DNA from: Acidobacteriota bacterium
GTDB lineage: Bacteria > Acidobacteriota > Blastocatellia > Pyrinomonadales > Pyrinomonadaceae
NCBI GenBank assembly: GCA_019247455.1
Contig: JAFAOW010000012.1
Coordinates: forward strand, 1-32,649
DNA length: 32,649 nt
Reading direction: 5' to 3'
The position numbers and the translations under genes are program-made. This document shows, piece by piece, positions 1-32,649 of this stretch (position 1 is the first letter of the stretch; each line of letters starts with the position of its first letter). The notes below the pieces were generated by a model. The model searched no databases. It saw only the letters and a program-made list of their open reading frames with translations, and was not told the DNA's origin.

Positions 1-10
1 CTTTTGTTCA

Positions 11-796
11 CTAATCATTGAACACGGTACCAGAATCGACCGCTTTCACGTTGGCGTACATGCGGAAACCGATCGCGATAAATACAGCGGCAAGCACGAT
101 CCAGACGACGACCCACACAAATGCCGGAATGCCAGTCGCGTTTGCCATGTTTGTCGCGTCATTCGAGATATCGGAACCGCCGATAGGCGAGTTAATCAAA
201 AGGACAGTTTTGAGATCTGACAGCGCATTTAGCAGGCACTGGACCGCAATAAAGCCCACGGCGAAATTCGCAACTCGAAGCGACGAAAACTTTGCGAGGG
301 CCATCAAGATCGCCGTAATGCCCACACCCGCAATGACGGTAAACGCCACGCTTGAAAATCCCACATCCAGCGAAAGGAAATTGAAAACCGGCATCACTAT
401 CGTGAAAACCAGCGTCATCACAGCGACGAGGGCTCCGCAGCCAAATAGGATGCGATGCGGCGACCAGTTCTTACGGATCATGAAAAGCAGGGCGACACCA
501 AAAAGTGTTGTGCCCAAATATCCCGCACTCGACGTAAAGATAGAACCGAGCAAGCTTGAAGATGCCGAATAAACCACCCCGCTGCCGTCCGAAGCGATCG
601 TCAGACTCTTTACCGCTCCTCCCGTCACAATGGCCACGATGGCATGACCAGATTCGTGAATGAATGTCACGAAAAGCCGTATCGGATACACCAAATATTC
701 CGCATACGGGACGAACCAGAGAGCGACTGTAAGCACGGTGGCACCGGCTAGAAGCATAACCTGCGGTTTCGCGTCCTCGGCAAGCTTGTATTTCAT
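11..796 (-). CDS. M50-family integral membrane zinc metallopeptidase
   Basis: The 261-residue protein is strongly hydrophobic, with about six membrane segments. It carries the zinc-protease motif HESGH at residues 47-51, at the end of a helix that starts near residue 35, as in site-2/M50B-type peptidases. Such enzymes cut substrates within or next to the membrane; the substrate here cannot be told. A Gly/Ser-rich stretch (residues 68-90) follows the motif. The ATG at 796 is preceded on the minus strand by AAGGAG with a 9-base spacer, so the start is secure. It follows moaC on the same strand after a 144-base gap, so it may have its own promoter. The stop TAG lies at 11-13, so the gene is complete. 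Family assignment is good; a role in sigma-factor or envelope signalling would be speculation. Confidence 0.8.
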   Translation of the reverse strand: MKYKLAEDAKPQVMLLAGATVLTVALWFVPYAEYLVYPIRLFVTFIHESGHAIVAIVTGGAVKSLTIASDGSGVVYSASSSLLGSIFTSSAGYLGTTLFGVALLFMIRKNWSPHRILFGCGALVAVMTLVFTIVMPVFNFLSLDVGFSSVAFTVIAGVGITAILMALAKFSSLRVANFAVGFIAVQCLLNALSDLKTVLLINSPIGGSDISNDATNMANATGIPAFVWVVVWIVLAAVFIAIGFRMYANVKAVDSGTVFND

Positions 797-940
797 ATCG
801 AAAAACTCCTTCCTACAGGCGAATACGTCTAGTTTAGCTCAAAGTTCGGCATCCGCAGAAGATTTAGCGACAGAACGCCGCTCATTGCCGATCAGATGGA
901 AGTTGGAGAAATCCCAAGCCGGCGGGCCTTAAGATACATC

Positions 941-1420
941 TCAGAGATGGGCCGAAGCCTTGTTGTAATCGCTCTTTCCGCCGGTTTTCGATTCGACACG
1001 AATATCCGTGATGGTGATATCACGCTGAACGGCCTTGAGCATATCGTAGATAGTCAACGCCGCTACCGACGCCGCCGTAAGAGCCTCCATTTCGACCCCC
1101 GTTTGCGCGTTCGTGATGGCTTCTGTCGTGATCCAAATACCAGCGTCGGTGATCTCAGCGGTGACATTCACTTTGGACAGGCTGATCTGATGACAGAGCG
1201 GAATGAGCTCAGCGGTCTTTTTCGCGGCCATAATACCGGCGATACGTGCGATCTCGAGCGGATCACCCTTTGGAGATTGTTTGGCTCGTAAAGTCTCTAG
1301 TGTTTGTTGAGAAAGAAGAACCTTTGCCGAGGCCACGGCCCGGCGGACCGTTACACCTTTGGCGGAGATGTCGACCATCCTGATCTTGCCAGCGGAGTCG
1401 AAGTGCGACAGTTCGGACAT
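941..1420 (-). CDS. moaC: Cyclic pyranopterin monophosphate synthase MoaC
   Basis: MoaC acts after the radical SAM enzyme MoaA, turning the 3',8-cyclo-GTP intermediate into cyclic pyranopterin monophosphate, the first stable intermediate of molybdenum cofactor synthesis in the cytoplasm. The protein shows the family landmarks: MVDIS near the N-terminus, AGIMAAKKTAELIPLCHQI in the middle, then TGVEMEALTAASVAALTIYD and a C-terminal KTGGKSDY. Its length of 159 residues is normal. I chose the ATG at 1420 (MSELSHFD) because the reading frame upstream reaches only a TTG at 1456 and family homology begins here; no strong ribosome site precedes it. It lies 68 bases downstream of moeA on the same strand, so the two are probably cotranscribed. 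moaA, moaD and moaE are not in the window. Confidence 0.95.
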   Translation of the reverse strand: MSELSHFDSAGKIRMVDISAKGVTVRRAVASAKVLLSQQTLETLRAKQSPKGDPLEIARIAGIMAAKKTAELIPLCHQISLSKVNVTAEITDAGIWITTEAITNAQTGVEMEALTAASVAALTIYDMLKAVQRDITITDIRVESKTGGKSDYNKASAHL

Positions 1421-1488
1421 ATGAGAATTATTCAACGTGATGACACTTCGGAGCAAAAGGTCAGCGGGGAATTAAGCTCGCACGAATG

Positions 1489-2676
1489 CTAAATGAACGC
1501 AATTTTTACGGCATCACCTGCCTGGTATGCTCTCCCGGCCGGAACGAAGATGAGAGCCTGGGTTCGCGAATATCCGATGAAATCAGATGAGCCGATCCAC
1601 TTGAGCGGAGTCGCAGAGATGTGACCGTCGGTTGTAGTTGCTAATGATGCAGGCAGGTAGGTGTCGCGTTCTTTTGCGCCCCGCGTAGCGTGCGTCAGCA
1701 AGGCGTGGCCGGTCTTCAGCTGCGCGTCAGCGGCGCCTTGCATCAGCGAGATCGCTGTCTTGACAAAGAGATGAAAGGTTACTGCCGATGAAACGGGATT
1801 GCCGGGAAGACCGAAGATCAGCATGTTGCCGAGGCGCGCAAAGACTGCCGGTTTGCCGGGTCTGAGGCGGACCTTTTCAAAGAATATCTCTGCTCCAAGT
1901 TCCCGAAGCGCGAGCTTTGTCAGATCGTATTTCCCAACAGAAACGCCGCCGGTGATGATCAAGACGTCAGTCTTCCGCGATCTGATCTTTGCCTTTAGCT
2001 CAGACAGATCGTCAGGGACCTGTTGGATGATCGTCGGAAGGGCCCCCGCCCTCCGGCAAAGAGCGTCGAGCATTACAGAGTTTGAATTGCGTATCTGGTC
2101 CCGACCGGGCCTTTTGCCGATGGCTACGATCTCACTCCCGGTTGACATGATCGCAACGCGTGGCTGTTTTGCGACCCGAACCTTTGAATAACCAAAGGCA
2201 GCCAGGACCGCGATATTCTCCGGCGTGATACGCGCGCCCATAGAGATCACCCGCCTGCCTGGCCTGACCTCGGCTCCCCGGCGGACGATGTTATTACCTT
2301 TCTTTACAGATCCGAAAATGGTGACAGTTTCCTCCGTGAAAGCGGTCAGCTCGACTTTTTGCACTGCGTCGGCTCCCCCTGGAACGGGAGCCCCGGTCAT
2401 GATCCGAACAGCCTGACCCCTTTTCAAACGATGGTGCCACCCGCGTCCGGCCGCGGATTCGCCGACGATGTTCAACGATACTGGGACGTGATCAGTATCG
2501 ACTGAAACTACCGCGAAGCCATCCATCTGTGATCGATCGAATGGGGGCAGGGCATCGTCGGAGACGATATTTTCGGCGAGGACGCGGCCGACAGATCTCT
2601 CGATGTCAACGCGTTCCGAAGCCAGCTGGACGGTTTGGCGGCGAATGATCGAAATGGCTTTGGAGATGGGGATCAT
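1489..2676 (-). CDS. moeA: Molybdopterin molybdenumtransferase MoeA
   Basis: MoeA inserts molybdate into adenylylated molybdopterin, the last step of making the basic molybdenum cofactor. The 395-residue length is typical. Recognisable elements are DRSQMDGFAV near residue 48, the RIMTGAPVPGGADAV region near 91-105, the MoCF/MogA-like domain with IITGGVSVGKYD, and GLPGNPVSSAVTF near the C-terminal third. The ATG at 2676 opens a 98-base region shared divergently with the acyl-CoA dehydrogenase gene, so the promoter of the moeA-moaC pair should lie there. Together with moaC this shows that the organism makes molybdenum cofactor, but no molybdoenzyme is encoded nearby to show its use. Confidence 0.95.
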   Translation of the reverse strand: MIPISKAISIIRRQTVQLASERVDIERSVGRVLAENIVSDDALPPFDRSQMDGFAVVSVDTDHVPVSLNIVGESAAGRGWHHRLKRGQAVRIMTGAPVPGGADAVQKVELTAFTEETVTIFGSVKKGNNIVRRGAEVRPGRRVISMGARITPENIAVLAAFGYSKVRVAKQPRVAIMSTGSEIVAIGKRPGRDQIRNSNSVMLDALCRRAGALPTIIQQVPDDLSELKAKIRSRKTDVLIITGGVSVGKYDLTKLALRELGAEIFFEKVRLRPGKPAVFARLGNMLIFGLPGNPVSSAVTFHLFVKTAISLMQGAADAQLKTGHALLTHATRGAKERDTYLPASLATTTDGHISATPLKWIGSSDFIGYSRTQALIFVPAGRAYQAGDAVKIAFI

Positions 2677-2774
2677 CGGAGTGGCGGACTGTGACTTCGT
2701 GGCGTAGAAGCGTTAATATCTATGCTTTGAATTCGCTCCCGAAATCTTAACATAGGCATTTTTTTTAGAACGAA

Positions 2775-3986
<1,212 letters not shown>

Positions 3987-4005
3987 GGGAATAATGACCT
4001 GAAGA

Positions 4006-4040
4006 AAAGGCCGTCTGCTGCGAGGCGGCCTTTCTTCTTA
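4006..4040. terminator. Bidirectional intrinsic terminator
   Basis: A 10-bp stem pairs AAAGGCCGTC (4006-4015) with GGCGGCCTTT (4024-4033) around an 8-base loop. TTCTTCTT follows on the plus strand, and a T-rich run follows when read on the minus strand. It sits between the convergent acyl-CoA dehydrogenase and lipoprotein genes and can serve both. Confidence 0.85.
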
Positions 4041-4056
4041 GTGGGTAAGATCAGTC

Positions 4057-4659
4057 TTACGACTTTTTGATCGAATTCAAGAACGCCACGATCTTGTCGC
4101 TGTTCTTCTCGAGCGAGTCCTGCTCCGCATATGCGACGACCAGGACCGGCTTCTTATCCGTCTTGATGAGCGTCATCGCCCAGTGAACCGGCTTTCCGTC
4201 TTCCTTGTCCTTACCAGTGCCGTTGTAGGCCAGGGCGTCAAAGCCGTTGATCTTTTTCTCAACGTCCTTGTCCTTGATCTGAACGTCCGTTATGTATTTA
4301 TCGATGTCCTTCGCGGCATCCTGACGAGCCTTGTCGTAATCGCCGTCGGCCGGGACCGAAAGGGATATCTCGACGCCGCCCTCCGGGGTCGTGACAAGGA
4401 TATCGTTCCCTTCTTTCTGGTGGGTGAAACCAGCAGGAACGGTCATCGTGACGCCACCTTCCTCAAGGTTGATGGTGTCGCCGCTGGCGGCAGGAGCCGC
4501 CGCCGTATTGGTTGCTGTATTTGACGAATTGCTGTTAGCGTTCGAGGCCGAGTTCGTCGTGTTCGCCGGCTTCGCGTTGTTCGCTGTGTTAGCTGCACCA
4601 CCGCAAGCCGCAAACGTAAGTGCGGCTGCGCAGAGTAAAAGAATTGTTCCGATCTTCAT
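4057..4659 (-). CDS. Secreted lipoprotein, possibly DcrB/PsbP-like
   Basis: The N-terminus is a lipoprotein signal: a positively charged start, a hydrophobic stretch, then FAAC with the lipidated cysteine at residue 19. A low-complexity linker rich in Asn, Ala, Thr and Ser covers roughly residues 20-60. The remaining ~140 residues form a globular domain with EGGVTMTVPAGF early, a central paired Asp/Lys-rich helix region, then a strand region with WAMTLIK and a C-terminal helix ending NSIKKS. The pattern recalls DcrB/PsbP-like domains, but that is a fold impression, not an identification. An AGGAGAACT ribosome site directly precedes the ATG. The next gene upstream on the same strand is also a lipoprotein with a similar linker. 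Function unknown; location probably the periplasmic face of a membrane. Confidence 0.75.
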   Translation of the reverse strand: MKIGTILLLCAAALTFAACGGAANTANNAKPANTTNSASNANSNSSNTATNTAAAPAASGDTINLEEGGVTMTVPAGFTHQKEGNDILVTTPEGGVEISLSVPADGDYDKARQDAAKDIDKYITDVQIKDKDVEKKINGFDALAYNGTGKDKEDGKPVHWAMTLIKTDKKPVLVVAYAEQDSLEKNSDKIVAFLNSIKKS

Positions 4660-4771
4660 AGTTCTCCTTCCTAATTTACAAATTAAATGCCGCGCTCAAA
4701 GAACGCGATTGGGAGCCTTGGCGGACCGGATCCTGACGGAAGCGGCCAGCGTTTACTACGCAACGCAGCTA

Positions 4772-5335
4772 TTACTTCTTTTCTGCGGTATTTCCCGTAG
4801 TCGGATTGCCTGAGGTTTTGGTGACCGCGGTCGGGAACTTGTTTGTTACCTTCCACTCTCCATTCTCTTTGACAAATATTATCCTTGTTCCCCAATTGGG
4901 GATACTCTTGGTTCGTACCTCGGCCACGGCTGAGTCTCCGGTGATCACTTCGTTGCGGACCTCGCAAAGGTCGGATGTCACCTGTTCATCCTCGAAATAT
5001 TTGACCAGTGTCGGAGGCTTCAGCCCCTGGGTCTTGATCTCGTTTTCTACAAACTTGACGGTATCGGATGAAAAGACCTTTCTAAGGCCCGCCTCGTCCT
5101 TCTTCTCCATTGCCTGGCAGAAGGCCTTGTAGACCGGCGTGAGGGTAGGTGCATTATTCGTCGTCTGCTCCGGCGTTGGTGTCCGTGGCGTCAGCGTGTC
5201 ACTACCGCTATTGCCGTTACCCGGCCCGGAGTTATTTGAGCCGCTGCTGTTAGTGTTCGTCGGACCGCCGCCGCAAGCCACCGTGAGCAGCATCACTGGC
5301 AGAAAACACAACAGTATCAGAGTATTGGATCGCAT
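4772..5335 (-). CDS. Secreted lipoprotein with possible NTF2/SnoaL-like domain
   Basis: The 187-residue product begins with a lipoprotein signal; LTVAC places the lipidated cysteine at residue 21. A Gly/Asn/Ser then Thr/Pro-rich linker runs to about residue 68. The folded part starts with a helix (VYKAFCQAMEKKDEAGLRKV), followed by a region ending in strands such as TRIIFVKENGEWKVTNKF. This helix-then-sheet order with a terminal 'ENGEWKV' strand is common in NTF2-like/DUF4878-like proteins; the call is tentative. A GAGGAG ribosome site precedes the ATG. It is separated by about 110 bases from the next lipoprotein on the same strand, and its start faces the CYTH-like gene across only 52 bases. 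Confidence 0.7.
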   Translation of the reverse strand: MRSNTLILLCFLPVMLLTVACGGGPTNTNSSGSNNSGPGNGNSGSDTLTPRTPTPEQTTNNAPTLTPVYKAFCQAMEKKDEAGLRKVFSSDTVKFVENEIKTQGLKPPTLVKYFEDEQVTSDLCEVRNEVITGDSAVAEVRTKSIPNWGTRIIFVKENGEWKVTNKFPTAVTKTSGNPTTGNTAEKK

Positions 5336-5387
5336 ATAATGCCGCTCCTCACATAAGCGAATTCAAGAGTATAATCAATAATCCGCG

Positions 5388-5948
5388 ATGAACAAAACCG
5401 CCAACACCGAGCTATTTCGACTATTTCTGATCGAAAAGCTGCCGGAGCCGCTCGAACCGAAAAGCCGACATTTGCAAGTATTCGATAACTACGTTGAGGG
5501 TACCCGAATGAGGATCAGACAGGTCCGCGATCCATATTCAAACATCTGGACGAGAATTCTTCAGCAGCGGTTTACGCTGATCGAGGGAGACCAAACTTTG
5601 ACGAAAATGGCTGAGATCCATTTGAATGACGCCGAATATGCCGCTCTTGCACATCTAGAGGGCCGCGAGATCAGAAAGAACCGGTACTTTCACGAGTTCG
5701 ACCGCATGGCGTTTGTTTTTGATGTGTACCTTGGCGAATTGTGGGGCCTGAATACCGCTCATGTGGAATTTCAAAACCGCAATGAAATGGACGCGTTCAT
5801 GCCACCACCTTTTGCGATCTTCGAAGTAACGGATGATGTTTTCTTTACAGGCGCAAGCCTCGTCGAGAAGAACTTTGCCGACGTACAAGCCGAGGTGGCG
5901 AGACTTGGACATACTGCCCCCGCGGTTTCGGAAATACCCGATGAATGA
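5388..5948 (+). CDS. CYTH-domain (triphosphate tunnel) family protein
   Basis: The 186-residue protein resembles CYTH/triphosphate tunnel metalloenzymes, which bind polyphosphate, triphosphate or nucleotide triphosphate inside a beta-barrel. What I see is the family layout: an opening strand LFRLFLIEKLPEPL, an RIRQV strand (near residues 42-46), an E-x-H strand after KMAE, a helix NDAEYAAL, a basic strand IRKNRYFHEFD, then FVFDVYLGELWGL and a VEFQN strand near the end. The usual N-terminal ExExK is not intact, and several acidic residues are hard to place, so it may be diverged or inactive. It sits alone on the plus strand, with a divergent lipoprotein upstream and a convergent transglycosylase-like gene downstream. 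Substrate and role are unknown. Confidence 0.6.
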   Translation: MNKTANTELFRLFLIEKLPEPLEPKSRHLQVFDNYVEGTRMRIRQVRDPYSNIWTRILQQRFTLIEGDQTLTKMAEIHLNDAEYAALAHLEGREIRKNRYFHEFDRMAFVFDVYLGELWGLNTAHVEFQNRNEMDAFMPPPFAIFEVTDDVFFTGASLVEKNFADVQAEVARLGHTAPAVSEIPDE

Positions 5949-6080
5949 GCGCGGCGTCTTTACTTTTCTGCAAACGGCCGTCTAGCCTGGACTGCGCGGC
6001 CCGCAGGAACGCTGACTCAATGTCCTCTCCGGCCGCTGTCCAGGTGCCGCCCTAACTAACCTGCGACAGAACGCAAGCTC

Positions 6081-7325
6081 TTACTTATCTCTCGGAATGA
6101 TGCGAACGTCCGCATCCAGCGCCGAATAGACCTGGAGATACATCTTCGTCTCATTCGGGATCAGACCCGTCCAGTTCGAACCCGCCCGGTTGATGTAGCC
6201 CGATATCTTGGCCGGGTTCGAGTTGTAACCCACGGCCATTAGCTGGTCCTGGGTGGCGGTACCGTTTGAGAATGCCGCGGACACGGTGGGGCTCGCCAGC
6301 AGATCGTTCCACGTCATTTGCATGTAAAGGAGCATCGCTTCGCTCGCGTTGACATGATTGCGCATTCCTTCAACAAAATCAGGCATGAGCCCAGCGTTCG
6401 GAAAGTGCTCGCGCACCATCCGATATGTCGATGGGATCATCTGGACCATTCCGCCCGCGCCGGCGGTGCTTACCGAATAACGAAAAGTCTGGCCTTCGTT
6501 GAGTGCATAAAGCGTATAGACGTCGTTGAAGATATTTGCGTGTGGTTCGGTGCGAAATCTCGTTTGATCGACGTGCTCGACAGCAGCGAGATGCTCGGCT
6601 ATATCTGCTACCTTTGGCTGGATCGGATAGCCCTTAGCACGCAGATTTTCCCGGGCGATGTCGATAACGTTGCGCACATAGAGCCTTCCTGCCCCAACAA
6701 CCTCCGGAGTGATGATCCCGGGATGCGTTGAAATGTAATATGCCGCCTCGACGTATTTGCCATTCCTCTCTACCGGATATTGAATGATAAGCGGTAGCTG
6801 CGGCTCGCCCTTTTCATTGAGAATGACCACCGGAGTGTTTACGCCATTCGCTCGCACCGTCATGGTCGTCATCGGGCGTCCTCCCGACGAAAGGGCGGCC
6901 GTTTGAACCGCCGGGGTCAAAAACGCGTCCTTGGTGACCGTTATGTAGTCGATCTTTTTCTCTTTTGGGTCGTAATACGCGATCCGAACAAGCGTCGATG
7001 GCACCGTCGGATCGACGAGAGCTGTCGTGACAGGCTTTGTTTGAAGCTCGCGTTTCGCCTCGGCGATCTTCGCCTTAAGGTCCTTGAAACTGAGGCCTTT
7101 ATAATTCAAATTGCTCGCCTGTGATGGAGCGGCCGGTGTCCCTGTAACCGGCACAGATCTAGACGGCTGCTGAATGATCACCGGCGGAGGCGTGGGAGCT
7201 GGCGTCGCCTGCGTTATGACCCGCATTGGCGGGATATTACTCGTAACCACTACGCGTGAGTCCTGAGCGGACGCTGCACTCGCCAGTACAACGATCGATA
7301 GGCCGAAGGCAAAGTTTTTGATCAT
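6081..7325 (-). CDS. Secreted lytic-transglycosylase-like (SLT-fold) protein
   Basis: The 414-residue protein has a classical signal peptide with cleavage expected after ASA at residue 20. A Pro/Thr/Ala-rich linker follows (about 25-70), then a domain of unknown type (75-215). A C-terminal region contains a recognisable soluble lytic transglycosylase core: ALNEGQTFRY with a candidate catalytic Glu277, then STAGAGGMVQMIPSTYRMV (about 286-304), matching the family's 'S-x-x-GA-x-GLMQ-x-MP-x-T' pattern. Those enzymes cut peptidoglycan glycan strands in the periplasm. The usual 'ES' after the catalytic Glu is replaced by 'EG', so activity is uncertain. The promoter region is shared divergently with glmM, itself a cell-wall precursor gene. 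A perfect TTGACA lies on the minus strand at 7416-7411, though I could not place a matching -10. Confidence 0.7.
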   Translation of the reverse strand: MIKNFAFGLSIVVLASAASAQDSRVVVTSNIPPMRVITQATPAPTPPPVIIQQPSRSVPVTGTPAAPSQASNLNYKGLSFKDLKAKIAEAKRELQTKPVTTALVDPTVPSTLVRIAYYDPKEKKIDYITVTKDAFLTPAVQTAALSSGGRPMTTMTVRANGVNTPVVILNEKGEPQLPLIIQYPVERNGKYVEAAYYISTHPGIITPEVVGAGRLYVRNVIDIARENLRAKGYPIQPKVADIAEHLAAVEHVDQTRFRTEPHANIFNDVYTLYALNEGQTFRYSVSTAGAGGMVQMIPSTYRMVREHFPNAGLMPDFVEGMRNHVNASEAMLLYMQMTWNDLLASPTVSAAFSNGTATQDQLMAVGYNSNPAKISGYINRAGSNWTGLIPNETKMYLQVYSALDADVRIIPRDK

Positions 7326-7461
7326 ATTATTGCCGGAAGAGTCTGGTCGGAACGTCTTGCCACACTTGCGGGGCCGCAGTCCTATAAGATTCGCCCAACA
7401 CCGCTAATGTTGTCAACCGAATTTATTGCACTCACAAATAATATTTATGGATTTTGACCCT

Positions 7462-7490
7462 TTGTTAAGCTGTGCGGCGTGCGGTATAAA
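7462..7490 (+). promoter_or_regulatory. Sigma70-like promoter of glmM
   Basis: TTGTTA (7462-7467) and TATAAA (7485-7490) are separated by exactly 17 bases. They lie 37 bases ahead of the glmM ATG, in the 201-base region between the divergent transglycosylase-like gene and glmM. Confidence 0.6.
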
Positions 7491-7526
7491 TTAGCTTCCC
7501 GCTAGTCGATCTCGGCGGTTCTCTTT

Positions 7527-8873
7527 ATGAAAAGACTTTTTGGCACGGATGGGATTCGCGGCATCGCGGGAGAATTTCCGCTCGATAAAGCCACAGTTCG
7601 AACGATCGGAAACTCTTTGTCCAATTACTTCCGCGAAGAGTTGAGCCGAGACCCGCGCTTTGTTACGGGCCGCGACACACGCGAGTCAGGGGGCTGGATC
7701 GAAGCTGAGATCCACTCTGGAATTCACGAGGGGGGCGGTGAAGTTGAATCGGCCGGGATAATTACGACACCTGGGGTCGCTTACGTTACAAATGCGTTCC
7801 GGTTTGACGCCGGAATTGTTATCAGTGCGTCCCATAACCCATTTGAAGACAACGGAATAAAGATATTTTCGCCCTCAGGTAAGAAGATCAGCAGTGATAT
7901 CGAAAGGCAGATCGAGGCGGATATCTACGCCGCCCAGGGCTCTGCGATCCCGGTCGGTAGCAGAAAGGCCGACTCGGCAAGTGCTAACCAATTCCGTGCG
8001 GCATATCTCGATCATCTGGCGGAGAAGGTAGGGGGACTCGATCTTTCGCACCGGAAGATCGTACTCGATTGTGCCAACGGAGCGGCCTCGGATCTTGCCC
8101 CGGAGCTTTTCAAGCGTTTGGGTGCGAACGTGACAGCGATCAATTGCTCGCCAGACGGACGCAACATAAACCTCAATTGCGGATCTTTACATCTCGACGG
8201 ATTGCAGCGGCGTGTGATCGAGGAGAAGGCAGATGCGGGCATTGCCTTCGACGGGGATGCGGACCGGGCGCTTTTTGTGAACGAAAAAGGGGAAGTTGTC
8301 GACGGCGACGCCACGCTATGGGTGATGGCACGCTACCTGAAAGATCATGGCAAGCTTGCCAACTCGACCGTAGTCTCGACCGTGATGAGCAACATCGGCC
8401 TCGAACTCGCTCTTAAAGGTGAAGGGATCGAACTCAACCGCGCGCAGGTCGGCGACAAGTATGTTCTGGATGAACTCCTCGCGAATGGATCAGAGATCGG
8501 CGGCGAGCAATCGGGCCACATTATCTTCCCGGAGATCAGCCTGGTCGGCGACGGTATGATGACCGCTCTCTTGCTGCTTAGAGCAATCGTAGAGCGAGGG
8601 GTAAGCGTCTCCGAGGCAACGACAGGATTTAGCCGATATCCGCAAGTTCTTGTAAACGTTAAGGTTAAGGAAAAACGTCCATTCGCCGAGATCCCTGCGA
8701 TCGCAGAGGCGGCTCGCGAGCTTGAGACACGCCTCGCCGGGAGCGGCCGCCTACTGCTTCGGTATTCCGGCACCGAAAATCTTGCTCGGGTAATGATAGA
8801 AGGTAAGGACCAGGCACAGATCGAATCGCAGGCGCTGGGCCTTGCGTCCGTGATAGAGGCGTCCCTTGGATAA
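7527..8873 (+). CDS. glmM: Phosphoglucosamine mutase GlmM
   Basis: GlmM converts glucosamine-6-phosphate to glucosamine-1-phosphate, feeding UDP-GlcNAc synthesis for peptidoglycan and lipopolysaccharide. The 448-residue length is typical. It begins with RLFGTDGIRG. The phosphorylated serine sits in ISASHNP at residue 102, the same position as in the E. coli enzyme. The metal-binding loop DGDADR has aspartates at 242, 244 and 246, and the phosphate-binding RYSGTE is near the C-terminus. All key residues are present, so it should be active. A good promoter lies just upstream. Its last 8 bases overlap the start of aroB, so the two are translationally coupled. Confidence 0.96.
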   Translation: MKRLFGTDGIRGIAGEFPLDKATVRTIGNSLSNYFREELSRDPRFVTGRDTRESGGWIEAEIHSGIHEGGGEVESAGIITTPGVAYVTNAFRFDAGIVISASHNPFEDNGIKIFSPSGKKISSDIERQIEADIYAAQGSAIPVGSRKADSASANQFRAAYLDHLAEKVGGLDLSHRKIVLDCANGAASDLAPELFKRLGANVTAINCSPDGRNINLNCGSLHLDGLQRRVIEEKADAGIAFDGDADRALFVNEKGEVVDGDATLWVMARYLKDHGKLANSTVVSTVMSNIGLELALKGEGIELNRAQVGDKYVLDELLANGSEIGGEQSGHIIFPEISLVGDGMMTALLLLRAIVERGVSVSEATTGFSRYPQVLVNVKVKEKRPFAEIPAIAEAARELETRLAGSGRLLLRYSGTENLARVMIEGKDQAQIESQALGLASVIEASLG

Positions 8874-9990
8874 GCGAAAAAAAAAGTCGGTTAGAGTGGG
8901 GCTCGCAACCGGTTTCTACGAGGCCGCGATCGGCTCCGGCCTGCTTGGATCAGCGGGCCTGCAGACACGTCGATGGCTAGGAAATACAGCCCGACGCGCA
9001 GCGATAATCTCCGATTCGAATGTTCTGCCCTTATATGGTGAAGCGATCAGAGAGAGCTTTCGAGACGCCCGTTTCGAGACGAGCGTGGGCGCCGTCTCCG
9101 CTGGGGAACGATACAAATCGCTGAAATCGCTCGAGCAGACACTTTCGTTTTTGTCACAAAGCCGGTTATCGCGAACAGATGTGATCATTGCTCTCGGCGG
9201 AGGGGTCGTCGGTGATCTCGCGGGCCTTGCTGCGGCAGTCTACCTGCGCGGAATGCCATTCATACAAATTCCAACGACGCTGCTCGCGATGGTCGATTCG
9301 TCGGTGGGCGGCAAGACCGGAGTAAATACTAAATTCGGAAAGAATCTTGTAGGTGCATTTCATTCCCCCGCGGGCGTTGTTATCGATACGGATGTCCTCA
9401 CCACCCTGCCAAGGCGCGAAATGACTGCCGGACTTTGCGAAATGATCAAGCACGCGGCGTTGAGCGGAAAACCTTTATTTAGACAAACGAGCGCATATCT
9501 GGATCGCCGCGATGAACTAGGATCTCTGATCGCCGAGAATGTCCAATTCAAGGCGTCAATAGTGGCCGGCGACGAGCGAGAGTCAACAGCCCGACGTGAC
9601 GCACGCTCACGAAAGATCTTGAATTTGGGTCACACATTCGCTCACGCCATTGAAAAGGTAACAAGCTTCCGCCGTTTTCGACACGGTGAGGCCGTTGGCC
9701 ATGGGCTCCTTTTTGCCGCGGAATTGTCAAAATCTCTTGCAATGCTGGATGAAACGAGTGTAAACTTGTTGTACGATGTTGTGCATCGAGCGGGCAAGTT
9801 GCCGCCGCTCGACGGCATCAACAGCCAGGAGGTCTTTGACGCTTTCGCCGCTGACAAAAAGAATATTGGCGGTTCGCTGCAATGGGTGCTCCTCAAGGGC
9901 ATCGGCAAGCCAGTCATCGTCGGTCAGAACGAAATTCCCACCACTAAGATAAAATCCGTCCTAAAAGCCTTCCTGAAACAACGGGCCTGA
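8866..9990 (+). CDS. aroB: 3-dehydroquinate synthase AroB
   Basis: AroB makes 3-dehydroquinate from DAHP in the second step of the shikimate pathway, using NAD and a divalent metal. The NAD-binding GGGVVGDLAG, the PTTLLAMVDSSVGGKTGVN segment, EMIKHA and the metal-binding LNLGHTFAHAIE and HGEAVGHG motifs are all present. The 374 residues are slightly longer than usual because of a basic N-terminal tail. I place the start at the TTG at 8866, inside the end of glmM, because AGAGG lies 6 bases upstream (8855-8859). A GTG at 8896 is the alternative and would drop ten residues. It forms an operon with glmM and with the small membrane protein that follows. Confidence 0.93.
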   Translation: MDKRKKKSVRVGLATGFYEAAIGSGLLGSAGLQTRRWLGNTARRAAIISDSNVLPLYGEAIRESFRDARFETSVGAVSAGERYKSLKSLEQTLSFLSQSRLSRTDVIIALGGGVVGDLAGLAAAVYLRGMPFIQIPTTLLAMVDSSVGGKTGVNTKFGKNLVGAFHSPAGVVIDTDVLTTLPRREMTAGLCEMIKHAALSGKPLFRQTSAYLDRRDELGSLIAENVQFKASIVAGDERESTARRDARSRKILNLGHTFAHAIEKVTSFRRFRHGEAVGHGLLFAAELSKSLAMLDETSVNLLYDVVHRAGKLPPLDGINSQEVFDAFAADKKNIGGSLQWVLLKGIGKPVIVGQNEIPTTKIKSVLKAFLKQRA

Positions 9991-10010
9991 CCAGGCCGCC
10001 GGAGTACGAA

Positions 10011-10418
10011 ATGAAAAACGATCTGAAAAGCCGCGGATCCGAGCGCGGATCGGCGGGCGTCAAGCTGGTAGTTGTCGTTGTCGCCATCTTCTTACTTGCA
10101 AATGCCGGCTATAATTACGTCCCAGTCGCATATAACGCGGAAAGCCTGAAGACCGAAATGCAGACGTCAGTTCTGCAAGGATTGGCCTTGCCCGGCAGGA
10201 TGAACCCCGTTGATAACGTCAAGGCTCGCATCCAGACCGCGATGCAGCGAAACGACATTCCGGCTGATGCGATAGTCGAGGTCAAGCAAACCGGGAATTC
10301 GATGACCGCCCACGTCGCGTATCAGCAGCAGGTGAACATGCTGCCGTTCGGCCTTTACAGGTATACGTATAAGTTTGACTACACGGCTACCCCGACGGGG
10401 TTCTTGTTGAAACAGTAA
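10011..10418 (+). CDS. Small single-helix membrane protein, DUF4845-like in layout
   Basis: The 135-residue protein has a short charged N-terminus containing SAGVKL, one hydrophobic helix at about residues 17-34 (LVVVVVAIFLLANAGYNYV) and a ~95-residue domain beyond it. The layout of a GxxG-ending leader, one helix and a P-x-Y stretch followed by a small alpha/beta domain resembles DUF4845-type proteins and pilin-like N-termini, but I cannot assign it firmly. GGAG at 10001-10004 with a 6-base spacer fixes the ATG. It starts 20 bases after aroB and is probably the last gene of the glmM-aroB transcript. Its stop lies one base from the stop of the convergent radical SAM gene, with no terminator between them. 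Confidence 0.65.
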   Translation: MKNDLKSRGSERGSAGVKLVVVVVAIFLLANAGYNYVPVAYNAESLKTEMQTSVLQGLALPGRMNPVDNVKARIQTAMQRNDIPADAIVEVKQTGNSMTAHVAYQQQVNMLPFGLYRYTYKFDYTATPTGFLLKQ

Positions 10419-10419
10419 A

Positions 10420-12306
10420 TTAGTTAGCAGCGGCAAGAGCTTGCTGTACTCTTAGTGGCTGGATCTGGATCAGGCTTTCCGGCGCATCCGCCAGCCAAGT
10501 CGACGGACAAACGCCGCAAACAGTACATTTCTCTACAGCGGGACACGGAAGGCTCGAGAGTGATTCTCGGGCTTTTTCATGTTCGCTCTTGAGGAACTCA
10601 AAAGAGAGCCCACTGTCCACGATCGACCACGGGAGGAATTCGTCGTAGCTGCGATCGCGGGATGTGTGGAACGCAGGGTCAATTCCTGTTTGCATCAGAG
10701 CTTGCTTAAGGTCGCCGCCATTCCGCGCGGCGGCGTCGATCACCCGTGCGACGGTGCGATCTCCTGACGAATAAAGTGCCTGTTCGTGAGCGATCTTCGC
10801 GGACATAAAGCGGACGTCTACATTCGGTATCCTTGACAGTCCCCTGCAGACATATTTAATACGTCTCTTTAGTTGGTCCTCCGGCAGAATTGCGTTCCAC
10901 TGGAGCGGAGTGTTTGGCTTCGGTACGAAGCCGTTCAAGGACGGGATGATCTTGCCGGCACGGCCAAACCGCTTGCCCGCCAACAACATCCGATCCTTGA
11001 TACGCTCGACCAGGGTGAACATTTCGTCGAGGTCTTCCTGGGTCTCAGTCGGAAGGCCTACCATCATATAAAGCTTGACGGTTAGCATTCCGCGGTCGAA
11101 TACCGCGCCGCAAATATCGACGATCTCGTCGTTCGTTAGATTCTTGTTTATGACGCGACGGAGCCGGTCGGAGCCGGTTTCCGGCGCGACAGCGATCTGC
11201 TGATCCCTGGATTCGACAAGTGCATCAAGCAACTCGTCGGAGATCTGGTCCAGGCGAAGGCTTGAGACAGAAATGCGGTAGTCCATCGCCCGAAGCTCAC
11301 GAAGAATGGTAGATATCTCCGGATGATCACAGACGGCGGTCGACACAAGACCGATCTTATTCGTTTTCGAACGCCACTCAGCGGCCTTTGCAAGAATATC
11401 TTTCGCCGGTACGACGCGGGGTGGGTAATAGTTATAGCCTGCCCAACAGAATCTACACCCCTGCGAGCAGCCGCGGGAAATCTCAACTAGAAGCCGGTCG
11501 CCCATTTCCGCCTTTGGCGACCAGACCGACGTCGAGGGGCAAAATGTCTCCTGGTTTAGAAGGAAGTCGGCCAACTCGTCCTCACCACGCTTAAGCGCGC
11601 GCCGAAGCGTGCCTTCTTTCGGGTTTACTGAAGCGAGAGCCCTGCCGACCCGCTTTGGGACGCCCGGCTGTTTAGGCAAGTAATCGAACACTGTCCCATC
11701 CACGTTATAGATGACGTCATAAAGTGAGGGAACATAGAACCCTCGGCCGATCCGCGCGAGTGAGAGAAGGACGTCTTCTTTTGAATCATTCTCGAGGATC
11801 CCATCGATGAGCTGATAGGCCAGGATCTCCCCCTCGCCCACAGCAATAACGTCAGTGAAATCCGCTATCGGTTCGGGATTCAGGAATGAGGCCGCGCCGC
11901 CCATGATAACGAGGGGATCGTGATGAGTGCGGTCTTTTGACCAAACGGGAACGCCCGAAAGCTGAAGCATCCGCGCCATGTTGAGATAATCAGTCTCGAA
12001 TGAGATCGAGAAGGCTATCACGTCGAAATCTCGTACCCGGCTTTGAGTTTCGAGCGACATCAATGGTGAGGCGCTCCGCTCGTATTCCCTCAGCTCATGC
12101 TTGTCGGGGAGGAATACACGTTCGCAGGTAACATCCGGGAGGGAGTTGAACAACTCGTACATCGTATGGAATCCGAGATTCGCCATGCCGACCGCGTGCG
12201 TGTTGGGGTAGCAAAGCGCGATACGAAGGCCGCCATGGCCTGGTATGACATAACCCTCTTCGGCGGCGAGCTTCTCCTTATAGCTGTTGACGATGTTCTT
12301 AGTCAT
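10420..12306 (-). CDS. B12-binding-type radical SAM protein, TIGR03960 family
   Basis: The product is 628 residues from the chosen ATG. An N-terminal cobalamin-binding-like Rossmann half (RIALCYPN..., GVPVW..., IMGGAASFLNPEP) precedes a radical SAM core with the cluster motif CSQGCRFC (Cys 280, 284, 287). A C-terminal segment with a second cysteine group, CPAVEKCTVCGVCPSTW, follows. This is the arrangement of the TIGR03960 family, often found next to or fused with a DUF2344/TIGR03936 partner and RNase G, neither of which is here. The reaction is not known to me. I chose the ATG at 12306 because the longer frame to 12378 would start inside the terminator hairpin of the upstream gene. No strong ribosome site is visible. 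Confidence 0.88.
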   Translation of the reverse strand: MTKNIVNSYKEKLAAEEGYVIPGHGGLRIALCYPNTHAVGMANLGFHTMYELFNSLPDVTCERVFLPDKHELREYERSASPLMSLETQSRVRDFDVIAFSISFETDYLNMARMLQLSGVPVWSKDRTHHDPLVIMGGAASFLNPEPIADFTDVIAVGEGEILAYQLIDGILENDSKEDVLLSLARIGRGFYVPSLYDVIYNVDGTVFDYLPKQPGVPKRVGRALASVNPKEGTLRRALKRGEDELADFLLNQETFCPSTSVWSPKAEMGDRLLVEISRGCSQGCRFCWAGYNYYPPRVVPAKDILAKAAEWRSKTNKIGLVSTAVCDHPEISTILRELRAMDYRISVSSLRLDQISDELLDALVESRDQQIAVAPETGSDRLRRVINKNLTNDEIVDICGAVFDRGMLTVKLYMMVGLPTETQEDLDEMFTLVERIKDRMLLAGKRFGRAGKIIPSLNGFVPKPNTPLQWNAILPEDQLKRRIKYVCRGLSRIPNVDVRFMSAKIAHEQALYSSGDRTVARVIDAAARNGGDLKQALMQTGIDPAFHTSRDRSYDEFLPWSIVDSGLSFEFLKSEHEKARESLSSLPCPAVEKCTVCGVCPSTWLADAPESLIQIQPLRVQQALAAAN

Positions 12307-12341
12307 TAAACTGCAATCAAAAAGGCTATCAGATGGATCGA

Positions 12342-12380
12342 CAAACAAAAAGATGAGCGAACGCAGGTGCCCGCTCATCT
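12342..12380 (-). terminator. Intrinsic terminator of the VWFA-related gene
   Basis: A perfect 9-bp stem, AGATGAGCG (12351-12359) with CGCTCATCT (12372-12380), is followed on the minus strand by TTTTTGTTTG. It lies 20 bases past the stop codon of the VWFA-related gene. It also shows that the radical SAM gene begins downstream and has its own initiation signal. Confidence 0.88.
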
Positions 12381-12399
12381 CTTCGGCAAAACCTCGTGC

Positions 12400-13635
12400 T
12401 CAGCTCTTCTTCTTTTCGGGTACCTGATAGAAAGGACGGTACTGTACGACATACGTCTTCTCGTCCGTCTGTCCATCGCCGTCGACGTCGACCTTTACTT
12501 CGATCTTGTATTTCTTGCCGGGTGTGTGGTCCGCGGCTAGATCATAGGCGAGCGAATACTGACTTCTCAACATAGCGTTGATGGATTCGAGAATTCCGGG
12601 AATGTCGCCTTCGAAAGTCATCGGAAAATGCTTTCCTCCCGATTCCTTCGCGATAGTATTGAGCGTGTTCTGCGCCTGGAGCATTGAGAGCCGCCCCGGA
12701 TTGACCGATCCGAGTAGGCCATCCTGGTCGCCCAGGCGGTCCCCGTACTTCTTCATGAAATAATTACCCGTCGAGATCACGTAGATAGGCACGCCCGCTT
12801 CCTGGATGATGTTGCGTATGGTGTCGTAATTCGTCTTGCTGAAGGTGTCGAGACCGGAAGCTACGAGAATGATCGCCTTACGCTTTGCCTGCACATCAGC
12901 CATGCCGCCATAGAGGGCCGTTTCGCTCTTTGAATTCTCAAGCACCACGGAATCGGCCCTGCCCCCTACGAGGGAGAATTTAAGAGCGTCAAAAAGATTC
13001 GTCTCTGTCCACGCAGGGCTGTTGCGGAATAAAAGGTTGACGCTCTCATTCAGCCGTCGCGGATCATTCGTGAAATCCGTGATGGGCGTCGGCCGCACGT
13101 CGAACGCGACCACGGAAGCATAATCGTTAGGGGGCTTGATGAAACGTGCGAGGAAATATGCTACCGGTTTGATCGCCTCATACTGCCCGGGCTCGTACCA
13201 TCCGCCGGACGCCGAGCCGAGCGCCTGAGTAAGCTTGCTGTACTCAAGGACCATCGAGACGGTGATCGGTGATTCTGAAGCTGCGAAGCTTGTGATCTCC
13301 TGCTTAACGCCGTTCTCAAATATCTGGAAGTTCGCCTTATGGAGGTCGGTCACGATCTGACCGGTCTTTTTGTTGAAGACCACGACGTCAACGCCAACTA
13401 TGCTCGATTCGACCTTTTCTACGACGGGGTCTACTACAGCGTTCTTTTCCTCTTCGGCGCGTTTGCGCTCCTCCTCGGTCTTTGGGTCCGGCCGCTGATT
13501 TTTTTTACCCTCTCCCTGGGCCTTCTCGGTCTTCTGAGGTTTCGACTGGGCGGCTGCTAAGCCCGAAAAGATCGCGGGCACCAGCAGAAACGCCGCCAGC
13601 GTGAGACAAACGCGTGCGATACGTAAGAATTGCAT
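12400..13635 (-). CDS. Secreted VWFA-related domain protein (Acidobacterial type)
   Basis: The 411-residue protein has a signal peptide (hydrophobic core about residues 11-28, cleavage near AAAQ at 27-30) and a highly charged Lys/Glu linker to about residue 70. A region typical of the TIGR03436 family follows: VGVDVVVFNKKTG, then LHKANFQIFENGVKQEI and SPITVSMVLEYS in place of the usual metal-binding DxSxS. A long von Willebrand A-like domain follows, with VVAFDVRPTPITDF, AIILVASGLDT and GVPIYVISTG. A C-terminal beta region with YDLAADHTPGKKYKIEVKVD closes the protein. These proteins are abundant in Acidobacteriota and of unknown function. The MIDAS-type DxSxS is not intact (LEYSK), so metal-dependent binding is doubtful. 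It is monocistronic by its own terminator and divergent from the glycosylase operon. Confidence 0.88.
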   Translation of the reverse strand: MQFLRIARVCLTLAAFLLVPAIFSGLAAAQSKPQKTEKAQGEGKKNQRPDPKTEEERKRAEEEKNAVVDPVVEKVESSIVGVDVVVFNKKTGQIVTDLHKANFQIFENGVKQEITSFAASESPITVSMVLEYSKLTQALGSASGGWYEPGQYEAIKPVAYFLARFIKPPNDYASVVAFDVRPTPITDFTNDPRRLNESVNLLFRNSPAWTETNLFDALKFSLVGGRADSVVLENSKSETALYGGMADVQAKRKAIILVASGLDTFSKTNYDTIRNIIQEAGVPIYVISTGNYFMKKYGDRLGDQDGLLGSVNPGRLSMLQAQNTLNTIAKESGGKHFPMTFEGDIPGILESINAMLRSQYSLAYDLAADHTPGKKYKIEVKVDVDGDGQTDEKTYVVQYRPFYQVPEKKKS

Positions 13636-13741
13636 AGCTATAAAAGGGAAACCAAGCTTAAGCTTTTAGATACAGATTCTGGGTTTTTGGTTGGACAAAA
13701 GCAAGAAAACAGCGGGTCCGCAGCTATGTCGGCAAATTTCA

Positions 13742-13771
13742 TTGACACGCATTTCGCTTAGGGGCCAAAAT
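13742..13771 (+). promoter_or_regulatory. Possible promoter of the glycosylase operon
   Basis: A perfect TTGACA (13742-13747) is followed after 18 bases by CAAAAT (13766-13771). If it is used, transcription would begin only a few bases before the GTG at 13782, giving an almost leaderless messenger. This fits the lack of a ribosome site at a good distance. The -10 matches only 4 of 6 positions. Confidence 0.35.
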
Positions 13772-13781
13772 TGACCATAAC

Positions 13782-14444
13782 GTGCGTAAGGTCACCCCAC
13801 CCGTAACAGTCGAAAATATCAAGAAAACTCACCGTGAGCGTCGTGTAGAGATCCGACGCCGGCTTAGTGAATTTGCCGAGATCGGGGCGCGGGGGACCGA
13901 CCTGAGATTCTGGGAGGAAATGGTCTTCTGCTTCTTCACAGGAGGATGTTCGGCTCGAATGGGTATCAATTCGCTCGAAGCCGTCAGACCGGCATTGATG
14001 ACGGGAGATCTGGAAGAACTTTCAGGTCGTCTCCGCGGCGTTCATCGCTATCCGAATGCCCGGGCTCGATACATCGTTGCGTCGCGCGATTTCTTACGCG
14101 AACATTGCGACCTTAAGTTGCGTAACAAACTTACCAGCTTTGAATGTCCGATCGAGAGACGCGATTGGTTGGTCAAGGAAAAGGGCATAAAGGGGCTCGG
14201 CTATAAGGAGGCGAGTCACTACCTAAGGAATATCGGTTTCAAGGGTTACGCGATCCTCGATAAACACGTGCTGAACTGTCTCGCAGAACTGAAAATTATC
14301 TCCGACCCAAAGCCACCAAATACCAGGGCCGCGTATCTAACGATTGAAGAAAAGCTTCGTAGTCTAACTCAAACGATGGGCATCGACATGGATGAGCTTG
14401 ATCTCGTCCTATGGTCGATGAAAACCGGTGTCATTTTAAAGTAG
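13782..14444 (+). CDS. N-glycosylase/DNA lyase, Ogg2 type (8-oxoguanine repair)
   Basis: The 220-residue protein matches the Ogg2/COG1059 branch of helix-hairpin-helix glycosylases, which remove 8-oxoguanine and cut the resulting abasic site. The signature is GIKGLGYKEASHYLRN followed by GYAILDKHVLNCL; the expected catalytic lysine is K142 and the aspartate D160. This family is best known from archaea and thermophilic bacteria and is shorter than classical Ogg1. The start is a GTG with no clear Shine-Dalgarno sequence. It is the first gene of a plus-strand operon; the next gene starts 7 bases after its stop. The start could be misplaced, but the catalytic region is certain. Confidence 0.85.
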   Translation: MRKVTPPVTVENIKKTHRERRVEIRRRLSEFAEIGARGTDLRFWEEMVFCFFTGGCSARMGINSLEAVRPALMTGDLEELSGRLRGVHRYPNARARYIVASRDFLREHCDLKLRNKLTSFECPIERRDWLVKEKGIKGLGYKEASHYLRNIGFKGYAILDKHVLNCLAELKIISDPKPPNTRAAYLTIEEKLRSLTQTMGIDMDELDLVLWSMKTGVILK

Positions 14445-14450
14445 CGGAAT

Positions 14451-16031
14451 ATGTTCGGGCGTGAGTCGAATTCAAGGCTGATCGCAAAGAGGAACTGCCT
14501 CGGCAGCATCGCTGTAATACTTGTTCTCGCAGCAGGTGCATTGCAGGCGCACGCTTCGGCCGACACCGACGCGGACATTCGAAGCTTGACGAAGCGCGCC
14601 GATAAGCTGACGCGCGACGGCAATCTTGACGGCGCCGAGAAGCTGCTTCGCCAAGCGGTTGCTCTCGATAAAGACCGGACCGATACCCAACTGTCTCTCG
14701 CCCTCGTGCTCGCTAAAGAGCGAAACCTTCTTGAGGCTTACAACATTTCCTATGCGATCGCGCAAAGGGATAAGACGAACTCTCGTGCTTTCACCGTTCT
14801 TGGGCTTACGTTGCTAAATGGGGGCCGGTTCAAAGAAGCCGAGTTCATCCTTTACAATGCTCTTCGCCTTAATCGCAAGGAGCATCTCGCCTGGGCGACC
14901 GTCGCGATGCTTGATTTCTTCGAGAATCACGTTGATGACGCGCTCGCGAATATTCGCGAGGCGATCATGTACGAGCAGGACGAGCCAGATTACTTTTTCG
15001 CTCTCGGCCAGATATCGGCCCGAGCGGAAAAATATGCGGAGGCCGCGGGGGCTTACCAACAGTATCTTGACCTCTCCCGCAATCCGGATGACGATCGCCG
15101 GGCCCGCATCCGAGGGCTTGTCGACTTTTTGACCTTTCTGGGAAGCAGCAGCAATTTGTATTTGCCCGCAGCTTCGGACGAGACGGCAGTTCAGTTCGAT
15201 CTTGAAGGTAATCGCCCCGTCGTTCTTGTGCATATCAACAAGGACCAGCGGCCGCTGCGGTTCGTTCTCGATACCGGTTCAGGTATCACCGTTCTTTCCG
15301 AAGAGACCGCCAAAAGGATGAAGGTCAAGGCTGTTGCTCGCGGCGGTTATGCTCGCGGGATCGGCGGTGATGGGAAATTCGAGATCGTTTATGGTCTCTT
15401 GAAGCAGGTGGATATAGGCGATGTTGCTATTCGAAACGTTCCGATCTACATTCGCAAGTTCAACAAGGAGGCCGTAACGAACGCTGACGGGTATATAGGC
15501 CTTGCGGTGATCTCTAAATTCCTAACCACGATCGATTACGGCACCAAAACGTTTTCCTTAACACGAAAGGGAGCAGCTGCTCAGGAGTTTCAAGCGACCG
15601 CGGACGAGCTTTCATTGCCGCTTCGCATCACATCAAGCGGCTTCCTTAGCGGGGAAGTGCAGCTACAAGGTTATGACAGCCCTCTAAACTTTATTGTCGA
15701 TACAGGCGCCAGTGTCTCCGTGATATCGGACGAGGTGGCGAAAGCCGAAGGTATCAGCGCGCATCTGAATTCTGAGAAGCTTCGGGTTTTTGGGTCCGCA
15801 GGGGTCACGGACAACGTTCCCACTTATAAGCTGCCGGCAGTCACTTTTGGCAAGCACACGCGAAACGACGTCACTGCCATCGCCCTCGATCTGGGGGTCA
15901 TTAACGAAACGACGGGCTTTGAACAGGCGGGGATCCTCGGCGGCAACTTCCTCAGTAATTACAAGCTGACCTTCGATTTCCGAAATTCCAAGGTGGTCTT
16001 TACGCCCATTTCCCCCCAACATAACGAGTAG
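14451..16031 (+). CDS. Secreted TPR protein with two retropepsin-like aspartic protease domains
   Basis: The 526-residue protein has a signal peptide (core about residues 17-33, cleavage near AHA-SA at 36). TPR-like helical repeats cover about 42-215. Two aspartyl protease halves follow: the first with FVLDTGSGITVLS (Asp274) and a paired segment DGYIGLAVISKF, the second with FIVDTGASVSVIS (Asp417) and GILGGNFLSNYKLTFDF. Each has the DTG-S/A active-site triplet and the following hydrophobic-hydrophobic-Gly segment of retropepsin-like domains. In pepsin-type enzymes two such lobes form one active site, so the two domains may pair within one chain. It is likely periplasmic. It lies 7 bases after the glycosylase gene and overlaps the PIN gene by one base. 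Substrate unknown. Confidence 0.85.
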   Translation: MFGRESNSRLIAKRNCLGSIAVILVLAAGALQAHASADTDADIRSLTKRADKLTRDGNLDGAEKLLRQAVALDKDRTDTQLSLALVLAKERNLLEAYNISYAIAQRDKTNSRAFTVLGLTLLNGGRFKEAEFILYNALRLNRKEHLAWATVAMLDFFENHVDDALANIREAIMYEQDEPDYFFALGQISARAEKYAEAAGAYQQYLDLSRNPDDDRRARIRGLVDFLTFLGSSSNLYLPAASDETAVQFDLEGNRPVVLVHINKDQRPLRFVLDTGSGITVLSEETAKRMKVKAVARGGYARGIGGDGKFEIVYGLLKQVDIGDVAIRNVPIYIRKFNKEAVTNADGYIGLAVISKFLTTIDYGTKTFSLTRKGAAAQEFQATADELSLPLRITSSGFLSGEVQLQGYDSPLNFIVDTGASVSVISDEVAKAEGISAHLNSEKLRVFGSAGVTDNVPTYKLPAVTFGKHTRNDVTAIALDLGVINETTGFEQAGILGGNFLSNYKLTFDFRNSKVVFTPISPQHNE

Positions 16032-16498
16032 TGAAGCTCAGCCTTTATCTCGAGACATCAGTGGTCGGCGCGTATCTGGACAACGGCGAGCCGTTTCGGC
16101 GCGACCTAACTATCCGCTGGTGGGAACATGAACTCCACGAGTATCAGCCGTTCACGTCGGTGCTTGTACGCAGGGAACTCGAACGTGTGCAGGAACCCTA
16201 CCGCACGGGAAGCCTGAAGCTGATCGAGCCGTTGATCCAACTTGATCTATCTGAGGAAGTCGCGATACTTGCCGAGGGGTATATCGAGCGCGGCATCTTC
16301 CATAGAAAATACATCGCCGATGCGATCCATGTTGCGATAGCCGCGGTGCACAAGATCGATTATCTGGTTACCTGGAATTTCGGAAATATCGCGAACGTGC
16401 GCAAGCAGGCAAGGATACGGCTATTCAATACTGCGGCCGGATTTTTTTCTCCGGCAATAGTCACACCGGAGTTTCTTGTTCACACAGGGCCCGTCTAG
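16031..16498 (+). CDS. PIN-domain protein (VapC-like putative ribonuclease)
   Basis: The 155-residue protein starts with the PIN signature LYLETSVVGAYLD, has a central conserved glutamate region (VLVRRELERV), then ADAIHVAIAAV and VTWNFGNIANV. These are the acidic and Asn/Asp positions of the PIN nuclease fold used by VapC toxins, with Glu instead of Asp in the first motif as in many of this subgroup. VapC proteins cut tRNA or rRNA and are held in check by an antitoxin encoded next to them. No antitoxin-like ORF is present here. The GTG start overlaps the TAG stop of the protease gene (TAGTG), so translation is coupled. Its stop shares CTAG with the stop of the convergent HD-GYP gene. Confidence 0.8.
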   Translation: MKLSLYLETSVVGAYLDNGEPFRRDLTIRWWEHELHEYQPFTSVLVRRELERVQEPYRTGSLKLIEPLIQLDLSEEVAILAEGYIERGIFHRKYIADAIHVAIAAVHKIDYLVTWNFGNIANVRKQARIRLFNTAAGFFSPAIVTPEFLVHTGPV

Positions 16499-17811
16499 TG
16501 GATCTGTAGAATATCGCCTGCTGCAGCGACATAGGTCATCGGCGACGTGGGGGCCACGTCATTCAAGGTCGTTCGGATCTTCTCGACAATGCCCTCGGCT
16601 TCCATATAATCGCGCCCGAGCAGGCGGCGAAACCGCTTATCGGTTGTCTCGCCCTTCAATTCCTTTAACATTCCGCCAAGAAAGGCGGTTACCAATTCAG
16701 GGGAAAATTGCCTACCGATATTGCCCTTGAGATCGTCAACCACATCTCGAGCCGCGCGGCGAGCCTTGTACGGCCGGTCGGTCGTCATAGCGTCAAACGA
16801 ATCCGCGAGCGTCACTATCTTGGCAATGTAGGGAATCTCGCGACCCTTTAGTCCGTCCGGATACCCGCGTCCGTCCAGCCGTTCATGATGATACTTTGCC
16901 GCGAGCGGCACGTCCGTATACGGGTGATGGATGGGCTGAAGGATTTCAAAACCCACCCCCGGGTGCTTGTTCAATTCGGCGGATTCTTTCGCATTGATCC
17001 GGTAAGGTGCGTTTATGATCTTACGCTCGACAGTAAGCTTGCCGACATCGTGCAGATACCCAGCGACTGCGGCGCCCTCGACCTCTTCTTTACCCCATCC
17101 GAGCTCCGACGCGATGATCTCGCTGAACTTGCCTACGCGGACGGAATGGCCTTCAGTGTATTTATCCTTGCAATCGATGGCCGCGGCGAACGCCTTTACC
17201 GTATCGTGGTATGTCGAGCGCATCTCGTCGAAAAGCTGCCGGTTCTCCTCGGCATGTCGCTCGATCTCCGCCATTAGATTTCGTTGTGCGATCGCCACGC
17301 CGATGTGCTGTCCCATCGCGCAGACGATCTCCTTTTCGTACGAGGTGTAAGCTTCGCCGGTCGCTTTCTCGCCCAGAAATAGTGCTCCAACTATCTCCTC
17401 ACGGACCACTAAGGGGACGAATAACTGGAGCCCGCGGTCGGCAAAACTCACATCGTAGATCTGAAAGAAGGGCAGGACCTGAGCTTCCGCTATCTCAATA
17501 GGGTGCAGGCCGTTCGTCAGGAACTGCCTCTCATCCTCGGTTGTAAGGGTTAGACTTAGGGGGAAGTCGTCTCCAAGTCCACGTACCGCCACCAAGTTCA
17601 ACTCGTGCGCATATCTCGAATATCGGGCGGCCGCCCCACGCATAATGCCGATCGCCCCGGAAAGCAGATGAAGGGAGGTACGGATCGTTTCCTGAAAGCT
17701 ATTCTTATTCGTGATCTCATGGCCAAGTTCGGCGAGAGCGCCGAACGCGTGGATGAGTTTGTGGTCATCATGATCGTGATTCGTGAATCGTGAATCGTGA
17801 ATCGTAGTCAT
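16495..17811 (-). CDS. GAF and HD-GYP domain c-di-GMP phosphodiesterase
   Basis: The 438-residue protein has a GAF-like sensory domain (about residues 35-175) and an HD-GYP domain (about 200-365) that hydrolyses cyclic di-GMP. The metal and catalytic residues are in place: GHSVRV at 221, HD at 254-255 (LHDVGKLT), HPGVG from 283, HHERLDGRGYP with GYP at 316-318. No membrane segment is seen, so it is cytoplasmic. The first ~14 residues, with an odd His/Asp/Thr composition, are encoded by a heptamer repeat array (17771-17804). No other start codon exists until Met57 inside the GAF domain, so the ATG at 17811 is the best start. That ATG overlaps the TAA of the four-helix-bundle gene (TAATG). The native start was probably displaced. 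Confidence 0.9.
   Translation of the reverse strand: MTTIHDSRFTNHDHDDHKLIHAFGALAELGHEITNKNSFQETIRTSLHLLSGAIGIMRGAAARYSRYAHELNLVAVRGLGDDFPLSLTLTTEDERQFLTNGLHPIEIAEAQVLPFFQIYDVSFADRGLQLFVPLVVREEIVGALFLGEKATGEAYTSYEKEIVCAMGQHIGVAIAQRNLMAEIERHAEENRQLFDEMRSTYHDTVKAFAAAIDCKDKYTEGHSVRVGKFSEIIASELGWGKEEVEGAAVAGYLHDVGKLTVERKIINAPYRINAKESAELNKHPGVGFEILQPIHHPYTDVPLAAKYHHERLDGRGYPDGLKGREIPYIAKIVTLADSFDAMTTDRPYKARRAARDVVDDLKGNIGRQFSPELVTAFLGGMLKELKGETTDKRFRRLLGRDYMEAEGIVEKIRTTLNDVAPTSPMTYVAAAGDILQIH
17771..17804. repeat. Left heptamer array (TGAWTCG units)
   Basis: On the plus strand four perfect-phase heptamers run from 17777 to 17804: TGATTCG then three TGAATCG. A shortened TGATCG (17771-17776) precedes them. 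The array lies inside the first codons of the HD-GYP gene. Its outer 17 bases (17775-17791) are the exact inverse of 18196-18212. Confidence 0.9.
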
Positions 17812-18173
17812 TAGCCTAACTTTCCTTTTAAGTGTCTTGATAATCCAGTGATCATTCGCCCGATATTGTCCAAGGCGCTCGAAGAAGTCATGAAATCCGA
17901 ATCTGATATGTAGCCCAGCCGGTTGGCGATCACCAATTCTGTTTCTACATCGCTGGTTGACCCCTGAGCAATGGACAAGAACCGTAAGAAGTCCTTATCC
18001 GTTTCGCCTGCAGCACCCTCAGCAATATTCGCGGGTATGGATACCGACGCACGCGTTATTTGCGAAGTAAGACCAAATTTTTCGTCTTTCGGAAAGAACT
18101 CGGTCATCCGATAGACTTCTACAACGAAGTCAACTGACTTTGACCAAACATCAAGTTTTAGGTGGGAGCGCAT
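17811..18173 (-). CDS. Four-helix-bundle protein of the S23/bIVR (TIGR02436) family
   Basis: The 120-residue protein matches the S23 family known from 23S rRNA intervening sequences and related to the accessory protein Avd of diversity-generating retroelements. Family landmarks are LDVWSKSVDFVVEVYRMTEF, then FPKDEKFGLTSQITRASVSI, PANIAEGAAGETDKDFLRFL and IAQGSTSDVETELVIANRLGY. Predicted structure is four amphipathic helices; Avd is a pentamer that binds nucleic acid, but no activity is known for most free-standing members. No ribosome site precedes the ATG; the 22 bases before it are A/T-rich remnants of the repeat array. There is no reverse transcriptase and no 23S rRNA here, so it is neither a retroelement nor an rRNA intervening sequence. 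It is bracketed by inverted repeat arrays. Confidence 0.9.
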   Translation of the reverse strand: MRSHLKLDVWSKSVDFVVEVYRMTEFFPKDEKFGLTSQITRASVSIPANIAEGAAGETDKDFLRFLSIAQGSTSDVETELVIANRLGYISDSDFMTSSSALDNIGRMITGLSRHLKGKLG

Positions 18174-18182
18174 ATTAGTTTT

Positions 18183-18212
18183 CTATTCACGAATTACGAT
18201 TCACGAATCACG
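18183..18212. repeat. Right heptamer array, inverted relative to the left one
   Basis: Read on the minus strand the units are TGATTCG (18210-18204), TGAATCG (18203-18197), TAATTCG (18196-18190) and TGAATAG (18189-18183), after CG at 18212-18211. The two outer units match the left array exactly; the inner two have decayed. The array sits between the STAS stop codon and the start of the four-helix-bundle gene. Confidence 0.9.
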
Positions 18213-18530
18213 CTACACGATGGTTACATGCTTGGTTAGTCCCAACATGTCAAAGAGCTCGACGGTGTCTTCATTCATATCTGAGAAGACCACGCTTGCG
18301 CCGTTCTTGCTCGCAATGTCGATGACCCCTAAAAGGATCGAAACGCCAATGCTGTTCACGAGCTCTGTCTGAGCGAAATTCACGACGAGTTCCTTGCATC
18401 CGGCAGCGAGGCGGCGTTTACACTCATATTCGATCTGCTCGCCTGAAAGCTTGTTCAGGTAGTCCCCAGCGACAATGACGGAGCGTTCCTCGACTCCATC
18501 GGCGGCCGGCACGGCGTTGGCTTGGATCAC
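18213..18530 (-). CDS. STAS-domain protein, anti-sigma-factor-antagonist type
   Basis: The 105-residue protein is a single STAS domain. It has an N-terminal strand (SVIVAGDYLNKLSGEQI), KELVVNF, then TELVNSIGVSILLGVI. The serine after Asn in NSIG is at the position phosphorylated in SpoIIAA/RsbV-type antagonists. The protein ends with DMLGLTKHVTIV, as is common in the family. Such proteins bind anti-sigma kinases, or act as switches for other output domains. No anti-sigma kinase or sigma factor is encoded here. The start is GTG at 18530, preceded by AAGGAAG with a spacer of about 8 bases. The next native gene downstream on the strand is the HD-GYP phosphodiesterase, now separated by the repeat-bounded cassette, so the two may be functional partners. 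Confidence 0.85.
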   Translation of the reverse strand: MIQANAVPAADGVEERSVIVAGDYLNKLSGEQIEYECKRRLAAGCKELVVNFAQTELVNSIGVSILLGVIDIASKNGASVVFSDMNEDTVELFDMLGLTKHVTIV

Positions 18531-18553
18531 GTAAATTTCTTCCTTGTTTAATT

Positions 18554-18610
18554 TAGCGCAAGCGCTAGAAGGCCCTACTTGAGCACCATTTTTAACATAT
18601 TAAGCGCTAG
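18554..18610 (-). promoter_or_regulatory. AAGCGCTAG direct repeat ahead of the STAS gene
   Basis: AAGCGCTAG occurs at 18560-18568 and again at 18602-18610, 42 bases apart (about four helical turns). The copy nearer the gene is part of a perfect palindrome, TAGCGC-AA-GCGCTA (18554-18567). On the minus strand the distal copy lies between a TTGCCC and a TAAAAA 17 bases apart, a weak promoter candidate. The two copies could be binding sites of a regulator of the STAS gene; this is inferred from spacing and symmetry only. Confidence 0.35.
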
Positions 18611-18709
18611 CGGGCAATAGAAAAGCGGAGTTTTAAGCGCGATTTACGCGAAAAATGCCAAAAAACCGCTTTATATCGCTGTAGTGTTAAACAAACCGGG
18701 TCTTAAACG

Positions 18710-19567
18710 CTATATATTGGGCTCGTAAGGAGTCCGTCCAAGCTCCTCCAGGACGGGCTTGAGCTGCTCGACGACCATGTTGTGACAGGCACCATTGGAG
18801 GCGAGGATACCGTTGCGGTTCTGAAGATCCGCCCGGTCGTATTTCAGCGGGAGGCCAAAAATATCGGTAAACTTGCCACCGGCCTCTTCCAAGATCAGCT
18901 GCGGAGCGCATGTGTCCCAGATCTTTGTACGGGGTCCGGGGTGGATGTACACGTCGCAGATCCTGTCGGAGATCAAGCCTGCCTTCACACCTACCGAGCC
19001 GCGGCGGATCATATTCTTGATCCCCAGGGCTTTTACGACCTTGCCCATTTTAGGGCTCGGGTGATTGCGCGACATTGCAAGCGTGAGCTCGTCCATATGA
19101 CACCGTGAAGATACGGTCAGCCTGCGTGGCACCTGGCCGCCCCGGAGCGTGAACGCCCCGTCGCCTTTGACGGCGAAGGTGAGTACGTTGTGCGCAGGCT
19201 CGTAAACCACGCCGAGGATCGGCACCCCGCTCTCGGCCAAGCCGATCTGTACAGCAAAATCGCCATCCCTTTTAACAAACCCCGCGGTACCATCGATGGG
19301 ATCGATTATCCAGACCCGCTTAGCCCCGATGCGGGTCTCGACATCATCGCGTTCCTCTTCGGAGAGAATGGCGTCAGCGGGGAATGTCGCCGTAAGGCCC
19401 TTCACGATGATCTGGCTCGCGATACGATCGGCCTCGGTGACCGGTTCGTACATATCGTCCGCCCCAAGCTTCTGTTCGGTGAGAAATTCAGTCGAATAGA
19501 CGTCCATGATGGCCTTTCCGGCCATCAGAGCTAGGAGTTTTGCCGTTTCGAGTTCGCGAGAAGGCAT
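18710..19567 (-). CDS. Inositol monophosphatase-superfamily phosphatase, CysQ-like
   Basis: The protein has 285 residues from the chosen start. It shows the lithium-sensitive phosphatase motifs: VTEADR, an EE pair in LSEEERDD, DPIDGTAGFVKRDGDFAVQIGL (metal-binding Asp-Ile-Asp-Gly-Thr) and KIWDTCAPQLILEEAGG near the end. The spacing and KIWD suit 3'(2'),5'-bisphosphate nucleotidases (CysQ/Hal2), which remove PAP made during sulfate assimilation. An inositol-phosphatase or fructose-bisphosphatase activity is not excluded. I start at the ATG at 19567 (MPSRELETAK); the frame stays open for 26 more residues, but these have no family character. It is followed on the strand by the STAS gene after 179 bases, with no clear terminator between. 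Confidence 0.85.
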   Translation of the reverse strand: MPSRELETAKLLALMAGKAIMDVYSTEFLTEQKLGADDMYEPVTEADRIASQIIVKGLTATFPADAILSEEERDDVETRIGAKRVWIIDPIDGTAGFVKRDGDFAVQIGLAESGVPILGVVYEPAHNVLTFAVKGDGAFTLRGGQVPRRLTVSSRCHMDELTLAMSRNHPSPKMGKVVKALGIKNMIRRGSVGVKAGLISDRICDVYIHPGPRTKIWDTCAPQLILEEAGGKFTDIFGLPLKYDRADLQNRNGILASNGACHNMVVEQLKPVLEELGRTPYEPNI

Positions 19568-19621
19568 TACATAAAATGTAACATTTCGGAGGCTTAACTG
19601 TGTTCGCCGACATACTTGCGC

Positions 19622-19655
19622 GGAAAAGCGGCGAATGCAGCACATCCGCCGCTTT
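19622..19655 (-). terminator. Intrinsic terminator after the HtrA-like gene
   Basis: AAAGCGGCG (19625-19633) pairs perfectly with CGCCGCTTT (19647-19655). On the minus strand the stem is followed by a short TTTTCC run, 19 bases after the stop codon of the HtrA-like gene. The T-run is short, so termination may be partial. Confidence 0.65.
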
Positions 19656-19673
19656 CTTCTTATTAGGGAAGGT

Positions 19674-20864
19674 TTACTGGATGGTCCGTCTCGGCGTGGT
19701 CGTCCGGGTGGTTGACGGGCTGCCGAGAAGCTTGATCGGGACCGTGGTCATTCGTCCATTCCTATAGACCTCGAAATTCACCGTATCGCCGATCTGCTTC
19801 TTATCCAAAAAGCGATAAAGGTCGTCAAGGTCGTTGAACTTTTGTCCTTCCGCCGAGACGATGATATCGCCAATGCTGCCGTCGTTGCCGATCCCCTTTA
19901 CGCCTGCTCGCTCGAGCGAGCCGCCCGGTACGGTCTGATATACAAGCAGGCCCGAATCGACCGGCACGCGATAGCCTTTCTGCCTCAATTCCTCAATAGC
20001 GGGAAGAGTGGCTCCAAGACGGGGACGCTTGAATTCGCCGTACTGGATCAGCTGAGGGACGACGCGTTTGGCCGTGTTAACAGGGATAGCAAAGCCAACT
20101 CCGACCGAACCTCCCGCAGGCGCGAGGATCTGTGAATTAATGCCGATCATTCGGCCAAATTTGTCCAGTAGAGGTCCACCGGAGTTCCCGGGATTGATCG
20201 AAGCGTCCGTTTGGATCGCAGCATCGATCGGGCGGCCGTTTCGGGCCTTGATAGGACGCTGCAACCCCGAAATAACTCCCGTCGTTAGCGTACGGTCAAG
20301 ACCGAAGGGATTCCCGATAGCGAGCACCTTTTGGCCGACGGTCAACTTATCAGAATCGCCGAACGGCACGACCGGAAGTCCCGGCGGCGGATTATCCAGT
20401 TTGATGACCGCAAGATCGGTGTCCGGGTCTGTGCCTACCACCGTCGCCGGGTAGGTCTTGTCGCCTCCGAAGGAGACGGTGAGCTTTTGCGCATCTTCAA
20501 TCACATGGTAATTCGTGAGAATATCGCCATTCGCGTCGATGACCGAGCCGGAGCCGGTACCCTTACCTTCCTGCTCATTTCCCCAGAAGTCCTGCGTGAC
20601 CGAAGTCGAAGTAATAAATGCGACGCCAGGACTGATAGCCTTGTACACCTCGATGTTGTTCTGCTCGTCAGACACCGTGGATGGATCGGAAATACCCGGG
20701 GGCGCCTGTTCAGCGAAGGTAATGCCCGAGTTATCGCTGCTGGACCAAAGTTTACCGCCGAAATTGTAAAGAAGAGCGGTCGCCCCGACCGCAATGAGGG
20801 CGGAAGAAAATGCGAGCAGGATCACCTGTCTCGCCGATAAATGATAAACAGAATTCCTTGCCAT
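19674..20864 (-). CDS. HtrA/DegP-like trypsin-type serine protease with one PDZ domain
   Basis: The 396-residue protein has an N-terminal membrane anchor (about residues 12-34) and a short linker. Its trypsin-like domain has the full triad: His120 (TNYHVI), Asp150 (DTDLAVIKL) and Ser228 (INPGNSGGPL). A single C-terminal PDZ domain (about 285-380, GLLVYQTVPGGSLERAGVKG ... GDIIVSAEGQ) follows. This is the DegS/HtrA arrangement of periplasmic quality-control or stress-signalling proteases held at the inner membrane. Domain count, anchor and catalytic residues make the family call secure; the substrate is unknown. AGGTGG precedes the ATG. It is followed by its own terminator and is probably monocistronic. 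Confidence 0.93.
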   Translation of the reverse strand: MARNSVYHLSARQVILLAFSSALIAVGATALLYNFGGKLWSSSDNSGITFAEQAPPGISDPSTVSDEQNNIEVYKAISPGVAFITSTSVTQDFWGNEQEGKGTGSGSVIDANGDILTNYHVIEDAQKLTVSFGGDKTYPATVVGTDPDTDLAVIKLDNPPPGLPVVPFGDSDKLTVGQKVLAIGNPFGLDRTLTTGVISGLQRPIKARNGRPIDAAIQTDASINPGNSGGPLLDKFGRMIGINSQILAPAGGSVGVGFAIPVNTAKRVVPQLIQYGEFKRPRLGATLPAIEELRQKGYRVPVDSGLLVYQTVPGGSLERAGVKGIGNDGSIGDIIVSAEGQKFNDLDDLYRFLDKKQIGDTVNFEVYRNGRMTTVPIKLLGSPSTTRTTTPRRTIQ

Positions 20865-20950
20865 AGATCCACCTATTGAAACTGTATAAAAACCAAAAAT
20901 ATATCAAGGATTTGATGCCTTTGGCAGTTCCGCACGTTTCCTGTTTACGC

Positions 20951-20987
20951 AAAAAGAGGACCCGGTGTTTCCAAGCGGAACACCGGG
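20951..20987 (-). terminator. Intrinsic terminator after the DUF5658 gene
   Basis: A stem of about 11 bp pairs 20961-20972 (CCCGGTGTTTCC) with 20977-20987 (GGAACACCGGG) with one bulged T and a 4-base loop. On the minus strand it is followed by TCCTCTTTTTG. It lies about 28 bases past the stop codon at 21015. Confidence 0.85.
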
Positions 20988-21014
20988 CCGGGGAAGCCAG
21001 AACATGGCAGGAGA

Positions 21015-21380
21015 TCAAATAATGACTGCGAGCAATTGACCGGGGATATTTGCCACAGTTTGCATAAATGTGTTGGAGACGTAGCCGAATGCGGACAGTC
21101 CGGTGAAAAGGTGTATTCCCATGAGACCGATATAAACCGCGAGTGCGACTGCGAGGCCGTAGCGTGCCAGGCGCTTTCGCCGGGCCATATAGATCACGAC
21201 GGCGGCGACAGCACCAATCGTTATCTTTACGCTTAGGAAAGGGCCATTGCCGATTTCCAACAAGCTGGCCATCAACTGATTGCTTTCCGTCGCAACCCCG
21301 CTGCGCACCCAAACGATGGTCAAGACGGCGTCAAGCAAATTCAAGGCGAACAGTAGAATGGTCGGCGCCAATAGCTGCAT
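21015..21380 (-). CDS. Small integral membrane protein, DUF5658-like
   Basis: The 121-residue protein has about four hydrophobic segments (roughly residues 3-26, 48-64, 72-92 and 96-118) and little else. The segment NLLDAVLTIVWVRSGVATES followed by NQLMASLLEIGNGPFLSVKI, with conserved Asp, Glu, Asn and Lys within or next to the membrane, is characteristic of DUF5658-type proteins, whose function is unknown. The charged MARRKRLARYG lies in a loop, probably cytoplasmic. It is a single gene with its own strong terminator, divergent from the secreted glycine-zipper gene. Confidence 0.7.
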   Translation of the reverse strand: MQLLAPTILLFALNLLDAVLTIVWVRSGVATESNQLMASLLEIGNGPFLSVKITIGAVAAVVIYMARRKRLARYGLAVALAVYIGLMGIHLFTGLSAFGYVSNTFMQTVANIPGQLLAVII

Positions 21381-21413
21381 AAACTTGTTTAAACTCGGCC
21401 CTGAATGACTCGA

Positions 21414-21436
21414 CCCCCGGTTTCTTACGCCGGGGG
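21414..21436. repeat. GC-rich intergenic hairpin
   Basis: CCCCCGG (21414-21420) and CCGGGGG (21430-21436) enclose a 9-base loop, TTTCTTACG. It lies in the 298-base region between the divergent DUF5658 and glycine-zipper genes and lacks a T-run, so it is not a terminator. It looks like a dispersed palindromic intergenic repeat, but only one copy is visible here. Confidence 0.45.
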
Positions 21437-21501
21437 CCTGGCCTCAAAGAGACTGTGTAATGTTGTTGTCGCTCAGAATATATGTCTAATCAAACGTAAT
21501 T

Positions 21502-21525
21502 TCAAAAAAGCGAAAACTTTTTTGA
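21502..21525. other. A/T-rich hairpin in a long gene-free leader
   Basis: TCAAAAAAG (21502-21510) is perfectly complementary to CTTTTTTGA (21517-21525) around CGAAAA. It sits about 155 bases ahead of the next gene. The rest of 21381-21678 holds no convincing gene; a reading frame from 21405 is judged spurious. The stretch could be a long 5' leader or contain a small RNA; I recognise no riboswitch in it. Confidence 0.35.
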
Positions 21526-21678
21526 GAACATTCTTAAATGCTATTCTGACGCCAAGCCCGTTTACTGATAAGAAGCGAATTCTCGGCAACGGGATGCCGG
21601 GCATTTCATCAAAGATAGCGCCGGCTCCCCCTGAATTCGCGGCACTGTTAAGACTGCACCTACGAGGAGAGAGGAGTC

Positions 21679-22416
21679 ATGAAAACGACCATCAATTATC
21701 TAAGTATTGCGTCGCTCGCTGTAGTTTTGGCAGCGGTGGGTTCTGTCAGCGTTTTCGCTCAGAAGCCGGTTCTTCATCACCGGCCGGTAGTGAAGAAAAA
21801 GATCATCCATCCGGTCAAACCTGCGGAGCCGCTCTATTCTGTCGCGACGGGTACGATCATCCGGGCAAGGATGAATAACACGATCAGTTCGAAATCAGCA
21901 CGCGTCGGCGACACCTTTACGGTCACTGTCACCGAACCTATTTATGCATCAACGGGCGCCGTTGTCGCTCCGATAGGCAGCACGATGACCGGCCGGGTCG
22001 ATACCGTGACCCCGGCGGCGAAAGGCGGCAAGGTCGGCCAGATCGACGCACATTTTATCCGGCTTACATTGCCTAACGGCCGGTCGCGCACGATCAATGG
22101 TTCGCTGACTGACCTTACCCAGGGTAAGACGACCAGCGACAATGAAGGGACGGCTTCCGGGAAGAATATGGGCCATCGCAAGGTGGTCTTCATCGGAGGA
22201 GGTGCAGCAGGGGGAGCGATCCTGGGAGGCGCCTTTGGCGGGCCTAAAGGAGCCCTGATCGGCGGACTGCTTGGCGCAGGCGGCGGGTTTCTCGGTGACA
22301 AGCTGCTGAAGGGTGAGGAAGCTGAGGTCAGATCGGGAACTGAATTCGGGGTTTACCTTAATCAGGCGATCTCTCTGCCGAAGTTCGCGGAGGTTACGGG
22401 ACCGATCAATCCCTAG
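21679..22416 (+). CDS. Secreted glycine-zipper protein of unknown function
   Basis: The 245-residue protein has a signal peptide (cleavage near VFAQ at 27-28) and a His/Lys/Pro-rich spacer (29-48). A beta-rich domain (about 52-140) starts GTIIRARMNNTISSKSARVGDTFTV and contains GAVVAPIGSTMTGRV, a pattern common in acidobacterial secreted proteins with a 'low-cost variable beta-barrel' look and no known activity. A glycine zipper (about 170-210, GGGAAGGAILGGAFGG) could insert in a membrane. A short C-terminal strand segment with GTEFGVYLNQAI follows. Ribosome binding is strong: GAGGAGAGAGGAG ends a few bases before the ATG. It is monocistronic, with its own terminator. Confidence 0.75.
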   Translation: MKTTINYLSIASLAVVLAAVGSVSVFAQKPVLHHRPVVKKKIIHPVKPAEPLYSVATGTIIRARMNNTISSKSARVGDTFTVTVTEPIYASTGAVVAPIGSTMTGRVDTVTPAAKGGKVGQIDAHFIRLTLPNGRSRTINGSLTDLTQGKTTSDNEGTASGKNMGHRKVVFIGGGAAGGAILGGAFGGPKGALIGGLLGAGGGFLGDKLLKGEEAEVRSGTEFGVYLNQAISLPKFAEVTGPINP

Positions 22417-22436
22417 TTTTTGCGAAGAGAAATAGG

Positions 22437-22464
22437 AGGCCGCGGCGAAAGTCGCGGCCTTTTT
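22437..22464 (+). terminator. Intrinsic terminator with GAAA loop
   Basis: AGGCCGCGGC (22437-22446) pairs with GTCGCGGCCT (22451-22460) across a GAAA tetraloop and runs into TTTT. It lies 21 bases past the glycine-zipper gene and directly before the stop of the convergent LysR gene. Confidence 0.92.
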
Positions 22465-22466
22465 GG

Positions 22467-23357
22467 TTAGCGATGAGGAGATTCCAAAAGCTGCAGGAAT
22501 TTCTTTGCCGCGAGCGAAAGGCTGTGATCGCTGCGATGTATGACACCGACGGAGCGAACCCAGTACTTCTCGGCTAAGGGTATAACGGCTAGTGTGCCGG
22601 CCTTTTTGGCTTCGGCGACGGCGGGTTCGGGAACGATCGCTAGTCCGAATCCGACCTCGACGGCGCGCTTGATCGTCTCGATATTGTCGAACTCGGCGAT
22701 CTTTTTAACCTCGACATTATTGGCCTTGAAGATCTTGTCCATAGCTTTGCGAGTCGGCACATCCCGCTCGAAATGCACAAAATCCTGTCCGTCGAGATCG
22801 GTCACTTTGACCTTCGACCGAGACGCATACTTGTGGTCGGGCGGTGCAATAAGGACGAGCCGGTTATCAGGCATGTGAGTGATGGTCAATCCTCGCTTCG
22901 GCTCGGGCAGCGCGAGAATGCCGAGCTCGACGCTGCCGTTTAAGACATCGCGTACGACGCGTGTTGAACGAACGTATTCAAGATCGATCTTCGCCGCAGG
23001 GAACTTGGTCATGAATTCACGAACCTTTGCAGGCAACTCGTGGAGCCCGACGCTGTAAACAGTCGCGACCTTCACTGTGCCGCCGATCTTGCCCACCACG
23101 CCCCTTAGACTTTCGTGTAAGTGCTCGTAGGCCTCAAGTACATGCTTGGACTCACGATAAAAGACCTCACCCGCGGGAGTAAGCTTGACTTCGCGGCGGC
23201 CGCGTATCCGCTCGAGCAAGCGTCGCTTGAACTTGTCCTCGAGCGTTCGAATCTGCTGGCTTACAGCAGACTGCGTGATGAAATTGCGCTCGGCGGCTAG
23301 CGAAAAGCTTTCAAGATCCACGAGATCACAATATACCTTGAGGGTTTCGATGTGCAT
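22467..23357 (-). CDS. LysR-family transcriptional regulator
   Basis: The 296-residue protein is a standard LysR regulator. An N-terminal winged helix-turn-helix (residues 1-60, with SFSLAAERNFITQSAVSQQIRTLEDKF) is followed by a linker helix and a periplasmic-binding-protein-like effector domain (about 90-290). Its closest look is to the CysL/CbbR-like group, but I cannot name the effector. It is transcribed away from sdhCAB, with 183 bases between the two starts. LysR proteins often control the divergent neighbour, so succinate dehydrogenase is a possible target. A 7-bp inverted repeat lies in that region. Confidence 0.92.
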   Translation of the reverse strand: MHIETLKVYCDLVDLESFSLAAERNFITQSAVSQQIRTLEDKFKRRLLERIRGRREVKLTPAGEVFYRESKHVLEAYEHLHESLRGVVGKIGGTVKVATVYSVGLHELPAKVREFMTKFPAAKIDLEYVRSTRVVRDVLNGSVELGILALPEPKRGLTITHMPDNRLVLIAPPDHKYASRSKVKVTDLDGQDFVHFERDVPTRKAMDKIFKANNVEVKKIAEFDNIETIKRAVEVGFGLAIVPEPAVAEAKKAGTLAVIPLAEKYWVRSVGVIHRSDHSLSLAAKKFLQLLESPHR

Positions 23358-23485
23358 CGGAAGATATTAATTTGTCTTAATGTTCTGTGCAAGCGTATTC
23401 ATTTCCCCTTATAACTAGGACCCTTTATACTCTAGGTTTTGCAGGAAGCTTAATGTTTTCGGTTTTCAGCGTATCGGGCAGGCTT

Positions 23486-23514
23486 GGTATGATGAAACCA
23501 AACGCAGTCATACC
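23486..23514. promoter_or_regulatory. Inverted repeat in the LysR-sdhC intergenic region
   Basis: GGTATGA (23486-23492) and TCATACC (23508-23514) form a perfect 7-bp inverted repeat with a 15-base gap, so centres lie about two helical turns apart. The left arm overlaps TATGAT (23488-23493), a good -10 candidate for sdhC. Its position makes it an operator candidate for the divergent LysR protein. Confidence 0.4.
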
Positions 23515-23540
23515 GGTGCAGGCAACCGTTTCTTGAGAGA

Positions 23541-24263
23541 ATGGCCATTCGCTTTAGCACAACTTTCCTATTGAGGAAGCTTCATCAGCTGACGGGGATC
23601 GTTCCGCTCGGGCTGTTTTACTTCGTTCACGTTTACACCAATTCGGAGGCGCTGAACGGTCCGAAGGTCTTTAATGACCACGTGCAGGACATCCATAACA
23701 TGGCGTACCTGCTGTTCATCGAGGTGTTCGGGATATTCCTCCCGCTGCTTTTCCATTCGATCTATGGCGTGATCATCTCGGGGGAAGCGAAGTTCAATGT
23801 GATGAGTTATGGGTATGGGCGAAACTGGTTCTACCTCCTCCAGCGGATCACGGGCGGGTATCTGTTCCTCTTCCTTCTATTCCACATCCTGAACTTCAGG
23901 TTTGGATTGATCCCCGGCCTTAACATGACCCCCGTCGCAGGACACGCAGATCAGGCTTACTCGATCGTGTCAGGGGAATTTCAGAGTGCCGCTATTCTGA
24001 GCGTTTATATTCTCGGTGTGCTCGCGACCGCATGGCACTTGGCGTACGGGTTCTTCTTGTTTGCGGTAGATTGGGGCATTGTGATCGGGCAAAAGGCCCA
24101 GCGCGTGACGCTCGCCGGGTCGCTGATGCTGGCCCTGCTGCTTGGCGTTGTTGGGGTAAATGCCGTGTTTGCTTTCCGCAGGCCATGTGGATTGCTGCCT
24201 CAGGCTTTATGCGAAGCCCCTCGAGTGAATCCCCCCGGAGGATCGGGAGCGACCAAATTCTAG
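23541..24263 (+). CDS. sdhC: Succinate dehydrogenase cytochrome b subunit (SdhC)
   Basis: This is the membrane anchor of complex II, of the five-helix, two-heme type found in Bacillus and many non-proteobacterial phyla. The 240-residue protein has five hydrophobic segments. Histidines 15, 30, 72, 115 and 166 lie in or near them, matching the spacing of the heme ligands of the B. subtilis protein (28, 70, 113, 155). It carries electrons from the SdhB iron-sulfur clusters to menaquinone or another quinone. The last ~30 residues (Pro/Arg/Gly-rich, from about 208) are not typical of the family and may simply be a soluble tail. It is the first gene of sdhCAB; sdhA begins 2 bases after its stop. 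Confidence 0.9.
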   Translation: MAIRFSTTFLLRKLHQLTGIVPLGLFYFVHVYTNSEALNGPKVFNDHVQDIHNMAYLLFIEVFGIFLPLLFHSIYGVIISGEAKFNVMSYGYGRNWFYLLQRITGGYLFLFLLFHILNFRFGLIPGLNMTPVAGHADQAYSIVSGEFQSAAILSVYILGVLATAWHLAYGFFLFAVDWGIVIGQKAQRVTLAGSLMLALLLGVVGVNAVFAFRRPCGLLPQALCEAPRVNPPGGSGATKF

Positions 24264-24265
24264 GT

Positions 24266-26140
24266 ATGGCTACTGGATCAAAGATAGCGATCGTTGGCGG
24301 GGGCCTTGCCGGCCTCGCTGCGGCAATGAAGATCGCGGAAGCAGGTCATGAGGTCGACCTTATCTCGGTCGTGCCGGTCAAGCGTTCGCACTCGGTGTGT
24401 GCACAAGGCGGTATCAACGGAGCGGTCAATACGAAGGGCGAGGGAGATTCGACCGCGAAGCATCTCGATGACACCGTTTATGGCGGTGATTTTCTCGCGA
24501 ACCAACCGCCCGTTAAGCGCATGTGCGACATGGCGCCGCAGATAATCTATCTTTTCGATCGGATGGGCGTGCCATTCTCCCGGACGAAAGAGGGACTCAT
24601 GGATTTTCGCCGCTTTGGCGGGACCTTGCATCACCGAACGGCGTTCTCGGGTGCATCCACGGGGCAGCAACTGCTTTATGCGCTGGATGAACAGGTGCGG
24701 AAGTGGGAAGTCGCGGGAAAGGTCAATAAATACGAGGGTTGGGAGATGCTCTCGTTGGTGCTCGACGATCACCAGGTCTGCCGCGGTCTCGTCGCCATGA
24801 ATCTGCAGACGCTGGAGCTCAAGTCATTCGCGGCCGACGCCGTCATTATGGCGACGGGAGGCCCCGGCCTCATATTCGGCAAATCAACTAACTCGATGAC
24901 CTGCACGGGCAGTGCAACGGCCGCATGTTACCAACAGGGTGCGCGCTACGCTAATGGCGAGTTCATTCAAGTTCACCCGACGTCCATCCCGGGCGAAGAC
25001 AAGCTTCGCCTGATGAGCGAATCCGCGCGCGGCGAGGGCGGGCGCGTTTGGGTGCCCAAGGCAGACGGCGATACACGAAACCCGCGCGATATTCCCGAGA
25101 ACGAGCGCTGGTATTTCCTCGAGGAAAAATATCCAGCGTACGGGAACCTCGTCCCACGCGATATCGCAACACGTGAGATCTTCCAGGTCTGTCTCGAAGG
25201 ACACGGCGTTGCTGGCGAGAATCAGGTCTATCTTGATCTTACGCATATTCCGGCGGAGGTTCTTACCGAACGTCTGGGGGCGATCCTCGAGATCTACGAG
25301 ATGTTCGTAGGTGACGATCCGCGATTCGTGCCGATGCGGATATTCCCGGGGGTTCATTACTCGATGGGTGGGTTGTGGGTCGATTTTGAGCAGAGGACGA
25401 ACATTCCTGGACTCTTTGCCGCCGGCGAGTGCGATTACTCCATCCATGGTGCGAATCGCTTGGGTGCAAACTCACTCGTCTCGTGTGTTTACGGTGGATT
25501 CACGGCGGCTCCGTCCGCGATCGAATACGCAAAGAATATCGAGCGGGGTAGGACCGAAACGAACGGCATTCACGCATCAGAGCTTCGACGCCAGCAGGAG
25601 ATCAACGACGCTATCATCAAAGGGTCCGGCGGCGAGAATCAGTACAAACTGCACGAAGAGCTGGGGAAGGTAATGACAGATAACGTGACCGTCGTCCGGT
25701 ATAACGATCGCCTACAGGCGACCGATGACAAGATCCGAGAACTGCAGGAACGATCTAAGCGGATCTCGATAAACGACTCGAACCTCTGGGCAACACAGGC
25801 AGTACCCCACGCTCGGCAGTTCCAGAATATGCTTGAGCTTGCTCGCGTGATCACGCTGGGAGCCCTGAACCGAAACGAATCGCGCGGGGCACATTATAAG
25901 CCTGATTTTCCTGAGCGTGATGACGATACTTTCCTCAAGACAACGATCGCCGAATACGCGGCTGAGGCTCCCGTGCTGAGTTACGAGCCGGTCGACATAT
26001 CGCTTATTCAGCCAAGGAAACGGGACTACTCCTCAGGTAAGAAAACATCACCTCCGGGCACGGCCGATCGTCCGACCGGAGTTAAGGAGACCCGGCCAAA
26101 CGATCCGGCCAATAAGGAAGAATTCGGGGTGAAGGAATGA
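24266..26140 (+). CDS. sdhA: Succinate dehydrogenase flavoprotein subunit (SdhA)
   Basis: SdhA oxidises succinate to fumarate with covalently bound FAD. The 624-residue protein begins KIAIVGGGLAGLAAAMKIAE (FAD-binding Rossmann motif), and the flavin-linking histidine is His42 in RSHSVCAQGGINGAV. The substrate-site region FSGASTGQQLLYALDEQ and EFIQVHPTSIPG are present, as are the C-terminal HGANRLGANSLVSCVYGG and the helical domain. I take the ATG at 24266, 2 bases after sdhC; the frame remains open much further upstream inside sdhC, but that part has no flavoprotein character. The C-terminus has a lysine/proline-rich tail. It ends in ATGA shared with sdhB. Confidence 0.95.
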   Translation: MATGSKIAIVGGGLAGLAAAMKIAEAGHEVDLISVVPVKRSHSVCAQGGINGAVNTKGEGDSTAKHLDDTVYGGDFLANQPPVKRMCDMAPQIIYLFDRMGVPFSRTKEGLMDFRRFGGTLHHRTAFSGASTGQQLLYALDEQVRKWEVAGKVNKYEGWEMLSLVLDDHQVCRGLVAMNLQTLELKSFAADAVIMATGGPGLIFGKSTNSMTCTGSATAACYQQGARYANGEFIQVHPTSIPGEDKLRLMSESARGEGGRVWVPKADGDTRNPRDIPENERWYFLEEKYPAYGNLVPRDIATREIFQVCLEGHGVAGENQVYLDLTHIPAEVLTERLGAILEIYEMFVGDDPRFVPMRIFPGVHYSMGGLWVDFEQRTNIPGLFAAGECDYSIHGANRLGANSLVSCVYGGFTAAPSAIEYAKNIERGRTETNGIHASELRRQQEINDAIIKGSGGENQYKLHEELGKVMTDNVTVVRYNDRLQATDDKIRELQERSKRISINDSNLWATQAVPHARQFQNMLELARVITLGALNRNESRGAHYKPDFPERDDDTFLKTTIAEYAAEAPVLSYEPVDISLIQPRKRDYSSGKKTSPPGTADRPTGVKETRPNDPANKEEFGVKE

Positions 26141-26937
26141 TGGACGGCTCACATCACGAGAAAAGACGCCTCGAGAATCCGCCGGCGACGATCAAGTTCA
26201 AGATCCAGCGCCGCGAGCGCGAAGGTGCACCGAGCCGCTATGAGACTTTCGAACTGCAGTATCGGCGTAACTTGAATGTGATATCGGCCCTGATGGAGAT
26301 CCGCAAAAATCCCGTTACGGTCGAGGGCAAACAGACTACGCCCCCCGTTTGGGATATGTCCTGCCTTGAGCAGGTCTGCGGTATCTGCACGATGGTGATA
26401 GACGGCCGCGTAAGGCAGTCATGCTCGGCGTTGATCGACGACCTTCTCTTAGCGTCGGGCGGCGATACGATCACTCTTCAACCGATGTCGAAATTCCCGA
26501 ATGTCCGTGACCTAAAGGTCGATCGATCGAGAATGTTCGGCCACCTGAAACAGGTCCAGGCATGGATCGAGCTCGACGGAACGTACGATCTCGGGCCTGG
26601 TCCTCACATTCCGAATGAGATCGCTCAGGAGCGGTACGCGTATTCACGCTGTATGACGTGTGGATGCTGCCTTGAGGCGTGTCCGCAGTACGACGGCGAT
26701 AATTATATCGGTCCTCAAGCGATCGCGCAGGCACGGCTTTTTAACATGCACCCCACGGGCCGGATCACTGAGGAAGAGCGCCTTAACGGCCTTATGGGCG
26801 ATGATGGGATCACCAACTGCGGAAACGCCCAGAACTGCGTCAAGGTCTGTCCTATGAACATTCCCCTTACAAAAGCTATTTACGAAACTAACCGCGATAT
26901 CACTGTCGACGCTCTTTTTGGTTGGCTGAAAAAGTAA
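26137..26937 (+). CDS. sdhB: Succinate dehydrogenase iron-sulfur subunit (SdhB)
   Basis: SdhB links SdhA to the membrane anchor through three iron-sulfur clusters. The [2Fe-2S] cysteines are 76, 81, 84 and 96 (CLEQVCGICTM...C). The bacterial ferredoxin half has CMTCGCCLEACP (Cys 172, 175, 178, 182) and CGNAQNCVKVCPMNIP. All ligands needed for the three clusters are seen. The 266 residues are normal for the Bacillus-type subunit. The start overlaps the sdhA stop by four bases. Its stop is two bases from the stop of the convergent diguanylate cyclase/phosphodiesterase gene, with no terminator. Confidence 0.96.
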   Translation: MMDGSHHEKRRLENPPATIKFKIQRREREGAPSRYETFELQYRRNLNVISALMEIRKNPVTVEGKQTTPPVWDMSCLEQVCGICTMVIDGRVRQSCSALIDDLLLASGGDTITLQPMSKFPNVRDLKVDRSRMFGHLKQVQAWIELDGTYDLGPGPHIPNEIAQERYAYSRCMTCGCCLEACPQYDGDNYIGPQAIAQARLFNMHPTGRITEEERLNGLMGDDGITNCGNAQNCVKVCPMNIPLTKAIYETNRDITVDALFGWLKK

Positions 26938-26939
26938 GG

Positions 26940-28745
26940 TCACATGGTCATTCCCATATGTTCCTCTGCCGCGAAGGGCACTATACCCTTCGCATCGCCC
27001 TTTCCCCTCTCAGCGATGAAGGCCTTGGCCTCGCGCGCGCTCAACGGTTTGGAAAAGTAATAACCCTGTCCGTATTCACAGTTTAACTTTGAAAGCTCGA
27101 TGAGCTGATCCGTGTTTTCGATCCCTTCGGCCACCACCTTCATCTTGAGGTTTTGTGCGAGACGTACGATCGTGTTCACGATCTCGCGATGTTCTTCACT
27201 CTGTACCATGCGGCGGATAAACGAGCGGTCGATCTTGAGATAGTGAACAGGAAGGCGGTGAAGATAGCTTAGCGACGAGTAGCCTGTCCCGAAGTCGTCA
27301 AGACAAATGTCGATACCGAGTTCCTGAAGCTTACCCAGGATGGCGACGGCAAGCTCAGTATTCTCCATGATGTGGCTTTCGGTGATCTCGAGTTTCAAAG
27401 AGCGTGGATCGAGGCCGGTCTCCCGCAGCTTCGCAGCGATCTTCTCCGCAAGATCCAGCTGAAGGAATTCCTTCGACGAAAGGTTGACGCTCATTACGAG
27501 ATCCGACGCCGCGCCGATCTTGGAACGCCAGTCGCAAAGCTGTCGGCAACTCTGATCGATCACCATTTGGCCCAATTTCATGATCAAGCCGTTCTCTTCC
27601 GCGACAGGGATGAATTCTTCAGGCGGTATCAATCCGCGTTCGGGATGCAGCCATCTCACGAGCGCTTCAAATCCAAAAAGAGCACCGGTCTGAAGGCTGA
27701 GTATTGGCTGATACACTACGCTGAACTGGCCCTGCTCCATCGCCGCCCGCATTTCAGTCTCGATCTGGAGACGGCGGCTCGCGTGCTTGTGCATCGCAGT
27801 GTCGAATATCGCGTATTGAGCCTTCCCTTTCGATTTTGCAGTGTACATCGCGATGTCGGCGGCACGAAGCATTTCGTCGGCACTTTTGGGACATGAAGTG
27901 CTAAGCGCGATGCCTATGCTGGTCGATGTAAATATCTCGCGTCCGCCCAGATCAAACGACGTCTTGAGATCATTTTGGATCCGCTCGGCGATCAAAAGCG
28001 CCTCAGCGGTATCGGCAAGCTCTGAGACAAGAATGGCGAATTCATCTCCACCGAGCCGTGCGATCAGGTCGCCTGCCCGCGTGCAGTTCTCCAAGCGGCG
28101 AGCGATGTACTGGAGAAGATGATCACCCTCAGCATGCCCTAGCGAATCATTGATGACCTTGAACCTGTCAAAGTCGAGATAAAGCACTGCGAAAGGCCGC
28201 CCTTTTCGGCTTTTGTCATGATTGACCGCCCTCTTGAGGTGGTCCATGAAAAGCATCCTGTTCGCCAGACCCGTGAGCGGGTCGTGAAAAGCATTGTGAA
28301 GGAGCCGTTCTTCAGCCCGTTTGCGATCAGTAACGTCAGTGACTATGCCGAGGCGCGCGTCACGGCCCTCGAAGCTGATAGCGAGGGCGGAGATCTCCAC
28401 GTCAAAGACGGTACCGTCCTTCTTCATATGCCGCGCGTGCCGCGAGACCTCAGCCTCTGTTCCGGAGGCGGCAATGAAGTCCATCAAGTCTTTAACTTCT
28501 TCACCAGGTCGGATGTCGGTGATCGACAACTCGGTGAATTCTTTGCGCGTGAATCCGTAGAGTGCCACGGCGGCGTCATTGACGGCGAGAAACTTTAGGG
28601 TCTCCGCGTCGTGCACCCACATAGGACATGGGTTCCGGTCGAACAAAAGCCGGTATCGCGCTTCGCTCTCGAGAAGTCCCAATATCTGCTGCTCGTGTTC
28701 GCAGCACTTATCGTCGGTAGTATTTTCTTTCTTTGATCGAGACAT
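26940..28745 (-). CDS. PAS-GGDEF-EAL protein (c-di-GMP synthase/phosphodiesterase)
   Basis: The protein makes and/or degrades cyclic di-GMP. A PAS domain (ARYRLLFDRNPCPMWVHD onward) is followed by a GGDEF domain with an intact RLGGDEF active site. RAGD lies exactly five residues before it, the expected inhibitory I-site. An EAL domain with GFEALVRW, ESHIMEN, DDFGTGYSS and KIDRSFI completes the protein. Both catalytic halves look intact. The start is uncertain: I use the ATG at 28745 (MSRSKKENTT), but an in-frame ATG at 28802 adds 19 residues; neither has a ribosome site. A promoter is seen at 28851-28880. With the HD-GYP protein this is the second c-di-GMP enzyme of the window. Confidence 0.93.
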   Translation of the reverse strand: MSRSKKENTTDDKCCEHEQQILGLLESEARYRLLFDRNPCPMWVHDAETLKFLAVNDAAVALYGFTRKEFTELSITDIRPGEEVKDLMDFIAASGTEAEVSRHARHMKKDGTVFDVEISALAISFEGRDARLGIVTDVTDRKRAEERLLHNAFHDPLTGLANRMLFMDHLKRAVNHDKSRKGRPFAVLYLDFDRFKVINDSLGHAEGDHLLQYIARRLENCTRAGDLIARLGGDEFAILVSELADTAEALLIAERIQNDLKTSFDLGGREIFTSTSIGIALSTSCPKSADEMLRAADIAMYTAKSKGKAQYAIFDTAMHKHASRRLQIETEMRAAMEQGQFSVVYQPILSLQTGALFGFEALVRWLHPERGLIPPEEFIPVAEENGLIMKLGQMVIDQSCRQLCDWRSKIGAASDLVMSVNLSSKEFLQLDLAEKIAAKLRETGLDPRSLKLEITESHIMENTELAVAILGKLQELGIDICLDDFGTGYSSLSYLHRLPVHYLKIDRSFIRRMVQSEEHREIVNTIVRLAQNLKMKVVAEGIENTDQLIELSKLNCEYGQGYYFSKPLSAREAKAFIAERGKGDAKGIVPFAAEEHMGMTM

Positions 28746-28850
28746 CGGGTGGGGAGGAGACACCGCTGGCAGGGGCACAGCGAGGCCGGAGGCAAATGTC
28801 ATTCGCGCAGGCAGTGAGGGCGTGATGACACGCGAATCATCACACGGCCT

Positions 28851-28880
28851 ATTTTACACCGCGCAAACGCTATTTAACAA
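28851..28880 (-). promoter_or_regulatory. Sigma70-like promoter of the GGDEF-EAL gene
   Basis: On the minus strand TTGTTA (28880-28875) and TAAAAT (28856-28851) are 18 bases apart. They lie between ispH and the GGDEF-EAL gene, so the latter can be transcribed independently of ispH. The same TTGTTA hexamer is used in the glmM promoter candidate. Confidence 0.55.
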
Positions 28881-28896
28881 TCTTTTTTTATGCGAG

Positions 28897-29763
28897 TTAT
28901 GGTTTAAGAGGGGGTGCTTCTTTTGGACTTAGACTTCGAAGGTGTGCCACGATCTTTTGGATCAACCAGTCAGGGGTAGACGCTCCCGCCGTAACGCCGA
29001 CCCGCTCAACCCCCACGAGATCAGCGGCGTCGATCTCGTCCTCGGTCTCGATCAGGAAGCTCTTTTTGCACTGTTCTTTACAAACCGCAAGCAATTTGAC
29101 GCTATTTGAGGAGTGGCGGCCGCCAATTATGTAAAAAGCGTCGACCATGCCGGCCAAGGCTCGGGCTGCATCCTGCCTGTCGCGGGTGGCAGAGCAGATC
29201 GTGTTGACCACCTGAACTTCATCGTCGGTATGAGATCTGACCGCTTCCGCAGTATCAAAGAAGGTCTTGGCCTTGATCGTGGTTTGAGAGACCACGAGCG
29301 GCCTTCGCAGGCGAGGCAGGCCGGAAACCTCAGTTTCATCCCGGATCACAAAAGCATGGTTCGGGGCATATCCTTTCACTCCGATCATTTCCGGATGATC
29401 GGGGCTTCCTACAACGACTACGTGGCGATCCTCTGCTGCGGCCCGCGCGGCCAGCTTTTGAACCCTTGTAACGAAAGGACAAGTCGCGTCGACAACTTTT
29501 GACGCCTTATCCTCCAGCTCACGCTGCACGTCAGGAGTTACGCCATGAGCACGAATGACGGCTGTTTCGCCCCTACCGATCTGCACAGGCTCGCTGATGG
29601 TCGCAACGCCCTCTGTACTAAGCCGGTCCATTTCCTGTTCGTTGTGAATAAGCGGACCCAAACTCCTGACCGTGTCTCCGGCGGCGATGGCATCCTCAAC
29701 CATCTCCACGGCCCGCTCCACGCCAAAGCAAAATCCGTATTCATCAGCTAACAGTACTTGCAT
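28897..29763 (-). CDS. ispH: 4-hydroxy-3-methylbut-2-enyl diphosphate reductase IspH
   Basis: IspH makes IPP and DMAPP from HMBPP in the last step of the non-mevalonate isoprenoid pathway, using a [4Fe-4S] cluster. The cluster cysteines are 12 (GFCFGVERA), 95 (DATCPFV) and 190 (NTICSATRDRQ). The substrate-site histidines are 40 (LIHN) and 123 (PDHPE), with the acid at 125. GVTAGASTPDWLI near the C-terminus is typical. Length is 288 residues, slightly short of the E. coli enzyme. It is divergent from the GNAT gene and upstream of the GGDEF-EAL gene, which has its own promoter. Confidence 0.95.
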   Translation of the reverse strand: MQVLLADEYGFCFGVERAVEMVEDAIAAGDTVRSLGPLIHNEQEMDRLSTEGVATISEPVQIGRGETAVIRAHGVTPDVQRELEDKASKVVDATCPFVTRVQKLAARAAAEDRHVVVVGSPDHPEMIGVKGYAPNHAFVIRDETEVSGLPRLRRPLVVSQTTIKAKTFFDTAEAVRSHTDDEVQVVNTICSATRDRQDAARALAGMVDAFYIIGGRHSSNSVKLLAVCKEQCKKSFLIETEDEIDAADLVGVERVGVTAGASTPDWLIQKIVAHLRSLSPKEAPPLKP

Positions 29764-29822
29764 TTCAACAAATGTTTAATTATTTTCTAACTGCTCCCGC
29801 AAAGCAAAAACCAGTCTATCAA

Positions 29823-30701
29823 ATGGCTGATACAAACGAAACAACTTCCCGAAGCTGCCGCTTCCTGGACGAATCGTGCTTTACGCAACTGTACGAAACG
29901 TTCATCGAGGCATTTTCCGACTATGTATTTCCGTTCGCGCTTACGGAGCAGCAGTTCAGAAATCACATCAACCTGAACGGCGTCGATCTGACACGGACGG
30001 TGGGGTGTTATGAAAACACCCGATTAGTGGGCTTTTCATTGAATGGATTTGGAACGTGGGACGGGGTTTCGACCGTTTATGATGCGGGCACGGGAGTAAT
30101 ACCGTCGGCCAGGCGGCGCGGCATAAGCGCGGCGATGTTCGAGACGATGCTTCCGGTTTTTAGGAGTGAGGGTGTTAAACAGTTCCTGCTTGAAGTTATT
30201 ACGACGAATACGGCGGCGATCCGGCTTTACGAAAAACTTGGTTTCGAACATTCGCGCGAACTCGCATTGATGCAGTGCGACAAGGTGATCGAGCACAATG
30301 AATCTTCCACGATCGTTGAAGTTCGAGAAATTGCTGACCCTGATTGGGATTTGATGGCTTCCTTCTGGTCGGGGCGGCCCTCGTGGCAGAATTCGGTCGC
30401 GGCAATGAAGCGCAGCCTGACGCTCAAGACCATTCTCGGCGCGTTCGTCGACGATGAACTGGTGGGTTACGTCGCTTCGTCCGCCAATTATGGACGCATC
30501 GCGCAGATGGCCGTCTCTCCGACCCATCGCCATAGAGGAATCGGAAAAGCGCTTCTCAAACGAATTCAGGAGATGACCACTACCGGCTATTCGCTGCAGA
30601 TCATCAATATCGACAAGTCCCTGACCGAAACGATCGGATTTTTTGAGAAGTGCGGATTTTACGAGAGGCTAGCTCAACACGAGATGATGGCCCGTATCTG
30701 A
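29823..30701 (+). CDS. Tandem GNAT-family N-acetyltransferase
   Basis: The protein contains two acetyltransferase folds. The first (about residues 10-160) has the acetyl-CoA loop ARRRGISAAMFE and NTAAIRLYEKLGF. The second (about 165-290) has VSPTHRHRGIGKALLKRI and FFEKCGFYERL. Both keep the Arg/Gln-x-x-Gly-x-Gly/Ala-like loop, so both may bind acetyl-CoA, or one may be structural. The acceptor is unknown. I prefer the ATG at 29823 (MADTNETTS); an in-frame ATG at 29772 adds 17 residues, but it lies only 9 bases from the ispH start. Its TGA is directly followed by the stop of the convergent helicase gene, together forming TGATCA. Confidence 0.82.
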   Translation: MADTNETTSRSCRFLDESCFTQLYETFIEAFSDYVFPFALTEQQFRNHINLNGVDLTRTVGCYENTRLVGFSLNGFGTWDGVSTVYDAGTGVIPSARRRGISAAMFETMLPVFRSEGVKQFLLEVITTNTAAIRLYEKLGFEHSRELALMQCDKVIEHNESSTIVEVREIADPDWDLMASFWSGRPSWQNSVAAMKRSLTLKTILGAFVDDELVGYVASSANYGRIAQMAVSPTHRHRGIGKALLKRIQEMTTTGYSLQIINIDKSLTETIGFFEKCGFYERLAQHEMMARI

Positions 30702-32006
30702 TCACCGGACAGGGTCGCGAAGGACGGCATCGGACGCAGCGGATGCGATGGCGGCTGCTTGAGGGTTGGAAGAACGGAGATTCGCGAGTTGCCGCAAAGC
30801 CTCACCCGTGCGCGACAGGAGGCGGACGAGATCCCCTTCTTCGGCTTTAGTACGGTCCACAAGCTCGTCCCATACCATTCCCTGCGTCCATCGCTCAGCT
30901 GCCGCCGCTGCGGAGTAGTTGATGTCTTCTATGGGTTCGACGCCGTTCTTCCATTCCGCGTTTGAGACGGTCACAACGATGTCCTCGAGATCCGCGAGGA
31001 CCTCATTCATCGAGCGCGATGTCCGCATTTCGCCGTAGCTGCGTTCGGCGTCGGCAGCGACGGCCGCCATCAGGCCCGCTGCATGAGGTAGGCTCAATCC
31101 GTCGAAAAGACCATCCTTCAACGCCTCACCGATAAGCAGCGGCCGGTCGATGCGCAGGTCCGCGAGCCACTTTCCGCTTTCAGTCACCTCTTCCTTTTCA
31201 ATATCCAAGTAGCCGAAGTGATCGAGAACGCGGGCCTTTGCGCGGAAGGGTTCCCAAATCCGTTCTCCTAGCATCTCAGCTCCATCGGAACGTTTCCTGT
31301 CTGCACGCTGCCGCCGGCTATCGCGAAAGGCGTAGCTCTTTTCCGTGATCTCACGGACCTGCTCAAAGCTGCCGAACGCATCCAACAAATTCAGCAAGCT
31401 GATGTAAGTAGCCCGGAACTGGCTCTCAAGAGGATCGGGCGGAGCTTTTAGCAGCTCGGCGATCTTCTTAGGATTCTGAAACTGGCCTGGTACAAGGATG
31501 ACAAAACCAACATTGTCGCGCCCGCGACGACCGGCGCGTCCCGTCATTTGCTGGAGTTCGCTGGCAGTGAGTGGTCGCCAGCCATCATTGCCGCGGGTGT
31601 CCGCGTTACTAATGACGACAGTCCGGGCTGGAAAATCCACTCCCGCCGCGACCGTAGAAGTTGCAAACAGAGCGTTGAGAAGCCCCGCAGACATCATTCG
31701 CTCTATGAGGAGTTTCCAGGAAGGAATATGGCCAGCATGATGAGCGGCAACTCCAGACCGGACGATGAGTCCGGCATGCTTGTGATCTGCGATCTCCGGG
31801 TTTTCAGCAAGGAATTCGTCGAAGATCTCCTTTCTCCTTAGCTGACGCTCTGGATCTGCACGCTGTGATTTGTCTGCCGCTACTTCGGAAGCTGCCTCAT
31901 CGCACCTTCGACGGGTGGGCATGAAAACTATTGCCGGCAGAAGGTCGAAGTTGCGGAGAGCCTTGACCAGCTTCGGAGGTGAGATCTCAGAGCGCCGCGG
32001 GTCCAT
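30702..32006 (-). CDS. Ski2-like helicase, C-terminal half only
   Basis: The 434-residue product begins inside what is normally the second RecA domain of a Ski2/Mtr4-like DExH helicase. It has DLLPAIVFMPTRRRCD (about 21-36), VAAHHAG (86-92), ATSTVAAGVDFPART (115-129) and QMTGRAGRRGRD (153-164), the motifs IV to VI region, then a helical C-terminal domain. Walker A and the DExH box, about 350 residues in relatives, are missing. Upstream there are only 4 bases to the stop of the DUF1345 gene, so no room exists for the missing half. Either the gene is an N-terminally deleted pseudogene kept open, or a stand-alone half-helicase that works with a separate partner. Alone it cannot be an ordinary ATP-driven helicase. 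Confidence 0.8.
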   Translation of the reverse strand: MDPRRSEISPPKLVKALRNFDLLPAIVFMPTRRRCDEAASEVAADKSQRADPERQLRRKEIFDEFLAENPEIADHKHAGLIVRSGVAAHHAGHIPSWKLLIERMMSAGLLNALFATSTVAAGVDFPARTVVISNADTRGNDGWRPLTASELQQMTGRAGRRGRDNVGFVILVPGQFQNPKKIAELLKAPPDPLESQFRATYISLLNLLDAFGSFEQVREITEKSYAFRDSRRQRADRKRSDGAEMLGERIWEPFRAKARVLDHFGYLDIEKEEVTESGKWLADLRIDRPLLIGEALKDGLFDGLSLPHAAGLMAAVAADAERSYGEMRTSRSMNEVLADLEDIVVTVSNAEWKNGVEPIEDINYSAAAAAERWTQGMVWDELVDRTKAEEGDLVRLLSRTGEALRQLANLRSSNPQAAAIASAASDAVLRDPVR

Positions 32007-32010
32007 ACGA

Positions 32011-32649
32011 TCAAAGGATATTCACAGCACGGGCGGCAAGCAAAGCAAGAACGGTAAGTGAGATGACCGATTGCAGCATCATCAATATCTTTGCCCAGCG
32101 AGCGAGAACCGGGACGTCTGTCGGCGAGAACGCGGTGCTCGTGTTGAAAGCGAGGAAGAGATAATCAAAAAAGTTTGGCGACCAGTCACTCTCCCCAGCG
32201 GCGTCTTTTTCAGCCGTGGACATCGTCATTTGAGGAAAGAGAAATGAACCGTCGGTGTGCGCCAGGCGTTTGTCACGCGAGTGAGGGCCGCCGGCGTCCA
32301 GCCGCCAGTACCATAGCGTAAACACAAGGACGTTCGTCGCCCAAAGAGCCGCGGCCGACGTTAGCAGCTCGGTGGGCGTTTCTTTGTGTTCGGGGAGAGC
32401 CTTTACCAACAGTACCACCGAGGCGATCATCCCCACAGTTACCAAGCCTGTTACGAAAAAGCCGAGAATACGATTAAGCTCATGATGTTTCGTCGCGTGT
32501 GTTATGACCGTCGGAATCACAAGCGCGACCACGAGCGCAGGAAAAACCCAACGAGGGCCAACGATGAGCGCCTCGGGCAGAGCAAAATAAAGGCCGGCTA
32601 CGGCGAGTACCGCCACTAGAGCGGGCCACCGTGGCTCGGGGTCGTATAA
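32011..32649 (-). CDS. DUF1345 integral membrane protein (5' end outside the window)
   Basis: The reading frame does not start at the GTG at 32616: eleven more codons (LYDPEPRWPAL) run in frame to the window edge and look like the normal N-terminal part of DUF1345 proteins, so the gene is cut by the window. About 213 residues are visible. Several membrane segments are followed by a pore-loop-like stretch FNTSTAFSPTDVPVLARWAK before the last helix. This resembles ion-channel filters but is not a canonical TVGYG sequence. The end RAVNIL is typical, so the C-terminus is complete. The function of this family is unknown. It lies four bases ahead of the truncated helicase gene. Confidence 0.85.
   Translation of the reverse strand, partial: LYDPEPRWPALVAVLAVAGLYFALPEALIVGPRWVFPALVVALVIPTVITHATKHHELNRILGFFVTGLVTVGMIASVVLLVKALPEHKETPTELLTSAAALWATNVLVFTLWYWRLDAGGPHSRDKRLAHTDGSFLFPQMTMSTAEKDAAGESDWSPNFFDYLFLAFNTSTAFSPTDVPVLARWAKILMMLQSVISLTVLALLAARAVNIL

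What the first reader, a model, noticed from the sequence alone, without database searches (positions are those of the whole stretch)
17771..18212. Tiny cassette: S23 four-helix-bundle gene enclosed by inverted heptamer arrays
A 120-residue S23/bIVR-family gene is bounded by arrays of TGAWTCG-like heptamers in opposite orientation, with a perfect 17-bp inverted repeat at 17775-17791 and 18196-18212. Each array also contains GATTC-GT-GAATC dyads that can fold. The unit is 438 bases, has no transposase or recombinase, and begins at the very base after a stop codon. S23 proteins are known from 23S rRNA intervening sequences and resemble Avd of diversity-generating retroelements, but here there is no rRNA and no reverse transcriptase. 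A free-standing S23 gene with terminal repeat arrays suggests a minimal non-autonomous mobile unit or a repeat-binding protein with its own sites.
Basis: partly seen in the sequence, partly recalled or inferred. Interest (0 to 1): 0.85.

Follow-up and report, generated by a model that had tools for sequence, protein, structure and literature searches.

The report
Transposase-less S23 cassette with repeat-array ends
A tiny gene sits between two mirror-image rows of short DNA repeats; the same arrangement, with varying repeat letters, surrounds most genes of this family that were examined in many bacteria and appears to jump between neighbouring genes without any recognisable jumping enzyme.

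Summary
The window holds a PF05635 (S23) gene between inverted heptamer arrays. The genome has about 12 such genes; 10 of the 11 testable ones have matching inverted arms, mostly with different units. In 138 loci from 43 related genomes the flanks match as inverted repeats (median score 42 against 16 for mismatched pairs), and likewise in 75 loci from many phyla (34 against 16). The unit is usually 7 nt and drifts together in both arms. At tandem junctions the gene runs with its neighbours (109 against 3). S23 is absent at this junction in 26 of 27 relatives read. Two copies, 95% identical over 447 bp, lie at different places in one genome; the similarity starts and ends in the arrays. So arm-S23-arm is a mobile cassette. 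It resembles the 23S rRNA intervening sequence but sits between operon genes. Arrays also occur without S23. No RVT_1 reverse transcriptase was found in this genome. How the cassette moves is unknown, and a test for selection on RNA pairing was inconsistent.

The parts
17811..18173 (-). S23 / 23S_rRNA_IVP four-helix-bundle gene, 120 aa
   Evidence: PF05635 E=1.4e-37; bAvd PF22296 7.9e-6, below its cut-off; TIGR02436 122 bits; PDB 2gsc E=1.7e-28
18185..18221 (.). 5' arm (relative to S23): array of GTGAATC-like heptamers, abutting the STAS stop codon
   Evidence: TRF periods 14 and 7; arm score 48
17773..17805 (.). 3' arm: heptamer array in opposite orientation, 4.7 copies
   Evidence: TRF period 7; inverted repeats I1/I2
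17775..17791 (.). perfect 17-bp inverted repeat, copy 1
   Evidence: read
18196..18212 (.). perfect 17-bp inverted repeat, copy 2
   Evidence: read
18213..18530 (-). upstream host gene: STAS-domain protein, 105 aa
   Evidence: PF01740 1.3e-6
   Evidence: PF13487 1.1e-28; translation; comparison with relatives lacking the cassette

Best explanation
The feature is one copy of a small mobile cassette: 5' heptamer array, S23 gene, 3' heptamer array inverted. It lies between codirectional genes of operons, flush with the upstream stop codon. SHOWN by comparison: cassette architecture in this genome, its class and other phyla; mobility of arm-S23-arm as a unit in one clear duplicate pair plus S23 presence and absence at eight junctions; orientation with the neighbouring genes; purifying selection on S23; units that differ between elements yet change together in both arms. 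INFERRED: it is read through from the host operon. The arms pair in the RNA, so RNase III can cut the cassette out of the polycistronic message, as others showed for the rRNA intervening sequence. The Avd-like S23 protein binds the paired or single-stranded arms and helps the cassette spread. The arms are kept alike by repeat slippage plus copying of one arm from the other through hairpin or template-switch events. The chemistry of insertion is unknown; no transposase or reverse transcriptase lies in the cassette.
For: Inverted match of flanks: 129 of 138 loci above the control 95th percentile; of 281 other ORFs 1 is above the 99th. One per site, 78 of 84. Many phyla, 65 of 75. S23 missing at this junction in 26 of 27 relatives read: 21 with 29-74 bp between the aligned ends of the two proteins, 5 with 103-255 bp; 1 with S23. 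Two copies in one genome, 447 bp at 94.9%, starting and ending in the arrays, dN 0.004 and dS 0.18. Orientation at tandem sites 109:3 and 40:5, 58:1 with one per site. Seven further junctions with S23 in one relative and none in another. Loci with the same flanks keep a matched pair of arms while the unit drifts; own arms match better than own arm with the other locus's arm in 112 of 164 ordered pairs, equally in 11, less well in 41. The window RNA folds with the arms paired, z -4.15. Coxiella IVS: 28-bp terminal stem, heptameric repeats, RNase III cut at the first repeat (PMC4990558, first part and passages).
Against: RNA pairing is not shown to be selected: sense-strand wobble excess is weak in the class (p 0.03 one per group, 0.06 all) and reversed in the diverse set (p 0.0003). 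Arrays without S23 are common in relatives, so S23 need not drive them. In some loci the two flanks also match in direct orientation: 10 of 138 and 15 of 75 exceed the 95th percentile, against 129 and 65 for the inverted one. No transcript, cleavage or binding data. A related S23 at the same junction (L038, 68% over 78 residues, frame broken) leaves open an old insertion with many losses at this site. 9 of 138 class and 10 of 75 diverse loci do not exceed the control 95th percentile.
Confidence: 0.66

Rival explanations
1. The hairpin arrays are the primary thing: short-repeat hairpins arise or move at gene junctions by replication slippage and template switching, and S23 genes are passengers caught in the loop of some of them.
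For: S23-less hairpins with the same units are common; at three junctions one relative holds S23 with one unit and another a bare hairpin with a different unit.
Against: Most S23 genes examined lie in such arms; unit and period follow S23 phylogeny across different sites; the duplicate pair carries arms and gene together; S23 is under strong purifying selection.
Confidence: 0.25
2. RAYT (Y1_Tnp) transposases of the host mobilise the arrays as single-stranded hairpins.
For: S23 and Y1_Tnp copy numbers correlate in 60 genomes, rho 0.73, and 0.60 within the genus.
Against: In the 20 Y1_Tnp loci fetched the best inverted flank match is in most a palindrome of a kind that recurs between loci (REP-like, my reading); none of the printed matches is a heptamer array, though arrays were not searched for there. 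Copy numbers also follow genome size within the genus, and the genomes are not independent. Two genomes have an S23 and no Y1_Tnp match.
Confidence: 0.1
3. A reverse transcriptase moves the cassette or writes the repeats, by analogy with Avd of diversity-generating retroelements or with telomerase-like addition of G-rich repeats to both 3' ends of a break.
For: bAvd-like similarity; G exceeds C on the outside-to-inside strand of the arms in 188 of 206 elements, the polarity that addition to both 3' ends would give (my inference).
Against: No RVT_1 match in the own genome (96.7% complete); 20 of 33 genomes with five or more S23 have none; rho 0.06.
Confidence: 0.06
4. Old, vertically inherited operon gene with regulatory hairpins, lost many times, not mobile.
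For: 25 groups of S23 loci share both flanks between genomes; the related S23 at the same junction in G001.
Against: Duplicate pair at different sites in one genome; the closest relatives of the window S23 among those compared, with like units, sit on other contigs than the STAS/HD junction of their genomes; in one group the shared junction holds S23s only 25-26% identical with other units; S23 missing in 26 of 27 relatives read.
Confidence: 0.05

Closest known systems
23S rRNA intervening sequence (IVS) with S23p ORF (Coxiella, Leptospira and others)
   Same: S23 ORF inside a terminal inverted repeat (28-bp stem in Coxiella); total about 430 nt; [quoted passage not shown]
   Different: Not in rRNA: between codirectional protein genes; many copies per genome, mostly with different units; S23 under selection, whereas the Coxiella one is described as undergoing reductive evolution
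Avd of diversity-generating retroelements
   Same: Distant sequence similarity: bAvd 7.9e-6, below its cut-off; homology of Avd and PF05635 is noted in PMC10053308 (passages)
   Different: No RVT_1 match in the genome; template and variable repeats not looked for
REP/REPIN and RAYT
   Same: Intergenic inverted repeats; Y1_Tnp genes are frequent in these genomes
   Different: Palindromes round the Y1_Tnp genes examined recur between loci; the S23 arms are tandem arrays whose unit differs between elements
Paired tandem hepta/octanucleotide sites of Geobacter metallireducens, read there as possible IHF/HU sites (PMC2700814, passages)
   Same: Tandem 7-8-nt repeats in pairs on opposite strands at variable distance
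   Different: S23 does not occur as a term in the main text
Heptanucleotide repeats of the Nostoc trnL intron P6b stem (PMC4476775, passages)
   Same: Stem built of one of two 7-nt repeat motifs, with repeated replacement of one by the other
   Different: Inside a group I intron; S23 was not looked for in that paper
TAACTGA direct repeats of Beggiatoaceae (PMC4679880, passages)
   Same: Intergenic tandem heptamers
   Different: One fixed unit, nearly all direct, not inverted; S23 does not occur as a term in the main text

Membership tests
S23 / 23S_rRNA_IVP protein family (PF05635, TIGR02436) | match over the curated cut-off | tested here: met
   128.6 bits against 33.8; 122.3 against 24
23S rRNA intervening sequence | lies inside a 23S rRNA gene | tested here: not met
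   flanked by STAS and HD-domain genes; five 23S motifs recalled from memory found in none of 242 loci, without a positive control
23S rRNA intervening sequence | terminal inverted repeat forming a stem round an S23 ORF | tested here: met
23S rRNA intervening sequence | excision by RNase III | not testable with these tools
   needs RNA work; reported for the Coxiella IVS (PMC4990558)
Diversity-generating retroelement | reverse transcriptase in the genome | tested here: not met
   0 RVT_1 matches in G000, 96.7% complete
Diversity-generating retroelement | template and variable repeats | not tested
   not searched for
RAYT-mobilised REP element | palindromes shared between copies and round a Y1_Tnp gene | tested here: not met
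   units mostly differ between cassettes; the Y1_Tnp loci examined show other palindromes
Insertion sequence or MITE | fixed terminal inverted repeats shared by copies | tested here: not met
   arms match far better within than between elements; only closely related S23 share units
Insertion sequence or MITE | target-site duplication | tested here: inconclusive
   spacers of relatives too diverged to align across the junction
Mobile element (general) | near-identical copies at unrelated sites | tested here: met
   L092 / L096, one pair

The most novel reading that the evidence does not exclude
S23 is the dedicated factor of a transposase-free, reverse-transcriptase-free class of mobile element whose ends are not fixed sequences but short-repeat arrays that are rewritten in concert. 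The many heptamer hairpins without a gene seen in bacterial genomes (Geobacter paired sites, Nostoc P6b repeats, intergenic hairpins here) are its non-autonomous kin, and the rRNA intervening sequence is the instance that landed in rRNA.
Probability: 0.3. Interest if true: 0.92.

Novelty: new variant of a known kind. Interest (0 to 1): 0.78.

Why it matters
S23 proteins of 23S rRNA intervening sequences have no known function (so stated in PMC4990558), and bacterial heptamer arrays have lacked an agreed explanation. The strong link of the two in 43 related genomes and in many other phyla makes both testable: which nucleic acid S23 binds, whether RNase III cuts operon messages at the arms, and how an element without a known enzyme moves and keeps two separated arrays alike while their sequence drifts.

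Tried and rejected
One fixed heptamer as binding site: rejected, since units mostly differ among the copies of this genome. Strictly private units: rejected later, since GTGAATC and AGAAGTC arrays recur across genera. Unit seeded by the target sequence at insertion (notebook): several arrays run into the upstream stop codon, but relatives' spacers were too diverged to decide, and loci with the same flanks show gradual drift, so not claimed. Reverse transcriptase. RAYT; note that only 8 of 20 Y1_Tnp loci exceed the 95th percentile of their own mismatched control, whose values are raised by palindromes shared between loci. Selection on sense-strand RNA pairing: inconsistent. Another gene inside arrays at L278/L279: no clear candidate among the ORFs, which were read but not scanned against families. 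Contrary to expectation, in the diverse set only 2 of 9 elements with a period class other than 7 had a nearest S23 relative of the same class.

Literature: ten searches of the held open-access library. Among the rows listed (several searches matched hundreds of papers and listed 10 to 30) I saw no paper that links free-standing S23 genes with inverted heptamer arrays; subscription journals and preprints are not held. PMC4990558 was read in part (first of six parts, and passages); PMC2700814, PMC4476775, PMC4679880, PMC8700078, PMC5524665, PMC10053308 and PMC10910872 as passages; all other papers only as search listings.

Full report
THE SEQUENCE. The window (contig C121 of a 3.28-Mb, 310-contig genome, 96.7% complete) carries on the minus strand a STAS gene (18213-18530), S23 (17811-18173) and an HD-domain gene (16495-17811). 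The 5' array touches the STAS stop codon. The 3' array lies in the first codons of the predicted HD ORF, whose ATG overlaps the S23 stop.

THE SAME GENOME. TIGR02436 finds 13 places. I take two as halves of one gene cut by contig ends between what read as purS and purQ (my reading of the translations), so 12 elements. Of the 11 places with both flanks, 10 have arms scoring 28 or more; L010 scores 15 and shows only a downstream array. Units mostly differ: GAATAGA, GTGAATC, GTCCAAA, TTGAGTTCG, GGTCATT, CTAAAAC and others; L006 and L007 are alike (GTGAGAA). So the window is one case of a rule.

HOW GENERAL. S23 is in 54 of 60 genomes searched (all 37 of the genus among them, 1-17 copies) and in 0 of 14 control genomes. 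I had 142 loci in hand, taken from the better-scoring matches; the table was itself cut. In 138 loci with both flanks, from 43 genomes, the upstream flank aligned to the reverse complement of the downstream flank scores a median of 42. Mismatched pairs give 16 (5000 draws), the direct orientation 16, and 281 other ORFs 16; 129 of 138 exceed the 95th percentile, against 10 in direct orientation. Counting one per site cluster (88 clusters among 159 elements, 84 testable), 78 exceed it. In the named genome collection the scan kept the best 80 of at least 580 relatives. Of these, 75 have both flanks: median 34 against 16, 65 above the 95th percentile, against 15 in direct orientation. By their titles they include Bacteroidota, Proteobacteria, Clostridia, Chloroflexi, Planctomycetes, Akkermansia and candidate phyla. 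The one archaeal locus (L208) had too short a flank to test.

THE UNITS. Of 206 elements with arms scoring 24 or more, 158 have period 7 or 14, 20 have 8, 24 have 9 or 10, and 4 have others; G exceeds C on the outside-to-inside strand in 188. Period and unit follow the S23 tree even between different sites. The nearest S23 at another site shares the period class for 23 of 44 elements of a class other than 7, against 4.7 in shuffles (maximum 17 of 2000). Unit similarity is 0.51 at tree distance under 0.5 (30 pairs) and 0.16-0.19 beyond 1.5; Mantel rho is -0.148 against a minimum of -0.064 in 300 permutations. Among the elements compared, the closest relatives of the window S23, L047 and L053, lie on other contigs than the STAS/HD junction of their genomes and have GTAAATC/GTGAATC units. 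Against this, among the diverse loci only 2 of 9 such elements had a like neighbour.

CONCERTED CHANGE. In 25 groups of loci with the same flanks in different genomes the unit drifts, for example AGAAGCC, AGAAATC, AAAAATC and AGAATTC at one junction, while the two arms of each element mostly remain alike. Over 164 ordered pairs the own arms match better than own arm with the other locus's opposite arm in 112, equally in 11 and less well in 41. Point-by-point compensation would hardly rewrite all units of two arrays some 400 bases apart, so I infer slippage plus copying between arms. In one group (L049 and others) the same junction holds S23s only 25-26% identical with another unit, that is, apparently separate insertions.

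MOBILITY. At the STAS/HD junction, 60 genomes were searched and 41 matched; 29 relatives' loci were fetched and 27 show both genes; four more that matched (G009, G019, G028, G035) were not fetched. Of the 27, 21 have 29-74 bp between the aligned ends of the two proteins, 5 have 103-255 bp without an S23 match (some with arrays), and 1 (L038) has an S23 with like units and a broken frame. Relatives differ at seven other junctions. Beside a tRNA-Ser gene, G003, G014 and G021 have S23 with GGATAAA-type arms, G017 a bare TTGTGAA hairpin at 94% identical flanks, and G002 and G022 no S23. At what reads as ybaB-recR, G003 has S23 with GCGGAAC arms, and G017 and G014 bare GTGAATG hairpins. The L173 site is filled in G017, internally deleted in G003, 52 bp in G022 and 85 bp in G021, with other sequence in G014 and G002; the L170, L265 and L274 sites lack S23 in G014. 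At the L092 site, G056 has S23, G044 and G052 bare hairpins of another unit, and G048 and G037, of the same family, about 50 bp. The clearest case is L092 and L096, two sites in G056: 447 bp at 94.9% without gaps, with similarity starting and ending in the arrays; dN 0.004, dS 0.18. The eleven same-flank pairs that passed my limits on synonymous divergence give dN/dS of 0 to 0.15. One pair (L260/L262) shows the gene turned round between the same flanks; its arms are not recognisable.

ORIENTATION. Neighbour strands were taken from longest ORFs, which is rough. In 137 class loci: both neighbours with S23 109, both against 3, mixed 25. In 57 diverse loci: 40, 5 and 12. The upstream stop lies a median of 2 bp inside the arm (class) or 0.5 bp outside it (diverse). 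One per site: 58 against 1.

MECHANISM. The window RNA folds with the arms paired, z -4.15. For the Coxiella IVS others report a 28-bp terminal stem, two or three heptameric repeats (by strain) plus a degenerate one upstream of the ORF, and RNase III cutting at the first repeat and in the stem (PMC4990558, first part and passages). By analogy I infer release of the cassette from operon messages. Selection for RNA pairing is not shown: sense-type wobble changes exceed antisense-type weakly in the class (155 against 118, one per group, p 0.03; all loci p 0.06) and fall below them in the diverse set (79 against 132, p 0.0003). No RVT_1 match was found in this genome, and 20 of 33 genomes with five or more S23 have none. 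Y1_Tnp copy number correlates with S23 (rho 0.73, not corrected for kinship), but the best inverted flank matches of 20 Y1_Tnp loci are in most other, REP-like palindromes.

ARRAYS WITHOUT S23. GTGAATCGTGAATCG occurs 32 times in 10 of 60 genomes, the reversed control never. In this genome it occurs only in the window. In the 30 loci fetched, S23 was found only in the two overlapping window loci. The other 28 make 21 distinct places by my count, of which 12 hold an inverted partner scoring 30 or more within about 330 bp. AGAAGTC-like arrays match at dozens of listed places in several genera (capped lists). So the hairpin class is wider than S23, and whether S23 drives it is open.

VERDICT. The mobile-unit reading is supported, the fixed-site reading is not. 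By architecture it works like the rRNA intervening sequence, but it fails the defining location in 23S rRNA, so I call it a new variant of a known kind. No description was seen in the rows listed by the ten literature searches named under Tried and rejected.

Noticed in passing
window 17760-17811: The predicted HD-gene start codon overlaps the S23 stop (TAATG) and its first codons are the 3' array; many relatives without the cassette show an ATG that the window lacks.
   Followed up: partly
L329-L348: Y1_Tnp (RAYT) genes are frequent in the genus (2-21 matches per genome); in most of the 20 loci examined the flanks share REP-like palindromes.
   Followed up: partly
L260 and L262: S23 gene turned round between the same flanks in two relatives, arms not recognisable.
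   Followed up: partly
L276 7349-8316: Several GTGAATG hairpin arrays on both sides of what reads as recR in G017; no S23 was reported there.
   Followed up: no
L304: Bare TTGTGAA hairpin apparently nested in a GGATAAA array at a junction where relatives carry S23.
   Followed up: no
L116: Two S23 matches in opposite orientation about 1 kb apart.
   Followed up: no
L278 3129-3155, L279 9152-9178: CACAGAG-type 9-10-nt arrays of another kind, no gene identified.
   Followed up: no
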